DNA of 64,000 nucleotides from assembly GCF_006517815.1 (NCBI RefSeq), contig NZ_CP041198.1, positions 558,001-622,000 on the forward strand, in the 5' to 3' direction. The position numbers were made by a program, and so were the translations under genes. Within the stretch, counting starts at the first letter, position 1, and each line of letters begins with the position of its first letter. Source of the DNA: Pseudarthrobacter sp. NIBRBAC000502770. GTDB taxonomy: Bacteria; Actinomycetota; Actinomycetes; Actinomycetales; Micrococcaceae. Of this stretch, positions 1 through 64,000 are shown piece by piece. Under the pieces are notes generated by a model. That model was not told where the DNA came from. It searched no databases and saw only the letters and a program-made list of their open reading frames with translations.

Positions 1-850
1 ACTCCATGCCTGCCAGGCCAGCCTCGTCACTGCTGAGCCGGGCCGAGGCGATCGCCTCGCTGCTGGTCTCGATGCCGGTGACTGTACGGGACGGGGCAGC
101 GCTGTGCAGCGCGAAACCGCCCACGCCGCAGTACAGGTCCCACACCGAGGCCGGCGCCAGCTCGTTGACCCACTCCCGCCCCTGCCGGTACAGGGCCGCG
201 GCCATGCCGGTGTTGGTCTGGAAGAAGCTCTGCGGCCGCAGGTGCAGGTTGATGTCATTGACCCGCATCTCCAGGGTGGACTGCTCCGTCAGCAGGATCT
301 CGCGGTCGCCTTCGAGCACCGCTTTGTGCTCCGGGAGCAGGTTGACGGAGACCACCTTGACCTGCGGCAGGTCGGCCAGGAGTTCGGGGAGGTGCTTCCG
401 GATCCGTGGCAGGGTCTGCTCGGAGCGGAGGACCAGGCGGAGCATCACCTCACCGGCGGGGGACTCGGTGATGATGACGTGCTTGAGTTCCCCGGTGCGT
501 TTCGGAACGTCGTAGGGGGTCAGGCGGAGGCGGCGGATGTAGGTGGCCAGCACCGGGAAGACGGCGCGCAGGCCGGGGGAGCAAACGCCGCATTTGCGCA
601 GGTCCACGCCGTGCCCGTCAGCGTCGAGGATTCCGATGGTGGGGTTTTGTGCCGTCCCGCCGATCACCATCTTGGCTTTGTTGCGGAAGCCGGACTCCTG
701 GCTGGCCACGGGCTCCAGCCACTCCAGTTCCGTGTGTCCGGCGAGGAGGGTCTGGCAGTGCAGCTGCTTGCCGGCCAGCTGTTCGCCGTACGGCCTGCCC
801 ATGTGGGTGCAGGAGCGGCAGGTGCCGGCATCAAAGTAGGAACAGCGCAT
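1..850 (-). CDS. rlmC: 23S rRNA (uracil-C5)-methyltransferase RlmC, 3' end outside window
   Basis: Only the first 283 codons lie in the window. The protein methylates C5 of a uridine in 23S rRNA (U747 in E. coli) with S-adenosylmethionine. The N-terminus has Cys at 3, 11 and 14 (MRCSYFDAGTCRSC), and a further CGVC lies near residue 90; these match the iron-sulfur cysteines of the RlmC/RumB branch. A conserved GFRNKAKMV block follows, then a PQSFFQTN segment and the SAM-binding DLYCGVGGF motif near residue 240. Similarity to RumB runs along the whole visible length, so RlmC is preferred over RlmD or TrmA. The catalytic cysteine and general base lie beyond the window edge. Confidence 0.9.
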   Translation of the reverse strand, partial: MRCSYFDAGTCRSCTHMGRPYGEQLAGKQLHCQTLLAGHTELEWLEPVASQESGFRNKAKMVIGGTAQNPTIGILDADGHGVDLRKCGVCSPGLRAVFPVLATYIRRLRLTPYDVPKRTGELKHVIITESPAGEVMLRLVLRSEQTLPRIRKHLPELLADLPQVKVVSVNLLPEHKAVLEGDREILLTEQSTLEMRVNDINLHLRPQSFFQTNTGMAAALYRQGREWVNELAPASVWDLYCGVGGFALHSAAPSRTVTGIETSSEAIASARLSSDEAGLAGME

Positions 851-898
851 GACTGAACAAGTTTACCCGGTCGCCTTCCCAGCCAGGACGGGAAGGTG

Positions 899-932
899 CG
901 ACGACGGCACTTGGGGAAGTGCCGGCGTCGTC
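899..932 (-). terminator. Hairpin after the small secreted-protein gene
   Basis: GGCACTT (906-912) pairs with AAGTGCC (917-923) around a GGGG loop, and ACGAC/GTCGT extends the stem past a small bulge. It sits just downstream of the minus-strand gene ending at 943 and before rlmC. There is no clear U-tract. Confidence 0.5.
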
Positions 933-942
933 CGTTGTGCCA

Positions 943-1467
943 TCACTTAAGGGCGTCGCAAACGTCAAGTGCCCTGCCCGTTGTGCTCACCAATTTGAAG
1001 GTGCCCATTGTGTCGATCGTGTACACGATCTTCCCGGTGTACTGGGTTGTGGTCGGGCCTGCGGGAACATCGGTGGGGAACATGATCAGCCCGTTGTGCC
1101 CAGTGGCCGTCACCGTTATGGTCCCGTCAGGGTTGAACTCGGTACTAGTGACGGAGCCATCCGTCCTGACGCTGATGGATTTTCCCGCGACAGGGTTTAC
1201 AGGATCCGGGCCGTAGTTGGTGTAGGTATTCAACGTTCCCTTTCCGGCCTCAAGCAGCCTGACCTGGTTTCCATTCTTGTCAAAGAATTTCTTGACCACC
1301 AGATTGCCATCGCTCCGGGACAGGCCAAGGGCGAAGCCAGGACATCCTAGGCCGGGATCCAGGATGACGTCTGGAGGCACGTCGGCAGTCGCTGCCGGCA
1401 CGGGGATCACAATTGCCGCCGCGGCAAGGGTGGCCGGGACCAGCGTGCGCATCATCGTCGATTTCAT
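943..1467 (-). CDS. Small secreted protein of unknown function
   Basis: The product is 174 residues. I chose the ATG at 1467 because GAGGA lies 7-8 nt upstream; an in-frame start at 1503 has no such site and would put a hydrophilic stretch before the signal peptide. Residues 1-29 form a typical Sec signal peptide (MKSTMMRT, then an Ala/Val-rich core) with a likely ATA-D cleavage site. The mature part is about 145 residues, rich in Thr, Gly and Asp, with two cysteines (GCPGF near the start, VCDAL at the end) that could form a disulfide. I recognise no domain. It is transcribed away from the large BTAD regulator gene, with a shared 237-nt upstream region, so co-regulation is possible but unproven. 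Confidence 0.75.
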   Translation of the reverse strand: MKSTMMRTLVPATLAAAAIVIPVPAATADVPPDVILDPGLGCPGFALGLSRSDGNLVVKKFFDKNGNQVRLLEAGKGTLNTYTNYGPDPVNPVAGKSISVRTDGSVTSTEFNPDGTITVTATGHNGLIMFPTDVPAGPTTTQYTGKIVYTIDTMGTFKLVSTTGRALDVCDALK

Positions 1468-1704
1468 CGGAGTTCCTCTCATTTTTGCGGATGGGCACTG
1501 CAACCATCCCGCATGGGACTTAAGCGATCCTTAATTGGCTTGCGGGCTCTGGACCGGGGCCAGCACCGGGAGCATGATTGGGGTTGATGTGGCGCGCGTC
1601 ATCCGCGTCGCCACGGGCAGGCGCTGGGGCCGCTGGTCGGTTGGTCCGCCGGGGCTGGACGAATTCGTATCCGGTCCGGACGGCTGCTCGTGAGGGGCTG
1701 TGCG

Positions 1705-4665
1705 ATGGGTGCACTGCGGATAGGGGCCCTCGGGCCGCTGGATGTCATTGCCGGCGGATCGCCCGTTGTGGTCAAAGGCGGCAAGCAGCGGATCGTCCTG
1801 GCATGCCTTGCCCTCAGGGCGAACTCCGTGGTGACTGCCGACTTCCTGGCAGATGTTTTATGGGGCGATCACCCGCCGGCGCGTCCGGGGCCGCAGATGC
1901 AGGTGTACTTGGCGAATCTGCGGGGCCTGCTGGAACCGGGCAGGCCGCCCGGCGTGGGAGCACGCCATTTGCTCAGCCGTCCCGGTGGCTACAGCCTGGT
2001 GGTCGGGGAAGACGAACTTGACCTGCTCCAGTTCCGCTGGTTGGTAGCTCTCGGCCAGAACGCAGCCCTGGAAGGAAACCTGCCCGGCGCTGCCACCTGC
2101 TTCCGCCAGGCTGTCCGACTGTTCAGAGGGAGCCCGTTCCCGGACCTTGCCGACATCCAGGCCTTCAGAGCCGAACTGGACCAGCTCGAGGAAATGAAGC
2201 TGGACACCTACCAAAACCTGGCAGACATCGAGCTTGCCCGCGGCCGCCACTCCTTGCTGACGGGGGACCTCCAGCGCCTGGTAACCAACCACCCCTACCG
2301 CGAAAAGCTGTGGGAATCATTGGCCCTCGCCCTTTACCGCGACGGCCGGCAGGCGGATGCGCTCGCAGCGTGCAGGTCCGCCAGAAAGGTGATGGTTCAG
2401 GATCTGGGTATCGAACCGTCAGAGCGGCTGAAGGAGCTCGAAATCCTGGTCCTGCAGCAGGACCAGTCCTTGGACGCCCCGGCCGTCGGTTTCCTGCGGC
2501 AGGCAGAGAAGGTCAACAGTGTGCCTCCTGCTGTCACGCCGATGCTCGGACGGGACTCGGAGTTTGAGGAGGTCTGTTCGCTCTATAAACAAGAGGGCTG
2601 CAGATTGGTTACGGTCACAGGACCCGGTGGAACAGGAAAGACACGGCTTGCCCTTGCCGTCGCCTCCCATATCGGCGAAACGATGGACGACGGCGTGGGC
2701 TGGGTGAGCATGGCAACGTTGACCCACCCGGAGCAGGTCCCTGCAGCCATTGCCTCCAGCCTGGGCCTTGGGGATTTTGGCGCGGACGAACCGCTCAAGA
2801 TGGCTTCCCGGTTCCTGCGGCAACGACGGCTCCTGCTGGTGCTCGACAACTTCGAGCACCTGGAGAAGGCATGGCCGGTTGTGCTGGACCTGTTGACCGG
2901 GGCTCCGGAGCTGCGCATTCTGGCTACCAGCAGGAGGCGCCTGGGACTGCGCGCCGAATATGAATTCGAGCTGCCGCCGCTCGCATTGCCTCCGCTTGAC
3001 CACATCCTCCCGCCTGACGTGCTTCGCGAGGTTCCTGCCGTCAAGTTGTTCCTTGCACGCGGCCGCGCTGTCCGCAGGCACTTCGGGGTTGACGAAAGCA
3101 ACGCCTCATTACTCACCAGAGTCTGCCACCGGGTAGACGGCCTGCCGCTTGCCATTGAGCTGGCAGCCGCACAACTCCGCCATCACAGCCTGGAGGAGTT
3201 GCTCGGCGAGCTCGAACAAGGGCTCACATCGCTTCCCGGGGCTTTCCGGGACCTTCCCGGAAGGCAACAGACAATAACAGCGACCATCGCTTGGAGCTAC
3301 CGCTTGCTAGGCAAAGGCGAACAGGAGCTCTTCGACCACCTTGGGGTCTTTGCTGCCAACCCGACCACGACTGCCGTCCGCAGCATCTGCTGTTGTGTGG
3401 CTGATTCGGGAGAGGCGGAGGATGCCGCCCTTGGTGTCCTCCTTAGCCACAGCCTGGTCCGCTGTTACACAGACACGGATGGCAACGAACGTGTCGGTGT
3501 CCTTCATTCCATCCGTGAGTTTGCCCGGCAGCGCCTGCTGGCGCGCGCGGACGCAGATGCTGTCTACCGCCGCCATGCCAGCTACTACCTGCAACTGGCG
3601 GAGACACTGGCTCCAGCGCTCTGGGGGTACGGCCAGATAAGCGCGTTCCGCGAACTGAAGGCTGATACGGCGGAGTTCCGCTCAGCCTTGCTGTGGGCTA
3701 CCGGCCAACGGGGATCTGACGAGGTGGCGCTGGGCCTGATAGGACACCTGTGGCATTACTGGGAGCTCACGGGGAACGTGTTGGAACAGTATCGAGAAGC
3801 AGTGAAACTGGTGGAGCGCGCACCGGACGTACCTCCGGCTGTGCTTGCGCCGGCACTAAGCGGGGCCGCCACTCTGTCCTGGATTGTGGGCCGGTACGAC
3901 CAGGCGGCAACTTTACATCACCGGGCAGCCGAGACGTTTCGCGAGGCAGGAAACCAGCAGGGCGTCGCCTGGTCCCTTATGTGCCTTTCGGTCCAGGCAG
4001 CGCAGAGCGAAGACCTCGTCCTGGCGGAACGGCTGGCTTTGGAAGCACTTACCACGCCCGGAAGAGGTTACCGGACCCGGGTCAGCGCCCTGATCGTCCT
4101 GTCACGGGTGGCCTATCACAACGGCCGATATGACGCCGCTTTGGAATTGGCGCAGGAGTGTGCCCGCCTGGCGCGGCCCCTTGGCGATGGTTGGTTATGG
4201 GGTGTCGTTTTGACCAACCTCGCTGAAAGCCTGGAACAGGCCGGCGAGTTGGATGCCGCTGAGCGGCATCTGCAGGAGGCGGTGTCGGCTGCCTTTGACC
4301 TCGGGGCGTACGGCAGCCTCGCGGCGTTCCTTGAGTCGCTGGCAGGGATCTGCGTCAAAAAACACCGTCCTGACCCGGCTATCCGGATGTTGTCGGCGAC
4401 TGACGCGTACCGCTCTGACAGGGGTGTGCCGCTTGAGCCGGCCGAACGCCGTCGGATTGAGTCGTTCATCGCGCAGGCGCGGGCAGAGGCAGGCCCGGTT
4501 AGATTCGGGCTTGCCTGGGCGGCTGGGCGGGCTTTGACTCTCGCCCAAGCTGTGGCCGAAGCAGCCGACCTGCCGCAGGACCAAGATGACATCCGGCCGG
4601 TCGAAGGCCGGACGGAGATCCAAGCGGTCGCCGCGGACTACCACCCGTCCACGCCGTGGTCCTGA
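1705..4665 (+). CDS. AfsR/SARP-like regulator: winged helix-BTAD-ATPase-TPR
   Basis: The product is about 986 residues. ATG 1705 is preferred over the upstream GTG at 1690 because GAGGGG lies 8 nt before it. Residues 5-95 are an OmpR-type winged helix (LGPLDV start, VLWGDHPP), followed by a bacterial transcriptional activation domain to about 245. A STAND/NB-ARC-like ATPase follows, with P-loop GPGGTGKT at 306-313 and Walker B LLLVLDNF (Asp381). The C-terminal third has TPR-like helical repeats. This is the domain order of AfsR-family regulators, which control secondary metabolism or development in Streptomyces. No biosynthetic cluster is visible nearby, so the target is unknown; the divergent secreted-protein gene is the closest candidate. 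Confidence 0.88.
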   Translation: MGALRIGALGPLDVIAGGSPVVVKGGKQRIVLACLALRANSVVTADFLADVLWGDHPPARPGPQMQVYLANLRGLLEPGRPPGVGARHLLSRPGGYSLVVGEDELDLLQFRWLVALGQNAALEGNLPGAATCFRQAVRLFRGSPFPDLADIQAFRAELDQLEEMKLDTYQNLADIELARGRHSLLTGDLQRLVTNHPYREKLWESLALALYRDGRQADALAACRSARKVMVQDLGIEPSERLKELEILVLQQDQSLDAPAVGFLRQAEKVNSVPPAVTPMLGRDSEFEEVCSLYKQEGCRLVTVTGPGGTGKTRLALAVASHIGETMDDGVGWVSMATLTHPEQVPAAIASSLGLGDFGADEPLKMASRFLRQRRLLLVLDNFEHLEKAWPVVLDLLTGAPELRILATSRRRLGLRAEYEFELPPLALPPLDHILPPDVLREVPAVKLFLARGRAVRRHFGVDESNASLLTRVCHRVDGLPLAIELAAAQLRHHSLEELLGELEQGLTSLPGAFRDLPGRQQTITATIAWSYRLLGKGEQELFDHLGVFAANPTTTAVRSICCCVADSGEAEDAALGVLLSHSLVRCYTDTDGNERVGVLHSIREFARQRLLARADADAVYRRHASYYLQLAETLAPALWGYGQISAFRELKADTAEFRSALLWATGQRGSDEVALGLIGHLWHYWELTGNVLEQYREAVKLVERAPDVPPAVLAPALSGAATLSWIVGRYDQAATLHHRAAETFREAGNQQGVAWSLMCLSVQAAQSEDLVLAERLALEALTTPGRGYRTRVSALIVLSRVAYHNGRYDAALELAQECARLARPLGDGWLWGVVLTNLAESLEQAGELDAAERHLQEAVSAAFDLGAYGSLAAFLESLAGICVKKHRPDPAIRMLSATDAYRSDRGVPLEPAERRRIESFIAQARAEAGPVRFGLAWAAGRALTLAQAVAEAADLPQDQDDIRPVEGRTEIQAVAADYHPSTPWS

Positions 4666-4769
4666 CATGCCGTGCCATAACAGTCCAAAGCTGCAAATGC
4701 CCACTCTCGGGAAAGCCGGCGGGAACACTGCCGTCTCCCCAGGTGTTAAGACCTATGGAGAGACGAACG

Positions 4770-5120
4770 ATGAACACCAGAACTTACACCGCACTCGTAG
4801 TACCGGCCAGCACGTCCGAGCCCATCCGCATCGAGCGGGTGGAGGCGGACCCGCAGGCTTTGGAGGCCTTGGTGGGCGGCCCGCTCGAATCGGTGATCCG
4901 CGGTGACTGGCATGTCTACCTCAACGCGGAAAGCGTCACCATGCTCCTGCCGGTCAACTTCCGGGCCGGCCAGCTGATGCATGAATGCGGGCTGGACCTC
5001 GACGGGATCCGCGGCACCGCAGTCTTCCTGGGCCGCGGGGAACACAGTGCCGAGGCAGACATCCCCGACCACCTGGAGCGACTCGTGGAGGAGCTTTTCG
5101 GGGCGCCGCTGGCCGCCTAA
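4770..5120 (+). CDS. DUF3846-like small protein
   Basis: The product is 116 residues. The ATG at 4770 follows GGAGAG at good spacing; longer in-frame starts back to 4656 would overlap the region after the BTAD gene and lack a ribosome site. The sequence runs RIERVEADPQALEALVGG, then HVYLNAE, LPVNFRAGQLMHE and IRGTAVFLGRG. This matches the pattern of DUF3846 proteins, which occur in actinobacteria and phages and have no assigned function. There is no signal peptide or membrane segment, so it is probably cytoplasmic. Its stop codon overlaps that of the convergent reductase-like gene by three to four bases. Family assignment is from memory of the pattern and is moderate. Confidence 0.65.
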   Translation: MNTRTYTALVVPASTSEPIRIERVEADPQALEALVGGPLESVIRGDWHVYLNAESVTMLLPVNFRAGQLMHECGLDLDGIRGTAVFLGRGEHSAEADIPDHLERLVEELFGAPLAA

Positions 5121-5671
5121 TCGTTGGCGCGCACCCCATAGGTGCTCAGCACGTTGCCCTTGCTGGTGGTGGACTGGTCCTGCAGTACCAGGCGGGTCAA
5201 CGGGTCCCCGTCCTCGAACAGCCGGCGGCCGCTGCCGGCAATCACCGGGTGGGTCATCAGCTGCAGCGAGTCCAGCAGCCCGGCGAACAGCAGCTGCCTC
5301 ACCACCGAGATGCTCCCGCACACGGCGATTTCGCCGCCGTCGCGCTCTTTCAGGCCCGCAACGAAATCCTCAAGCGGTGCATCCATGAGATGCGAGTTTT
5401 CCCATTCCAGAGGCCCCGTCAGCGTCCGCGAGGCGACGAACTTCTCCACGGGGTTGATGAACGCTGCGAAGTCCTGGTCCTGCGGGGCGGTAGGCCAGTA
5501 CCCAGCCCACTCCTGGTAGCTGACCCGGCCCAGGACCACTGTGTCCACGGTGTTGATCATCCTGGTCAGGCCCTCGCCGAGCTCTGCGTCAAAGCTGTCG
5601 AACTGGAACTTGAACGGTTCGGACACCACACCGTCCACGGAGTGGAACAGGCCGGCGGTGACTTTGCGCAT
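5117..5671 (-). CDS. Dihydrofolate reductase-fold (RibD C-terminal-like) protein
   Basis: The product is 184 residues. The ATG at 5671 has GGAGG 8 nt upstream. The protein begins RKVTAGLFHSVDGV, a typical first strand and loop of the 'dihydrofolate reductase family' (RibD_C) proteins common in actinobacteria. VVLGRVSYQEW and VASRTL follow, then the nucleotide-binding block EIAVCGSISVVRQLL and THPVIAGSGRRLF. Such proteins bind NADPH, but few have a known substrate, and true folate reduction is not implied. It is a single-gene unit, converging on the DUF3846-like gene with overlapping stop codons. Confidence 0.85.
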   Translation of the reverse strand: MRKVTAGLFHSVDGVVSEPFKFQFDSFDAELGEGLTRMINTVDTVVLGRVSYQEWAGYWPTAPQDQDFAAFINPVEKFVASRTLTGPLEWENSHLMDAPLEDFVAGLKERDGGEIAVCGSISVVRQLLFAGLLDSLQLMTHPVIAGSGRRLFEDGDPLTRLVLQDQSTTSKGNVLSTYGVRAND

Positions 5672-5891
5672 GGGAGCCTCCAAATAATAAGCGGTCAGGC
5701 ATTACGGTATGCGGCGGGACGCGTTCCGGGAAGGGAAGGCGCGGCGTTCAGCCCCGCAAATCGTACGACGGCGGCCTGCAGCGTTAGCTTCATCACTCGC
5801 CGTGTCGTCTTGCGCAGTTTCCTGCACGCCGGGCCCCATACTGGTCATTGAACGGCTTTCGCCGTCCCCCCGGCCAGGCAGGAGGAAGTGC

Positions 5892-6257
5892 ATGGAAACC
5901 CTGAAAAAAGTCGTGACCAACCAGTATTTCCCTGCCGGCGCCGTGCTGACGGCCGTCCTGCTGTTCTGGGTGGTTGCCATGCTGGGCGGCCTGTCCCTGC
6001 TCAACAACAACCAGCCGCCACTTACCACCCTGACGTGGATGCTGTTCGTCTATGCCGCCGCCGTGCTGACCCCACTCGCAGGGCTCTTCGCCGCCGTCGA
6101 CCTGGTCCGCCGCTGGCGCCGCAACCGCGCTGCTGCCACCACCACCGGGACGGGCTCCCCGTCCGCCGCCGGCGAAGCACCGCACCCCGCGCAGCCCCAG
6201 AACTCCCACCCCGCGCCCGCAAATTCGCAGCGCCCCGGCCGCCAGGAAGCAGCCTAG
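5892..6257 (+). CDS. Small two-helix membrane protein
   Basis: The product is 121 residues, starting at an ATG preceded by AGGAGGA. Two hydrophobic segments lie at about residues 14-38 and 50-72, followed by an Arg-rich cytoplasmic boundary (RRWRRNR). The tail of about 40 residues is rich in Pro, Ala, Ser and Thr and is probably disordered. I recognise no family. It converges on the PAS-GGDEF-EAL gene with only 18 nt between stop codons. A longer reading from 5709 is rejected because it would begin in low-quality coding sequence without a ribosome site. Confidence 0.7.
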   Translation: METLKKVVTNQYFPAGAVLTAVLLFWVVAMLGGLSLLNNNQPPLTTLTWMLFVYAAAVLTPLAGLFAAVDLVRRWRRNRAAATTTGTGSPSAAGEAPHPAQPQNSHPAPANSQRPGRQEAA

Positions 6258-6275
6258 GCCGACGAGCAGCCCCGG

Positions 6276-8447
6276 CTACCTGCCCTTCAGTGCATGGAGG
6301 GCCTCTTCTGCGTGACTCAACGCCTGGCCCAGCCGGTCACCGGGCTCCGGCAGTGAGAACAGATACCCCTGCAGCGAATCGCACTCCAGCGCCGTCAGGT
6401 AGTCCGCCTGTGCGGCCGTTTCTATCCCTTCCGCCGTAACCGTCAGGCCCAGGCTGTGCGCCATGTTGATCATGGAACTGAGGATCGGCAGCCGCTCGTT
6501 CCCCGTCCGCACCATGGACACGAAGGTCTTGTCGATCTTGACGGTGTCCACGGGCAGGTCCTGCAGCCGGCCCAGCGACGAATAACCGGTGCCGAAATCG
6601 TCCAGCGCTACCCGGGCACCCGCATCCCGCAGCGCGCTGAGCTGCTGGATCAGGCTGCAGTCGGCGTCGAAAAACACGCTCTCGGTAACCTCCACCACGA
6701 GTTGATACGGTGCCACGCCGCTGGCCTCGGCAAGCTTCAGGACTCCCTCGGCGAAGTCCGGTTCCTGCAGCTGCACGCCGGAGACATTCACGGCCAGGGA
6801 CCGCGACGGATCCTCACTGAGCCACCGTGCCAGCTGCACCATTCCGGTGGCCATCACTTCGGCCCCGATCTCACCAATCAGTCCGGTGCGCTCGGCGAGC
6901 GGGATGAAGATCGACGGCGGCACCCGCTCGCCGCCCCGGTCCCACCTGGCCAGTGCCTCCAGCTGGACCACCTGCCCCATTCGGTGGGAGACGATCGGCT
7001 GGAAGTCAACGGTTATCTCGCCGCGCGGAACGGCCAGCTGCAGTCCACTCTCCATGTGTGTCCGCTGCACCAGCGCCTGCATCATCTCCGGGTGGAAGCG
7101 CAGGAACCGGTTCTTGCCGGCAGCCTTGGCCGCATACATCGCAATGTCTGCGTGTCGCAGGAGCTCGGAAGGGCCCATGCTGTCCTGGCCCAGGGAAGCC
7201 ACCCCCAGGCTCAGGCTGGGACGAAGGACGGTGCCGCTGATGGTCACCGGCACATGGAGGCAGCGCACAATGCAGGCCGCGATGGCATCAGCGTCGGGGC
7301 AAGCCGTCAGGAGCACCACGAACTCGTCGCCGCCCAGCCGGGCCACGACGTCGGCCGTCGGGACGCAACCGCGGAGCCTGCGCGCCACTTCGATGAGCAT
7401 GTCGTCACCGGCCTGGTGGCCCAGGATGTCGTTGACTTCCTTGAAGTCATCCAGGTCAAGGAGCAGGACATCCACCGTCTTCAGCCGCGGTTCCTGCAGC
7501 GATTCGGCCAAGGCATCGTTGAACACCGCACGGTTGGCAAGTCCCGTCAGCGGGTCCTGGAAGGCCATGGCACGCAACTTCTCCGCCTGGACTGCGAGGT
7601 CCATCATGGCCCGGTGGGCCTGCTCCTGCGCCTTCCGCCGCGGCGTAACATCGCGGAAGCTCCACACCCGGCCCACAATGTTCTCGCCGACACGTTGCGG
7701 GCGAGAATAACGCTCGAAGGTCCGGCCGTCCCGGAATTCCACAACGTCGTGGCTTTCCGCCGCGGGGTCCTCCTGAAGTTCGCCCAGCCTGGCGGTGAAA
7801 GCTACAGGGTCAGCCACTTGCTCCATGATGAGCTGCAGCACTGGTTCCCCGGTTTCGCCGTCCATGAGCTCGGGCGGAATGCCCCACATGGTGAGGAACT
7901 GGTCGTTGAATCCGGCGACGGTGCCGTCGGTCCCGATGACCAGGATGCCGTCTGCGGTTGATTCAAGGGTGGCCGTCAACAGCGACATTGCCTCGCGGAG
8001 GTTGGTGTCGGCTGCCTTGCGGTGTGCCGTCCCGCGGATGGAAAGCAGCAGCCGGGCGATTGGCGGCCCGCTCCCGTCTGGGCCGTCCCCGGGCCCCTGC
8101 GGGTCCTGGTGGGGGAGGGGCGCGGCGGCAAGTTCCACCGGGAACTCGGTCCCGTCCCGCCCCAGCGCGATGATTTCCTGCGGAGGCGGAAGCTCTTCCG
8201 GCAGGGTGAGGAGCTGGCGCAGCAGAAGGGCCACTTCGCCGTGGAAGCCCGTTCCGATAAGCATCCGGTAATCCAGGCCGGAGAAGGCTTCCTGCGGCAG
8301 TCCGAACAACCTGGCGGCCGCGGCATTCGCCGCCAGGACGGTCCCGTCCGCAGCAAGGGCCAAAAGTGCGTCCGGACTTGCATCCATGACCGCGCCAAAA
8401 GTTTGCAGTGCCACATTGTTGTCACGGCCCAGAAAACCGGTCATCAC
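6276..8447 (-). CDS. PAS-PAS-GGDEF-EAL cyclic-di-GMP signalling protein
   Basis: The product is 723 residues with no predicted membrane segment. Two PAS domains cover about 15-110 and 135-260 (MDASPDALLALAADGTV; LESTADGILVIGTDGTV), so it probably senses a small ligand, redox state or light. A GGDEF domain begins at DPLTGLANR, with the intact signature GGDEF at 372-376. The EAL domain starts with an intact EAL at 497-499 and keeps LAVNVSG, VVEVTES, DDFGTGYSSL and KIDKTFV, which carry metal and substrate ligands in active phosphodiesterases. Both catalytic motifs are intact, so either activity, or both under different signals, is possible. The start may be the GTG at 8447 or the adjacent ATG. 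Confidence 0.93.
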   Translation of the reverse strand: MMTGFLGRDNNVALQTFGAVMDASPDALLALAADGTVLAANAAAARLFGLPQEAFSGLDYRMLIGTGFHGEVALLLRQLLTLPEELPPPQEIIALGRDGTEFPVELAAAPLPHQDPQGPGDGPDGSGPPIARLLLSIRGTAHRKAADTNLREAMSLLTATLESTADGILVIGTDGTVAGFNDQFLTMWGIPPELMDGETGEPVLQLIMEQVADPVAFTARLGELQEDPAAESHDVVEFRDGRTFERYSRPQRVGENIVGRVWSFRDVTPRRKAQEQAHRAMMDLAVQAEKLRAMAFQDPLTGLANRAVFNDALAESLQEPRLKTVDVLLLDLDDFKEVNDILGHQAGDDMLIEVARRLRGCVPTADVVARLGGDEFVVLLTACPDADAIAACIVRCLHVPVTISGTVLRPSLSLGVASLGQDSMGPSELLRHADIAMYAAKAAGKNRFLRFHPEMMQALVQRTHMESGLQLAVPRGEITVDFQPIVSHRMGQVVQLEALARWDRGGERVPPSIFIPLAERTGLIGEIGAEVMATGMVQLARWLSEDPSRSLAVNVSGVQLQEPDFAEGVLKLAEASGVAPYQLVVEVTESVFFDADCSLIQQLSALRDAGARVALDDFGTGYSSLGRLQDLPVDTVKIDKTFVSMVRTGNERLPILSSMINMAHSLGLTVTAEGIETAAQADYLTALECDSLQGYLFSLPEPGDRLGQALSHAEEALHALKGR

Positions 8448-8539
8448 ACCACCCCTTCGCCATCATAAAGGCAGGAGGGGAAAATTGGGCGGCTCCCGGC
8501 GGGTTCATATTGAGTCCGCACCTCCGTGTGGCGGGACGT

Positions 8540-8572
8540 AAAAAGCGCCGTCCTCCTGGTGGAGTCCGGCGC
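8540..8572 (-). terminator. Rho-independent terminator of the GlsB-family gene
   Basis: GCGCCG-TC-CTCC (8545-8556) pairs with GGAG-TC-CGGCGC (8561-8572). On the minus strand the hairpin is followed by TTTTTAC, a proper U-tract. Confidence 0.8.
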
Positions 8573-8599
8573 CTGTTACTGATGGTTTTGTGGAAGCAG

Positions 8600-8869
8600 C
8601 TACACCCGGCGGCCGCTGCGGTTGGTGACGGCGCCGTAGATCAGCAGCACGATGATCGAGCCGAGGATAGCCAGCAGCCAGGTCCTGAGGTCGAAGAACT
8701 CCGCCAGGCCGCCGCCGAAGATCAACGATCCGATCCAGCCGCCCAGGATGGCTCCGACAACACCAAGGACCATGGTGACCACCCAGCCCCCGCCCTGGCG
8801 GCCCGGCAGGATGGCCTTTGCAATGGCTCCAGCAATCAGGCCCAAAATAAGAAATCCGATAATGCCCAT
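8600..8869 (-). CDS. GlsB/YeaQ/YmgE-family stress membrane protein
   Basis: The product is 89 residues. The ATG at 8869 has AAGGAG upstream; an earlier in-frame ATG at 8923 would add a polar stretch not found in the family. The protein is almost entirely membrane: GIIGFLILGLIAGAIAKAI, then a short GRQGGGW loop, VVTMVLGVVGAILGGWIG, and a third helix before NRSGRRV. The Gly-rich helices and the PGRQGGGW loop are hallmarks of the transglycosylase-associated GlsB/YeaQ family. It is linked to general and envelope stress in other bacteria, with no defined biochemical activity. It has its own terminator and looks monocistronic. Confidence 0.92.
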   Translation of the reverse strand: MGIIGFLILGLIAGAIAKAILPGRQGGGWVVTMVLGVVGAILGGWIGSLIFGGGLAEFFDLRTWLLAILGSIIVLLIYGAVTNRSGRRV

Positions 8870-9067
8870 GTTGCCACTCCTTGTCAGTAAGTTGTGCCGG
8901 GCCCCCATTTCCGGTTCCCTCATTCAATCAGCAGGCTTACTACTCTGCAAGACCCCCAATATCACAGGATGACTATCAGTTTGGTCCTGACGTGGGACAA
9001 TCCCGTGCCGCCCATAAACTGCTGCCGATAGGATTTGGGTGTCCCTGCCTTTGTTGAAGGAGCTCGC

Positions 9068-9931
9068 ATGTCCAGCCAGACCCAGCGGCCGCGGGCCATA
9101 TTCCTTGACATCGACGGCACCTACGCCGACCACGGGCTGGCTCCCGAGGCGCACGTCGACGCCGTCCGGACCGCCCGCAAGCTCGGCCACCAGGTGTTCG
9201 TCTGCACCGGGCGTCCACTCTCCATGGTCCCAGGGCACATCCTGGACGCCGGCTTCGACGGCACCATTACCGGAGCTGGTGCCAGGGTGGAGGTAGGCGG
9301 TGAAGTCCTCAGGGACGCCCGCTTTGAACCTGGGCTCGCGGCGCGCCTCGTCGAAACGCTCGATGCCCACGGTGCCGCCTACATCCTGGAAGCGCCGGAG
9401 GCACTGCACGGCCGCACAGGCGTGGACCGCCGGCTCCGGGAGGTCCTCGGGCCCATCTTTGCCGGCCGCCCCCAGCATGACGGCATCCTCAGCACGGATG
9501 TCGATCCGCTGGAGGACATCCTGGGACCGATGCAGTACAGCGACGATCTCCGCGCCACCTCCTACGCCAAAATCTCCTGCTTCGACTCACCGGTGCCGCT
9601 GACCCGCCTGCTGGCGGACTTCGGCCCCGGGGTGGGGCTGATCCCCAGCTCGCTGTCGGCGCTGGGGGACCGGGCCGGGGAGATCTTCATGGCCGGCACC
9701 CACAAAGCCGTCGGCATCCAGATTGTGGAAGCCCGGCTCGGACTGGACCGGGCGGACATCGTGGCCATCGGCGACAGCGCCAACGACATCGAAATGCTTG
9801 AGTACGCGGCCGTTGGCATCGCGGTGGAAGGTGGCCATCCCGCAGTGCTTGCCGTGGCGGACCGGATCACCGCCCCGCCCGCCGGCAACGGCGTGGCGCT
9901 GGCGTTCCGGGAGCTGGGACTGCTGGACTAG
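9068..9931 (+). CDS. HAD-superfamily (Cof-type) phosphatase
   Basis: The product is 287 residues. The ATG at 9068 follows AAGGAG; the ATG at 9035 lacks one. Motif I is LDIDGT with the nucleophile Asp14 and acid Asp16. VCTGRP supplies motif II, and GDSANDIEML near residue 235 supplies motif IV. A Cof-type cap domain sits between motifs II and III. Members dephosphorylate sugar phosphates, FMN or PLP-like compounds in the cytoplasm; the substrate cannot be read from sequence. It converges with the ugd gene, 19 nt apart, with no obvious terminator between them. Confidence 0.88.
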   Translation: MSSQTQRPRAIFLDIDGTYADHGLAPEAHVDAVRTARKLGHQVFVCTGRPLSMVPGHILDAGFDGTITGAGARVEVGGEVLRDARFEPGLAARLVETLDAHGAAYILEAPEALHGRTGVDRRLREVLGPIFAGRPQHDGILSTDVDPLEDILGPMQYSDDLRATSYAKISCFDSPVPLTRLLADFGPGVGLIPSSLSALGDRAGEIFMAGTHKAVGIQIVEARLGLDRADIVAIGDSANDIEMLEYAAVGIAVEGGHPAVLAVADRITAPPAGNGVALAFRELGLLD

Positions 9932-9950
9932 CCTTCCCCGAAGCCGGCCT

Positions 9951-11318
9951 TCAACGCACCGCGGCCGCCGTCACGGCGCCGGAGGACGTTCCGAGTCCGC
10001 GGACCACCCAGCCCTGTTCCTGCCAGGCCGCCGCATCCAGCACGTTGCGTGCGTCCAGGACCACCCGGCGTCGTACCTGTTGCCCGGCCGCGGCGGGACA
10101 CAGTTGCCGGTATTCATCCCACTCGGTGAGGAGCAGCACCAGCTCGGCATCCTGGAGCGCCCGCGCAGCGGAGGCCTCGAACCGAAGCCGCGGGTAGCGG
10201 CGCCAGGCAAGATTGACCGCTTTGGGGTCGGTGACGGTGACGTGCGCCCCGGCAGCGGCCAGCCGGTCCGCAACATCCAGGGCGGGGGAGTCGCGGATAT
10301 CGTCGGTGTCGGGCTTGAAGGATGCACCCAGTACGGTGATGGATCGCCCGGCGGGGGTTCCGCCGCACAACTCTGCAGCGAGTCCCACCGTGCGCTCCCG
10401 CTGGCCCAGGTTCACCGTATCCACCAGCCGCATCCACTGCTCCACCGCAGGTACTCCCAGGGTGGCGGCCTGGGTGCGGAAGCTGCGGATGTCCTTCGGC
10501 AGGCAGCCGCCGCCGAAACCGAGCCCGGCGTGCAGGTACCGGCTGCCGATCCGCGGGTCCAGCCCCATTGCCTCGCTGAGCTCCGTGATGTCGGCGCCTG
10601 CGGCGTCGCACAGTTCGGCCACGGCGTTGATAAAGCTCACCTTCGTGGCCAAGTACGCGTTCGCGGCAGACTTGATGAGTTCAGCCGTGGCGAAATTGCA
10701 GACGAGCCGCGGGATTCCGGCAGCCAGCAGCGGCTCATAGACGGCGTCCAGGGCCGCAGTCACCCCCGTCGGTGCCCCGGTGTGGGGGTTGAAGGCGGCG
10801 GGGCGGCCGCCTTCAACGCCGTAGACCAGCCGGTCCGGAACCAGTGAGTCCTTGACGGCGGTGCCCTGCCGCAGGAATTCGGGATTCCAGCCGAGCAGCA
10901 CGTCCGGCCGCCGTGCGAAGATCTCCCGGAGCATGTCCACCGTGCCGACGGGCACCGTGGATTTGCCCACGACGACGGCGCCCGCCGCCAGGTGCGGCAG
11001 CAGCCCTTCCAGGGCTGATACCAGGAAGGTAAGGTCGGCGGCGTCGGACGTCTTGTCCTGCGGCGTCCCCACGCACAGGAAGTGCACCTGGGCAGTGCGC
11101 GCCTCGGCCGGATCCGTGGAGAAGCGCAGCCGTCCGGTGGCGCGGCCGTGCGCCAGGAGCTCGTCAAGCCCCGGTTCATGGAACGGTGCGGTTCCCTGTG
11201 CCAGCTGGGCCGCCTTGCCGGGATCCACGTCGATGCCCACAACGCTGTGGCCCATGGATGCAAGGGTTGCCGCGTGGACAGCGCCGAGGTACCCACAGCC
11301 GATCACGGATATCTTCAT
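9951..11318 (-). CDS. ugd: UDP-glucose 6-dehydrogenase
   Basis: The product is 455 residues. It oxidises UDP-glucose to UDP-glucuronate with two NAD+. The N-terminal Rossmann motif is GCGYLG (7-12). The catalytic cysteine is Cys272 in GFGGGCLPKD. VGTPQ, SVVVGKSTVPVGT-like and ASFKPDTDDIRDSPAL segments are also typical. The start is fixed by an ATGA overlap with the stop of the upstream glycosyltransferase, so the two proteins are translationally coupled; a longer reading to 11405 would lie inside that gene. Its product probably feeds a glucuronate-containing glycolipid or polysaccharide made with the partner enzyme. UDP- versus GDP-sugar specificity is inferred from family resemblance. Confidence 0.9.
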   Translation of the reverse strand: MKISVIGCGYLGAVHAATLASMGHSVVGIDVDPGKAAQLAQGTAPFHEPGLDELLAHGRATGRLRFSTDPAEARTAQVHFLCVGTPQDKTSDAADLTFLVSALEGLLPHLAAGAVVVGKSTVPVGTVDMLREIFARRPDVLLGWNPEFLRQGTAVKDSLVPDRLVYGVEGGRPAAFNPHTGAPTGVTAALDAVYEPLLAAGIPRLVCNFATAELIKSAANAYLATKVSFINAVAELCDAAGADITELSEAMGLDPRIGSRYLHAGLGFGGGCLPKDIRSFRTQAATLGVPAVEQWMRLVDTVNLGQRERTVGLAAELCGGTPAGRSITVLGASFKPDTDDIRDSPALDVADRLAAAGAHVTVTDPKAVNLAWRRYPRLRFEASAARALQDAELVLLLTEWDEYRQLCPAAAGQQVRRRVVLDARNVLDAAAWQEQGWVVRGLGTSSGAVTAAAVR

Positions 11319-12472
11319 GATGTTGCTCCTGCCTTTGAAGCCTTCCGCGGCGGCGCGGGGACTGCCGCAATGACGTCCGTATAGTGCTGTACCAGTTCCG
11401 TGCAAAGCGCCGGCCAGGTCCTCTCCTGGACCGAGGCGTGGGCCGCGGCTGCGAAGGCGCGGCGTTTGGCGTCGTCGCCCATCAGGTCCTGCACCCGGGC
11501 GCGCATGGCGGACAGGTCACCCGGTTCGTAGAGCCAGCCGGTGCGTGAATTCTCCACCAGGTCCAGTGGTCCGCCCCGGCCCGTGGCCACCACCGGGACA
11601 CCTGACGCCATGGCCTCCTGGATGGTCTGGCAGAAGGTTTCGAACTCACCCGGATGGACGAACAGGTCGAAGGATGCCACCGTCCGCGCCAGGTCCTCAC
11701 CGCCCAGGAAGCCGGTGAATACCGCCTGGGGGAGGGCCGCCTCAAGGGCTGCCCGTTGCGGGCCGTCGCCCACCACCACCAGCCTGGTGTTGGGAATGCC
11801 GGCGAGGGCGGCAAGGTCTTCCACCTGCTTTTCGATGGCCAGCCTGCCCACGTAGCCGATGATGCGTTCACCGTCCGGGGCAACCGAAGCCCGCCACCCG
11901 TCGTCGCGCTTTTCCGGCGAAAACCTGGCGGTGTCCACCCCGCGGCGCCACATCCGTACCCGCGGGATGCCCCGTCCGCGCAACTGGTTCAGCGCGAACG
12001 TGGAGGGCACAAGGGTGCGTGAGGCCAGCAGGTGGATGTTCTCCACCCTGTTCCAGGCCCAGTTTTCAAGGAAGGGAACGCCGTACCGGGCCGCATAGCT
12101 GGGAACTTCGGTCTGGTAGATCGCCACCGTGGGGATGCCGAGCTGGTGTGCCGCCTGCGCTGCGCGCCAGCCCAGGACGAACGGCGAGGCGAGATGCACA
12201 ACGTCCGGCGCGTACTCGGCAAGGATTCGCTTGACCCGGTACACACCTCCCAGTGCCACCCGTACATTCGTGTAGCCGGCCAGCGGGACTGCCGGCAGCC
12301 GGTGGACCTCCGCCCCTTTGACCCGGCCCGGCTCGGCTCCCTCCTGCGCTGACGGGGCGATGACCAGTACGTCGTCACCACGCTCCTGGAGGTGGTCCAG
12401 GACCCGAAGGATTGAATGGGTGACGCCGTTCATCAACGGCAGGAATGATTCGGCGACGATTGCGATCCTCAC
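11315..12472 (-). CDS. GT4-family glycosyltransferase, MgtA/PimB-like
   Basis: The product is 385 residues. The N-terminus RIAIVAESFLPLMNGVTHS and the following VVHLASPFVLGWRA match actinobacterial GT-B mannosyltransferases of the MgtA type. The C-terminal domain has YVGRLAIEKQ, VVVGDGPQR and an E(x7)E nucleotide-sugar motif in HPGEFETFCQTIQEAMASG, which includes the phosphate-binding region. MgtA of corynebacteria adds mannose to glucuronosyl-diacylglycerol. Coupling here to a UDP-glucose dehydrogenase, the source of UDP-glucuronate, makes a similar lipid plausible. Acceptor and donor remain inferred. The start is a GTG with GAAGGG directly before it, an unusually tight spacing; a slightly different start is possible. 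Confidence 0.87.
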   Translation of the reverse strand: MRIAIVAESFLPLMNGVTHSILRVLDHLQERGDDVLVIAPSAQEGAEPGRVKGAEVHRLPAVPLAGYTNVRVALGGVYRVKRILAEYAPDVVHLASPFVLGWRAAQAAHQLGIPTVAIYQTEVPSYAARYGVPFLENWAWNRVENIHLLASRTLVPSTFALNQLRGRGIPRVRMWRRGVDTARFSPEKRDDGWRASVAPDGERIIGYVGRLAIEKQVEDLAALAGIPNTRLVVVGDGPQRAALEAALPQAVFTGFLGGEDLARTVASFDLFVHPGEFETFCQTIQEAMASGVPVVATGRGGPLDLVENSRTGWLYEPGDLSAMRARVQDLMGDDAKRRAFAAAAHASVQERTWPALCTELVQHYTDVIAAVPAPPRKASKAGATS

Positions 12473-12580
12473 CCCTTCACCGTGCGCGCCGTCCTTGAAA
12501 TGGCGGGGGAAAAAGCGTTACCCGGAGGAGAAGGCCGGGTGAACAGCTGCCCCGGCCGCCAAGAAAATTACTAAGTAGGC

Positions 12581-12610
12581 TTGGCATTTGATGCTAAGCA
12601 TGCTTACGGT
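12581..12610 (+). promoter_or_regulatory. Candidate promoter with palindrome, PRC-barrel gene
   Basis: TTGGCA (12581-12586) and TACGGT (12605-12610) are 18 nt apart. The perfect palindrome TAAGCATGCTTA (12595-12606) lies in the spacer, and a degenerate copy CTAAGTAGGCTTGG begins at 12571. A related CTAAG-N4-CTTA element lies before the secreted-protein gene at 27826. Confidence 0.45.
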
Positions 12611-12731
12611 AGTGGGGCAGTCAGCGCAGAGCCTCAAGCAGCCGGGGCGGAAGCCGGATGACGGGAGAATGCCCCGGTCCGGACCATCCACTGCTGGCAG
12701 ACCTAGTGCAACGACAATCCAAGGAGACGTC

Positions 12732-13574
12732 ATGCTCAACAGGGAAAACCTTGAAAACCTGCTCACCAAGGGCGGCCACGTAGTCGGCTCCGACGGCACG
12801 AAAATCGGTTCGATCGGCCAGCTGTATGCAGACGACGACACGGGCGAACCCACCTGGGTCACCGTGAAGACCGGCCTCTTCGGTACGTCCGAATCCTTCG
12901 TGCCGGTTGAGGGCGCGCACAACCAGGGCGAGGACCTGGTGGTGCCCTTCACCAAGGAGCACGTCAAGGACGCACCCCGCGTTGATGCCGACGGACACCT
13001 CACCCCCGAGGAAGAGGACCGGCTGTACACGTACTACGACCGCGGCGCACGGACGTACACCGAGGCCACCCGTGACACCGCCGGCGACGTCGACCTCCAG
13101 GGCGATGCAGACCTCAATGCCGGGACCCCCACCGCCGGGATCACTTCCGACCGGGACACCCACACTCGCGGGACCGTGGGCCACGATACCTCCGGCCCCA
13201 CCACGGACGACGCCATGACCCGCTCCGAGGAACATCTGCACGTGGGCAAGGAGCGTGAGACCACAGGCCGGGCCCGCCTGCGCAAGTACGTCACCACCGA
13301 GAATGTCACCAAGACCATCCCGGTGGAGCGTGAAGAAGTCCGCGTGGAGCGCGAGCCCATCACGGACGCCAACCGCGGCTCCGCGCTGGACGGCCCGGGC
13401 ATCAGCGAGGAAGAGCACGAGGTGGTCCTGCATGAGGAACGCCCCGTGGTGGAGAAAGAGACTGTTCCCGTGGAACGGGTCCGGCTGGATAAAGAGACAG
13501 TCCATGATGACGTCACGGTCAACGAGGAAGTCCGCAAGGAAAACATCGAAACGGACGGCGACGCGCGTCGCTGA
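12732..13574 (+). CDS. PRC-barrel and DUF2382 stress protein
   Basis: The product is 280 residues. The ATG at 12732 follows AAGGAG. Residues 1-85 form a PRC-barrel (GGHVVGSDGTKIGSIGQLYAD, then TWVTVKTGLFG). A polar linker rich in Asp, Thr and Gly spans about 90-175. The C-terminal DUF2382 contains GRARLRKYVTTENVTKTIPV and repeated REEVRVEREP, HEVVLHEERPVVEKETVPV and RVRLDKETV units. This two-domain architecture is common in Arthrobacter and Deinococcus and is linked to general stress, with no proven activity. It is highly acidic and cytoplasmic. A strong terminator follows at 13648. Confidence 0.92.
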   Translation: MLNRENLENLLTKGGHVVGSDGTKIGSIGQLYADDDTGEPTWVTVKTGLFGTSESFVPVEGAHNQGEDLVVPFTKEHVKDAPRVDADGHLTPEEEDRLYTYYDRGARTYTEATRDTAGDVDLQGDADLNAGTPTAGITSDRDTHTRGTVGHDTSGPTTDDAMTRSEEHLHVGKERETTGRARLRKYVTTENVTKTIPVEREEVRVEREPITDANRGSALDGPGISEEEHEVVLHEERPVVEKETVPVERVRLDKETVHDDVTVNEEVRKENIETDGDARR

Positions 13575-13647
13575 TCGGACCGGGGAACTCTGTCCCCGCC
13601 AAGTCCGCAGGGCCGGCTGGCTGGAGCGGCGGGCCTGATTCGGTGAA

Positions 13648-13683
13648 CGGCGCCGGGAGCCTGGTTGGAGGCTCCCGGCGCCG
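13648..13683 (+). terminator. Terminator of the PRC-barrel gene
   Basis: CGGCGCCGGGAGCCT (13648-13662) and AGGCTCCCGGCGCCG (13669-13683) form a perfect 15-bp stem with a 6-nt loop. A short CACCGTTT tail follows. Confidence 0.8.
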
Positions 13684-13696
13684 CACCGTTTAAAGC

Positions 13697-13734
13697 GCTG
13701 GTGCAGCCGCGCTGCAAGCGGCAACTGCACCAGC
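13697..13734 (+). other. Second long hairpin, function unknown
   Basis: GCTGGTGCAG (13697-13706) pairs with CTGCACCAGC (13725-13734), with an inner CCGC/GCGG helix. It starts only 13 nt after the terminator stem and has no U-tract. It does not fold as a tRNA. Confidence 0.6.
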
Positions 13735-14014
13735 CAGTAGGACGAATATCTTCAGAACTTACGGTTCATCTCTCATTCGCGGCTCCTGTTTTCCCGGTTG
13801 ACGGTATCCGGGCAAGCGGCTGGTCGGGTTCACGCCCACGGCCAGCAGAAATCGCAGGATGCCCCTGCGGGCAGGCGGGTGTTGGTTTCTAACAATTTTA
13901 CGGCGGGGCAGGGCAAAAAGCGCCGGACAGCCGGGCATTTGGATATTGATCGGTGGCGCCCGCGAGCCTGTCGTTCGCGGACGCGGCGCACCCGGCGTGA
14001 CACCATGGAACACG

Positions 14015-15331
14015 ATGAAACTGCGCGCTGATCAGACCGGAGACCGTGGCCTTCCCATGCCGTTGTGGCTGCAGGGTGCCCTTGAAGCGGCGCAGGCGGC
14101 CATCATCTCGGCGCTGGTGGTCGTGGCGCCCATCGTGGCAGTCTGGGCCACCGCGGGTTTCCAGAACGGGCAGTTCGAGGTGCTGGCACGCCTGGCAGGG
14201 CAGTCCTGGCTCCTGGTCCATGGGGTGCCGCTGGAGCTTGCCGGCGCAGGACCGGCGACCGCCACCCACGGCGGATCCGGCACGCTGAGCCTGATTCCCC
14301 TGGGCCTGACCCTGATCCCGTTCCTCCTGGCGTGGCGCGCCGGCCGGAGGCTCGCACGGGCCTCCTACACGGACCAGTTGTGGCAGGCCCTGCTGGGCTC
14401 GTGGGCAGTCTATGCGGCGTTCGGTGCGGCCACCGGGTTCGTCTGCCGCAGCAGCGACGTCGTCATCAACCTTTGGTACGCCATACTGGTTCCCCTGGTC
14501 CCGTTCGGCCTCGGCATGGTGGTCGGTGCACGAAGGGAAGCAGGGTCCTGGAGCCGGCTCATCGGCGTCGACGCGGTGGACTGGATCTCCCGCACCAGCC
14601 AGCATTACCGCTGGGCCGGATCCTACTTAGCCTCCGCGGCGAAGGCAGGCTTTGTCGCCGTCGCATCCGCCCTTACCCTGGCCGCTGCGCTGCTGGCAGC
14701 CGATCTGTTCATCCACTGGAACCTGGTGGTGTCCGTGTATGAAGCGCTCGACGCCGGCCCGGTGGGAGGCGCCGCCCTCACCATCGCGCAGCTGGGCTTC
14801 CTGCCCAACCTTGTGGTCTTCGCGCTTGCGTGGACGTCAGGAGCCGGCTTTGCCCTGGGGGCCGGATCCCAGGCAGGGGCGCTGGGCACCGCAGTCGGGC
14901 CGCTCCCATCCATTCCTGTCCTGGCCGCCATCCCATCAGGATCCCTGGACTACGCCGTCGTCGCCCTGCTAGTTCCCGTGCTGGCGGGCGTCATGGCGGG
15001 GTGGTGGTTCCTGCGGGAGGGGGAAAACCACTTTGACGAGTGGCTCGCCATCAAGGTCCACGCCCGCTGGTTCACCGCCACCGTCTCCACCCTTGTCCTC
15101 GGGGTGCTCGCAGGGCTGGCCGCCGGGCTGCTGGTGATGGGCCTGGCCTGGATCGCGCGGGGGTCAGCAGGACTGGGGCGCCTGACCGCAATCGGTCCTG
15201 ACCCGCTGTGGACGGCCCTATGGGTGGCTGCGGAGGTGGCCGCCGGCGTGGTCATTGGCTACGCGGCAGGACCCTGGCTGGAAAGGGAGAAGGCCGGGGC
15301 GGCCGATCGCGAAGGGGAACTGGTCCACTAG
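14015..15331 (+). CDS. PerM-like multi-pass membrane protein (DUF6350)
   Basis: The product is about 438 residues with eight or more hydrophobic helices (for example residues 20-45, 75-100 and 370-400). The PLWLQGALEAAQAAIISAL opening, a long membrane core and the place directly before purN match DUF6350, a family whose mycobacterial members are called PerM and are tied to cell division and persistence. Function here is inferred only from this. The start is uncertain: ATG 14015 has only a weak GGA upstream, and the frame stays open to 13859, which includes sequence unlikely to be coding. The gene converges on a small membrane-protein gene with 12 nt between stops. Confidence 0.75.
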   Translation: MKLRADQTGDRGLPMPLWLQGALEAAQAAIISALVVVAPIVAVWATAGFQNGQFEVLARLAGQSWLLVHGVPLELAGAGPATATHGGSGTLSLIPLGLTLIPFLLAWRAGRRLARASYTDQLWQALLGSWAVYAAFGAATGFVCRSSDVVINLWYAILVPLVPFGLGMVVGARREAGSWSRLIGVDAVDWISRTSQHYRWAGSYLASAAKAGFVAVASALTLAAALLAADLFIHWNLVVSVYEALDAGPVGGAALTIAQLGFLPNLVVFALAWTSGAGFALGAGSQAGALGTAVGPLPSIPVLAAIPSGSLDYAVVALLVPVLAGVMAGWWFLREGENHFDEWLAIKVHARWFTATVSTLVLGVLAGLAAGLLVMGLAWIARGSAGLGRLTAIGPDPLWTALWVAAEVAAGVVIGYAAGPWLEREKAGAADREGELVH

Positions 15332-15343
15332 GACCGCCCCGGG

Positions 15344-15775
15344 CTAGGGAATCCTGGCGGGCAGGACGTCCTGGAACTGCACCATGCACGCCTGGGTGGC
15401 CCGGTCCGTCAGCGCCCGGCCCAGGCAGGCCTGGTACTCGCGCACCTGGTCAAACAGGACCAAGGTGGTGACGATCAGCAGCACCATCACGGCTGCCACC
15501 ACCAGCCCGGAAATGGTGCCCACAAGGACCAGCCTGGATTCCTTCAGCCGGATGGACCGGACCAGCAGGACTATGCCCAGGACCAGGCTCGCCAAGGTGA
15601 GCAGGCTTGTCAGCCACAGGTAGCCCACGTCCAGCTGGTACACGAAAAACGCGCCGAGTACCGTCACCACGAACGTCCTGAACAGGGTGTGGGTCTTGGC
15701 GAGGGAGGCTTTCGCTGCCTCGCTGAGCGGGGGCCTGGCCTGCTGCCGCCCGGCCCGGCCCGGTTCGCTGTTCAT
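15344..15775 (-). CDS. Small membrane protein of unknown function
   Basis: The product is 143 residues starting at ATG 15775. The frame runs open far upstream, but that part is antisense to purN and is not credible. After a polar N-terminus (EPGRAGRQQARPP) come three hydrophobic segments at about 35-52, 56-75 and 85-110. The C-terminus has two cysteines (QACLGRAL and TQACMVQF) that may lie outside the membrane. I recognise no family. Its start is 40 nt from the purN start, so the two genes are divergent and share a very short promoter region. Confidence 0.75.
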   Translation of the reverse strand: MNSEPGRAGRQQARPPLSEAAKASLAKTHTLFRTFVVTVLGAFFVYQLDVGYLWLTSLLTLASLVLGIVLLVRSIRLKESRLVLVGTISGLVVAAVMVLLIVTTLVLFDQVREYQACLGRALTDRATQACMVQFQDVLPARIP

Positions 15776-15802
15776 GTTTTCCAGCGTACGCGAGCCTGCA
15801 CC

Positions 15803-15808
15803 TAAGCT
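15803..15808 (+). promoter_or_regulatory. -10 element of purN, probable leaderless start
   Basis: TAAGCT ends 6 nt before the purN ATG, and there is no Shine-Dalgarno sequence. Transcription would start at or next to the ATG. No good -35 is visible. Confidence 0.55.
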
Positions 15809-15814
15809 GGACCA

Positions 15815-16396
15815 ATGCGTATCGTCGTCCTCGTCTCCGGCACCGGGTCCAACCTCCAGGCAGTTATCGACGCCGTCAAAGCGGGGGAGCTCGATGTGGA
15901 AATCGCGGCGGTGGGCGCCGACCGCGAAGGGACCTATGGCGTCGAACGTTCCGCTGCCGCCGGCATCCCCACCTTTGTGGTGGACTTCAAGGCCTACCCG
16001 GACCGTACCGACTGGAACGCCGCGCTGGCCAGGGCCGTCGCCGCCTACTCGCCGGACGTTGTGGTGTCCTCCGGGTTCATGCGGATTGTCAGCCCCGGTT
16101 TCATCGACGCGTTCAACGGCAGGTACCTCAACACACACCCCGCGCTGCTGCCTGCTTTTCCAGGCGCCCACGGCGTCCGCGACGCCATGGCCTACGGGGT
16201 CAAGGTCACCGGTTGCACCGTGCACTGGGCCGACGCCGGCGTGGACACCGGCCCCATCATTGCCCAGGAAGCTGTGGCCATCGAGGACGCAGACACCGAG
16301 GAGACCCTGCACGAACGCATCAAGGTGGTGGAGCGCCGGCTCCTGGTTTCCACGTTGGCCGCCCTCGCCGCGGATCCGGAATATTCCGCCGCCTAG
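15815..16396 (+). CDS. purN: Phosphoribosylglycinamide formyltransferase (PurN)
   Basis: The product is 193 residues. It transfers the formyl group of 10-formyl-THF to GAR in step three of purine synthesis. VLVSGTGSNLQAVIDA forms the phosphate-binding loop. The catalytic residues are all present at the same numbers as in E. coli: Asn106 and His108 in NTHPALLPAFPG, and Asp144 in GVDTGPI. The start has no ribosome site but a TAAGCT hexamer 6 nt upstream. purH lies about 1.6 kb downstream on the same strand, separated by an opposing MFS gene, so the two are probably not co-transcribed. Confidence 0.97.
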   Translation: MRIVVLVSGTGSNLQAVIDAVKAGELDVEIAAVGADREGTYGVERSAAAGIPTFVVDFKAYPDRTDWNAALARAVAAYSPDVVVSSGFMRIVSPGFIDAFNGRYLNTHPALLPAFPGAHGVRDAMAYGVKVTGCTVHWADAGVDTGPIIAQEAVAIEDADTEETLHERIKVVERRLLVSTLAALAADPEYSAA

Positions 16397-16404
16397 ACCG
16401 CCGT

Positions 16405-16533
16405 CGACGCGCACTCTCCTTTTCGACGCGCACTCTCCTTTTCGACGCACATATGCCGTTTTCGCGGCGTACATACTGTGCGCGCAGGGGAACATGCGCG
16501 TCGAAAATGAATAAGGGCGTCGCGAAAAACGGC
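16405..16533. repeat. Compound intergenic repeat between convergent genes
   Basis: A 19-bp unit beginning CGACGCGCACTCTCC occurs twice in tandem (16405-16423, 16424-16442), with a partial third copy. TTTTCGACGCGCA (16420-16432) is perfectly inverted at 16495-16507. GCCGTTTTCGCGGCG (16455-16469) is nearly inverted at 16517-16533. The element fills the gap between purN and the MFS gene and has a lower GC content than its surroundings. It resembles a REP/MITE-like intergenic element and could terminate both genes. Confidence 0.7.
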
Positions 16534-17885
16534 TACTGCAGGCGGGCCCGGCGGGTTTCCGGGGAGAAGAACGCCATCCACAGCACGGAGGCCAGCACCA
16601 GGGCGCCGGCCAGGGCGAAGGAAGTGGCCAGCCCGAGTTCCGGCCAGAAGTAGTTGGCGAAGACCAGCGGTCCAAACCCTGCACCCAGCCGGGAAAATGT
16701 GGACGCCCAGCCGAACCCGGTGCCCCGCAATTCCGTGGGATAGAGCTCGGACACGTAGGCGTAGAGCACCGGAATGGCTACCTGCACCACGAACCCGAAC
16801 ACCAGCAGCCAGAACACCGCGGCCGTGGGGATGTCCACCACGAATGCCACGATCACCAGGGTCAGCGCGGACAACGGACCAGTGATGGCAAGGATCCATT
16901 TGCGCCCCACCCGCTCCACCAGGAGGGCGGCCACCACCACGCCCAGGAAGCCGACGGCGGCCATGGACGCCGTGGTGACGAACGCCTTGTACTCGGCGAA
17001 GCCGGCACCGATGAGGATCCTGGGCATCCACGTCAGGGACAGGTAGTACACCAGCAGGATGCTGAAGAACAGGGACCAGGCGGCAGCGGTGATCTTCCAG
17101 TTGAACTGCCATACCGAACGCAGCTGGGTCCAGGCGCTGCCGGCGGAAAGCCGTGGGACATCCCGGGCGTCGGGAAGGCTGTACGCGCGCGGTTCCGCCC
17201 CGGTGGCCTCCACCAGGCCGTCAATGATTTTGGCCGCTTCTTCCCTGCGGCCCTTCCGGATCAGGAACAGTGGAGACTCCGGCACGCTCCGCCGGACCCA
17301 GAAGACCAGCAGGGCGGGCAGCACCATCACCAGCATGGTCAGGCGCCAGTCGCCGTAGAGGGCCACCAGGCCGGCCGAAACGAACCCGGCGAGAGCCGCG
17401 CCTACCGGCCACCAGCCGTCCATGGCAGTGAGCACCTTGCCGCGCTGTTTCCGCGGGGTAAACTCGCCCACCAGTGCGTAATCCACGGGGATGCAGCCGC
17501 CCAGACCAAACCCGGCCATGAACCGGAACACGCAGAACCAGACGAAATCGGGGGCGAACGCACCGAGGACAGTGAATACGGAGAAGAGCAGCAGCGTGGC
17601 GGTGAATGCCTTCTTCCGCCCCAAGGTGTCCGCGATGGTTCCCCAGATGAAGGCACCCAGCGCCATGCCGATCAGGTTCGCCGTGCCTACCCAGGCCGCT
17701 TCCCCGGCGGACAGCGACCAGTGCTTGGACAGCAGCGGAATCAGGATGCCGTTCAGGGTTACATCCCAGGCGTCGAACATGAATCCGAGGCCCCCGATCA
17801 GGAAGATCCTGCCCTGGACTTTCCATCGCCAGGGCAGTTCCTGGACCACCTGTTCGCCGCTGGGCACAGTGGTGTAAGTATTCAT
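16533..17885 (-). CDS. MFS transporter, sugar/aromatic-acid porter type
   Basis: The product is 450 residues with twelve predicted helices. The loop between helices 2 and 3 has the MFS signature GTIADTLGRKK. Helix 1 contains GLGFMFDAWDV, with acidic residues typical of proton symporters, and RFMAGFGLGGCIPVDYALVGEFTP matches the family's helix 4-5 motif. These features fit the metabolite:H+ symporter branch that includes SV2-like, niacin and aromatic-acid porters. The substrate is unknown. It lies alone between purN and purH on the opposite strand, which may reflect an insertion into an older purN-purH arrangement (inference). Confidence 0.88.
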   Translation of the reverse strand: MNTYTTVPSGEQVVQELPWRWKVQGRIFLIGGLGFMFDAWDVTLNGILIPLLSKHWSLSAGEAAWVGTANLIGMALGAFIWGTIADTLGRKKAFTATLLLFSVFTVLGAFAPDFVWFCVFRFMAGFGLGGCIPVDYALVGEFTPRKQRGKVLTAMDGWWPVGAALAGFVSAGLVALYGDWRLTMLVMVLPALLVFWVRRSVPESPLFLIRKGRREEAAKIIDGLVEATGAEPRAYSLPDARDVPRLSAGSAWTQLRSVWQFNWKITAAAWSLFFSILLVYYLSLTWMPRILIGAGFAEYKAFVTTASMAAVGFLGVVVAALLVERVGRKWILAITGPLSALTLVIVAFVVDIPTAAVFWLLVFGFVVQVAIPVLYAYVSELYPTELRGTGFGWASTFSRLGAGFGPLVFANYFWPELGLATSFALAGALVLASVLWMAFFSPETRRARLQ

Positions 17886-18028
17886 CGCCGCCTCCTGCTG
17901 AAGACTCTATCCGGGCCCGCGGAAGTTCACACTCCGGAGCCCACAGGGGGTAACCGTTGCCTTCGCGATAAACTGGCCGTATCCCCACCAACCGCGGCCC
18001 TGTTCCGCGAGATAAGACGGAGACATTT

Positions 18029-19714
18029 GTGAGCTTCACGCAGCATGAGCGCGTATCCATTGACCGTGTACCCATCCGCCGGGCTCTGATCTCGGTTTAC
18101 GACAAAACCGGTCTGGAGGAGCTCGCCTCGGGCCTGCACGCAGCGGGCGTGAAGCTCGTCTCCACAGGCTCCACGGCCAAGAAGATTGCCGCCGCGGGTA
18201 TTCCCGTGCAGGAGGTTGAGGAAGTCACCGGTTCGCCCGAGATGCTGGACGGCCGCGTCAAGACCCTGCACCCGCGCGTCCACGGTGGCATCCTGGCGGA
18301 CCGCCGCGTCCCGGCGCACATGGAAACCCTCGCCAGCATGGACATCGAAGCCTTCGACCTGGTGGTGGTGAACCTCTACCCGTTCGTGGAAACCGTCAAG
18401 TCCGGTGCCGCGCAGGACGACGTCGTGGAGCAGATCGATATCGGCGGCCCCGCCATGGTCCGGTCGGCTGCGAAGAACCACGCCGCCGTCGCCATTGTGG
18501 TGGACCCGTCCTTCTACGGCCAGGTGGTGGAGGCCGCAGCGGAAGGCGGCTTCGACCTGAAAACCCGCCGCCGCCTCGCCGCCAAGGCCTTCGCCCACAC
18601 CGCCGCCTACGACAATGCAGTGGCCACCTGGACCGCCAGCCAGTTCCTGGACGAGGACGGCGACGGCGTCATCGACTGGCCTGCCTACGCCGGCCTGTCC
18701 CTGGAGCGCTCCGAGGTCCTCCGCTACGGCGAGAACCCGCACCAGCAGGCTGCCCTGTATGTGGACAAGGCCGCCCCGGTGGGCATCGCCCAGGCGGACC
18801 AGCTGCACGGCAAGGCCATGAGCTACAACAACTTCGTTGACGCCGACGCCGCCCTGCGCGCCGCCTACGACTTCAGCGAGCCCGCCGTCGCCGTCATCAA
18901 GCACGCCAACCCGTGCGGCGTCGCCGTCGGCTCCAAGGACGCCTCGGACCCCATCGCCGACGCCCACGCCAAGGCCCACGCCTGCGATCCCGTCTCTGCA
19001 TTCGGCGGCGTCATCGCAGCGAACCGCACGGTGACCGCCGGTATGGCCAACACCGTCAAGGACATCTTCACCGAGGTGGTCATCGCACCCGGCTTCGAGG
19101 CTGAGGCGGTGGAAATCCTCTCCAAGAAGAAGAACATCCGTCTGCTGGCCCTGCCCGAGGGATACGGCCGGTACCCCACGGAGTTCCGCCAGGTCTCCGG
19201 CGGCATGCTGGTCCAGGTCAGCGACAAGGTGGACGCCGATGGCGACAACCCCGCCAACTGGACCCTCGCCGCCGGTGAGGCCGCGGATGAGAAGACCCTC
19301 GCGGACCTCGCCTTCGCCTGGACTGCGTGCCGGGCCGCGAAGTCGAACGCCATCCTCATTGCCGACAACGGCGCGGCCGTGGGCATCGGCATGGGCCAGG
19401 TCAACAGGCTCGATTCCTGCCGCCTCGCGGTGGAGCGGGCCAACACGCTGGGCGTCACGGTGGAGTCCGACGTCGACGGTGCCGGCGGTGCCTCCAACAC
19501 GGACGCAAGCGGCGCACCTGAGCGTGCCCGCGGTGCCGTGGCGGCCTCGGACGCGTTCTTCCCGTTCGCCGACGGCCTGCAGATCCTGATCGACGCCGGT
19601 GTCCGTGCCGTGGTGCAGCCGGGCGGTTCTGTCCGGGATGAGGAAGTCATTGCAGCAGCGAACGCTGCGGGCATCACCATGTACTTCACGGGAGCCCGCC
19701 ACTTCTTCCACTAA
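18029..19714 (+). CDS. purH: Bifunctional AICAR formyltransferase/IMP cyclohydrolase
   Basis: The product is 561 residues and catalyses the last two steps of IMP synthesis. The GTG start has GGAG 9 nt upstream. Residues 15-150 are the IMP cyclohydrolase domain ([34 protein letters not shown]). The rest is the formyltransferase, with the catalytic KHANPCGVA motif, [11 protein letters not shown] and the C-terminal FPFADG and [10 protein letters not shown]. It is longer than the E. coli enzyme partly because of a Gly/Ala/Ser/Asp-rich insertion near residues 480-505, just before [10 protein letters not shown] perfect 16-bp terminator follows. Its product ZMP/ZTP relates it to the riboswitch upstream of glyA in this window. 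Confidence 0.97.
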
Positions 19715-19738
19715 TCCCCACCGCCGGGTTTCAACAGA

Positions 19739-19777
19739 CGACGGCGCCCGTCCCTGCATAGGGGACGGGCGCCGTCG
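19739..19777. terminator. Bidirectional terminator after purH
   Basis: CGACGGCGCCCGTCCC (19739-19754) and GGGACGGGCGCCGTCG (19762-19777) form a perfect 16-bp stem, followed by TTGTGTTTC. It lies between purH and the convergent small ORF. Confidence 0.85.
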
Positions 19778-19790
19778 TTGTGTTTCGGCT

Positions 19791-19961
19791 TTAGTCCTGG
19801 CCGGCAGGAGGTTCGGGCTCCGGAAGCTGAATCTCCCGGGGCTTCGCCGCCGCCATTCGCTCGTCTGTCCAGTACTCGAGGACTTCCTCGGGCGACTGGT
19901 TCAAGTCCACGTGGCTGACGGGGTCCTGGTCCGGTGCGGGTTCTTTAGGATTTCGCGGCAT
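19791..19961 (-). CDS. Small ORF with protease-propeptide-like motif
   Basis: This ORF encodes 56 residues, starts at ATG 19961 and overlaps the 3' end of the upstream serine-protease gene by 17 nt in another frame. It reads MPRNPKEPAPDQDP, then VDLNQSPEEVLEYWTDERM, then AAAKPREIQLPEPEPPAGQD. The YWTDERMAAAKP block is strikingly close to YWTPERMQGAVP at residues 56-67 of the protease, where it lies between the signal peptide and the catalytic domain. The small protein has no signal peptide and is acidic and Pro-rich. I infer a partner, chaperone or inhibitor of the protease, or another protein using the same short motif. It is too short to prove by composition alone. Confidence 0.6.
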   Translation of the reverse strand: MPRNPKEPAPDQDPVSHVDLNQSPEEVLEYWTDERMAAAKPREIQLPEPEPPAGQD

Positions 19962-20913
19962 TGGTGTACGTCGTCTCGATAACGGAGCCCCAGTATGGGC
20001 CGTACATCACTGCGGAGCCGTTGTAGCCGTAGCTGTTGATGGAGTTCTGCAGGCCATCGGGACCGTTGCCGATGAACCACGGACCACCGGAGGAACCGCC
20101 GGTCATGTCGCAGGGAATGCCCTGGGTGTTGAACTGGGGGTTGTTGGAATCATTTGACGCCGTCCCGGTGCAGCTCTTGAGGGTCTCCCCGTTGAAGGGC
20201 GCCGCTGCCGGGTAGCCGTACGACGTGTAGGTCAGGCCCCGTGCCTGGTTGAAGGCAGTGCCGGAGCCGCCGACGACGTCGGTCAGCTTCCGCCCCTTGG
20301 CATCAGGGTTCATCACGGCGAAGCCGGTGTCATACGTCATGTCGCCGTTGGAAGCCCACTGGGTGGGGGCATACAGGGCTTTGGCGGTCCATTTGCCGTA
20401 AGGGGCTGCCCCGTTGTCATACGCGGGGACGAAGACGAAGTTGGTGGCGTACGCGCCCGGGCCTTCATTCACGCAGTGGCCGGCCGTTGCCACAGTGCTG
20501 CGGTTGGTCGAGGTGACGGCGTTGCCGGAGCACACATAGTTCGTTCCGCCGAGCGTGAAGAAGACCTTGCCGATGTGGGAGACGGGGTTCGCGCTCTGGG
20601 CAAGCGTGGGTTTGCCCTTGGTGGCCTTGGTGGAGGACGGCTTGCTTTTTTCCACCAGGGCAGGGTTTGAACGGTTGCCGCGTTCCAGGGCCTTGCCGGC
20701 CAGCGTGTCACCAGGAACAGCGCCCTGCATCCGCTCGGGAGTCCAGTAATCGGCTGCAGCCCCGGCGTCGAGCGTGACGCTGGCCACCGACGGCGCTTCG
20801 TTACCGTCCGACGGCGCCGGGGCGGCGGAGGCGCCACCGGCAGCAGTGAGTGTGAGCATGGCGGCCGCCGAAAGAGTCAGGAGGCCGGAAGCCAGAGACC
20901 TGGTGCGTGTCAT
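19945..20913 (-). CDS. Secreted trypsin-like serine protease
   Basis: The product is 322 residues. Residues 1-30 are a Sec signal peptide (cleavage after GGASA). A pro-region follows with YWTPERM at 56-62. The catalytic domain begins near IGKVFFTLGG. The triad is visible: His146 in TAGHC, Asp195 in MTYDTGFAV and Ser275 in GGSSGGPW. Cysteines 128/147 and 248/268 probably form disulfides. This is a chymotrypsin-fold (S1-like) exoenzyme of a type common in soil actinobacteria. AGGAC lies before the ATG. It overlaps the small ORF downstream, so the two are likely co-transcribed. Confidence 0.93.
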   Translation of the reverse strand: MTRTRSLASGLLTLSAAAMLTLTAAGGASAAPAPSDGNEAPSVASVTLDAGAAADYWTPERMQGAVPGDTLAGKALERGNRSNPALVEKSKPSSTKATKGKPTLAQSANPVSHIGKVFFTLGGTNYVCSGNAVTSTNRSTVATAGHCVNEGPGAYATNFVFVPAYDNGAAPYGKWTAKALYAPTQWASNGDMTYDTGFAVMNPDAKGRKLTDVVGGSGTAFNQARGLTYTSYGYPAAAPFNGETLKSCTGTASNDSNNPQFNTQGIPCDMTGGSSGGPWFIGNGPDGLQNSINSYGYNGSAVMYGPYWGSVIETTYTNAAKS

Positions 20914-23461
<2,548 letters not shown>

Positions 23462-23481
23462 CACCTGCCGTTCCGGCACAA

Positions 23482-23524
23482 AGAAGCGGTGCTCCGGTTT
23501 TTCACCGGAGCACCGCTTCTTTTT
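23482..23524. terminator. Bidirectional terminator after icd
   Basis: AGAAGCGGTGCTCCGGT (23482-23498) and ACCGGAGCACCGCTTCT (23504-23520) form a 17-bp perfect stem followed by TTTT. It serves icd and the convergent lipoprotein gene. Confidence 0.9.
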
Positions 23525-23549
23525 GCTTTGCTGCCTGCTGGAGGCGGAC

Positions 23550-24059
23550 CTAGTTCTTGCCCTTGCCCTTGTCGCTGTTGTTCTTGCCGGCATCCGTGCC
23601 GTTGCCCGACGAGCTACCTTGCGCCGGTGCCTGCGCGGGGGCTGGCTGCGAGGCGGGGCCAGGCGCGGGTGAAGAAGCCTGTGCTGCCTGGCTGGCGGCG
23701 ATCCGGGCGTCTTCGGCAGCCTTTGCGGCCGCTGCCTGCGCGCTGATGGCTTCGTTGAGGTCTGCCCGTACAGCCGTCGCCACGGTGGTGATGCTGCGGC
23801 GCCTCTCCTCGGAAACCTGGCCCTTGGCCTGGGCCGCGGAAAGGTCAGCCTCCAGGCCCTCGAGCGCCTTCAGCGCGGCTGCGGGATCGTTTTGGGAGGA
23901 AGCCTGGGTTACTTCAAGTACCCGTGCCTGGAGCTGGGTTGCGGCCTCGCGCTGCAGCCCGGCCCCGGGCGCGGCGCAGGCACTGAGCAGGGCCGCCGCC
24001 AGCGCAGCCGCGGCGCAGGCCAGCAGCAGCCGGGCCGCCGGGGCCTGCCTCAGGATCAC
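23550..24059 (-). CDS. Putative lipoprotein coupled to Ser/Thr kinase
   Basis: The product is 169 residues. The GTG start overlaps the kinase stop codon (GTGA), so translation is coupled. Residues 1-27 form a lipoprotein signal ending in the lipobox LLSAC with Cys28. The next 90 residues are helical, rich in Ala, Gln and Glu (ATQLQARVLEVTQAS, LEGLEADLSAAQAKG, ISAQAAAAKAAEDARIAASQAAQ) and may be a coiled coil. The tail of about 45 residues is Pro/Ala/Ser-rich and ends in a basic Lys/Asn/Asp/Gly segment. Placement suggests an extracytoplasmic partner of the kinase, whose own outer domain is short. No family was recognised. Confidence 0.8.
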   Translation of the reverse strand: MILRQAPAARLLLACAAAALAAALLSACAAPGAGLQREAATQLQARVLEVTQASSQNDPAAALKALEGLEADLSAAQAKGQVSEERRRSITTVATAVRADLNEAISAQAAAAKAAEDARIAASQAAQASSPAPGPASQPAPAQAPAQGSSSGNGTDAGKNNSDKGKGKN

Positions 24060-25264
24060 GGCGCCACGCTCTTCTGGAGTTCCTGCAGATGGTCACCCAG
24101 GACGCCGGTCACGGTGGGATAAGGGACGACGTCGGCCGGGCGGGCGGAGATGCTCATCAGCACCGCAGCGGCGGCTGCGGCAACCACCAGGACACCCACC
24201 ACCACGGCCAGCCAGATACGCCGGCTCCGGGTGAGGCGCGGCTTTGCAGCGGACGTGCCAGCCTCTGTTCCGGGGGCAGGGTCTGTAGTCCTGGGTGCCG
24301 CCGCGGCCTCGCGCACGTCTTCCACCGATTCTTCTGCGGTAATGGAGGGAGGGTGGAAGGGCATGGCCGGCAGTACACGGGTCGTTTCCGGCGCCAGTTC
24401 TCCCGGCGTCGACGCGGGGGAGACCAGCGCCTGGCGCAGCGCCGATTCAATGTCAGCGGCGGCTGGCCGTTCCAGCGGGTCGATGGCCGTCATGGAACGG
24501 ATCAGGCCGGCCCATTCGGAGGGGACGTCGTCGGGAATTTCCGGGGCCCGGTGGAGCCGGGCAACCGCCGACTCCACGGCACTGCCGGGATATTCCACGG
24601 TGCCTTTTATGCATTCGAGCAGCACCAGTCCCAAAGAATAAATGTCCGTGGCCGACGACAAGGGTTTGCCCAGGGCCTGCTCCGGGCTGAGGTAGGCGGC
24701 GGTGCCCACCATGGTTCCCGTAGCCGTAAGCCGGGTGGAATCCACAATCCTCGCGATGCCGAAATCCGTGAGCTTGGGCCGAATCGGCTCACCGGGCCGG
24801 ATCTGGACCAGGAGGATGTTGCCCGGTTTGATGTCGCGGTGGATGATGCCCAGCCCGTGCACGTAGGCCAGGGCATCGGCGATGCCGGCGCCGATGACGG
24901 CCAGTTCCTCCAACGGAACCGTGCTGTGGCGGATGCGGCTGCGAAGGTCCTGGCCCTCCACCAGTTCCATGGTCAGGAACGGCCGGGGCTCATCCGGAAT
25001 ACGGTCATCGATGCCCGCATCGAAAAGTGTCACCAAGCCCGGGTGGTTGAGCGTTGCCAGGAGCTGGATTTCGGCTTCCTGCCGCTTGAGCTCGTCCGCG
25101 TCCGGGGCCTGCGGGGCGAAGAGCTTCAAAGCCACATCGCGGCCCAGGTTTTCGTCCCGCGCACAGTACACCGACGACATTCCGCCACGGCCTACGACCT
25201 CACCCAAACGGTAGCGACCGCCGACCACTTCATTCTTGATGGAGCTAGGCGATTCCGCCACCAT
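24056..25264 (-). CDS. PknB-like membrane Ser/Thr protein kinase
   Basis: The product is 402 residues. GGGAGGA precedes the ATG. The kinase domain covers about 17-280: Gly-rich loop GRGGMSSVY, ATP-binding Lys47 in VALKLF, catalytic HRDIKPGN (Asp144), DFG at 167-169, and GTAAYLSPEQ after the activation loop. All key residues are intact. A low-complexity linker follows, then one membrane helix at about 349-373 and only about 30 outside residues (PADVVPYPTVTGVLGDHLQ). There are no PASTA repeats, unlike PknB, so ligand sensing, if any, may lie in the coupled lipoprotein. A TATAAT lies 42-47 nt upstream. Confidence 0.93.
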   Translation of the reverse strand: MVAESPSSIKNEVVGGRYRLGEVVGRGGMSSVYCARDENLGRDVALKLFAPQAPDADELKRQEAEIQLLATLNHPGLVTLFDAGIDDRIPDEPRPFLTMELVEGQDLRSRIRHSTVPLEELAVIGAGIADALAYVHGLGIIHRDIKPGNILLVQIRPGEPIRPKLTDFGIARIVDSTRLTATGTMVGTAAYLSPEQALGKPLSSATDIYSLGLVLLECIKGTVEYPGSAVESAVARLHRAPEIPDDVPSEWAGLIRSMTAIDPLERPAAADIESALRQALVSPASTPGELAPETTRVLPAMPFHPPSITAEESVEDVREAAAAPRTTDPAPGTEAGTSAAKPRLTRSRRIWLAVVVGVLVVAAAAAAVLMSISARPADVVPYPTVTGVLGDHLQELQKSVAP

Positions 25265-25305
25265 GACCGTTCCTCCCGGTGCGCTGCGGCACTGTCGTAC
25301 CTCAA

Positions 25306-25311
25306 ATTATA
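25306..25311 (-). promoter_or_regulatory. -10 element of the kinase-lipoprotein operon
   Basis: On the minus strand this reads TATAAT, a perfect consensus in a GC-rich setting, 42 nt from the kinase ATG. The -35 region is poor, so an extended or activator-dependent promoter is possible. Confidence 0.5.
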
Positions 25312-25350
25312 CGGGCGGTGGGGCGGAACCGGCGATTGACCTAGGCTTTC

Positions 25351-25404
25351 GCCGTCGGGCACGCCGACGGCCCGGCGGCGATTTTCGAACACATTCGCCG
25401 CCGG
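25351..25404. terminator. Tandem hairpins between surface-protein and kinase genes
   Basis: GCCGTCGG (25351-25358) pairs with CCGACGGC (25364-25371), and CCGGCGGCGA (25372-25381) pairs directly after with TCGCCGCCGG (25395-25404). They lie 146 nt or more past the stop of the LAxTG gene and upstream of the kinase promoter. They may end the LAxTG transcript. Confidence 0.5.
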
Positions 25405-25549
25405 ACCATCGGCTACAAGGACATGTGTGCTGATGACATGTTTTATGCAGGTAATGCGTTTCGGGCTTGCTGACCTCCTTCCGCCAGCCCGCTGCGTGAC
25501 GCCGCTTCAGGCGCACAGGTGCGGGCACGTATCTTTCTGTGGTTGGCCG

Positions 25550-26806
25550 CTACGAGACCTTGCGCCTGCGGAGCACCAGGATCCCGGCGGCCAGGAGCAG
25601 AAGGGCCAGGGGAACCAGCGATCCGTCCCAGCCCGTGTTGGCGAGGGCCGCGTGGGCCCCGTTGGCGGTACCGGGTGCCGGGTTGCCATTGGTGGTGGCA
25701 GCCCGTGGCGCCGTCACAGGGGCGATTGCCCCGCTGACTGCGCTGGAACCGGCCGGTGCTGCCGTGAAGCCGTCGACGCCTGTGGTCCCGGATCCGTCGG
25801 TGGGGTCATCGCTCGGGGTGCCGTTGCCGGTGCTGTTGTCCGCGCCGGGGCCAGGGGTGCCAGTGTCACCGGTGGTGCCGTCACCCGGGGCGGTGGTCCC
25901 CGGATCCGAGGTCCCCGGAGTGCCCGTGGTGTTGTCACCGCTGAGCCCGATCCCCAGGTCAATGCTGAGATCGGCGACAGCATCGGGGCCGCCGTTGCCT
26001 GCGGTTCCGGCGCCTACACCTGCACCAAGGTCCACGTTGGCGTCGGCGGCGAGGTCCGCCGTGGTTCCGGTGCCGGTGGCGGGGTCGGTGGTTGTGACGT
26101 TGCCGAGTCCGAGATTGACGTCGGCTGCGGCGCTCAGGTCGGTGGTGCCGTTGGTTGCGGGGTCGGTGGTTGTGACGTTGCCGAGTCCGAGATTGACGTC
26201 GGCTGCGGCGGTCAGGTCGGTGGTGCCGTTGGTTGCGGGGTCGGTGGTTGTGACGTTGCCGAGTCCGAGATTGACGTCGGCTGCGGCGGTCAGGTCGGTG
26301 GTGCCGTTGGTTGCGGGGTCGGTGGTTGTGACGTTGCCGAGTCCGAGATTGACGTCGGCTGCGGTGGCCAGGTTGGTGGTGCCGTTGGTTGCGGGATCTG
26401 TGGCAGCCACAGCCCCCAGCCCCAGGTTGACGTCGGCTGCGGCGGTCAGGTTGGTGGTGCCGTTGGTTGCGGGATCTGTGGCAGCCACAGCCCCCAGCCC
26501 CAGGTTGACGTCGGCTGCGGCGGTCAGGTCGGTGGTGCCGTTGGTTGCGGGATCAGTGGCGGCCACAGTCCCCAGCCCCAGGTTGACATCCACTGCGGCG
26601 GCGACACCTGTTGATCCGGCCGGCGTTGGGTCACCCAGCAGGCCCAACGACGTCGAGTCGGCGGGTGCCGCCGCCGAGATGAGGGCGGAGGCGGAGAGGT
26701 CCGTCCCGCTGGTGGCGTCCGCCGCATTGGCGGTGGCGCAGCCGAAGGCCAGGAGGCCGCCGGCAAAGAGGGTGCTCAGCAGCCCCCTGCGAAGTGTGCA
26801 GTTCAT
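25550..26806 (-). CDS. Repeat-rich LAxTG surface protein (sortase E type)
   Basis: The product is 418 residues. CAGGAG precedes ATG 26806; a longer reading to 26896 lacks one. Residues 1-29 are a signal peptide (cleavage after ATANA). About seven 26-residue repeats of the form ADVNLGLG-NVTTTDPATNGTT-DLTAA follow; the motif degenerates toward the C-terminus (NVDLGAGVGAG, LSIDLGIGLSG). A Gly/Thr/Pro/Asp-rich spacer precedes the cell-wall sorting signal LANTG at about 388-392, a hydrophobic helix and the basic tail RRRKVS. LAxTG is recognised by class E sortases of high-GC actinobacteria, so the protein is probably linked to peptidoglycan. The repeat itself has no function I can name. No sortase gene is in the window. 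Confidence 0.88.
   Translation of the reverse strand: MNCTLRRGLLSTLFAGGLLAFGCATANAADATSGTDLSASALISAAAPADSTSLGLLGDPTPAGSTGVAAAVDVNLGLGTVAATDPATNGTTDLTAAADVNLGLGAVAATDPATNGTTNLTAAADVNLGLGAVAATDPATNGTTNLATAADVNLGLGNVTTTDPATNGTTDLTAAADVNLGLGNVTTTDPATNGTTDLTAAADVNLGLGNVTTTDPATNGTTDLSAAADVNLGLGNVTTTDPATGTGTTADLAADANVDLGAGVGAGTAGNGGPDAVADLSIDLGIGLSGDNTTGTPGTSDPGTTAPGDGTTGDTGTPGPGADNSTGNGTPSDDPTDGSGTTGVDGFTAAPAGSSAVSGAIAPVTAPRAATTNGNPAPGTANGAHAALANTGWDGSLVPLALLLLAAGILVLRRRKVS
26060..26610 (-). repeat. 78-bp tandem repeats inside the LAxTG gene
   Basis: Seven units keep exact 78-bp spacing; the same anchor starts at 26111, 26189, 26267, 26345, 26423, 26501 and 26579. Units 1-4 (plus-strand order) are almost identical to each other, and units 5-7 form a second subtype with 'GCAGCCACAG' in place of 'GTTGTGACG'. 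The pattern shows recent in-frame duplication. Confidence 0.92.
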
Positions 26807-26896
26807 GGTGTTTACTCCTGGAATAGTTGAGTGTCCGGGGGCTGGACAGCCGCCCGTAGAGCCGCGTGCTGCCCGTGGGAGGGCAGGGGGCATCAA

Positions 26897-27826
26897 CTAG
26901 TCAGGAGAAGAGCCGGGGTCGAATGACACCGGCGAGGGGATGTGCCCGGGGGACCGTTCGGCGCGGACAGCGCCAGCCCCTTCAAAGTCGAAGTAGATGG
27001 GGTTGAGCCATGCGGCGGCTGCTGACGTGCCGCCTGATGAACCGCTGCTGCCTGTGCCGGGCGCCGGGGCTGCGGGAGCCTGGGCAGGAACGGGCAACGG
27101 GTCGACGGCCAGCGGCTGCTCCGCTATGGAGCCGAGGGTCTCGAAGACCACTGCGTGCGGGAATGCCGTGTTGGCCAGGATGCCTGCGTCCGAGGCCGTG
27201 GATGGCGCCTCAACCGCCTGGCCGGATTCTGTGGCCGTATCCGTGGCATCCGGAGCTTCTTCCACGGCTGAGGGCAGGTCCCCCGCGGGAGCAGGGGCCA
27301 GTACGCCAGGAACGTCCACCTTAACGTCATCCAAGGGCGGGGCGGGCAACGAAACAGCGCCGTTCAGAAGATCTGAAACCGGTTGGAGCACCGGCTCAAG
27401 GACCGGAAGAGCCTCGGCTGCAGGGGCTGTAAGTTCCCGGGCCACACCCGCTGCCACGGTGTCGGCCACCTCAACAAGGGGAGTGGAGACCCTGGAAACA
27501 GTTCCGGCCGGAACCACCTGGTCTACCACGGGAACGGCGGCAATCAGGTTGTCCGTCAGGCCGGAAACAGGCGTTATGACAGGCTGCAGCAGCCCGGGGG
27601 ACGCGGCCGGGCCGTCCGCTGAGCCGGCAGGAACCGGTGAAACCGTGGCCGCAAGATCTTGGCCCAGGGAGGACACCGAACTGGTGGGGGCGCCGGGCAG
27701 GGAGGAGGAATCAGGACCTGTGTCGGCGGTTGCAGGTGTTGAGGAAAGGGTCAACCATGTGGCGGCTGCCGCTCCGGCAAGAAGTACCGGTCCCAGTGCA
27801 CGCCATGGCGAACTACTACGAGCCAT
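26897..27826 (-). CDS. Secreted hypothetical protein, Pro/Ala/Val-rich
   Basis: The product is 309 residues. I prefer ATG 27826 with a GGGGGG stretch upstream; a GTG at 27835 is the alternative. The N-terminal ARSSSPWRALGPVLLAGAAAATW segment is a signal peptide, with cleavage likely after ATA. The mature protein is low-complexity and acidic (LLQPVITPVSGLTDNLIAAV, VLEPVLQPVSDLLNGAV), suggesting short amphipathic helices broken by Pro. Near the end is a Gly/Ser-rich stretch and WLNPIYFDFEGAGAVRAERS. It lacks a sorting signal. It lies 90 nt upstream of the LAxTG gene on the same strand and shares its unusual composition, so the two are probably co-expressed envelope proteins. No family recognised. 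Confidence 0.75.
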   Translation of the reverse strand: MARSSSPWRALGPVLLAGAAAATWLTLSSTPATADTGPDSSSLPGAPTSSVSSLGQDLAATVSPVPAGSADGPAASPGLLQPVITPVSGLTDNLIAAVPVVDQVVPAGTVSRVSTPLVEVADTVAAGVARELTAPAAEALPVLEPVLQPVSDLLNGAVSLPAPPLDDVKVDVPGVLAPAPAGDLPSAVEEAPDATDTATESGQAVEAPSTASDAGILANTAFPHAVVFETLGSIAEQPLAVDPLPVPAQAPAAPAPGTGSSGSSGGTSAAAAWLNPIYFDFEGAGAVRAERSPGHIPSPVSFDPGSSPD

Positions 27827-27871
27827 GCGTACCACCCCCCAGTGACCGGCGCAATCGATGCTGCCTAAATG

Positions 27872-27884
27872 CTAAGACTGCTTA
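27872..27884 (-). promoter_or_regulatory. CTAAG-N4-CTTA element before the secreted protein
   Basis: CTAAGACTGCTTA lies 46-58 nt upstream of the ATG at 27826. It shares ATGCTAAG-N2-TGCTTA with the palindrome at 12591-12606 before the PRC-barrel gene, which suggests a common regulator. Confidence 0.4.
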
Positions 27885-28026
27885 TCTCCCGAAGTCCAGC
27901 ATTCATTCAGGGGAATTTACAAATGCCGGCAGCGGACGCAGGAACTGTCACTGGAAGAAGCGGGCAGTCACGGGACTGGATTATCGCGCAAAAGCTGCCC
28001 GCCGCCGTCGTATGGAGTTGATCCTG

Positions 28027-29097
28027 CTAGTGGCTGTCGTTGGGGTAGGTCACTCCGAGTTGTGCGCGGACACCGTCGAAGAGGCGCATGGTGTTCAAGG
28101 TGTCTTCGAGGGGCATGACCGGGCTTTCGGTCAGCCCCTGCTGGACGCACCTCATCACCTCGCGGAGCTCGTAGGCGTAGCCCTTTCCCACGACGTCGAA
28201 GCTTTCCGTGCGGCGGTCCTCCCACCCCTTGGCGATGACCAGTTCGCTGGGATTGTTGATGGAACCCACGCTCTGCAGGAAGCCGAGGCTGCCGGCCACC
28301 GTGGCAGTGCGGGGTCCGTGGGCCAGCAGGGAGGAGGTGAGCTGGACCTGGGCGGCGTGGCCGTAGCCAAGGCTCAGGGCGTTCTGTGCATCGACGCCGT
28401 CGTCGTTGACGAAGCCCGTGGCGCTGACGGTCTGCGGGAAGCCAAGCGTGCCCAGCGCCCAGAGCAGCGGGTAGACGGACAGATCCAGCAGTGCACCCCC
28501 GCCGTCCTTCCGCGCCCACAACCTGGCCGTGGGGGAGTAGGGTGCCGGGAATCCCAGATCTGCGGTGACCCAGTGGATATCGCCCAGCTCGCCGGACGCC
28601 GCAATCTCGAAAGCGCGCTGCATCGACGGCAGGAACCGGCTCCAGACCGCCTCCATCAGGAAAAGCTTCCGGCTGCGCGCAACCTCGATGAGCTCGGCCG
28701 CTTCCCGGGCGTTGATCGTGAAGGTCTTCTCGCACAGGACGTGCTTGCCCGCGTTCAGTGCGGCCAGGACCATCCCGTGGTGCTGCGCATGCGGCGTGGC
28801 GACGTAGACAACGTCCACCGCGTCATCGGCGAGCAGCCGCTGGTAGCCGGGCACCCCGCCGTCGTCCCCGTAGGCCTTTGCGAAGTCGTACGCCACAGCA
28901 AAAGCATCCGCGGTGTCCTGCGCCCTTGAACTGACCGCATAGAGCTCGGCATCTTCAAGCAGTGCCAGATCCTGGGAGACGGCGCGGGCGATGCTGCCCG
29001 TTGCGATGATTCCCCAGCGCAGGGGAGTCCCGGTGGCGGTCCGGGGATCCCGGTCAGGCTGCGTGGAAAGCCATGGTGTGGCGATGGGAGCGCTCAT
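28027..29097 (-). CDS. Gfo/Idh/MocA-family NAD(P) oxidoreductase
   Basis: The product is 356 residues from ATG 29097, which has AGGA 8 nt upstream; ATG 29106 is an alternative. The Rossmann part begins RWGIIATGSIARAV (a GxGxxA variant), followed by DDAVDVVYVATPHAQHH and the family signature HVLCEKTFTINAREA, whose EK contains the conserved Lys. The C-terminal alpha/beta domain includes ARLWARKDGGGALLDLSVYPL. Family members oxidise or reduce sugars, inositols or trans-dihydrodiols; the substrate is not readable here. It is downstream of the MacB-type exporter on the same strand, but a strong terminator at 29168 separates them. Confidence 0.88.
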   Translation of the reverse strand: MSAPIATPWLSTQPDRDPRTATGTPLRWGIIATGSIARAVSQDLALLEDAELYAVSSRAQDTADAFAVAYDFAKAYGDDGGVPGYQRLLADDAVDVVYVATPHAQHHGMVLAALNAGKHVLCEKTFTINAREAAELIEVARSRKLFLMEAVWSRFLPSMQRAFEIAASGELGDIHWVTADLGFPAPYSPTARLWARKDGGGALLDLSVYPLLWALGTLGFPQTVSATGFVNDDGVDAQNALSLGYGHAAQVQLTSSLLAHGPRTATVAGSLGFLQSVGSINNPSELVIAKGWEDRRTESFDVVGKGYAYELREVMRCVQQGLTESPVMPLEDTLNTMRLFDGVRAQLGVTYPNDSH

Positions 29098-29167
29098 AGC
29101 AGCCATCCTGTCACAGCGGCACCGCAGGAGTGGAGAACCTGCGGCGGGTGGTAGTTCAAAGAAAAGG

Positions 29168-29205
29168 GGGCCAAGGGCTGGAGCGCAAGCCCCTGCCCTT
29201 GGCCC
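29168..29205 (-). terminator. Terminator of the ABC exporter operon
   Basis: GGGCCAAGGGC (29168-29178) pairs with GCCCTTGGCCC (29195-29205). On the minus strand the stem is followed by CCTTTTCTTTG, a U-rich tract. Confidence 0.75.
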
Positions 29206-29216
29206 TCTTCCGTGGG

Positions 29217-29924
29217 TCAGGCGCTGGCGGCGACGGCGGTCCGTCCCCGGACCGGCTCTTCCGTCAGCTTGCCCTGCTGCAGCCGGAACCGGCGGTCGGT
29301 CTTGTTTGCCAGGACCCTGTCGTGGGTGACCACCAGGATGGTGGTGTTGTGATCGCGGCTCAGCGAGCTGAGGAGTTCGATGATGTGGTCACCCGTCTGC
29401 TCATCCAGGTTGCCGGTGGGCTCGTCCGCCAGGATCAGCTTCGGCTCGTTGGCCAAGGCGCGGGCAATGGCCACGCGCTGCTGCTCGCCGCCGGAGAGCC
29501 TGTTGATCCGCCGGTCGTGCTTGGACGGATCAAGCTGCACCTGTTCCAGCAGTCCCTTGGCCCGCTCCAGCCTGTCGGACTTCCGTTTTCCGGCGAATTC
29601 CATGGGCAGCATGACATTGTCTACGGCGGACAGGTTGGGGATCAGGTTGAACTGCTGGAATACGAACCCGATGTCCCGGCGCCGGTATTCCGTCAGCTTG
29701 CTGTCCGGCAGATTGGCCAGGCTAACGCCGTTGACGACGACGTCCCCGCTGGTGGGCTTGTCCAGCGCACCAAGGAGGGACAGCAGGGTGCTTTTGCCGC
29801 TTCCGCTCTTGCCCACGATCGAGGCGAGGGTGCCCTGTTCCAGGACGAAGCTGACATCGTTGACCGGCTTGATGGTGCGGTCACCGGAGTTGAAGGTGCG
29901 GACCAGGTTCTTGACTTCAATCAT
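29217..29924 (-). CDS. ABC exporter ATPase, MacB/LolD type
   Basis: The product is 235 residues. Walker A is GKSGSGKST at 38-46. The Q-loop lies in GFVFQQFNL, the ABC signature is [10 protein letters not shown], and Walker B is [27 protein letters not shown] ends the domain with the switch His. The length and the DEPTGNLD form are typical of the MacB/LolD/FtsE branch, which works with FtsX-like permeases in extrusion or mechanotransmission and not in import. It starts 2 nt after the stop of the permease gene, so the two form one operon. Confidence 0.92.
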
Positions 29925-29926
29925 GG

Positions 29927-31366
29927 CTATTCTCCTCGCAGGACTTCGATGGGACGGATGCGCGCGGTAAGCAGCGCGGGGATCAGGGCGCCGATGATGG
30001 CGACGCCGAATACGGCAGCGATTCCGCCGGCGATCACCTCCGGGGACGCGCTCGCGGTGACCGAGTTCAGCAGCTGGGAGGCGCCGCCGAAGGGTCCGCC
30101 CTGGGTGCCGCGGACGCTTCCCCCACCCGCGGCGGCCGGGAAGTTGCGGCCGGCGGTGGCCGTGGAGTTACTGCTGATCAGGGCCGAGGCGATGCCGCCG
30201 CTGGCGAAGGATGCGATCGCTGCCCCCACTGCGCTGCCCAGGGCCGCGAGGACCAGCGCTTCGAGGACGAACTGCAGGCCGATGGTGCGGTTGGGTGCGC
30301 CAATGGCCTTCAGGACACCGATTTCGCGGTGGCGCTCGCGGACCAGCATCACCATGATGAGCAGGAAGATCAGCCCGGCGGTGCCCAGCGCGGCGACAAA
30401 GGCGATGAAGGAGATGTTCTTGACGCTGTCAAGGGAGCTGACTGCGGTCTGCAGGTTCTGTCCCTGGGTAACGTCCGCCTTGCCGGTGCCGAGCGCGGCC
30501 TGCAGGGCAGCCTTGGCGGTGGCGACGTTATCCATTGAATTGACCGTGACGATCATGCTGGACAGCTCACCGGGCGTCCCCGCGAGTGTTTGGGCCGTGG
30601 GGAGTGTGACGTAAACAGCGTTGTTGCCAAAGGCCGTTCCGGCGTCGAACAGTCCGGTCACCGTGTAGGCCTGGTCATTGATGGTGAAGCTGGAGCCGAC
30701 GGAGAGGCCGTTCTTCTCCGCCAGGGTGGTTCCCAGCAGAGCCCCGGTGGAGGCTGCCGAGTAGTCGCCCAGTCCGGTGCCCTGGGTGATGTTCAGGGCT
30801 TTGCCGGTGGTGTCCACCTCGGCGCCGATGCCCGTGGCGGTGATCGGCAGGGAGCGGACGGGCTGCTGGGTGGTGCCGGTGGACCCGGTGGTTCCATTGG
30901 CCTGCTGGTTGCGGTTGCCCAGGGTGCCGGCATCCACCGCAGCGGTGAGGCTGGTGGTCAGGGTGGCCGCAGCCTGGCCACCGGGGCCGCCCTGTCCGGT
31001 CTGGCCACCCGGCCCGGCCTGGCCGGTCCCGCCTGCGGCCGCCTGTGCCGCGGCTGCGTCCGCGTTCCTCAGCCTGAGGGAGGAGGTCCCGACGACGGCG
31101 CTGACGTTCGGCACGCCGGCGGCGGTGGCTGCCTGGTCGGCTGTGAGGGGTTCACCGCCGCCTTCGAAGCCTTGCCCGCCGGCGGGGTTGACGGTCAGGA
31201 CGGTGCCGACGGAGGCGTTGAGCTCCTGCACCTTCGCTCCGACCGCCTGGTTCGCCACCAGCATGGCCAGGGCCAGGCCAATGGCGACGGCCAGCACCGC
31301 TACGACTGCTGCGGTGCGGACCTTGTTTCTGAAGGCATTGCCTACGCTTCGGGCAAGGACGCTCAC
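29927..31366 (-). CDS. ABC exporter permease, MacB/FtsX type
   Basis: The product is 479 residues; the GTG start has AGGAG 5 nt upstream. One helix near residues 17-40 is followed by a large extracytoplasmic domain, then three helices in the last 200 residues ([56 protein letters not shown]). [17 protein letters not shown] is the FtsX/MacB signature before helix 3. The outer domain carries an unusual insertion of Gly, Gln, Ala and Pro ([18 protein letters not shown]) that looks disordered. Substrates of such actinobacterial pairs are mostly unknown. A divergent regulator is not apparent. Confidence 0.9.
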
Positions 31367-31496
31367 GTTACTCCTAGGACTCAGGTGCCGGCGCGTGGGG
31401 CCGGCTTCGCATCAACCCTCGCCGGGCATCCTGTGCGGGAATCCGGCCACACCTGTGCCTGGCCTGTGAAGGGTGTTGCTGCTGGGGCAGGACGCA

Positions 31497-31531
31497 GGAA
31501 AGCCCGGTCCTTTTGAAGGACCGGGCTTTCC
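31497..31531 (-). terminator. Terminator of the sugar importer operon
   Basis: GGAAAGCCCGGTCCTT (31497-31512) and AAGGACCGGGCTTTCC (31516-31531) make a perfect 16-bp stem with a 3-nt loop. It lies 35 nt past the chvE-like stop codon. Confidence 0.85.
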
Positions 31532-31565
31532 GTTCGCCGGCGGGAGCCGGCTTTGCCTGTCGGTA

Positions 31566-32660
31566 TTACTTGGTGATCGGGCCGAGTACGGGATCGTCCG
31601 TGTAGGCGGTCTTGACGTTGGCGGAGGTCACGATGACCGGCTCCAGCAGGTAGGCGGGAACCACCTTGTTGCCGTTGTTGTAGGACTTGTCGTCGTTGAC
31701 CTCGGGCTTCTTGCCGGCCTGCAGGTCCTTGACCATGGTGATGGCGTGCTCAACCAGCTTGCGGGTGTCCTTGTTGATGGTGGAGTACTGCTCGCCTGCC
31801 ATGATCGACTTGACCGACTCAACCTCGGAGTCCTGGCCGGTGACAACCGGGATCGGCTTGCCGGCAGCCTTGACCGAGGTCAGGATCGCGCGGGCCAGGG
31901 TGTCGTTCGGGGAGAGGACGCCGTCCACGTTGGCGGTGGTGTAGCTGCCGCTGAGCAGGGTGTCCATGCGGCGCTGGGCGTTTTCAGCCTTCCAGCCCTG
32001 GGTCACGGCCTGCTCGAAGCTGTTCTGCCCGGAGACGACCTTCAGGGTGCCGTCGTCGATCTTGGGCTTCAGGACGCTCATGGCACCGTTGAAGAACACC
32101 TTGGCGTTGGCGTCGTCGGGGGAACCGGCGAACAGTTCGATGTTGTACGGACCAGCCGGCTTCTTGGCCTTGAGTCCGTCCAGCAGGGCCTGGCCCTGGA
32201 GAACGCCGACCTTGAAGTTGTCGTAGGCCACGTAGTAGTCCACGTTGGCGGTGTTCAGCAGGAGGCGGTCGTAGGCGATGATGGTGGCGCCTGCGTCTTT
32301 GGCCTGCTTGAGCTGGGTACCCAGCTGGGAACCGTCGATGGCGCCTACGATGATGACCTTGGCGCCCTTGGTAACCATGGCGCTGATCTGGTTCTGCTGC
32401 TCCGAAACGCCGCCGTTGGCGAACTGGACGTCAGCCTTGAACCCTGCGCCGTTCAGGCCGTCGTTGAACAGCTTCTCGGCCAGGACCCAGTTCTCACTGG
32501 TCTTCTGCGGAAGCGCGACGCCGATGGAGGAGTTCTGGTCGAATCCCGCGGCACCGCTGCTGGAACCACCGGAGGGTTCCGAGCGTCCACAGCCCGTCAG
32601 CGCCAGTGCTGCGATGGCAGCAACCGCTGCGGCCTTCCCTGCTTTACCAAACATTCGCAT
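31566..32660 (-). CDS. chvE: Sugar ABC importer substrate-binding lipoprotein, ChvE-like
   Basis: The product is 364 residues. Residues 1-23 are a lipoprotein signal with lipobox LTGC (Cys24). The mature protein is a type I periplasmic-binding fold: SIGVALPQKTSENW, the ligand loop IIVGAIDGSQLGTQLKQAKDAGATIIAYDRLL, and hinge-region VDGVLSPNDTLARAI and PVVTGQDSEVESVKSI. These match ChvE/MmsE-type 'multiple monosaccharide' binding proteins, which take glucose, galactose, arabinose or xylose; the YDRLL and GQDSE residues usually contact sugar. It is the last gene of the mmsA-mmsB-chvE operon and has its own terminator. The exact sugar is not determined by sequence. Confidence 0.9.
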   Translation of the reverse strand: MRMFGKAGKAAAVAAIAALALTGCGRSEPSGGSSSGAAGFDQNSSIGVALPQKTSENWVLAEKLFNDGLNGAGFKADVQFANGGVSEQQNQISAMVTKGAKVIIVGAIDGSQLGTQLKQAKDAGATIIAYDRLLLNTANVDYYVAYDNFKVGVLQGQALLDGLKAKKPAGPYNIELFAGSPDDANAKVFFNGAMSVLKPKIDDGTLKVVSGQNSFEQAVTQGWKAENAQRRMDTLLSGSYTTANVDGVLSPNDTLARAILTSVKAAGKPIPVVTGQDSEVESVKSIMAGEQYSTINKDTRKLVEHAITMVKDLQAGKKPEVNDDKSYNNGNKVVPAYLLEPVIVTSANVKTAYTDDPVLGPITK

Positions 32661-32709
32661 TGTTGGTTCTCTTTCTTTGTGTGATGGAACAGTATTCAGG
32701 CTGCAAACT

Positions 32710-33993
32710 TCAGGCTTCCCTGGCGATCGCTTCCTTGGTGGAGGTGGTTTCGTCAGGCTGGATGGGGCCGCTGGGGCCGGCGGTGTTCCGGTTCATGTTC
32801 CGGGTCAACATGCCGATAATGGACCGCTTGCCCTGCGACTTGTTGTAGACGTCGAAAGCGACAGCGATCAGGAGCACCAGCCCCTTGATGATCTGGGTGA
32901 GGTCGGCGCCGACACCCAGGAGCTGCAGGCCGTTGTTGAGCACTGCCATGACCAGGCCACCAATGATGGAGCCGACCACGGTACCCACGCCGCCGGTCAC
33001 TGCCGCGCCGCCGATGAAGACTGCAGCGATGGCGTCCAGCTCCCAACCCACGCCGTCAAAGGGGCCGGACGCTGTGGAGCGGCCCACGAAGATCATGCCG
33101 GCCAGGCCGGCCAGGATGGACATGTTCATCATGACCAGGAAGTTGACCTTCTTGGACTGGACACCGGAAAGCTCTGCTGCGTGGCGGTTGCCACCGACAG
33201 CGTAGACGTGGCGGCCAACGACCGTGCGCGAGGAGATGAAGCCGTAGATCAGGACCAGCACGGCCAGGATCAGGCCGGGGATGGGGAACGAGGTCCCGGG
33301 CCGGCCCGTGGCGAACAGGTACGTGGCGTAAAGGATGGCGGCGCAGATCAGCACCAGTTTCACCACGGTCACCCACATCTCGGGGACGCCTGCGCCGAGC
33401 GCCTTGGCGCGTGCCCTGGCGCGGAGTTCGCCCACGACGACGAAAACAGCAACGGCGATGCCCATCAGGAGTGTCAGGTTGTTGAACCCGGTGTCCGGTC
33501 CTACCTCAGGAAGGTACCCGGAGCCGAGGTACTGGAAGTCTTCCGGGACGGGAATGGTGTTGGACTTGCCCACGAACTGGTTGAAACCGCGGAACAGGAG
33601 CATGCCGGCCAAGGTGACGATGAAGGCTGGGATGCCGACGTACGCGGTCCACAGGCCTTGCCAGGCTCCGATCAGGGCTCCGAGCAGCAGGCCCAGGAGT
33701 ACGCCCGCATACCAGGGGATTCCCCAGTCGCGGATGGCCAGGGCGACGCTGACCCCGACAAACGCCGCGACCGAACCGACGGAGAGGTCGATGTGGCCGG
33801 CGATGATCACCAGGACCATGCCGATGGCCAGGATCAGGATGTAGGAGTTGCCGTTGAAGAGGTTGATGACGTTGCCCGGAGTGAGGGTGCGGCCGTCGGT
33901 GAAGATTTGGAAGAAAATGATCAGCGCAACCAAGGCGAAGATCATGCCGAATTGGCGGGTGTTGCCGCCAAACAGCTTTTTGAGGGCGTTCAT
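32710..33993 (-). CDS. mmsB: Sugar ABC importer permease, MmsB-like
   Basis: The product is 427 residues, with roughly ten to eleven helices. It belongs to the branched-chain/ribose-type permease family: ILILAIGMVLVIIAGHIDLSVGSVAAFVGV is the conserved N-terminal block, and GLAGMIFVGRSTASGPFDG and GGAAVTGGVGTVVGSIIGGLVM are C-terminal landmarks that include the EAA-like coupling region. The long insert around FQYLGSGYLPEVGPDTGFN and the loop before VTVVKLVLICA are typical of the ChvE partner MmsB/GguB and longer than in RbsC or XylH. It lies 45 nt after mmsA and 49 nt before chvE. Confidence 0.9.
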   Translation of the reverse strand: MNALKKLFGGNTRQFGMIFALVALIIFFQIFTDGRTLTPGNVINLFNGNSYILILAIGMVLVIIAGHIDLSVGSVAAFVGVSVALAIRDWGIPWYAGVLLGLLLGALIGAWQGLWTAYVGIPAFIVTLAGMLLFRGFNQFVGKSNTIPVPEDFQYLGSGYLPEVGPDTGFNNLTLLMGIAVAVFVVVGELRARARAKALGAGVPEMWVTVVKLVLICAAILYATYLFATGRPGTSFPIPGLILAVLVLIYGFISSRTVVGRHVYAVGGNRHAAELSGVQSKKVNFLVMMNMSILAGLAGMIFVGRSTASGPFDGVGWELDAIAAVFIGGAAVTGGVGTVVGSIIGGLVMAVLNNGLQLLGVGADLTQIIKGLVLLIAVAFDVYNKSQGKRSIIGMLTRNMNRNTAGPSGPIQPDETTSTKEAIAREA

Positions 33994-34038
33994 GGTGTCA
34001 GTCCTTGTGTCCGGAAGGTTCTGGGGTTTGCCAGAAGG

Positions 34039-35598
<1,560 letters not shown>

Positions 35599-35666
35599 GA
35601 GCCCTAACCCTCCAATGCAATGACTTCTTTGTCCGGCCGGCAAAGCGCAGGGCCGTCTGAACCAAA

Positions 35667-35709
35667 AGTAAACTGGATCACAGCTGTTGTCGTCAAGTCT
35701 TTAACGCAA
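35667..35709 (-). promoter_or_regulatory. Importer promoter with ROK box
   Basis: On the minus strand, TTGACG (35691-35696) and TTTACT (35667-35672) are 18 nt apart. The plus-strand sequence GTCAAGTCTTTAACGCAA (35692-35709) overlaps the -35 and matches 15 of 18 bases of a box before the ROK gene. Confidence 0.65.
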
Positions 35710-35729
35710 TTGCTGGATAACGAAATGGT

Positions 35730-36920
35730 CTAGGGCTTCCGGATACCGGCATGCTGGAACACCAGGGCGGCGGCGCCAAGGGCCTCCGCACGGTCGCCGA
35801 GCGAGGACATGGCGAGGGTGGTGGTCTCACCGATGACCGGTACCGCATGACGGACCAGGCCCCGCCGGATGGGGTCCAGCAGGATGTCTCCCAGGCCTGC
35901 CAGCGGGCCTCCCACCACGATGACCTCAGGGTTGATCAGGTTGGCCACATTGCCCAGGGCGCGCCCCACTGCGAGCCCCGCATCATCCACGACGCGCAGC
36001 GTTGCCGAGTCCCTGTTCAGTGCCTTGCGGACAATGTCCGCCGGTGTCATGGGCCGGTCCTCACCGCGGCTGAGGAGCTCGATCATGGTGGTGGTGGAGG
36101 CGATGGTTTCCAGGCAGCCGCGGTTGCCGCAGCGGCATACCAGCCCCTGTTCGTGGATGGTGGCGTGGCCTATCTCGCCGGTGATTCCCACGTTGCCGTA
36201 GTAGGGGGCGCCATTGAGGATCAGGCCGGCGCCGATGCCCGATCCGATCTTCAGGAACATAAGGTTGCTGACCCCCGAGTGCTGCCCCCAGGTCACTTCG
36301 GACCACGCGCCCAGATTGGCGTCATTGTCAACAAAGACGGGGATTCTCAAGGTTTCCTCAAGATGCTGCAGGATGTTGATGCCCACCCACTCGGGGAGGA
36401 TTGCGCCCTGCGCCACCGTTCCCGTCCGGCGGTCTATGGGGCCCGGAATGCCGACGCCGGCCCCCACCACGGACGTGCGCTCCACGCCGCTTTCGCGCAG
36501 CAGTTTCTCCAGCAGGGACACCGCTGCCTGGATGCCGTCGTCCGCCTGGTGGCCCAGCGGGAGCATGACCGATTCTTCGGCTATCACGTGGTAGCTAAGG
36601 GAGGCCAGGACCACGCGCAGGTGCCGTCGGCCGAAATCGATCCCCACAGCCACGGCGCCGTTGCTGTTCAGCCGCACGTTCAACGCCCGCCGCCCGGAAC
36701 TGGTAATCGGTTCGGTGGATGCCAGCCCCGAATCCAGCATGATCCTGACGATATTGGAAACAGTTGCCGTGGACAGCCCGGTCTGCCGGGCCAGCTCCGC
36801 CTGGGTGGACGGGCCGCCCATCAGGGTCTCGATGATCCGCTGCTGGTTCTGCTGCCGCAGGGCGGACTGCGATCCGGGGTTCTTAGGTTTGCTCCTCGTT
36901 GAGCGCGTAGTTGCGGACAT
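35730..36920 (-). CDS. ROK-family repressor (NagC/XylR type)
   Basis: The product is 396 residues. A winged helix covers about 20-85 (ALRQQNQQRIIETL, QAELARQTGLSTATVSNIV). The sugar-kinase-like ROK domain follows: GIDFGRRHLRV phosphate loop, VFVDNDANLGAW with Asp200, ITGEIGH and the zinc site CRCGNRGC (Cys262, 264, 269 with His252). The importer downstream and the shared operator suggest that it represses the importer until a sugar binds. It probably also represses itself: a nearly identical box overlaps its own -35. There is no ribosome site; the -10 CAATCT ends 7 nt before the ATG, so its mRNA may be leaderless. Confidence 0.92.
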   Translation of the reverse strand: MSATTRSTRSKPKNPGSQSALRQQNQQRIIETLMGGPSTQAELARQTGLSTATVSNIVRIMLDSGLASTEPITSSGRRALNVRLNSNGAVAVGIDFGRRHLRVVLASLSYHVIAEESVMLPLGHQADDGIQAAVSLLEKLLRESGVERTSVVGAGVGIPGPIDRRTGTVAQGAILPEWVGINILQHLEETLRIPVFVDNDANLGAWSEVTWGQHSGVSNLMFLKIGSGIGAGLILNGAPYYGNVGITGEIGHATIHEQGLVCRCGNRGCLETIASTTTMIELLSRGEDRPMTPADIVRKALNRDSATLRVVDDAGLAVGRALGNVANLINPEVIVVGGPLAGLGDILLDPIRRGLVRHAVPVIGETTTLAMSSLGDRAEALGAAALVFQHAGIRKP

Positions 36921-36927
36921 GCTAAGA

Positions 36928-36970
36928 AGATTGCCCTACCGCTCCGCTTGTAGTCAAGAAGTTAACGCAA
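36928..36970 (-). promoter_or_regulatory. ROK gene promoter with autoregulatory box
   Basis: On the minus strand, TTGACT (36952-36957) and CAATCT (36928-36933) are 18 nt apart, and the -10 ends 7 nt before the ATG. Plus-strand GTCAAGAAGTTAACGCAA (36953-36970) covers the -35, in the same position as the importer box. Confidence 0.65.
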
Positions 36971-37148
36971 GGGTGGGTCGGGGAGCGGTGGAAGAAGTGG
37001 GGAGCGCCGCCGTGCATTCCGTCCCGGCGTCCAGCGCGGCGGGTCCAAACGACCCGCCAGCCACTGCTTGCGGCTGGCTAGGCTGGAAGACGGAAACAAC
37101 CCCTGCCCCTCCACCTCCGCGTGGACAGGCACAACGAAGGTGGTAACG

Positions 37149-38006
37149 ATGCTGCTGTCCGTCCTGCAGGCCAACGCCGTGGTCCTGGACATCGAGGCCA
37201 ATCTCCGGACCGTGGACCAGGCTGCCCGCCAGGCCGCGCAGGCCGGCGCCCACCTGCTGCTCACGCCGGAGCTCTTTCCCGTGGGCTACGCTCCGCTGCG
37301 GCTGCGCCGCGACCTTGATCCGGCGGCGATCCCCGCGGTCCGCGAACGGCTGGCCGGGATCGCCCGCAGTACCGGGGTCGCGCTCGTGTACAGCCTGCCG
37401 GCACCGGCAGGTGGTGAAACGGAGTCCGCCGGTGGCACTGGATGGCACATTTCAGCCACCCTGGTGGATGCCGGAGGCAGGGAAATCCTCACCTACGCCA
37501 AGGTGCACCTCTTCGGCGATGAGGAACGCAGGGCATTCGTCCCGGCCTCGCAACCTCCGGCCGTGGTGGATTTCCACGGCATCCGCACCTCTCTGCTGAT
37601 TTGCTATGACATCGAGTTCCCCGAGGCCGCGCTGGAGGCTGCTGCCCGGGGCGCCGAACTGGTCCTGGTGCCCACCGCGTTGTCTGCGGGCTTCGAGGCG
37701 GTACCGCAGGTGCTCATCCGCGCCCGGGCGCTGGAAAGCCAGCTCCACGTGGCCTATGCAAACCACTGCGGAAGCGAGGACGCCTACATCTTCGGCGGTG
37801 GAAGCGTGGTGGCGGGACCTGACGGTGCGCTTCTTGCCGAGGCGGCGGACGGCCAGGCGCTGTTGTTTGCCGAGGTGGGGGCGGAGGCGGTCCGCGCCGC
37901 GCGGGAGGTGGTGCCGTACCTGCGGGAACGCCGGCCCGGGGTATACCGGGAGTGGGAGGCGGACCGGCCGCAGGAACGGGGCCTGCCCGGGAATGGCCGG
38001 CCCTAG
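37149..38006 (+). CDS. davA: 5-aminopentanamidase DavA (nitrilase superfamily)
   Basis: The product is 285 residues. GAAGG precedes ATG 37149. It is a C-N hydrolase with the catalytic Glu41 (LLLTPELFPVGY), Lys118 (ILTYAKVHLFG) and Cys152 (LLICYDIEFPE). The LICYDIEFPE and RARALESQ-AYAN-CGSED blocks closely resemble Pseudomonas DavA, which cleaves 5-aminopentanamide to 5-aminovalerate plus ammonia. The assignment is strengthened by a lysine 2-monooxygenase gene, which makes that amide, 3.3 kb downstream. It is transcribed toward the convergent PucR gene, 7 nt from its stop. An alternative is a general amidase of the same family. Confidence 0.85.
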   Translation: MLLSVLQANAVVLDIEANLRTVDQAARQAAQAGAHLLLTPELFPVGYAPLRLRRDLDPAAIPAVRERLAGIARSTGVALVYSLPAPAGGETESAGGTGWHISATLVDAGGREILTYAKVHLFGDEERRAFVPASQPPAVVDFHGIRTSLLICYDIEFPEAALEAAARGAELVLVPTALSAGFEAVPQVLIRARALESQLHVAYANHCGSEDAYIFGGGSVVAGPDGALLAEAADGQALLFAEVGAEAVRAAREVVPYLRERRPGVYREWEADRPQERGLPGNGRP

Positions 38007-38013
38007 GCTGCGG

Positions 38014-39618
38014 TCAGTCCGCCCCGGCCACGCCGTCTGCGTATTGCAGCGCGATCCACAGTTCTGCGCGCACCTGTGCCTGGTTAAGGTCCATCTGCAG
38101 CAGTTCGCCCAGGACGCCGATCTGCCGGCGCACACTGTTCCGGTGCAGTCCCAGCAGTTTGGCGGAGGCATCCCAGCTGCCGTTCTCGCTGAGCCAGCCC
38201 CGGAGGACGGCCAGCAGTGGGTGGCGCCGGTCAGGTTCCAGTGCCAGGACCGGCTGGAGGAGGCGTTCGGCCAGCAACGTGCCGGCCTCACGGCCCAGCA
38301 GCCCGGTCACGGACCAGGACACCTCATCGGCCCGGACGCTCCGGCCGCTGCGCTGGACCTGGCTGCGCAGGGAGGTGGCGCGCTGGTACGCGGCAGACAA
38401 TCCGGTGAGCTCGGTCGGTTCGCCGATCACCAGGCGCCACCCCAGCCTCTCCACATCTGCGAGCAGGGCATCGTCCACCCTGAGCCGGGTCACGGCGGCG
38501 AACCCGTAGTCGGTGACCTCCACGAGCTTTGTGTCAAGCATCCGGCGCCACTGCAGCAGCTCCCGGACCGGGCCGTCACCCGCAGGCCACTGGGGCGCCT
38601 CGACATTGATGCCCTGCACGACGCGCATGGGCGCGGACCGGGTGGAGGAAAGGCTCTGTGCCAGCAGGTCCTTGAGGCCGTTGAGGTGCCGGGTGCTGCC
38701 CGCAGCGAGGCTTTCGGGGTGCAGGAGGACGGCGGTGGCCAGCTGGCTCGGCGCCAGCGACCCGCTGGTGCGCTGCCGCACCAGCAGCTCGAGCAGTCCG
38801 ACGGCGGACTGGACCACATTGTTCTGCGCAGGCGTCAACGGAGCGTCGGAGCCGAGAATCAGGGCGCCGAGGTTGGCGTCCTTGGTACTGCGCAGGGGAT
38901 GGCCCACCACCAATGCAGATCCCGGCTGGTCAAAGCCGTCCATCTCCACCCTCGGCCCCCGGCCGGACAGCAACCGATCGAGCATGGGTTCCAGGAGGGA
39001 GAGGTCGACGGCGGTGCTGCCGCCGTCACTGGTGCCCCGGGCCCGGACCCGGCCGTCCGCGCCTACCAGGACCGCCCACACGGGGACGCGCTGGACCAGC
39101 GCGGCCAGGAGTTCATGCTCAGGCCGGGGGGAGAGGACGGCACGCATGAGTTGCCGGTTGGTCTCCGCGAGTTGCCGGAAAACCCGGGCATTGTCGGTTT
39201 CCAGGAGTTGTGAGAACTGGAGGCCGATCGCGGCAAAAGGAAGGGATTCCGGCACCTCGAACAACGTGAGGTTGTGCCGGCGGCAGGCCTCCACCACCAC
39301 GTCGGGAACGGCATCGAAATAGGGCCGGATCCCGAATCCCAGCGCCGCCACCTTGGCCTGGACCAGCCGCCGGACATACGCATCCACCCGTGCCGGCGTG
39401 CCGCCCCCGCCAAGGAAGGGGAGTCCGGCGGTGAGCAGGAACTCACCCTCCGGAAGGTAGGGAGTGGGGTCCTCCAGCTCGCTGGGCTCCACCCAGCGCA
39501 GGAGACGGCCGCCACTGCCGCCGTCGTGAAGGAGTTTCAATAACGGCGGCAGCTGGTCAAGGAACTGCTGCAGCGTGACAAAACTCAGCGGTCCGGACTC
39601 CCCTGGCTCAACCGTCAT
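38014..39618 (-). CDS. PucR-family transcriptional regulator of lysine cluster
   Basis: The product is 534 residues. CGGAGG precedes ATG 39618; the frame stays open to 39726 but without a site. The N-terminal PucR sensor domain runs from about 15 to 140 (LLKLLHDGG, LPFLGGGGTPARVDAYVRRLVQAKVAALGFGI). A central GGDEF-like (non-catalytic) region follows, and the C-terminal HTH_30 domain ends the protein (LLGLHRNSVRRQIGVLGELL). PucR proteins respond to nitrogen compounds. Position between davA and the permease-davB genes makes it the likely regulator of the cluster; ligand lysine or a breakdown product is inferred. It is divergent from the permease gene, with 197 nt between. Confidence 0.88.
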   Translation of the reverse strand: MTVEPGESGPLSFVTLQQFLDQLPPLLKLLHDGGSGGRLLRWVEPSELEDPTPYLPEGEFLLTAGLPFLGGGGTPARVDAYVRRLVQAKVAALGFGIRPYFDAVPDVVVEACRRHNLTLFEVPESLPFAAIGLQFSQLLETDNARVFRQLAETNRQLMRAVLSPRPEHELLAALVQRVPVWAVLVGADGRVRARGTSDGGSTAVDLSLLEPMLDRLLSGRGPRVEMDGFDQPGSALVVGHPLRSTKDANLGALILGSDAPLTPAQNNVVQSAVGLLELLVRQRTSGSLAPSQLATAVLLHPESLAAGSTRHLNGLKDLLAQSLSSTRSAPMRVVQGINVEAPQWPAGDGPVRELLQWRRMLDTKLVEVTDYGFAAVTRLRVDDALLADVERLGWRLVIGEPTELTGLSAAYQRATSLRSQVQRSGRSVRADEVSWSVTGLLGREAGTLLAERLLQPVLALEPDRRHPLLAVLRGWLSENGSWDASAKLLGLHRNSVRRQIGVLGELLQMDLNQAQVRAELWIALQYADGVAGAD

Positions 39619-39815
39619 GGGTGCCTCCGGCGCGGGCCGGATCCCGGCAGCCGCGGCCTCCGGCGGCCGCAGGTGCCGGATTGCGGGATCCGCCGCGCTT
39701 GTGCATAAAGTCTCACGGTGGATCACTATAAGTCATTTTGCACCAGGTTGAGAGTTGGCTCACATGCGAGTGTTGGTGAGGGGAAACCGACAACTACTCT
39801 GAAGGGACGTCAACG

Positions 39816-41342
39816 GTGACTGTGCCTGTGACCACCGAAAAGCCCACTGCGCCAAGCCCGGTACGGCCCGGCCTCCAGGCCCAGCTGCTGCGGCGTAAAC
39901 CGATAGGACAAATGGTCAGCGAAGCCGAAGGCGGCGAAGGCGCCCCAAGGCTGCTCCGCAGCTTTGGCGTCCTGCACCTGACCATGATCAGCGTGGGGGC
40001 CACCCTGGGGACCGGCATCCTGGTGATCCTCGGCGAATCGGTGCCCCTTGCCGGGCCCGCCATCTGGATCTCCTTTGTCATTGCCGGCCTTGCCGCCCTG
40101 CTCTCCGCCGTCTCCTATGCCGAGATGGCGGGCCTGGTCCCGGTGGCGGGCTCCAGCTATTCCTACTCGTACGCCACCCTGGGCGAAGGCATGGCGTGGA
40201 TCTGCGGTTGGTGCCTCGTCCTGGAATACGCGGTGTCTGTGGCCGCGGTGGCGGTGGGCGCCGGCCAGTATGTCAACGAGACGCTGGCGGCGTTCGGGCA
40301 GGTGCTGCCCGACGCAGTAGCCCAGCCGCCCGGCGATGGGGGACTGGTCAACGTTCCGGCGGTGGCCATCGTGGTGCTGGCCATGGTCCTGCTGGTCCGC
40401 GGAGCCCGTGAGAGCGCCCGGATCAACACGGCCATTGTCATCGTCAAAGTGGGCATCCTGCTGTTCTTCTGCGCCGTTGCCTTCACCGCCTTCAATGCCG
40501 GCAACTTCCAGCCGCTCCTGCCCATGGGCGCGGCCGGTGTCTCCGCCGCGGCCTCCAGGGTGTTCTTCTCCTACATCGGCTTCGATGCCGCCTCCACTGC
40601 CGGCGAGGAAGCCCGGGACCCCAAGCGCGACCTTCCCCGCGCCATCCTGCTGTCCATGGTGATCGTCACCGGCATCTACGTCCTGGTGGCGGTTGCTGCC
40701 ATCGGTGCCCGCCCCTGGGGCTGGTTCGACGGCACCGAGGCCGCCCTGGTCCAGATCCTGGAGGAGACCACCCACCAGCCGTGGATCGCCCTGGTCTTCT
40801 CCGTCGGCGCTGTCCTCGCGATCGCCAGCATCGTGCTCACGGTCCTTTACGGGCAAACCCGGATCCTGCTGTCCATGTCGCGGGACGGGCTGGTCCCCAA
40901 GGTCTTCGGCCGCGTCTCCTCCCGGACCGGCACCCCGGCCGCCGGAACGCTCATTGTGGGTACCGCCGTCGCGCTCACCGCAGGCCTGGTGCCGCTTGGA
41001 GCCCTGGCCGACGCCACCAGCATCGGAACCTTGTTCGCGTTCGCACTGGTGAACATCGCCGTCATCCACCTGCGCCGCAACCGCCCGGACCTGAAGCGGA
41101 GCTTCCGGGTGCCGCTGTACCCCATCACTCCCGTGCTGGGCACGCTCATGTGTGCCTACCTGATGGCGAACCTGGGAGCCGATACCTGGGTCGTCTTCGG
41201 GGCCTGGATGCTGGTGGGCATCGCCATCTACTTCGGCTATGGACGCCGGAACTCCAAGGTAGCGGCGCTGAGTGAGCTCGACTACCGTGAACTGACCGCC
41301 AAGGCCCCGAGCCAGGAACCTGTGAAAGCAGAACAACCATGA
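39816..41342 (+). CDS. APC-superfamily amino-acid permease, cationic type
   Basis: The product is 508 residues with about twelve helices; the GTG start has AGGGA upstream. FGVLHLTMISVGATLGTGILVILGESVPLAGPA is the helix 1 region of the CAT/YfnA branch, with the broken-helix GTGI motif. SYAEMAGLVPVAGSSYSYSYATLGEG and FFSYIGFDAASTAGEEARDP are further landmarks of cationic-amino-acid transporters. Its stop overlaps the davB start (ATGA), so uptake and first catabolic step are translationally coupled. Lysine is therefore the likely substrate, by inference. Confidence 0.88.
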   Translation: MTVPVTTEKPTAPSPVRPGLQAQLLRRKPIGQMVSEAEGGEGAPRLLRSFGVLHLTMISVGATLGTGILVILGESVPLAGPAIWISFVIAGLAALLSAVSYAEMAGLVPVAGSSYSYSYATLGEGMAWICGWCLVLEYAVSVAAVAVGAGQYVNETLAAFGQVLPDAVAQPPGDGGLVNVPAVAIVVLAMVLLVRGARESARINTAIVIVKVGILLFFCAVAFTAFNAGNFQPLLPMGAAGVSAAASRVFFSYIGFDAASTAGEEARDPKRDLPRAILLSMVIVTGIYVLVAVAAIGARPWGWFDGTEAALVQILEETTHQPWIALVFSVGAVLAIASIVLTVLYGQTRILLSMSRDGLVPKVFGRVSSRTGTPAAGTLIVGTAVALTAGLVPLGALADATSIGTLFAFALVNIAVIHLRRNRPDLKRSFRVPLYPITPVLGTLMCAYLMANLGADTWVVFGAWMLVGIAIYFGYGRRNSKVAALSELDYRELTAKAPSQEPVKAEQP

Positions 41343-43075
41343 CCATCGCCACCGAACTGCCTGCCTTCGACCCCTCCAGCACCTCCACGCCGCCGGCGGA
41401 CGCGGCCGGACGCGGCGCAGGCGGGCAGGCAGCGCCCATCACCATGCTGAACCCCGATTTCCCGTTCAGCTACGACCACTACCTGGCCCACCCGGACGGC
41501 CTGGGCACCGTCCCGCCGGAGCTGTACGGCGCGGAGGTGGCCGTCATCGGCGCCGGTCTCTCCGGCCTGGTGACCGCCTATGAACTCATGAAACTCGGGC
41601 TCCGGCCGGTGGTCTACGAGGCGGACCAGATCGGCGGGCGGCTCCGAACAGCTGCCTTCCCCGCAGCGTCGGGCGTGGTGGCGGACCTGGGCGGAATGCG
41701 GTTCCCGGTCTCTGGGAAGGCGTTCTACCACTACGTGGACCTGCTCGGGCTGGAAACGCAGGACTTCCCCAACCCCCTCGCCGAGGCAACGTCCAGCACC
41801 GTAATCGAGCTGGCCGGCAAGAAACACTATGCCGAAAAGCCGAGCGACCTGCCGCCGTTCTTCCGCGAAGTGGCCGAAGCCTGGAAGGCAGCAGTCAATG
41901 ACGGCGCCAAGTTCGTGCAGATGCAGGACGCCATCAAGGCGCGGGACATGCCCAGGATCAAGGAACTCTGGAACGAACTGCTCCCGCTCATGGATGAACA
42001 GACCTTCTACGGTTTCATCGCCGCCAGCGATTCCTTCAAGAAGGCAGGGTTCGCCCACCGAGAGGCCTTCGGCCAGGTGGGGTTCGGCACCGGCGGCTGG
42101 GACACCGACTTCCCCAACTCCATCCTGGAAATCCTCCGCGTGGTCTACACCGACGCGGACGACCAGCACCGGCTGATCCGCGGCGGAGCGCAACGCCTGC
42201 CCGAGGCACTCTGGCAGCACGCGCCGTCGGACCTGGTGCACTGGCCTGCGGGCACCTCCCTGGCCTCGCTGCACTCGGGCTCGCCGCGCGGCGCCGTGGG
42301 GAAGATCAGCAGGGACCCTGACGGCAACCTGCGGGTCCGGGAGCGCTGGGGCCGCGAGGCCAGCTACCCGGCCGTGGTGACCACCTGCCAGTCGTGGCTG
42401 CTGTCCACCCGGATCCACACGGAGGAGGCCCTGTTCCCGGCCGAGCTCTGGACCGCCATGGAGAAATCGCACTACATGCAGTCCTCGAAGACGTTCGTGA
42501 TGGTGGACCGGCCGTTCTGGAAGGACGTCGACCCGGAAACGGGCAACGAGGTCCTGTCCATGACCCTGACGGACAGGCTGAACCGGGCCACCTACCTGCT
42601 GGACAACGGCCCAGACCAGCCCGCCGTCATCCTGCTCTCCTACACCTGGAACGACGACGCGCTGAAGTGGCTGGCCCTGGACGCCGACGAACGCGTGGAA
42701 CTGATGCTGCACTCGCTTGAACAGATCTATCCCGGCGTGGACATCGCCGGGCACATCGTGGGCCAGCCCATCACCGTGTCCTGGGAGGCGGACCCCAACT
42801 TCATGGGCGCCTTCAAGGCCAACCTCCCCGGCCACTACCGCTACCAGCAGCGGGTGTTCACCCACTTCAAGCAGGACAAGCTGCCGGAGTCCCAGCGCGG
42901 CATCTTCCTGGCCGGCGACGACGTCTCCTTCACCGCCGGCTGGGCGGAAGGCGCGGTCACCACGGGGCTGAACGCGGTGTGGGGCGTGGTGAAGCACCTG
43001 GGCGGGTCCTCGGCGCCCGGAAATCCCGGCCCGGGCGACCTGCTGGACGAGTTCGGGCCGATCAGCCTGGACTGA
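41339..43075 (+). CDS. davB: L-lysine 2-monooxygenase DavB (flavoprotein)
   Basis: The product is 578 residues. It decarboxylates and oxidises L-lysine to 5-aminopentanamide with O2. The FAD dinucleotide motif is VIGAGLSGLVTAYELMKLG, followed by YEADQIGGRLRT and LGGMRFPVSGKAFYHYV. KKHYAEKPSDLP, VGFGTGGWDTDFPNS, QSSKTFVMVDRPFWKD, DPETGNEVLSMTLTDRL, ITVSWEADPNFMGAFK and the C-terminal NPGPGDLLDEFGPI closely follow the Pseudomonas putida enzyme from memory. The match is much closer than to tryptophan 2-monooxygenases, which share the fold. Residues 1-35 are a non-conserved extension. The partner amidase gene is 3.3 kb away. The later steps (aminotransferase, semialdehyde dehydrogenase) are not in the window. 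Confidence 0.9.
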   Translation: MTIATELPAFDPSSTSTPPADAAGRGAGGQAAPITMLNPDFPFSYDHYLAHPDGLGTVPPELYGAEVAVIGAGLSGLVTAYELMKLGLRPVVYEADQIGGRLRTAAFPAASGVVADLGGMRFPVSGKAFYHYVDLLGLETQDFPNPLAEATSSTVIELAGKKHYAEKPSDLPPFFREVAEAWKAAVNDGAKFVQMQDAIKARDMPRIKELWNELLPLMDEQTFYGFIAASDSFKKAGFAHREAFGQVGFGTGGWDTDFPNSILEILRVVYTDADDQHRLIRGGAQRLPEALWQHAPSDLVHWPAGTSLASLHSGSPRGAVGKISRDPDGNLRVRERWGREASYPAVVTTCQSWLLSTRIHTEEALFPAELWTAMEKSHYMQSSKTFVMVDRPFWKDVDPETGNEVLSMTLTDRLNRATYLLDNGPDQPAVILLSYTWNDDALKWLALDADERVELMLHSLEQIYPGVDIAGHIVGQPITVSWEADPNFMGAFKANLPGHYRYQQRVFTHFKQDKLPESQRGIFLAGDDVSFTAGWAEGAVTTGLNAVWGVVKHLGGSSAPGNPGPGDLLDEFGPISLD

Positions 43076-43091
43076 TCCAGGCCGGACTTGG

Positions 43092-43610
43092 TCAGGCGTG
43101 GAGCTCGCGGTGTTTCGCCGCGAGCTCCACGTAGCGCGCCGCATTGGCGCGCACGCCGTCGAACTCTTCATCCGAGAGCCCGCGGCGCACCTTGGCGGGA
43201 ACCCCGGCCACCAGCGAGCGGGGCGGAACCACCGTTCCTTCCAGGACCACGGCGCCGGCGGCCACCAGCGAGCCGGCGCCGATCACTGCCCCGTTGAGGA
43301 CGGTGGCGCCCATGCCGATCAGGCAGTCGTCCTCCACGGTGCAGCCGTGCACGACGGCGGCGTGGCCCACGCTGACCCGCTGGCCCACCGTGCAGGGGAA
43401 GCCGGGGTCGGCGTGCAGCACCACATTGTCCTGCAGGTTGCTTCCGGCGCCCACGGTGATGGCCGCGGTATCAGCCCGGACCGAGACACCATAGAACGCG
43501 CTGGCGTCCGCGCCCAGGGTGGCATTGCCGATGATCGAGGCCGACGGGGCCACGAACGCTGATTCATGGACAGCCGGGGAATTGCCGGCGAAAGGGTAAA
43601 GAGGAGCCAT
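43092..43610 (-). CDS. Gamma-carbonic anhydrase-like hexapeptide protein
   Basis: The product is 172 residues. It is a left-handed beta-helix with hexapeptide repeats (AFVAPSASIIGNATLGADASAFYGVSVRAD onward). Three histidines at NVVLHADPG and VSVGHAAVVHGC are in the metal-ligand positions of gamma-carbonic anhydrases and PaaY-type thioesterases. The catalytic Glu of Cam (archaeal) cannot be mapped with confidence, so hydratase activity is unproven. The last codons contain a perfect inverted repeat that can serve as a terminator. Its role next to the dav cluster is probably incidental, since the genes are convergent. Confidence 0.88.
   Translation of the reverse strand: MAPLYPFAGNSPAVHESAFVAPSASIIGNATLGADASAFYGVSVRADTAAITVGAGSNLQDNVVLHADPGFPCTVGQRVSVGHAAVVHGCTVEDDCLIGMGATVLNGAVIGAGSLVAAGAVVLEGTVVPPRSLVAGVPAKVRRGLSDEEFDGVRANAARYVELAAKHRELHA
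43097..43131. terminator. Terminator hairpin inside the 3' coding end
   Basis: CGTGGAGCTCGCGG (43097-43110) and CCGCGAGCTCCACG (43118-43131) form a perfect 14-bp stem. It encodes the last residues (KHRELHA region) of the gamma-carbonic anhydrase-like protein and lies 22 nt past the davB stop. Confidence 0.65.
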
Positions 43611-43643
43611 GGCTTCACCCTAAGCCACCCCTCCACCGAACTG

Positions 43644-43692
43644 GGTAGCTCAGGTGTCGTTTGGCAGCCCCAAAACGGCACCTTCTGCTACC
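43644..43692 (-). terminator. Terminator-like stem-loop at purU 3' end
   Basis: GGTAGC (43644-43649) pairs with GCTACC (43687-43692), and AGGTGTCGTTT (43652-43662) pairs with AAACGGCACCT (43673-43683) with one mismatch. The outer arm overlaps the purU stop codon. Confidence 0.5.
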
Positions 43693-44552
43693 TAGTTGAA
43701 GACCACCGTGCGGTTGCCGTCCAGCAGCACCCGGTGCTCGGCATGCCACTGCACGGCCTGCACCAGGGTGCGGCCCTCCACGTCCCGGCCCATCTGGACG
43801 AACTGTTCGGGCGTTCGCGCATGGTCCACGCGGATGACTTCCTGTTCGATGATCGGCCCCTCGTCCAGGGCGGCGGTCACATAGTGCGCGGTGGCCCCGA
43901 TCAGCTTCACACCGCGTGCGTGCGCCTGGTGGTACGGCTTGGCACCCTTGAAGGACGGCAGGAACGAATGGTGGATGTTGATGGCCTTGCCGGTCAGGTC
44001 GGTGCAGAGCTCATCGGAGAGGATCTGCATGTAGCGGGCCAGGACGGTCAGCTGGATGTCGTGCTCCGCGATGAGGGCACGCAGCTTGTCCTCGGCCTGC
44101 ACCTTGGTGTCCCGGGTCACAGGGATGTAGTGGAACGGGATGCCGTAGAACTCGGCGAGGCCTGCCAGATCCTGGTGGTTGGAAACGATGGCGGGGATTT
44201 CGATGGGAAGGGTACCGGAGCGCTGCTGGAAGAGCAGGTCATTGAGGCAGTGGGCCGAGGTGCTGGCCATGACCAGCGTGCGCACCTTGTCACCGACGGT
44301 ATCGAGGTTCCACTGCATGGAAAATGCTTCCGCCACCGGTTCCAGCGCGGCGCGCAGCTCGGACTTCGGAGCCGCCGTGGTCACTTCCACGCGCATGAAG
44401 AAGTTGCCGGTGGAAGGGCTGCCGTACTGCTGCGAGTCCATGATGTTGCACCCTGCCACGAGCAGGGCTCCGGCCACGGCGTGGACGATTCCGGGGCGGT
44501 CCGGGCAGGACAGGGTGACGACGTACGCTTGGTTCAGCTGCTCATGATTCAC
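43692..44552 (-). CDS. purU: Formyltetrahydrofolate deformylase
   Basis: The product is 286 residues. It hydrolyses 10-formyl-THF to formate and THF, balancing one-carbon pools. The GTG at 44552 is preferred; a frame up to 44744 is open, but it would cover the riboswitch. Residues 8-90 are an ACT domain (YVVTLSCPDRPGIVHAVAGALL). The hydrolase part keeps the PurN-like site: NIHHSFLPSFKGAKPY for the catalytic Asn-x-His and the Asp in ALDEGPIIEQE. Its -10 TAGGCT ends 7 nt before the GTG, suggesting a leaderless mRNA, back to back with the glyA riboswitch promoter. Confidence 0.95.
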   Translation of the reverse strand: MNHEQLNQAYVVTLSCPDRPGIVHAVAGALLVAGCNIMDSQQYGSPSTGNFFMRVEVTTAAPKSELRAALEPVAEAFSMQWNLDTVGDKVRTLVMASTSAHCLNDLLFQQRSGTLPIEIPAIVSNHQDLAGLAEFYGIPFHYIPVTRDTKVQAEDKLRALIAEHDIQLTVLARYMQILSDELCTDLTGKAINIHHSFLPSFKGAKPYHQAHARGVKLIGATAHYVTAALDEGPIIEQEVIRVDHARTPEQFVQMGRDVEGRTLVQAVQWHAEHRVLLDGNRTVVFN

Positions 44553-44559
44553 GCGTAAC

Positions 44560-44565
44560 AGCCTA
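44560..44565 (-). promoter_or_regulatory. -10 element of purU, probable leaderless start
   Basis: On the minus strand this reads TAGGCT, 7 nt before the GTG start, with no ribosome site. It is about 35 nt from the riboswitch start on the other strand. Confidence 0.5.
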
Positions 44566-44599
44566 CCCGCGCCGCGGGTGCCGGTTTTGGTACGCTGGA

Positions 44600-44676
44600 A
44601 GGGTCGCAACTGGCGTTGGGTGGCTAACCACCAGGGAGCGGCAATCACGAAGACCACGGATCGTACGCCTGGGCCG
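44600..44676 (+). ncRNA. ZTP (pfl) riboswitch before glyA-folD
   Basis: The aptamer shows the two conserved blocks of the pfl motif. The 5' part has GCAACTGGCG, a GGGTGG-CTAA-CCACC hairpin and AGGGAGCGG. The 3' part ends in CGTACGCCTGGGCC, with the invariant CGCCTGGGC loop that binds ZTP/ZMP. A likely -10, TACGCT at 44591-44596, puts the RNA start near 44602. ZTP rises when 10-formyl-THF is short, and this class normally turns on folate and purine genes. The 150-nt stretch to the glyA start has no clear terminator, so the switch mechanism is not evident. Confidence 0.92.
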
Positions 44677-44828
44677 AGGGTCATGTTTTGCCGGAATTGG
44701 GGCTGCTCCTGCGTCAGTACAGCAGCACCATGCCGGGCTTTCACGCCCTGTCATCAACGCGGTGCGGAAGCGCGCCAGCCGGTAGCCTGACCTATAGCAG
44801 TGCCCGTATCCCCAGCCAGGAGTACTTC

Positions 44829-46127
44829 GTGACTACTACAGCCACCTCAACCACCGCCGTCAGCAACCAGCCGCTGGCTGAGCTTGACCCCGAAATCGCA
44901 GCAGTCCTTGAGCAGGAGCTTGGCCGCCAGCGCGGCACCCTGGAGATGATTGCTTCCGAGAACTTCGCGCCCCGCGCCGTGATGGAAGCCCAGGGCTCGG
45001 TCCTCACCAACAAGTATGCCGAGGGCTACCCGGGCCGCCGCTACTACGGCGGCTGCGAATACGTCGACGTTGCAGAACAGCTGGCCATTGACCGGGTCAA
45101 GGCCCTGTTCGGCGCCGAGTTCGCCAACGTCCAGCCGCACTCCGGCGCGCAGGCCAACGCCGCCGCGCTGTCCGCCATGATCACACCCGGCGACAAGATC
45201 CTGGGCCTGTCCCTGGCCCACGGCGGCCACCTGACCCACGGCATGAAGCTGAACTTCTCCGGCAAGCTGTACAACGTGGCCGCCTACCAGGTGGAGGAAG
45301 ACAACTTCCGCATCGACATGGACAAGCTGCGCGAGCAGGCCATCGCCGAGAAGCCCCAGGTCATCATCGCCGGCTGGTCCGCCTACCCCCGCCACCTGGA
45401 CTTCGCCGCGTTCCGCTCCATCGCCGATGAAGTGGGCGCGCTCCTTTGGACCGACATGGCACACTTCGCCGGCCTGGTGGCAGCCGGCCTGCACCCCAGC
45501 CCGGTCCCGCACTCCGACGTCGTCACCTCCACCGTGCACAAGACCCTGGCCGGTCCCCGCTCGGGCGTGATCCTTGCCAAGGAGCAGTGGGCCAAGAAGC
45601 TGAACTCCAGCGTCTTCCCGGGCCAGCAGGGCGGCCCGCTGATGCACGTCATCGCTGCCAAGGCCGTGGCCTTCAAGATCGCCGGCACCCGGGAATTCAA
45701 GGAGCGCCAGGAGCGCGTCCTGGAAGGCGCCAGGATCATCGCTGACCGCCTGAACCAGGCCGACGTCGCCGAAGCCGGCGTCTCCGTCCTCACCGGCGGC
45801 ACCGATGTGCACCTGGTACTGGTTGACCTCCGCAACTCGCAGCTGGACGGCCAGCAGGCGGAGGACCTCCTGCACTCCGTGGGCATCACCGTGAACCGCA
45901 ATGCCGTGCCGTTCGACCCGCGGCCGCCGATGGTCACCTCCGGCCTGCGCATTGGCACCCCGGCCCTGGCTACCCGCGGCTTTGGTGCCAACGAGTTCAC
46001 CGAGGTGGCAGAGATCATCGCCACCGCGCTCAAGGCAGGCGCCAGCGCCGACGTCGAGGCCCTCCAGTCCCGCGTGGACAAGCTGGCTGCCGACTTCCCG
46101 CTGTACCCCCAGCACGAGCAGTGGTAA
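44829..46127 (+). CDS. glyA: Serine hydroxymethyltransferase
   Basis: The product is 432 residues. It converts serine and THF to glycine and 5,10-methylene-THF with PLP. The GTG start has AGGAG 7 nt upstream; the frame is open to 44688, but that part is riboswitch leader. The PLP lysine is Lys238 in [57 protein letters not shown] and the C-terminal [12 protein letters not shown] are hallmarks. folD begins 3 nt after its stop, so both are controlled by the ZTP riboswitch. Confidence 0.98.
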
Positions 46128-46130
46128 CCC

Positions 46131-47033
46131 ATGGCTGAAACCACGACCGCACAGATCCTTGACGGCAAGGCCACCGCTGCTGCCATCAAGGCCGAGCTGA
46201 CCGAACGCGTGGCCGCACTCAAGGCCAAGGGCGTCACCCCCGGCATCGCCACTGTGCTGGTGGGCGCTGACCCCGCCTCGCAGCTGTACGTCTCCATGAA
46301 GCACAAGCAGTCCGTGCAGATCGGGATGAACTCCATCCAGCGCGAGCTTCCGGCGGACGCCACCCAGGAACAGGTGGAGGCCCTCATTGACGAACTCAAT
46401 GCAGACCCCTCCTGCCACGGCTACATCGTTCAGCTGCCGCTGCCCAAGCACCTGGACACGGACGCCATCCTGGAGCGGATCGACCCCGCCAAGGATGCGG
46501 ACGGGCTGCACCCCACCAACCTGGGCCGGCTGGTGCTCAACGTCAACAACAAGATCACCACGCCGCTGCCGTGCACGCCCCGCGGCGTCATCGAGCTGCT
46601 CGAGCGCAACGGATACAGCCTGGCCGGCAAGCACGTGGTGGTGGTGGGCCGCGGCGTCACCATCGGCCGCTCGATCGGCCTGCTGCTCACGCGGCGGGAG
46701 GTCAACGCCACCGTGACCCTGACCCACACCGGTACCACCAACCTGTCCGAACTGCTGCGGCAGGCGGACGTCATCGTGGGTGCCGCCGGCGTCAAGCACA
46801 TCGTGAAGGCCGCTGATGTGAAGCCGGGCGCTGCCCTGCTGGACGTCGGCGTCACACGGGAGACCGATCCGGAGACCGGCAAGAGCCGTGTCTACGGGGA
46901 CATCGATCCCGCCGCCGCGGAGGTGGCGGGCTGGATTTCGCCAAACCCCGGCGGAGTGGGCCCCATGACGGTGGCGCTGCTGATGACCAATGTGGTCGAA
47001 GCCGCCGAACGCGCAGCAGGCGTCGGAGAGTAG
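46131..47033 (+). CDS. folD: Methylene-THF dehydrogenase/cyclohydrolase
   Basis: The product is 300 residues. It converts 5,10-methylene-THF to 10-formyl-THF with NADP. The catalytic lysine lies in YVSMKHKQ (near Lys56), followed by [13 protein letters not shown] and the Asp-containing [22 protein letters not shown] and [17 protein letters not shown] are the family signatures, although VTIGRS replaces the more common VVGxP/S. The C-terminal [13 protein letters not shown] is intact. It supplies the cofactor that PurN and PurH use and that PurU destroys. A long hairpin follows at 47051. Confidence 0.97.
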
Positions 47034-47050
47034 CACCGGCCCCAAGCGCT

Positions 47051-47098
47051 CGACGGCGGCACGGGACCTTCCGTATGGAAGGCGCCGTGCCGCCGTCG
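47051..47098 (+). terminator. Terminator of glyA-folD
   Basis: CGACGGCGGCACGG (47051-47064) and CCGTGCCGCCGTCG (47085-47098) pair perfectly, with an inner CCTTCC/GGAAGG helix. Confidence 0.8.
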
Positions 47099-47139
47099 TC
47101 CATTTAAGCGCAGCGCGGGGTAAGCCAGGCGCGGCCGTG

Positions 47140-47163
47140 CTTGTACTCCCGGCGGAGTACAAG
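47140..47163 (+). promoter_or_regulatory. Palindromic box before the two-component operon
   Basis: CTTGTACTCC (47140-47149) and GGAGTACAAG (47154-47163) are a perfect inverted repeat, 54 nt before the kinase ATG. The core CTCCCGGCGGAGTAC (47146-47160) recurs with one change at 49042-49056. It is the likely site for the response regulator. Confidence 0.65.
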
Positions 47164-47204
47164 CGGTACGCCGCCCACCTGACGACTTTCACCGTGCGCG
47201 GGAA

Positions 47205-47210
47205 TAGGCT
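47205..47210 (+). promoter_or_regulatory. -10 element of the two-component operon
   Basis: TAGGCT ends 6 nt before the ATG at 47217, with no ribosome site: probable leaderless start. Confidence 0.55.
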
Positions 47211-47216
47211 CGGACC

Positions 47217-48353
47217 ATGCAGCGCCGTTTCCGGGGACCACCCACCGCCGTCATCGTGGTGGTGGTCGCCGTGATCCAGGTGGCGGGATCGGCGTTCGCC
47301 TCCCTGCGGCAGCCCGGACACGCGCCCCTGGACCCCCTGGCGCTCGCGTTGCTGCTGCTGGGGCCGGCCGCACTGGCTTTCCGCCGGCGCGCGCCGCTGG
47401 TGATGCTGCCCGTTGCCGCCGGGGCCACCACTGCCTACCTTGCCCTGGGCTACGGCTGGGGCCCGGTGGTCCTCTCCTTCGCGATGGCCCTGATCCTGAC
47501 GGCGGCGGCCGGGAAGCGCGCTGTGGCATGGTCGGGAGCCGCCGCGGGAATCCTCGCATTGTTTCTTGCCGCTGCGCGCAGCGGCGATGAAGCGGCGTTC
47601 GTCCGCGCCTTCGCCGGGTCCTCATGGCTGGCCATCCTGGTCCTGGTCGGGGAAGGGGTGCGGTTCCGCGGCGAACGGGTTTCCGAACGGCACCGCCAGG
47701 CGGCCGCGGCGGAACAGGCTGCCCGCGATGAATACCGGCTTGCCCTTGCGCGGGACATCCATGACGTGGTGGCCCATTCGCTGTCCCTGATCAACGTCCG
47801 GGCCTCGGTGGCGCTCCACCTGGGCGAGAAGGATCCGGCGCAGTTCCGGCCTGCCCTGGAGACCGTCAAGGCAGCGAGCAGGGAATCACTGGCTGAAGTC
47901 CGCCAGCTGCTGGGCGTGCTGCGGGAAGATGCGCCGTTGAGCCCCACCACCCGGCCCAGCCTGGCCCGGGTTCCGGAAATCGTAGAGAACGCGCGGCGGG
48001 CCGGGCTCGATGTCCGGCTCCTGGCCGGCCCCGGCAGTGACCACGTTCCCGCTGCAGCCCAGGAAGCGGCGTACCGGATTGTGCAGGAGGCCTTGACAAA
48101 CGTGGTCCGGCATTCCGGCGCGCGTTCGGCCCAGGTGTCCATCCACGCGGCGAACGGGGAGTTACTGGTGACCATAGACGACGACGGCGCCGGGGCCGGC
48201 ACAGCGCCCGAAGGTAACGGCATTACCGGCATGCGGGAACGCGTGGCAGCTTTGGGCGGCATCCTTGAGCTGGGGCCGGCCCACTCCGGTACGGGCTGGC
48301 GGGTCCGTGCGGTCCTCCCGCTGGCCGCCCGTGCAAGGCAGGAACCGGGATGA
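47217..48353 (+). CDS. NarL-type sensor histidine kinase
   Basis: The product is 378 residues. Four to five helices make up the first 140 residues (RRFRGPPTAVIVVVVAVIQVA; LLLLGPAALAF; AVAWSGAAAGILALFLAAA) with almost no outer domain, so it is an intramembrane-sensing type. The HisKA_3 box is ARDIHDVVAHSLSLI with phospho-His182. The HATPase part has EALTNVVRHSGA as N-box, IDDDGAG and EGNGITGMRERVAALGG. A short coiled-coil linker joins the two (SERHRQAAAAEQAARDE). The response-regulator start overlaps its stop (ATGA). Signal unknown; such kinases often monitor membrane or antibiotic stress. Confidence 0.93.
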   Translation: MQRRFRGPPTAVIVVVVAVIQVAGSAFASLRQPGHAPLDPLALALLLLGPAALAFRRRAPLVMLPVAAGATTAYLALGYGWGPVVLSFAMALILTAAAGKRAVAWSGAAAGILALFLAAARSGDEAAFVRAFAGSSWLAILVLVGEGVRFRGERVSERHRQAAAAEQAARDEYRLALARDIHDVVAHSLSLINVRASVALHLGEKDPAQFRPALETVKAASRESLAEVRQLLGVLREDAPLSPTTRPSLARVPEIVENARRAGLDVRLLAGPGSDHVPAAAQEAAYRIVQEALTNVVRHSGARSAQVSIHAANGELLVTIDDDGAGAGTAPEGNGITGMRERVAALGGILELGPAHSGTGWRVRAVLPLAARARQEPG

Positions 48354-49015
48354 TCAGGATCCTGCTGGCCGATGACCAGAACCTGATCCGGGCGGGCTTC
48401 CGGGCGTTGCTGGACGCCGAAGCGGACATGAAGGTCGTGGCCGAGTGCGGGACCGGGCGCGACGCGGTCCGGCTTGCCCGGCAGTGGCAACCCGACGTGG
48501 TCCTGATGGATATCCGCATGCCGGACGGTGATGGCCTGGAGGCAACGCGGCAGATCCTCTCCGACCCTGCGCTGCCAGGTACCCGGGTGGTCATGCTCAC
48601 CACCTTCGAGCTGGACGAATACATCGCCGAGGCCGTGCGGGCCGGCGCCGCCGGTTTCCTGGTCAAGGACACTGAACCGGCCGAGCTCCTGCGCGCCGTC
48701 CGCATTGTGCACGACGGCGATGCGCTGCTGTCGCCCTCGGTGACCCGGCGGATCATGGCCCAGTTGGCGCGGCACTCCCGCGCCGCCGAACGGCCCGTGG
48801 CACTGGACCGCATCACCGACCGGGAGCGGGAAGTCCTCCAGCTTGTGGGGGAGGGTTTGAACAACGCGGAAATCGCCGGGCGCCTGTTCATCACCCCGCT
48901 CACGGCAAAGACGCATGTCTCGCGGATCATGGCGAAGCTGATGGTCAGGGACAGGGCGCGGCTGGTGGTGCTGGCCTACGAATCCGGACTGGTCCGGCCG
49001 GGCTGGGCAGGCTGA
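48350..49015 (+). CDS. NarL/FixJ response regulator
   Basis: The product is 221 residues. The receiver domain has the acidic pair Asp8-Asp9, phospho-acceptor Asp54 (VVLMDIRMP) and the Thr/Lys pair in VVMLTTFELDEY and FLVKDTEP. The LuxR-type HTH covers about 155-215: ITDREREVLQLVGEGLNNAEIAGRLFITPLTAKTHVSRI. The two proteins are translationally coupled. Two copies of CTCCCGG-S-GGAGTAC, one before the kinase gene and one before the next gene, are probable binding sites, implying autoregulation and control of the adjacent membrane-protein gene. Confidence 0.95.
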   Translation: MIRILLADDQNLIRAGFRALLDAEADMKVVAECGTGRDAVRLARQWQPDVVLMDIRMPDGDGLEATRQILSDPALPGTRVVMLTTFELDEYIAEAVRAGAAGFLVKDTEPAELLRAVRIVHDGDALLSPSVTRRIMAQLARHSRAAERPVALDRITDREREVLQLVGEGLNNAEIAGRLFITPLTAKTHVSRIMAKLMVRDRARLVVLAYESGLVRPGWAG

Positions 49016-49041
49016 GGCCCGTACCACGTGCAGCCGCAGGC

Positions 49042-49056
49042 CTCCCGGGGGAGTAC
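49042..49056 (+). promoter_or_regulatory. Second copy of the two-component box
   Basis: CTCCCGGGGGAGTAC matches 14 of 15 bases of the box at 47146-47160 and lies 110 nt before the start of the SHOCT-type membrane protein gene. Confidence 0.6.
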
Positions 49057-49165
49057 GTGGCCCGGTGAAGGTGACTCCCGCCGCCGGACGCGCCGGCCGG
49101 CTGCGGCAACGACACTCGATACAAGGCCGGATCCCCGGCCGGTCGAGAGAGTCTGGAGAACGAAA

Positions 49166-49516
49166 ATGTTGCCATCACTGACCACCGCGCTGTCCACTGC
49201 GGGCGTGTCCACCGCAGCCCTGACCGCCGCTACGCAGGTGCCGGCCGATACGGTCGTCTACGGCCCCTGGCACGGTGCCTTTTCCCCCTGGTTCCTGTTG
49301 TTCCCGCTCTTCTGGATCCTGGTGATCGCGCTGTTCATCTTCGTGGCCCGCAGGACCTGGCGCCGGAACCAGCACTGGGCAGCCGGCCAGGGGGCCGAAG
49401 GCGTGCTGCGCGAGCGCTACGCCCGGGGGAGGTGGACGAGACCGAGTACCGGCAACGGCTGGAGGTCCTCCGCAGCGGGGACGGACGGCAGAAGTGACCG
49501 GACCCGCCGGAGCTGA
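49166..49516 (+). pseudogene. SHOCT-domain membrane protein, frameshifted at the C-terminus
   Basis: As read, the product is 116 residues. GGAG precedes ATG 49166. After a short hydrophobic N-terminus, one helix spans about 45-65 (SPWFLLFPLFWILVIALFIF), followed by ARRTWRRN and GVLRERYARG. At that point a SHOCT motif should continue as ERYARGEVDETEYRQRLEVL. That sequence is present, but one base out of frame after a run of five G at 49425-49429; a single added G would restore it and end at 49497. So this is either a real recent frameshift, a sequencing error, or slippage at the G-run. In the present frame the last 35 residues are Arg/Ser/Thr-rich and non-conserved. The gene is probably a target of the two-component system. 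Confidence 0.75.
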
Positions 49517-49584
49517 ACGCCGGAGCTGTTCGCCGGGGGTGGAAGGCGGCCGAAGCACAGGCCGGGGTTTGAGACAATAGCTGC

Positions 49585-50148
49585 ATGCGAACTTTGGGCA
49601 GCTCCTCGTCATCCGCCAAACCCGCCAGGGCCGGTTTCTCGATGTTCCGGATCAGCGGGCCGGGCCTGATGGTCCTGGTGACGGCGTTCGTTGTTGCCGT
49701 CATCTTCGCCGCCAACCAGAACGACGTCGTGGGCTGGGTTGTTGCCGTCATCGCCGCCTTCTGGCTGGCACTGGCCCTGTTCGTGGTCTTCAGCATCCAG
49801 CGGGCCGCCAAGAAGGCCGGCGCCAAGCTGTCCGAGGCTCAAAGCGCCTTCCACACCGCAACCGGCCGGGCCCCGGTGCAGGCATCAGCGGACCATGGGG
49901 GCACCCGGGTGGTCTACGAACGGACCGAGGCCGACGAAGTGCGCGACCTGAAACTGGACCACTCGTTCAAAATCGTCCAGGTGCAGATCCGCGTAGTGGA
50001 AGAGGAACGGGCCAAGGGCGCCGCGGCCAACCAGGACACCATCAACCGCGCCCTCGAGACGATTGAGATCACGGCCACCAACGCCCGGGACATGATCAAG
50101 TCCTCCGGCGGCAGCGGCGAGCCGGTGACCGGAACCATCATCGACTAG
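49585..50148 (+). CDS. Two-helix membrane protein, cytoplasmic helical tail
   Basis: The product is 187 residues. Two hydrophobic helices at about 20-44 and 48-70 (ISGPGLMVLVTAFVVAVIFAA; VVGWVVAVIAAFWLALALFVVF) are followed by a basic stop (QRAAKKAGAK). The 115-residue tail is charged and helical (VRDLKLDHSFKIVQVQIRVVEEERAKGAA) and ends in EPVTGTIID. I recognise no family. The start codon is an ATG at 49585 without a strong ribosome site. Its TAG stop is part of the -10 hexamer of the next gene, so xth probably has its own promoter within its end. Confidence 0.75.
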   Translation: MRTLGSSSSSAKPARAGFSMFRISGPGLMVLVTAFVVAVIFAANQNDVVGWVVAVIAAFWLALALFVVFSIQRAAKKAGAKLSEAQSAFHTATGRAPVQASADHGGTRVVYERTEADEVRDLKLDHSFKIVQVQIRVVEEERAKGAAANQDTINRALETIEITATNARDMIKSSGGSGEPVTGTIID

Positions 50149-50151
50149 AGT
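50146..50151 (+). promoter_or_regulatory. -10 element of xth overlapping upstream stop codon
   Basis: TAGAGT includes the TAG stop of the preceding gene and ends 7 nt before the GTG start of xth. GGAG in between could also act as a weak ribosome site. Confidence 0.45.
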
Positions 50152-50158
50152 GGAGCGG

Positions 50159-50992
50159 GTGAGCTCGGCATTGAACAAGGACCACCTTCGCATCGCATCA
50201 GTCAACGTCAACGGCCTCCGGGCTGCCTACAAAAACGGCATGGCGGCGTGGCTGGAGCCGCGCGAAGTGGACATCCTCTGCCTGCAGGAAGTGCGCGCCC
50301 CCGACGCGATCGTCCGGGAGTTGCTCGGGGAAGGATGGCACATCCTGCACGCCGAGGCGGAAGCAAAAGGCCGTGCCGGCGTCGCCATCGCCTCCCGCCA
50401 GGAGCCGCTCGAAACCAGGAACGGCATTGGGGACGACTACTTCGCCACGGCCGGGCGCTGGGTGGAGGCTGATTTCCGCGTTCCGGACGCCGCCGGGAAC
50501 CCCGTCCAGCTCACCGTTGCCAGCGCCTACGTGCACTCCGGTGAGGCAGGGACACCCAAGCAGGACGACAAGTACCGCTTCCTTGACGTCATGAGCACCC
50601 GGCTTCCGGAGCTGACCAAGCACAGCGACCACGCGCTGGTGGTGGGGGACCTGAATGTCGCCCACACGCCCCGGGACATTCGGAACTCCAAGGGCAACCT
50701 CAAGAAAGCCGGCCACCTGCCGGAGGAACGCGCCTACTTTGACCGTTTCTTTGGTGAGGAAATCGGCTGGCATGACGTCCACCGGAACCTTGCCGGCGAC
50801 GTCGACGGGCCGTACACGTGGTGGTCCTGGCGCGGCAAGGCGTTCGATAACGACACCGGGTGGCGCATCGACTACCACATGGCCACCCCCGGACTGGCAG
50901 CGTCCGCCATTTCGGCCGTTGTTGACCGTGCAGCCTCCTGGGATACCCGCTTCTCCGATCACGCCCCGCTGGTAGTGGACTACCAGCTCTGA
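50159..50992 (+). CDS. xth: Exodeoxyribonuclease III-family AP endonuclease
   Basis: The product is 277 residues from GTG 50159; an in-frame GTG at 50150 would overlap the -10 element. It cuts DNA at abasic sites and acts as a 3'-5' exonuclease in base-excision repair. [16 protein letters not shown] opens the fold. The catalytic residues are visible: Glu in LCLQEVRA, Asp and Asn in [14 protein letters not shown], and the Asp-His of [39 protein letters not shown] is also characteristic of the ExoIII/ExoA branch. trpS follows 16 nt later. Confidence 0.95.
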
Positions 50993-51008
50993 GCCCGAAA
51001 GTTTTTCC

Positions 51009-52052
51009 ATGACCACCCAGACTTCCTCCACTGCCAAGAAGCGCATCCTTTCCGGCGCCAAGCCCACCGCGGATTCCCTGCACCTGGGCAATTACATCGG
51101 CGCTGTGCGCAACTGGGTGGACATGCAGGCGGAATACGACGCCGTCTTCTTTATCCCGGACCTGCACGCCATCACGGTGGATTTCGACCCCGCCGAGCTG
51201 GCCAGGCGCACCCGCATCGTGGCGGCGCAGTACATTGCCGCCGGCATCGACCCGGACAAGAGCATCTTCTTTGTCCAGTCCCATGTCCCGGAGCACGCGC
51301 AGCTTGCCTGGGCGCTGAACTGCATCACCGGCTTCGGTGAGGCGTCCCGTATGACGCAGTTCAAGGACAAGACCCAGAAGTCTGGCGCTGACGCCGCAAC
51401 GCTGGGCCTTTTCGCCTACCCCACGCTGATGGCCGCCGATATCCTCCTCTACCAGAGCGACCTGGTTCCGGTGGGCGAGGACCAGCGGCAGCACCTGGAG
51501 CTGACCCGGAACCTCGCGCAGCGTTTCAACACCCGGTTTGGCCACACGTTCACGGTTCCAGAGGCCACGATCGTGAAGGAAAGCGCCAAGATCTACGACC
51601 TCCAGAATCCCAGCGCCAAGATGTCGAAGACGGGGGAGTCCCCCAACGGTGCCATCCAACTGCTGGAGGATCCCAAGATCGCCGCAAAGCGCATCAAGTC
51701 GGCAGTGACCGACGCCGGCACGGACATCCGCTTCGACGCCGAGGAGAAGCCCGGGGTTTCCAACCTGCTCACCATTTACTCGTCCCTCACCGGAAAGTCC
51801 GTGGCGGACCTTGAAGCCGAGTACCAGGGGAAGATGTACGGGCACCTCAAGGTGGACCTCGCGGAGGTGGTGGTGGACTTCATCACCCCGCTCCGCAACC
51901 GGACCAACGAGCTCATGGCCGATCCCGCCGAGCTTGACCGGCTGCTGGCCCTCGGCGCAGACCGGGCCCGGGAGATCGCCTCGGCCACCCTGGGCCAGGT
52001 GTACCAGCGCATGGGTTTCCTGCCGTCCCTCAGCCTCGCAGGGGTCCGCTAG
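51009..52052 (+). CDS. trpS: Tryptophanyl-tRNA synthetase
   Basis: The product is 347 residues, a class I synthetase that charges tRNA-Trp. The HIGH-like motif is [12 protein letters not shown], and the KMSKS motif is [28 protein letters not shown] and [28 protein letters not shown] follow the bacterial TrpRS pattern. GAAAG lies upstream of the ATG. It is close to xth upstream and to the 2H phosphoesterase downstream (4 nt), so all three may be co-transcribed. Confidence 0.97.
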
Positions 52053-52056
52053 CGCC

Positions 52057-52761
52057 ATGTCTTCGAGAAACGTCACCGCCAGGGGAGGTGCCTGCTCTGC
52101 CGGCCAGGTGGAGCGGACCCTGGCCGACCGCTTCGAAGACGAGTCCGGCCACGCTGCGGCTGCTGACCATGAACCGGCCCGCAGCGATGAGATCAGTGTG
52201 GGCGTCATCCTGGGCTTTCCAGACGAGATTGCCGGGGAACTGCAGCGCTGGCGGGCGTCCTTCGGCGATCCCCTGGCCGAAGTGGTGCCCGCGCACATCA
52301 CGCTGGTGACCACCACCCCCACCCAGGACTGGGAGGCCACCCGCCGGCATGTCCGCGAGGTGGCCCGCTGCCAGAGCCCCTTCATGGTCACCATCGCCGG
52401 GACCGGAACCTTCAGGCCCGTTTCGCCCGTGGTCTTCATCCGGGTGGAGGACGGGTTCGAGCACTGCGTGGACTTGCACCGCAAGCTGCAGCAGGGACCC
52501 CTCCACCGTGAACTGCCCTTCCCTTATCACCCACACGTCACCATCGCCCACGATGTCGCCCCCGAAAGCCTGGATGAGGCCGAAACGGTGCTCAAGAACT
52601 ATAAAGCCACCTTCCCGGTGGTTAGCATGGGACTCTATGAGCATGATGCCGAGGGCATCTGGCAGCTACGGGAAGAGCTGGATTTTGGGACCGAAACTGA
52701 CAACCACGACGGCACCCGATTCACGGACGCTGCCGCGGACACCACAACCGAAGGCGCCTGA
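52057..52761 (+). CDS. 2H phosphoesterase (2'-5' RNA ligase family)
   Basis: The product is 234 residues from ATG 52057. Two HxT/S motifs define the family: PAHITLVTT at about residue 70 and HPHVTIAHD at about 155, each with a hydrophobic residue at x. Such enzymes act on 2'-5' RNA, 2',3'-cyclic phosphates or similar esters. The first 45 residues are polar and not conserved. It follows trpS by 4 nt. The link with a tRNA synthetase may point to tRNA repair or processing, but that is inference only. The next gene probably begins within its 3' end. Confidence 0.85.
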   Translation: MSSRNVTARGGACSAGQVERTLADRFEDESGHAAAADHEPARSDEISVGVILGFPDEIAGELQRWRASFGDPLAEVVPAHITLVTTTPTQDWEATRRHVREVARCQSPFMVTIAGTGTFRPVSPVVFIRVEDGFEHCVDLHRKLQQGPLHRELPFPYHPHVTIAHDVAPESLDEAETVLKNYKATFPVVSMGLYEHDAEGIWQLREELDFGTETDNHDGTRFTDAAADTTTEGA

Positions 52762-52819
52762 CCAGCAGCCGCTGCCCACTGAGCATGCCCAGCTTAAGCT
52801 GGCCGCCATCCAGAAAAGG

Positions 52820-53794
52820 ATGGCCTGGGGCAAAGCCAGGAGATCCGGCGTCGGGCTGTTACCACGCCTGATGGCCATGATCCTGTGGCTGCAGGCCAAG
52901 CTCAACACCCTGCGCCCGATGCGCGCGTTCCAGCATTACAACCTCCAGCACGGCCCCTTGCTGAGCGCCGGCATTGGCTTCCGGATGTTCTTCTCCATCA
53001 CCGGGCTCCTGACCACCGGCTTCTCGGTTGCGGGACTTGTCCTGAGGGGCCAGCCGGCCCTGCTTGACACCATCATCAGCAGCGTGGCAACAAGCGCCCC
53101 CGGACTTTTGAAGGTCAACGGCGGGGAGGGACTGGTGGATCCCAAGGACCTGCTCGATCCCAACGGACTTGGCTGGACTGCGCTGATCAGTGCCGTGGTC
53201 ACGGTCGTCACGTCCCTGGGATGGATCAACGGGCTCCGGGACGGCCTCCGCGGCGTGCTGCAGCTGCCGCCGCTGATGGTCAACCCCATCCTGATGAAGC
53301 TGCGCGATTCCGGCACCCTGCTGCTGCTGGGCACCGCCCTGGTCATCAGTGCCGGCGCCTCCCTGGTCTTCGGCACCGCTGCCGGATGGGTCTCGGACTT
53401 CCTGCACCTCAGCGATGCCCTCGCCGGCCCCCTCACCACGTCCGTGAAGATCGTCGTGCCGCTGGTCCTGAACTGGGTCACGGCACTGGTCATGTTCCGG
53501 CTGGCCGCGGGGCTGAAGCTGTCCCGCCAGGCGCTGCTGGAAGGGACCATCCTGGCCGCCGTCGGCACCACCGTCCTGCAGATCTTCAGCACCGAGCTGC
53601 TTGGCGGCGCCAGCCGCAATCCCATCCTGGCGCCGTTCGCCATCATCATCGGCCTGCTCATCTGGTTCAACCTGGTCAGCCAGGTCTACCTTGTCTCCGC
53701 GGGGTGGTCCGCCGTCCGCGAGGCCGACCTGGAGTCCGGCTCAGCCCCGCGGAAGGCAATCCTCGGGGCCCGGCGGGCAACGCCCCAGACCTGA
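52820..53794 (+). CDS. YihY/BrkB-family inner-membrane protein
   Basis: From ATG 52820 the product is 324 residues. It has six helices: SAGIGFRMFFSITGLLTTGFSVAG, GWTALISAVVTVVTSLGW, TLLLLGTALVISAGASLVF and others, ending in ILAPFAIIIGLLIWFNLVSQVYLVSAGW. FQHYNLQHGPLLSAGIGFR and NGLRDGLRGVLQLPPLM are family landmarks. Once called ribonuclease BN, the family's role is unknown. The start is uncertain: ATG 52820 has a poor site (AAGG directly before it), and a TTG at 52685 with GGAAGAG upstream would add 45 residues and overlap the phosphoesterase gene. Confidence 0.85.
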   Translation: MAWGKARRSGVGLLPRLMAMILWLQAKLNTLRPMRAFQHYNLQHGPLLSAGIGFRMFFSITGLLTTGFSVAGLVLRGQPALLDTIISSVATSAPGLLKVNGGEGLVDPKDLLDPNGLGWTALISAVVTVVTSLGWINGLRDGLRGVLQLPPLMVNPILMKLRDSGTLLLLGTALVISAGASLVFGTAAGWVSDFLHLSDALAGPLTTSVKIVVPLVLNWVTALVMFRLAAGLKLSRQALLEGTILAAVGTTVLQIFSTELLGGASRNPILAPFAIIIGLLIWFNLVSQVYLVSAGWSAVREADLESGSAPRKAILGARRATPQT

Positions 53795-53832
53795 CCCGCA
53801 GCCATTCTGAGGCGGGGGGCGCTTGGGTCAGG
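53790..53832. terminator. Inverted repeat spanning both stop codons
   Basis: CCTGACCC (53790-53797) pairs with GGGTCAGG (53825-53832), with an inner CGC/GCG. It covers the stops of the YihY gene and the convergent hydrolase gene. Confidence 0.4.
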
Positions 53833-54601
53833 CGGAGGCCGCATCAAGGTACTGGTCGGCCCAGGCTGCGATGATCCTCGCTGCACGGGCAGCCTGGCCC
53901 TTCCCGGTCAGGAGGTGGTCGCTTCCCTCCAGGGAGACGAAATTCCGGGGGTGCCGGGCGGTCTGGAAGATGGTGCTCGCATTCTCGATCCCCACGGTGT
54001 TGTCGGTGGGGGAGTGCAGGACCATCAGCGGCTTATGCAGTTGCCGGATGCAGTCCGTCAGGTCAGCGTTCTCCAGGTCCTCCACGAAGTGCCGGCGGAT
54101 CTCCACCCGCTTGCCGCCCAGGTCCACCTCGGCGCTGCCCTCATTCAAGATCCTGTCCAGGGCGGCATCGAACACGTGGGCCACGTGCTTGGGCGAGAAC
54201 GGAGCCCCCACCGTGGCCACGGCATCGAGTTCGGGAATGTCCCTGGCAGCTGCAAGGACGGCCGCGCCGCCGAATGAATGGCCCACCAGCAGCGAGATTT
54301 CCTTGCCCTCTCCGCGCATGAACTCCGCAGCCTTCACCGTGTCAGCCACCTTGTGGCTGAACGATCCCGCGGACCATTCCCCGGCGGACCCGCCGAGGCC
54401 CAGGTTGTCGAAGCGCAGCATGCCGATTCCGCTGTCCGCCAGCGCCTTGCACATCCTGGAGGCGGAGGGGCTGTCCTTGCCCAGCGTAAAGCCGTGCGAA
54501 AACACCCCCCAGCCCTTGACGGGCCCTTCGGGAAGGTCAATGATGCCGGACAGCATTTCGCCGGTGGAGCCGGCGAAGGACACTTTTTCGGTGCGGGACA
54601 T
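53828..54601 (-). CDS. Alpha/beta hydrolase
   Basis: The product is 257 residues from ATG 54601 with AAAGGG upstream. GWGVFSHGFTLGKDSPSASRMCKALADSGIGMLRFDNLGLGGSAGEW shows the HG oxyanion strand and the next strand-helix. The nucleophile is Ser109 in LLVGHSFGGAA. The acid is probably the Asp of HSPTDNTVG, and the base is His in EGSDHLLTG. It resembles the hydrolase half of OsmC-fused hydrolases, but no OsmC part is present. Substrate unknown; esterase or peptidase activity is possible. Confidence 0.88.
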   Translation of the reverse strand: MSRTEKVSFAGSTGEMLSGIIDLPEGPVKGWGVFSHGFTLGKDSPSASRMCKALADSGIGMLRFDNLGLGGSAGEWSAGSFSHKVADTVKAAEFMRGEGKEISLLVGHSFGGAAVLAAARDIPELDAVATVGAPFSPKHVAHVFDAALDRILNEGSAEVDLGGKRVEIRRHFVEDLENADLTDCIRQLHKPLMVLHSPTDNTVGIENASTIFQTARHPRNFVSLEGSDHLLTGKGQAARAARIIAAWADQYLDAASA

Positions 54602-54670
54602 GGGGGCCCTTTCTGCGGGCGGACAGCTTGCTGATAGAGCATCCGGGGTGAATGAGTGTTGAAAACGAAC

Positions 54671-54708
54671 GACGGCGCCCTCCACCACGTGTGGTGAGGG
54701 ACGCCGTC
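54671..54708 (-). terminator. Terminator of the sdh operon
   Basis: GACGGCG (54671-54677) and CGCCGTC (54702-54708) close a long hairpin with CCACCAC/GTGTGGTG-type inner pairing, 26 nt past the sdhB stop. Confidence 0.75.
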
Positions 54709-54733
54709 GGCCGTCTATCTGGAGTTGAAGGTG

Positions 54734-55516
54734 CTAGATCTTGCGGGCCAGGATGGCCTGCTTGACCTCCGCGATGGCCTGCGTGACCTGGATGCCGCGG
54801 GGGCATGCCTCGGAGCAGTTGAAGGTGGTGCGGCAGCGCCACACGCCTTCCTTGTCATTGAGGATTTCCAGGCGCATGTCGCCGGCGTCATCACGGGAGT
54901 CGAAGATGAAGCGGTGTGCGTTCACGATTGCGGCGGGGCCGAAGTACTGCCCGTCCGTCCAGAACACGGGGCAGGATGACGTGCACGCGGCGCAAAGGAT
55001 GCACTTGGTGGTGTCATCAAAGCGCTCACGGTCCTCTGCGGACTGCAGGCGCTCCCGGGTGGGCTCGTGGCCCTTGTTGATGAGGAAGGGCATGACTTCG
55101 CGGTACGACTGGAAGAAGGGCTCCATGTCCACGATCAGGTCCTTCTCCACCGGGAGGCCCTTGATGGGTTCCACCGTGATGGGCTTGGACGTGTCCAGGT
55201 CCTTCAGCAGGGTCTTGCAGGCCAGGCGGTTGCGGCCGTTGATGCGCATGGCATCCGAGCCGCACACGCCGTGTGCGCAGGAGCGGCGGAAGGACAGGGT
55301 GCCGTCCGTTTCCCACTTGACCTTGTGCAGGGCGTCAAGGACACGGTCCGTGCCGTACATGGTCAGGTGGAAGTCGTCCCAGGTCGCTTCCTCCGAAACC
55401 TCCGGGTTGTAGCGGCGGACGCGCAGGTGGACGTCGAACGAGGGGATTTCCCCGGCCCCGCCAACGCCGGCAGGAAGTTCAACCTTTGAGGCTGGCTCAG
55501 CGATTTCAGCGGTCAT
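54734..55516 (-). CDS. sdhB: Succinate dehydrogenase iron-sulfur subunit
   Basis: The product is 260 residues. The N-terminal [2Fe-2S] ligands lie in RSCAHGVCGSDAMRINGRN and the Cys of LACKTLL. The C-terminal half carries the [4Fe-4S] and [3Fe-4S] ligands: CILCAACTSSCPVFW and CRTTFNCSEACPRGIQV. The spacing is standard. It carries electrons from SdhA flavin to quinone in the SdhC/D membrane anchor. It begins 1 nt after the sdhA stop and is the last gene of sdhCDAB. Confidence 0.98.
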   Translation of the reverse strand: MTAEIAEPASKVELPAGVGGAGEIPSFDVHLRVRRYNPEVSEEATWDDFHLTMYGTDRVLDALHKVKWETDGTLSFRRSCAHGVCGSDAMRINGRNRLACKTLLKDLDTSKPITVEPIKGLPVEKDLIVDMEPFFQSYREVMPFLINKGHEPTRERLQSAEDRERFDDTTKCILCAACTSSCPVFWTDGQYFGPAAIVNAHRFIFDSRDDAGDMRLEILNDKEGVWRCRTTFNCSEACPRGIQVTQAIAEVKQAILARKI

Positions 55517-55517
55517 C

Positions 55518-57317
55518 TTAGTACTTCCTCACCATCGGCTCGTAGCGGGTAAAGACAACCGGCTTGGTGGCCAGCCGGATACCGGCGATTGATTCCGCCG
55601 ATCCGTCAGCCGGCGCATGGTCATCCTTGTACGCCATGGAGTGCTTCATGAATTTCTCGTCGTCACGCTCGGGGAAGTCCTCGCGGAAGTGTCCGCCGCG
55701 GGATTCCTCGCGGTGCAGGGCGGCCACGGTCATCACCTTGGCCAGTTCCAGCAGGAAGCCGAGTTCAACGGCCTCGAGCAGGTCCAGGTTGAAGCGCTTG
55801 CCCTTGTCCTGGACGTTGATGCGCTTGTAGCGCTCCTCGAAGGATGCGATGTCGCGCAGCACCTGGTTCAGGGTGTCCGCCGTCCGGAACACCTGCATGT
55901 TGGCATCCATGGTGTCCTGCAGTTCCTTGCGGATCTGGGCCACCTTTTCGTCGCCGGTGCCGTTGCGGGCAATGTCCAGCAGTTCGGTGGTGTAGCCCAG
56001 CGGGTTCTCCGGCAGTTCCACGAACTCGGCGGTCTTGGCGTACTCCGCGGCGGCGATGCCCGCACGCTTGCCGAAGACGTTGATGTCCAGCAGCGAGTTG
56101 GTGCCCAGGCGGTTGGAGCCGTGGACGGACACGCAGGCCACTTCACCGGCGGCGTAGAGGCCCGGGACCACGGTGTCGTTGTCCTGCAGGACCTCGGCGC
56201 TGATGTTGGTGGGAATGCCACCCATGGCGTAGTGCGCGGTGGGGAACACCGGCACGGGCTCCGTGTACGGTTCCACACCCAGGTAGGTGCGGGCGAACTC
56301 GGTGATGTCCGGGAGCTTGGCGTCGATGTGGGCCGGCTCCAGGTGGGTCAGGTCCAGCAGGACGTAGTCCTTGTTCGGGCCGCAGCCGCGGCCTTCGCGG
56401 ACCTCGTTGGCCATGGAGCGGGCCACGATGTCACGCGGCGCCAGGTCCTTGATGGTGGGGGCGTAACGCTCCATGAAGCGTTCACCCTCGGAGTTGCGGA
56501 GGATTGCGCCTTCACCGCGGGCGGCCTCGGAGAGCAGGATGCCCAGTCCGGCAAGGCCTGTCGGGTGGAACTGGAAGAACTCCATGTCTTCCAGGGGGAT
56601 GCCGCGGCGGAACGCGATGCCCATGCCGTCGCCGGTCAGGGTGTGGGCGTTGGACGTGGTCTTGAAGACCTTGCCGGCGCCACCGGAGGCGAACACCACG
56701 GACTTGGCCTGGAAAACGTGCAGTTCACCGGAGGCGAGGTCGTAGGAGACGACGCCGGCTACGCGCTTTTGCTTGTAAGGGGTGCCGTCTTCGCGGACAG
56801 CGTCCTCTTCAACCGTCAGCAGGTCCAGCACGTAGTACTCGTTGTAGAACTCGACGTTGTGCTTGACGCAGTTCTGGTACAGGGTCTGCAGGATCATGTG
56901 GCCGGTGCGGTCGGCGGCGTAGCATGCGCGGCGGACCGGAGCCTTGCCGTGGTCGCGGGTGTGGCCGCCGAACCGGCGCTGGTCGATGCGGCCTTCGGGC
57001 GTGCGGTTGAAGGGCAGGCCCATCTTTTCCAGGTCCAGCACGGCGTCGATGGCTTCCTTCGCCATGACCTCGGCAGCGTCCTGGTCAACCAGGTAGTCGC
57101 CGCCCTTGACGGTGTCGAACGTGTGCCATTCCCAGTTGTCTTCCTCGACATTGGCAAGGGCTGCACACATGCCACCCTGCGCCGCACCCGTGTGCGAGCG
57201 GGTGGGGTAGAGCTTGGTCAGTACTGCTGTGCGCGCGCGCTGACCGGATTCGATCGCGGCGCGCATGCCAGCGCCACCGGCACCGACGATGACGACGTCG
57301 TACTTATGGACCTGCAT
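55518..57317 (-). CDS. sdhA: Succinate dehydrogenase flavoprotein subunit
   Basis: The product is 599 residues from ATG 57317; a TTG at 57338 in the same frame is unlikely. It oxidises succinate to fumarate. The FAD motif is VVIVGAGGAGMRAA. The covalent FAD attachment is His42 in RSHTGAAQGG. Substrate and catalytic residues lie in EFFQFHPTGL, the Arg of APRDIVARSM, and TAHYAMGGIP. GSNRLGTNSLLDINVFG is another conserved block. A perfect 10-bp hairpin lies in the 108-nt gap between sdhD and sdhA. Confidence 0.98.
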   Translation of the reverse strand: MQVHKYDVVIVGAGGAGMRAAIESGQRARTAVLTKLYPTRSHTGAAQGGMCAALANVEEDNWEWHTFDTVKGGDYLVDQDAAEVMAKEAIDAVLDLEKMGLPFNRTPEGRIDQRRFGGHTRDHGKAPVRRACYAADRTGHMILQTLYQNCVKHNVEFYNEYYVLDLLTVEEDAVREDGTPYKQKRVAGVVSYDLASGELHVFQAKSVVFASGGAGKVFKTTSNAHTLTGDGMGIAFRRGIPLEDMEFFQFHPTGLAGLGILLSEAARGEGAILRNSEGERFMERYAPTIKDLAPRDIVARSMANEVREGRGCGPNKDYVLLDLTHLEPAHIDAKLPDITEFARTYLGVEPYTEPVPVFPTAHYAMGGIPTNISAEVLQDNDTVVPGLYAAGEVACVSVHGSNRLGTNSLLDINVFGKRAGIAAAEYAKTAEFVELPENPLGYTTELLDIARNGTGDEKVAQIRKELQDTMDANMQVFRTADTLNQVLRDIASFEERYKRINVQDKGKRFNLDLLEAVELGFLLELAKVMTVAALHREESRGGHFREDFPERDDEKFMKHSMAYKDDHAPADGSAESIAGIRLATKPVVFTRYEPMVRKY

Positions 57318-57384
57318 ACCAGACGCTCTTTCTCTCAAAATTCGCTATAAAACAACGGGGCGGCTTTGCCTGCTCCGCAAAACA

Positions 57385-57410
57385 GGGCCCGCGGATAAGC
57401 CCGCGGGCCC
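57385..57410 (-). other. Intercistronic hairpin between sdhD and sdhA
   Basis: GGGCCCGCGG (57385-57394) and CCGCGGGCCC (57401-57410) form a perfect stem with a 6-nt loop and no U-tract. It may protect or separate the membrane-anchor and catalytic parts of the transcript. Confidence 0.65.
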
Positions 57411-57425
57411 GGGGATGTGCCAGTG

Positions 57426-57887
57426 CTAGGCAGGGCAGAAACCACCCGGAAGGGCGACGCCGTTCACCACGGGGCACGGGTTGAAGGTGAAGATCACCAG
57501 GGTGCCCAGGAGGATGATGACCACTGCGGCCGCGTAAAGAACGGTCTTCAGCCAGCGCCGGGTGGATGTCTTCTCGGCGTAGTCGTTGATGATGGTCCGG
57601 ACGCCGTTGCTGCCGTGCAGCATGGCCAGCCAGAGCATGGCCAGGTCCCAGAACTGCCAGAACGGATCCGCCCACTTGCCGGCCACGAAGCCGAAGTCGA
57701 TGGCGTGGATGCCCTCGCCGACCATGAGGTTCACGAACAGGTGGCCGAAGATCAGCACCACCAGCACCACGCCGGAAAGGCGCATGAACAGCCAGGCGAT
57801 CATCTCGAAGTTGCCCTTGGAACCACCGCTGCGGCGGTACTGGGGAGCGACCCGGCCGCTGCGGGGGCTCTCGATCGTTGCAGTCAT
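57426..57887 (-). CDS. sdhD: Succinate dehydrogenase membrane anchor SdhD
   Basis: The product is 153 residues with three helices (EMIAWLFMRLSGVVLVVLIFGHLF; FWQFWDLAMLWLAMLHGSNG; LYAAAVVIILLGTLVIFTF). FGHLF and LHGSNGVRTIINDY hold the histidines that usually bind heme b or shape the quinone site. The last 20 residues carry two cysteines outside the membrane (NPCPVV, GGFCPA), an unusual tail. It starts 3 nt after the sdhC stop. Confidence 0.92.
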   Translation of the reverse strand: MTATIESPRSGRVAPQYRRSGGSKGNFEMIAWLFMRLSGVVLVVLIFGHLFVNLMVGEGIHAIDFGFVAGKWADPFWQFWDLAMLWLAMLHGSNGVRTIINDYAEKTSTRRWLKTVLYAAAVVIILLGTLVIFTFNPCPVVNGVALPGGFCPA

Positions 57888-57890
57888 GGC

Positions 57891-58271
57891 TTAGTGACCT
57901 CCGAGGGCGAGGGACAGGTGGCGGATGGAGAAGGCAAGCATGGTCACAACCCAAAGGGCCAGGACTGCCCACAGCATCTGCCGCTGGTACTTGGCGCCCT
58001 TCTTCCAGAAGTCGACCGCGATGATCCGCAGGCCGTTGAAGGCGTGGAAGACGATGGCGGCAACAAGGCCGGTCTCACCCAGCGCCATCAGCGGATTCTT
58101 GTAGGCGCCGATCACGGCGGTGTAGGCCTCCGGTGACACACGCACCAAGGAGGTGTCCAGGACGTGGACCAACAAGAAGAAAAAGATCACTACACCGGTA
58201 ATACGGTGTCCTACCCAGGACCACATGCCTTCACGGCCGCGGTACAAGGTGCCAGCTGGTTTTGTCGGCAC
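57891..58271 (-). CDS. sdhC: Succinate dehydrogenase cytochrome b556 subunit SdhC
   Basis: The product is 126 residues. The GTG at 58271 has GGAGG upstream; longer readings to 58499 are rejected. GTLYRGREGMWSWVGHRITG is the family N-terminal motif, including the HRITG heme/quinone segment. Three helices follow, with HAFNGLRIIAVDFW as the second signature, where His is a likely heme ligand. It heads sdhCDAB, with a leader of about 80 nt from a clear promoter. Confidence 0.94.
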   Translation of the reverse strand: MPTKPAGTLYRGREGMWSWVGHRITGVVIFFFLLVHVLDTSLVRVSPEAYTAVIGAYKNPLMALGETGLVAAIVFHAFNGLRIIAVDFWKKGAKYQRQMLWAVLALWVVTMLAFSIRHLSLALGGH

Positions 58272-58359
58272 TGATAAACCTCCCTGCAACACAGCGGCGC
58301 TGGCATGAGATCCATGCGGGGGGAACGCCTGCTGCGAGAGCACTCGTAGCTCAGGCCTA

Positions 58360-58388
58360 AATCTAGGCTTCGCTAACAGCTTATTCAA
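58360..58388 (-). promoter_or_regulatory. Promoter of sdhCDAB
   Basis: On the minus strand, TTGAAT (58383-58388) and TAGATT (58360-58365) are separated by exactly 17 nt, a good housekeeping-sigma match. Transcription would start about 80 nt before sdhC. Confidence 0.7.
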
Positions 58389-58533
58389 TTTAGTCGTTTG
58401 TTGGTGCCCAGTACTGGAGCGGATTTTGCAGGGAAATGAGACGAACGCCACATCATTGCAGGCGCCAGGGCACGTGGGCAGCCCAAAAGCAGCGCCCATC
58501 CGCCGCCACAGGAGCGGCCGGCGGCCCTTCGGC

Positions 58534-58539
58534 TAAAGT
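58534..58539 (+). promoter_or_regulatory. -10 element of manC, probable leaderless start
   Basis: TAAAGT ends 7 nt before the ATG at 58547; there is no ribosome site. No -35 is evident. Confidence 0.5.
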
Positions 58540-58546
58540 AGCCGTG

Positions 58547-59680
58547 ATGAGTACAGACAAAGTGACAAGCCCGGCTTCACCCATTGACCGCTTCATTGCG
58601 GTGATTCCGGCAGGCGGAGTGGGGACCCGCCTCTGGCCCCTGTCACGAGCAGCAGCTCCCAAGTTCCTTCACGATCTCACAGGATCGGGCAGCACCTTGC
58701 TGCGCGCCACCTACGACCGGTTGCACCCCCTCGCGGGCGACCGGATGCTGGTGGTGACAGGGCAGGCCCACCGCGCAGCAGTGTGCCGCCAGCTCCCTGA
58801 GGTCCGCGACTCGGACCTGGTCCTGGAATCGGAACCCAAGGACTCGGGTGCGGCGATCGGCCTCGCGGCCGCAATCCTGCACGAACGCGATCCCGACACC
58901 ATCATGGGGTCCTTCGCCGCCGACCAGGTGATCAGCCCGGATGACCTGTTCCAGCAGGCAGTCCGGGAAGCGATCCACACCGCTGCTACCGGCAAGATCG
59001 TGACCATCGGCATCAAGCCCACCCACCCGTCCACCGGCTTTGGCTACATCCGTTCCGGCAAGGCGCTGCACATCGACGGCGCGCCCAGCGCCCACGACGT
59101 TGTGGAGTTCGTGGAAAAGCCGGACGAGATTGTGGCGCAGCAGTACGTGGACAGCGGAGACTATGTCTGGAATGCCGGCATGTTCGTGGCGCCCGTGTCG
59201 CTGATGCTCAAGCACCTCGAAGCCAACCAGCCCGAACTCTTCCAGGGCCTCCAGGAAATCGCCCGGGCCTGGGATACACCCCAGCGCGACGAGGTAACGG
59301 CCCGGATTTGGCCCACCCTGCCCAAGATCGCCATTGACTACGCCGTGGCCGAGCCCGCCGCCGAAGCCGGGGACGTCGCCGTCGTGCCCGGTACTTTCCG
59401 CTGGGACGACGTTGGCGACTTCGCCTCGGTTGGGCGCCTCAACAGCGCCAAGGAAGTGGATGACGTCACTGTCCTTGGCGAAGGCGCCCGCGTGTTCACC
59501 GAGAACTCCAGCGGCGTTGTTGTCACCGACACCAAGCGCGTCATCGCGCTGATCGGCATCCAGGATGTTGTCATCGTGGACACGCCGGACGCCCTCCTGG
59601 TGACCACCATGGCCAATTCCCAGCGCGTGAAGGCTGCCGTGGATGCGCTCAAGGCGAGCGGGGACACGGACGTTCTCTGA
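58547..59680 (+). CDS. manC: Mannose-1-phosphate guanylyltransferase
   Basis: The product is 377 residues. It makes GDP-mannose from GTP and mannose-1-phosphate. The nucleotidyltransferase signature is PAGGVGTRLWPLSRAAAPKFL. FAADQVI, STGFGYIRSG, VVEFVEKPD and YVWNAGMFVAP follow the ManC/GMP order. The C-terminal isomerase domain of bifunctional ManC is absent, as is usual in actinobacteria. GDP-mannose could serve the GT4 enzyme at 11315 and lipomannan synthesis; that link is inference. The start is chosen for its -10 hexamer; the frame is open to 58436. Confidence 0.94.
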   Translation: MSTDKVTSPASPIDRFIAVIPAGGVGTRLWPLSRAAAPKFLHDLTGSGSTLLRATYDRLHPLAGDRMLVVTGQAHRAAVCRQLPEVRDSDLVLESEPKDSGAAIGLAAAILHERDPDTIMGSFAADQVISPDDLFQQAVREAIHTAATGKIVTIGIKPTHPSTGFGYIRSGKALHIDGAPSAHDVVEFVEKPDEIVAQQYVDSGDYVWNAGMFVAPVSLMLKHLEANQPELFQGLQEIARAWDTPQRDEVTARIWPTLPKIAIDYAVAEPAAEAGDVAVVPGTFRWDDVGDFASVGRLNSAKEVDDVTVLGEGARVFTENSSGVVVTDTKRVIALIGIQDVVIVDTPDALLVTTMANSQRVKAAVDALKASGDTDVL

Positions 59681-59685
59681 CCGGA

Positions 59686-59715
59686 GTCCTGCCGGCGCCA
59701 TGGTGCCGGCAGGAC
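59686..59715 (+). terminator. Terminator-like hairpin after manC
   Basis: GTCCTGCCGGC (59686-59696) and GCCGGCAGGAC (59705-59715) form an 11-bp stem with an 8-nt loop. There is no U-tract. Confidence 0.6.
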
Positions 59716-59764
59716 CGGAATGTAATGCGCCGTCAGGGATGGGCGCTAAACCCGCCACCCTCGC

Positions 59765-59770
59765 TAGAGT
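59765..59770 (+). promoter_or_regulatory. -10 element of the M20 hydrolase, leaderless
   Basis: TAGAGT ends 6 nt before the GTG at 59777, with no ribosome site. Transcription would start on or next to the start codon. Confidence 0.55.
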
Positions 59771-59776
59771 GAAACA

Positions 59777-60994
59777 GTGCGCAATTACACTACTGAAGCC
59801 GAGCCCACCGCCCTGGTGGCCCCCTGGCTCGAACCGCTCCTGCCGGACCTGATCGAATTCCGCCGGGACCTGCATGCGCACCCGGAACTGTCCTTCAAGG
59901 AGTTCCGCACCACCGACAAGCTCGCCGAACGGCTCGAAGCCGCAGGGCTGAGCCCGCGCCGCCTGGAGGGCACCGGCCTGACGGTGGACGTGGGCGAGGG
60001 ACCCATCGCCACAGCACTGCGCGGCGACATCGATGCCTTGCCCATCATCGAGGAGACGGGCCTGCCCTTCGCTTCGAAGAACCATGGTGTCACGCACGCC
60101 TGCGGCCACGACGTGCACACCACCACCATGCTGGGCATTGCCCTGGTTTTGCAGCGCATGCACCAGGAATCGCCCCTTGGCGCCACCGTCCGGATCATCT
60201 TCCAGCCCGCCGAGGAAACCATGCCCGGCGGCGCGCACGCGTGCATTGAGCAGGGCGTGCTGGACGGCGTCCCCCGGATCCTCGCGCTGCACTGCGACCC
60301 CCGCATCGAAGTGGGAAAGGTGGGTACCCGGATCGGGGCCATCACGTCCGCGTCGGACACCATTCGGATCGAGCTGTCCGGGCGCGGCGGCCACACGTCC
60401 CGGCCGCACCTCACCGAGGACCTGGTGTTCGCGCTGGCGCAGATCGCCGTCAACGTTCCGGCCGTCCTGTCCCGCCGGGTGGACGTCCGCAGCGGGGTCT
60501 CCGTGGTGTGGGGCCAGATCACCGCCGGATCGGCGCCCAACGCCATTCCCGGCTCGGGCTACATGGCCGGAACCATGCGCTGCCTGGACCGGGACGCCTG
60601 GCATGCCGCCGGTGAACTGCTGGACGAAGTGGTGCATCAGGTGGCCGCGCCCTACGGCGTGGACGTCCACCTGGAACACACCAGGGGAGTGCCGCCCGTG
60701 GTCAACTCCGAACACGAGACAGCCATCATCGAAGCGGCCGCCCGTGCTGAAATCGGCGAGAGCGCCGTGGTCCTGACACCCCAGTCCATGGGCGGCGAGG
60801 ACTTTGCCTGGTTCCTCGCTGAACTTCCCGGTGCCATGATGCGCCTTGGCACCAAAACGCCCGGCGGCGAGGATTACGACCTGCACCGCGGCGACTACAT
60901 CCTGGACGAGCGCTCTTTGGGCCTCGGCATCAGGGTGCTCACCGCGGCAGCCCTGCGCACCATCCGCGACCTGGAGCCGGCACCCCTTTCCTAG
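59777..60994 (+). CDS. M20-family amidohydrolase (hippurate hydrolase-like)
   Basis: The product is 405 residues. IEFRRDLHAHPELSFKEF is the N-terminal signature of the M20D/hippuricase branch. Metal ligands are in THACGHDVHTT, the catalytic pair in QPAEETMPGGAHACI, and the dimerisation domain contains SGRGGHTSRPH. The C-terminal MGGEDFAWFLAE includes the last ligand. It cleaves an N-acyl amino acid or similar amide in the cytoplasm; the exact substrate is unknown. It is a single gene with hairpins before and after it. Confidence 0.92.
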   Translation: MRNYTTEAEPTALVAPWLEPLLPDLIEFRRDLHAHPELSFKEFRTTDKLAERLEAAGLSPRRLEGTGLTVDVGEGPIATALRGDIDALPIIEETGLPFASKNHGVTHACGHDVHTTTMLGIALVLQRMHQESPLGATVRIIFQPAEETMPGGAHACIEQGVLDGVPRILALHCDPRIEVGKVGTRIGAITSASDTIRIELSGRGGHTSRPHLTEDLVFALAQIAVNVPAVLSRRVDVRSGVSVVWGQITAGSAPNAIPGSGYMAGTMRCLDRDAWHAAGELLDEVVHQVAAPYGVDVHLEHTRGVPPVVNSEHETAIIEAAARAEIGESAVVLTPQSMGGEDFAWFLAELPGAMMRLGTKTPGGEDYDLHRGDYILDERSLGLGIRVLTAAALRTIRDLEPAPLS

Positions 60995-61004
60995 CGCGGA
61001 CGAC

Positions 61005-61028
61005 GGTCCGGCACGGTGGTGCCGGACC
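61005..61028 (+). terminator. Terminator-like hairpin after the M20 gene
   Basis: GGTCCGGCAC (61005-61014) and GTGCCGGACC (61019-61028) form a perfect 10-bp stem with a GGTG loop. Confidence 0.65.
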
Positions 61029-61080
61029 GCCGCCGGTGAGTACGACGACGATGCTGGCCTTGGGTGCCGCCACCATAGAT

Positions 61081-61112
61081 AAGTTGTGCACAACTTAGTT
61101 GTGCGCTATTGT
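61081..61112 (+). promoter_or_regulatory. OhrR operator and leaderless promoter
   Basis: AAGTTGTGCACAACTT (61081-61096) is a perfect 16-bp palindrome. It includes the -35-like TTGTGC (61084-61089), 17 nt before TATTGT (61107-61112). The -10 ends 6 nt before the ohrR ATG. A half-related AGTTGTGCGC follows. The layout fits autorepression by OhrR. Confidence 0.75.
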
Positions 61113-61118
61113 AGTTCC

Positions 61119-61553
61119 ATGACCGAAGCACCCCGCCTGGACCGGCAAGTATGTTTTGCGCTCTATTCGGCATCCCGGGCCGCCACCGCCGTTTACCGGC
61201 CGGTGCTGGACGAGCTGGGCCTCACCTATCCGCAGTATCTGGTCATGCTGGTGCTGTGGGAGAGCGAGCCGCGGGGCGTCAAGGAACTTGGTGGGGAACT
61301 CGGCCTTGATTCGGGCACGCTGTCGCCCCTCCTCAAGCGCCTGGAGTCACTCGGGTTCGTGGAACGCCGGCGGTCCGGCGAGGACGAACGACGGGTCGCG
61401 ATCCACCTCACGCCGGCCGGGCGGAGCCTCAGCGAACCTGCCCGGGCCATCCCGCAGCGGTTGGCAGACGCTGCCGGGCTCTCCCTGGACGAACTGGAAC
61501 AGCTCCGCTCCACCCTGGGCAAGCTCACCTCCGCGCTGCATGAATCCCTCTGA
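61119..61553 (+). CDS. ohrR: OhrR, MarR-family peroxide-sensing repressor
   Basis: The product is 144 residues from ATG 61119. The redox-sensing cysteine is Cys12 in RQVCFALYSASR, the position of the reactive Cys in OhrR proteins. No second C-terminal cysteine is seen, so it is of the 1-Cys type that reacts with low-molecular-weight thiols. The winged helix includes LTYPQYLVMLVLWE, VKELGGELGLDSGTLSPLLKRLE and the wing RRRSGEDERRVAI. Organic peroxides oxidise Cys12 and release the repressor. The ohr gene follows 44 nt later. Confidence 0.95.
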   Translation: MTEAPRLDRQVCFALYSASRAATAVYRPVLDELGLTYPQYLVMLVLWESEPRGVKELGGELGLDSGTLSPLLKRLESLGFVERRRSGEDERRVAIHLTPAGRSLSEPARAIPQRLADAAGLSLDELEQLRSTLGKLTSALHESL

Positions 61554-61597
61554 CCGCTGAACCAGGCACCATTCCATCTACAGGACGGACTATTTTC

Positions 61598-62029
61598 GTG
61601 AAGACCCTTTATACCGCCGAGGCGCTGGCTTCAGGCGAAGGCCGTGACGGCACCGCACGCAGCAATGACGGCAAACTGGCCGTGGACCTTGCCAGCCCCG
61701 CCGAACTCGGCGGCAGCGGACAGGGCACCAACCCCGAACAGCTCTTTGCCGCCGGCTATGCCGCCTGCTTCCATTCCGCACTGCGGCTGGTTGGCCGCAA
61801 GGCGGGCGCAGACCTCACCGACTCGGCCGTAGCGGCAAAAATCCACCTTGGGCAACTGGACGGCGGCGCCGGCTTTGGGCTGGCCGCCGAGCTGGAAATC
61901 GCCCTCCCCGCGCTGGACTTGGCCACCGCGGAAGACCTGGTGGCCAAGGCGCACCAGGTCTGCCCCTATTCGAATGCCACCCGCGGCAACATCAATGTCG
62001 ACCTCAAGATTCTGGAGTACGCAGCATGA
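61598..62029 (+). CDS. ohr: Organic hydroperoxide reductase Ohr
   Basis: The product is 143 residues; GTG start at 61598 with GGACGGA upstream at longer spacing. It reduces organic peroxides using a thiol pair, Cys57 (YAACFHSAL) and Cys122 (HQVCPYSNATRGN). Arg21 and Glu47, which activate the peroxidatic cysteine, are also visible (TARSNDG; NPEQLFAAGY). The stop overlaps the oxidoreductase start (ATGA). It is regulated by OhrR. Confidence 0.97.
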   Translation: MKTLYTAEALASGEGRDGTARSNDGKLAVDLASPAELGGSGQGTNPEQLFAAGYAACFHSALRLVGRKAGADLTDSAVAAKIHLGQLDGGAGFGLAAELEIALPALDLATAEDLVAKAHQVCPYSNATRGNINVDLKILEYAA

Positions 62030-63042
62030 GCACAGCCCTCGCAACCACTACCCGGGAAATCCGGCTCGCGTCCCGCCCCGTGGGGCGCCCTTCCGGTGAC
62101 AACTTCGAACTCGCAGAGTCGCCGCTGCCCGCGCTCGAAGACGGCCAGATCCTGGTGCGCAACCTCTTCATGTCCGTGGACCCCTACATGCGGGGCCGCA
62201 TGAACGACGTCAAGTCCTACTCCGCGCCCTTCGCCGTGGGCAAAGCGCTCGACGGCGGCGCAGTAGGTGAGGTGGTCGCATCCCGTTCGTCGGCACACCA
62301 GGAGGGCGACGTCGTCGTCCATTCCCTGGGCTGGCGGGAGTATGCGGTGGTGGACGGCAGCGCCGCAACCCCGGCCCGCACCGACCTGGCCCCGGCTTCC
62401 GCCTTCCTTGGTGCCCTGGGAATGACCGGGCTGACCGCCTATTCCGGCCTCTTGAAGGTCGCTGACTTCAAGCCGGGGGACGCGGTGTTCGTCTCCGGTG
62501 CCGCCGGCGCGGTGGGTTCCCTGGTGGGCCAGATCGCCAAGGCGATGGGCGCTTCACGGGTCATCGGCTCGGCCGGTTCGCCTGCCAAGGTGGCGCGCCT
62601 CCTGGAGCTCGGCTTCGACGCCGCGTTCGACTATCACGAAGGTCCGGTCGTGGAGCAGCTGGCGAAGGCGGCGGGCCCGGCCGGCATCGACGTCTACTTC
62701 GACAACGTTGGCGGGGAACACCTGGAGGCCGCCCTGTCAGTCCTCAACGTTGGCGGCCGGGTGGCGATGTGCGGCGCAATCGCGCAGTACAACTCCACCG
62801 AACCGACTCCGGCGCCCCACAACCTGATGCAGGCCATCGGCAAGCAACTGACGCTCCGCGGCTTCCTGGTAGGCGGTCAGCGGCAGCACGCGGCGGAGTT
62901 CGCGGAAAAGATGGCAGGCTGGCTCGCGGACGGGACCGTGCGGTACGACGAGACAATCGTGGACGGCCTGGAGAACGCGCCGCAGGCCTTTATGGACCTC
63001 CTGGACGGGGCAAACACCGGCAAGATGCTGGTCCGGTTGTAG
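62026..63042 (+). CDS. NADP-dependent MDR oxidoreductase coupled to Ohr
   Basis: The product is 338 residues. It is a zinc-independent medium-chain reductase of the leukotriene B4 dehydrogenase/curcumin-reductase type: NLFMSVDPYMRGRMND, LGALGMTGLTAYSGLL, VSGAAGAVGSLVGQIAKAMGASRVIGSAGS and the C-terminal NTGKMLVRL. Such enzymes reduce alpha,beta-unsaturated carbonyls, which arise from lipid peroxidation. The ATGA overlap with ohr suggests a three-gene response: sense organic peroxide, reduce it, and clear the aldehyde/enone products. The last step is inference. Confidence 0.92.
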   Translation: MSTALATTTREIRLASRPVGRPSGDNFELAESPLPALEDGQILVRNLFMSVDPYMRGRMNDVKSYSAPFAVGKALDGGAVGEVVASRSSAHQEGDVVVHSLGWREYAVVDGSAATPARTDLAPASAFLGALGMTGLTAYSGLLKVADFKPGDAVFVSGAAGAVGSLVGQIAKAMGASRVIGSAGSPAKVARLLELGFDAAFDYHEGPVVEQLAKAAGPAGIDVYFDNVGGEHLEAALSVLNVGGRVAMCGAIAQYNSTEPTPAPHNLMQAIGKQLTLRGFLVGGQRQHAAEFAEKMAGWLADGTVRYDETIVDGLENAPQAFMDLLDGANTGKMLVRL

Positions 63043-63069
63043 CCCGGCGATCATAACCACAGAACAAAC

Positions 63070-63108
63070 AGCAGTAGGGGCGCCTCCTTTGGGGGCGCCC
63101 CTACTGCT
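63070..63108 (+). terminator. Terminator of ohrR-ohr-oxidoreductase
   Basis: AGCAGTAGGGGCGCC (63070-63084) and GGCGCCCCTACTGCT (63094-63108) form a perfect 15-bp stem followed by TGG. Confidence 0.8.
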
Positions 63109-63306
63109 TGGTAACAACTTGTAAACAATCTCCGGGGCCAGCTCCCGCCGTGCTATTGGGACGTGGCGCAGGCCACTAAAGTAAGTGCCATCAGTGCGCT
63201 CCGGCGCAGTGCTGCGTGCCTTCAGTGAAAACAGAATTTCAGCGCCGAAACGGACACTCATTGAATTCCAGCCCGTAGTGCCACTCGCATCACCCCTGGA
63301 GGAAAA

Positions 63307-64000
63307 TTGAAGAAATCACTGCGTGCCGGCTTCAAGCGCGGTTCAATGGCCGGTGTGGCCACCCTCGGTGCGTCCGCCTTGCTGCTGACCGGCTGCGGGG
63401 CCGCCCCGTCCGCGTCCGGCCCCTCGGGTTCAGCCACCGCCTCGGACTACACCGCCTGCATGGTGTCCGACTCCGGCGGATTCGACGACAAGTCGTTCAA
63501 CCAGTCCGGCTACGAGGGACTGCAGGGCGCCGTCAAGGACCTCGGCATCCAGGAGAAGCACGTCCAGTCCAAGGCTGACACCGACTACGACCCCAACCTC
63601 CGCTCCATGGTCCAGCAGGGCTGCAAGCTGACTGTGACCGTCGGCTTCCTGCTCGGCGACGCCACCAAGTCCATCGCAACGGCCAACCCGAACAGCCACT
63701 TCGCGATCATCGACTACAACGACCCCGCATTCCCCAAGAACGTCAAGCCGATCGTCTACGACACGGCCCAGGCCGCATTCCTGGCCGGCTACCTGGCAGC
63801 AGGCACCTCCAAGACCGGTAAGGTCGCAACCTTCGGCGGCATCAACATCCCCACCGTCACCATCTTCATGGACGGTTTTGCCGACGGCGTGAAGTACTAC
63901 AACGAGAAGAAGGGCAAGAGCGTCCAGCTCATCGGCTGGGACAAGGACAAGCAGGACGGCACGTTCGTCGGCGACTTCAAGCAGGTGGACAAGGGCAAGG
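63307..64000 (+). CDS. BMP-family nucleoside-binding lipoprotein, 3' end outside window
   Basis: The first 231 codons are visible. The start is a TTG, supported by GGAGG 6 nt upstream; no ATG or GTG fits. The N-terminus is a lipoprotein signal with lipobox LLLTGC. The mature protein begins TACMVSDSGGFDDKSFNQSGYEGLQGA, the BMP/Med/PnrA signature, and continues VTVGFLLGDATKSIA, FAIIDYND and VKPIVYDTAQAAFLAGYLAA. Such proteins bind nucleosides for an ABC importer. The partner genes should lie to the right of the window. Confidence 0.94.
   Translation, partial: MKKSLRAGFKRGSMAGVATLGASALLLTGCGAAPSASGPSGSATASDYTACMVSDSGGFDDKSFNQSGYEGLQGAVKDLGIQEKHVQSKADTDYDPNLRSMVQQGCKLTVTVGFLLGDATKSIATANPNSHFAIIDYNDPAFPKNVKPIVYDTAQAAFLAGYLAAGTSKTGKVATFGGINIPTVTIFMDGFADGVKYYNEKKGKSVQLIGWDKDKQDGTFVGDFKQVDKGK

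Follow-up and report, generated by a model that had tools for sequence, protein, structure and literature searches.

Which amino acid is degraded by the flavoenzyme encoded at this locus? The window, a 64,000-nucleotide stretch of the Pseudarthrobacter sp. NIBRBAC000502770 chromosome, contains four genes that the original prediction described as a lysine-to-5-aminovalerate cluster forming one regulon under a PucR regulator. The enzyme family and the accompanying genes stood, and the assignment to lysine and 5-aminovalerate is probably wrong. Gene families, order, overlap, pocket residues and the neighbors in relatives are read directly from sequence, and the substrate, reaction and regulation are inferred; we consider it likely that the four genes form a catabolic module built around an arginine oxygenase.

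Organization and Conservation of the Locus

All four genes were confirmed as open reading frames with the predicted positions and orientations, and their families were assigned by profile. The nitrilase-fold (CN_hydrolase) amidase (37149..38006, forward strand; PF00795, 128 bits) is a DavA analogue and a putative 4-guanidinobutyramide hydrolase. The PucR-family regulator (38014..39726, reverse strand; PF07905 and HTH_30, PF13556) was divergent from the permease and convergent with the amidase. Its reading frame begins at a GTG at 39726, but translation may actually start from an ATG in the same frame, around 39618. The CAT-type (APC) amino-acid permease (39816..41342, forward strand) matched AA_permease_2/AA_permease and AA_permease_C. 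It was followed by an FAD-dependent amino-acid 2-monooxygenase/oxidase of the L-AAO/MOG (DavB) family (41339..43075, forward strand; Amino_oxidase PF01593, 181 bits), here proposed to be an L-arginine 2-monooxygenase. The permease stop and the monooxygenase start overlapped in an ATGA (41339..41342, forward strand), which agreed with the predicted coupling of these two genes.

Searches with tblastn in 80 named Micrococcaceae loci found the permease in all 80, the PucR regulator in 79 of them, and the amidase in 77; the three loci lacking the amidase (L106, L115, and L122) each had less than 6.6 kb of upstream sequence. The gene order was kept across these loci, which indicated that the arrangement was far beyond chance. 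Extra DNA lay between pucR and the permease in 30 of the 79 loci with both genes, and in four of those 30 the inserted reading frame resembled alanine racemase (four frames inspected, judged by eye).

The best solved relatives of the amidase were the 5JQN/3HKX amidase (225 bits), with the residues of the presumed catalytic triad aligned: Glu (TPELF), Lys (KVHLF), and Cys (LICYDIEFPE). Its identity to the amidase encoded in L047, a lysine-type locus, was 39%. The best solved relative of the permease was 5OQT (416 bits), presumably a GkApcT-type protein, followed by the cationic transporters CAT4/CAT1; its NCBIfam scores for BcaP (495 bits) and for the cationic family 2A0303 (303 bits) were both below cut-off.

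Substrate Pocket and Phylogeny of the Monooxygenase

The best solved relative of the monooxygenase was the Pseudomonas lysine enzyme 3WE0 (phmmer 1.1e-242, 810 bits, 547 residues gap-free, 60.9% identity), against 199 bits for tryptophan 2-monooxygenase (4IV9). The DavB-type assignment was therefore borne out, and the closest characterized relative was not a tryptophan or phenylalanine enzyme. An identity as tryptophan or phenylalanine monooxygenase was ruled out by these scores and by Asp, instead of a hydrophobic residue, at position 238 (3WE0 numbering is used for the pocket).

Four codons on the forward strand, placed by alignment, correspond to pocket positions: Asp257 (D238 of 3WE0; 42107..42109), Ala273 (C254; 42155..42157), His277 (Q258; 42167..42169), and Gly534 (A515; 42938..42940). 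The enzyme thus retains D238, which fits a basic side chain, and carries the changes C254A, Q258H, and A515G. In 3WE0, D238 binds the side-chain cation of the substrate and A515 lines the lysine chain; a Gly at position 515 is cited as one reason why the tryptophan and phenylalanine enzymes have wider pockets (PMC5832979).

The combination A254/H258/G515, together with D238, occurred in all 79 distinct named Micrococcaceae rows. Among the matches listed, the pocket motif was present in 119/120 proteins in each of two lists, the exceptions being one incomplete row and one protein with H102. The lysine-type relatives retained Q258/A515. The A515 loci formed essentially one clade: ten of them, together with 3WE0 and L224, made up a 12-row clade (SH-aLRT 100) that excluded the window enzyme, the lysine specificity of this clade resting on 3WE0 and on gene neighbors. 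The window enzyme fell in a 16-row clade (SH-aLRT 99), inside which L233 grouped with L040 and L208 (SH-aLRT 96). Arthrobacter globiformis NBRC 12137 encoded one full-length relative, 89% identical to the window enzyme; this strain (IFO 12137) is a reported arginine-oxygenase strain. Protein P0254 of the Streptomyces violaceusniger group, which presumably includes an azalomycin producer, had a pocket motif identical to that of the window enzyme.

Ureohydrolase Genes in Related Loci

A guanidinobutyrase-like ureohydrolase gene lay within 10 kb of the monooxygenase in 21 of 66 G515 loci, spread over eight families, and within 120 bp in 14 of these 21. None of ten A515 loci had one within 10 kb, and one had it at 10.9 kb. 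These loci were a non-random sample, some being picked for adjacency or double copies; at a density of two arginase-family genes per 4.48 Mb, one would be expected in about 1% of 20-kb stretches. The gene was absent within 10 kb in the other 45 G515 loci, including the Streptomyces-like main copies read, and from the fetched flanks of all 80 named Micrococcaceae loci (E 1e-20). It was also missing from the window locus, where the amidase is the linked gene. An independent-pairs test was powerless (median p 1).

Locus L233 belonged to the window's family, and its monooxygenase was 78% identical to the window enzyme. Its gene order was GABA aminotransferase (GABA-AT), amidase, PucR, permease, monooxygenase, ureohydrolase; L040 and L208 also carried the ureohydrolase. 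Four genomes of this family had two monooxygenase copies, and three of them combined one G515 and one A515 copy. In these three, the ureohydrolase was near the G515 copy (3/3) and never near the A515 copy (0/3).

Genome-wide co-occurrence was rejected as proof of a functional link. A ureohydrolase ortholog was present in 160 of 178 family genomes and the monooxygenase in 55; the former was near universal with or without the latter, and co-occurrence was thus of little weight. The sole monooxygenase-positive genome without the ureohydrolase (G352) had the A515 type.

Genes Elsewhere in the Genome and the Proposed Route

The ureohydrolase of the strain itself (G000:C2:339750-340811) was closest among solved structures to guanidinobutyrase 3NIO (280 bits), followed by 3-guanidinopropionase 3NIP (271 bits), proclavaminate amidinohydrolase (255 bits), and agmatinase (234 bits); its NCBIfam label was agmatinase, above cut-off. 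The genome contained no arginase-family gene beyond this one and hutG, and neither arginine deiminase (arcA) nor AstA had a match there. As predicted, davT and davD were absent from the locus, and the genome search located a GABA-AT above NCBIfam cut-offs at about 2.70 Mb of G000:C2. Of two aldehyde-dehydrogenase-like genes, one adjoined it and the other lay about 7 kb away; in BLAST comparisons both grouped with the L040 genes of SSADH-like type.

In the proposed route, the permease would import a basic amino acid, and the FAD enzyme would convert L-arginine to 4-guanidinobutyramide by oxidative decarboxylation. The amidase would then yield 4-guanidinobutyrate, which the ureohydrolase encoded elsewhere may split into GABA and urea, and the GABA-AT and an SSADH-like enzyme at about 2.70 Mb could carry GABA to succinate. 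PucR would regulate the operon of permease and monooxygenase, and the amidase might also fall under its control. In favor of this route we count the pocket class, the ureohydrolase neighbors, locus L233, the three genomes with both copy types, the strain's own ureohydrolase, and the A. globiformis and P0254 relatives; against it stand the lack of a ureohydrolase at the window locus, at the 80 named loci and near 45 G515 loci, its agmatinase label, the acyl-CoA dehydrogenases described below, and the substrate breadth of 3WE0.

Three other explanations were weighed against the arginine route. The first is the davBA route, with a lysine 2-monooxygenase leading to 5-aminovalerate. The closest solved relative is a lysine enzyme, the named active-site residues, D238 among them, are conserved, and a nitrilase-fold amidase is close by. 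Besides the GABA-AT and SSADH-like genes, the genome has a glutaryl-CoA-dehydrogenase-like gene. Acyl-CoA dehydrogenases lay near the monooxygenases of L040 (3.5 kb), L208 (5.7 kb), and L233 (2.1 kb), with 59, 59, and 37% identity, respectively, to that of lysine-type L047, and the strain's own genome holds one at 68% identity, which suggested that a lysine route could be completed. However, the pocket class differs from that of 3WE0, and A515-type copies with their own amidase occur in the window's family, in the three genomes above alongside window-type copies. Moreover, the ureohydrolase near H258/G515 loci, recurrent and in a minority of them, counts against lysine because the lysine route needs none. 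Since the pocket differs and such neighbors within 10 kb were observed in the G515 class alone, we judge lysine an improbable substrate and the davBA route unlikely.

The second is that the enzyme is a generalist for arginine, ornithine, and lysine, arginine being only one physiological substrate. This would suit the CAT-like permease and the breadth of 3WE0, which accepts all three and reaches its highest kcat/Km with ornithine (PMC5832979). Nevertheless, the strictly kept pocket differences and the recurrent ureohydrolase linkage suggest specialization, and we regard a generalist as rather improbable.

The third, an enzyme acting mainly as an arginine oxidase that yields 2-ketoarginine for a TPP decarboxylase to convert to 4-guanidinobutyraldehyde, is very improbable. 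In its favor, position 254 is altered, and 3WE0 becomes an oxidase through C254I (PMC5832979). A TPP enzyme also follows the strain's own ureohydrolase (resembling 5-guanidino-2-oxopentanoate decarboxylase, its second-best family, at 320 bits against a cut-off of 500), and in L040 and L208 such a pair is no more than about 5.3 kb from the monooxygenase. However, the window enzyme has A254, not I254, and the amidase, needless for an oxidase, lay within 5 kb in 47 of the 66 G515 loci.

Candidate Operator Words

A candidate operator word was chosen post hoc, after looking at the upstream regions. The only exact copy of GGTGCAAA in the window was upstream of the permease (39737..39744, reverse strand), and GGTCCAAA, with one mismatch to it, was upstream of the amidase (37042..37049, forward strand). 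The window was counted once in each of three upstream sets: permease without (50) and with (31) extra DNA, and amidase (75). GTCTCA-type words preceded the permease in 48/50 and 24/31 loci and the amidase in 6/75. Exact GGTGCAAA occurred in 14/50 and 16/31 permease upstreams (29/80 with the window counted once) and in 19/75 amidase upstreams. By comparison, the rate was 0.4% when amidase upstreams were shuffled, and control upstreams gave 0/76 (glyA), 0/78 (gCA), and 1/76 (purU). Allowing one mismatch, the counts were 45/50, 26/31, and 56/75, against 14.6% of shuffled sequences and 8 (glyA), 5 (gCA), and 10 (purU) controls. The word was missing at that place in three Paenarthrobacter loci inspected (L121, L132, and L140), and no exact copy was found in the 20-kb stretches around the ureohydrolase and GABA-AT of the strain. 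The predicted single regulon is weakly supported, post hoc, by the GGTGCAAA-like word that the two upstreams share.

Implications and Comparison with Known Systems

To our knowledge, the arginine-oxygenase route is known only from biochemistry. Its genes seem little described: a search of titles and abstract openings, with most subscription journals outside its range, returned no catabolic arginine-monooxygenase genes in Arthrobacter. If the arginine assignment is right, this route would gain genes and residues open to direct testing, and candidate enzymes for guanidinobutyrate and GABA production would become available. An enzyme class frequent among the records examined from Micrococcaceae and Streptomyces, labeled there as "tryptophan 2-monooxygenase," "lysine 2-monooxygenase," or "flavin monoamine oxidase," would have another function. 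The published rule that a CN_hydrolase neighbor separates lysine from tryptophan monooxygenases would then call arginine loci lysine loci (PMC12462448).

More tentatively, the family may comprise basic/ureido amino-acid 2-monooxygenases in which two pocket positions and the neighboring hydrolase reveal the substrate. D238/A515 would mark lysine, and D238/G515 accompanied by a ureohydrolase would mark arginine; a third natural class, N238/D475/G515, would stand for citrulline, with an N-carbamoyl hydrolase as the last step. The window would then represent the arginine class, its locus supplying the as yet unassigned genes for the arginine-oxygenase pathway in soil actinobacteria, a possibility that we hold with less confidence than the arginine assignment itself.

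Among systems already described, the L-AAO/MOG enzyme from Pseudomonas sp. AIU 813 (DavB; 3WE0, EC 1.13.12.2) shows full-length homology with the window enzyme and shares R102, W235, D238, Y416, W418, F473, and W516. DavB (davBA) is also reported with a nitrilase-fold amidase partner. In contrast, the window enzyme has A254, H258, A475, A514, and G515 where 3WE0 has C, Q, G, P, and A, and the locus differs in its PucR regulator, its CAT-type permease and the ureohydrolase neighbors in part of the related loci. Tryptophan 2-monooxygenase 4IV9, of the same family, likewise has Gly at position 515 but Val where the window enzyme has Asp238 (PMC5832979). The closest solved structure to the strain's ureohydrolase is guanidinobutyrase GbuA (3NIO), and a Zn-dependent guanidinobutyrase has been reported from Arthrobacter sp. 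KUJ 8602 (PMC11271267). P0254, with its identical motif, is linked to the azalomycin enzyme through its species group. Azalomycin biosynthesis requires an arginine monooxygenase (PMC5082578), and azalomycin and arginoketide producers combine this enzyme with a 4-guanidinobutyramide hydrolase (PMC5082578, PMC10322714), the two steps proposed for the window. There, a CoA ligase activates the acid for polyketide synthesis, whereas the acid from the window locus would go to GABA.

Organization and conservation of the module

The gene cluster was confirmed as originally predicted: four genes occupied positions 37149–43075. A CN_hydrolase amidase (+) was followed by a PucR-type regulator (−) and an APC permease (+), whose end overlapped the start of a PF01593 FAD enzyme (+; 41339–43075) by ATGA. 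The nearest named proteins of the window were Pseudarthrobacter/Arthrobacter-like. Among the named loci (a search with P0020 of Arthrobacter liuii gave 224, of which the best 80 were used), monooxygenase and permease were present in 80/80, PucR in 79/80 and the amidase in 77/80; the flanks carried ROK (74), gamma-CA-like (79), purU (76) and glyA (76) genes. Because the gene set was retained across nearly all of these 80 relatives, it is a stable module of the window's group.

Extra DNA lay between pucR and the permease in 30/79 named loci. Four inserted ORFs (L078:7135–8379 and the same place in L105, L118, and L132) appeared alanine racemase-like by eye. Upstream of pucR in L118, L121, and L147, an ABC-transporter-like gene group, also identified by eye, separated the amidase from pucR, and the amidase was therefore several kb off.

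Family and pocket of the monooxygenase

Against the lysine oxidase/monooxygenase 3WE0 from Pseudomonas sp. AIU 813, the window enzyme aligned without gaps (3WE0 residues 32–578), with 60.9% identity and 810 bits, vs. 199 bits for the tryptophan 2-monooxygenase and 38 bits for the phenylalanine enzyme. The predicted DavB-type assignment was upheld by this comparison, and a tryptophan monooxygenase was ruled out (199 vs. 810 bits). Published residue numbers correspond to the 3WE0 chain number minus 20; this offset was deduced here, and R102, W235, D238, C254, Q258, Y416, W418, F473, A515, and W516 all matched the expected letters. R102, W235, D238, Y416, W418, F473, and W516 were common to both enzymes. 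Two far relatives (L054 and L055; 35 and 40% identity) had very different pocket letters (F238/E254; L254/Q475). In L050, L053, L056, and L220, Phe or Cys replaced W516; they were set apart on the tree and served as outgroup.

The pocket of the window enzyme comprised A254, H258, A475, A514, and G515. This motif was uniform in 79/79 distinct named Micrococcaceae rows (the 80th was identical to another and not listed apart) and occurred in 119/120 and 119/120 proteins among the matches listed for two queries, the second Streptomyces-like. A second class, including 3WE0, had A515, with Q258 in 10/10 loci and C, F, Y, or L at position 254. Across the 66 G515 loci, which take in L054, L055 and two N238 loci, position 258 was H in 59, Q in six and T in one. 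In the structural study of 3WE0, the charge of the substrate side chain is bound by D238, the pocket wall along the lysine chain includes A515, and Q258 contacts the alpha groups through water; the wider pockets of the tryptophan and phenylalanine enzymes are attributed in part to Gly at 515. The C254I variant lost monooxygenase activity and had raised oxidase activity (PMC5832979). Judged by these residues, the predicted pocket of the window enzyme is different from the lysine pocket of 3WE0.

At L041:9124–15826 and L241:8972–14584, position D238 was Asn and position 475 was Asp (motif RWNAQYWFDGGW), which marks a third natural class. In the 3WE0 study, the D238N variant was inactive (PMC5832979). 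Alongside an amidase, both loci encoded an HTH_30 (PucR C-terminal) regulator and an AA_permease similar to permeases for neutral amino acids. A member of the hydantoinase/carbamoylase family (TIGR01879, over cut-off) was also encoded at L041, and none was found among the L241 ORFs scanned. Our guess is that this class might be a citrulline 2-monooxygenase.

Neighboring genes and the substrate

The neighborhood survey covered 76 loci that encode the enzyme: 53 were chosen for spread and 23 were added later, some of the latter chosen for two copies or an adjacent ureohydrolase already seen; L230 (beyond gene) and L256 (same place as named locus L102) were left out. Some flanks ended at contig ends (L223 had 0.6 kb on one side). 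A guanidinobutyrase-like ureohydrolase, counted if its identity was 40% or more, its coverage exceeded half and it lay within 10 kb, was found in 21/66 G515 loci vs. 0/10 A515 loci; a partial one, cut off where L045 ends, was left uncounted, and A515 locus L245 had one at 10.9 kb. Fifteen of the 21 belonged to the first 53, 14 had the gene at most 120 bp from the monooxygenase, and together they spanned eight families (f1, f3, f11, f26, f36, f51, f55, and f80). The A515 loci formed one clade, which also held L224, the sole G515 row inside the 3WE0 clade, with a ureohydrolase 1.4 kb from its monooxygenase. A phylogenetically independent test of class vs. ureohydrolase neighbor had no power. At L224:6786–12225, an Amidase-signature (PF01425) enzyme stood in place of the CN_hydrolase.

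The monooxygenase was present in 55/178 genomes of the window's family, with two copies in four. Three of these had one G515 and one A515 copy each; the ureohydrolase adjoined the G515 copy in 3/3 and lay within 10 kb of the A515 copy in 0/3. Two pocket classes side by side in one genome suggest two substrates. The fourth, G1218, had one D238/G515 and one N238/G515 copy. A ureohydrolase ortholog occurred in 160/178 family genomes, so its presence proves nothing and adjacency alone counts.

The closest case was L233 in G1198, a genome of the window's family whose enzyme was 78% identical to the window's with an identical pocket motif. Its order was GABA-AT, amidase, PucR, permease, monooxygenase, ureohydrolase; by annotation, this is the window's module plus the two further enzymes that arginine would need. 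In the window's genome both enzymes were encoded away from the window locus: GABA-AT was adjoined by an aldehyde-dehydrogenase-like gene, and the ureohydrolase (G000:C2:339750–340811; NCBIfam name agmatinase, best solved relative guanidinobutyrase) was followed by a TPP decarboxylase-like gene, with a PuuR-like regulator near. The TPP enzyme of this pair (G000:C2:339750–342506; L058:9750–12506) resembled 5-guanidino-2-oxopentanoate decarboxylase, under cut-off. In L040 and L208 the monooxygenase and the same pair were at most about 5.3 kb apart. The pair may salvage 2-ketoarginine from an oxidase side reaction. This ureohydrolase and hutG were the only arginase-family genes of the window's genome, in which arginine deiminase arcA and AstA had no match.

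The window's genome could also complete the breakdown of lysine, the substrate originally predicted. Two A515 loci had further enzymes beside monooxygenase and amidase: GABA-AT and aldehyde dehydrogenase in L046, class-III aminotransferase and acyl-CoA dehydrogenase in L047. The last is an unclean class marker, since it also lay near the monooxygenase in G515 loci L040 (3.5 kb), L208 (5.7 kb), and L233 (2.1 kb). Among the window's closest named relatives (best 80 of 224), the fetched flanks contained a ureohydrolase in 0/80 loci. The pathway type thus stood in part: given the different pocket and the ureohydrolase neighbors, the substrate is probably arginine and not lysine, a reading that the acyl-CoA dehydrogenase neighbors and the 0/80 count keep from being firmer.

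Regulation

The proposed single regulon had weak, post hoc support. A GGTGCAAA-like word, a candidate operator, occurred upstream of both permease and amidase, its frequency exceeding that in shuffled sequence and upstream of three control genes, but it was first spotted by eye and counted afterwards, and GTCTCA-type words, conserved upstream of the permease, were rare upstream of the amidase. The word may therefore serve as a lead.

Comparison with known systems

No report of catabolic genes for an arginine-monooxygenase route was recognized in the literature searched. An arginine monooxygenase and a 4-guanidinobutyramide hydrolase are described for azalomycin-type polyketides (PMC5082578, PMC10322714). 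P0254, a family member from the S. violaceusniger group, had the same pocket motif as the window enzyme, and Arthrobacter globiformis NBRC 12137 encoded a single full-length relative. Arginine oxygenase has reportedly been measured in that strain, in Streptomyces griseus and in Brevibacterium helvolum.
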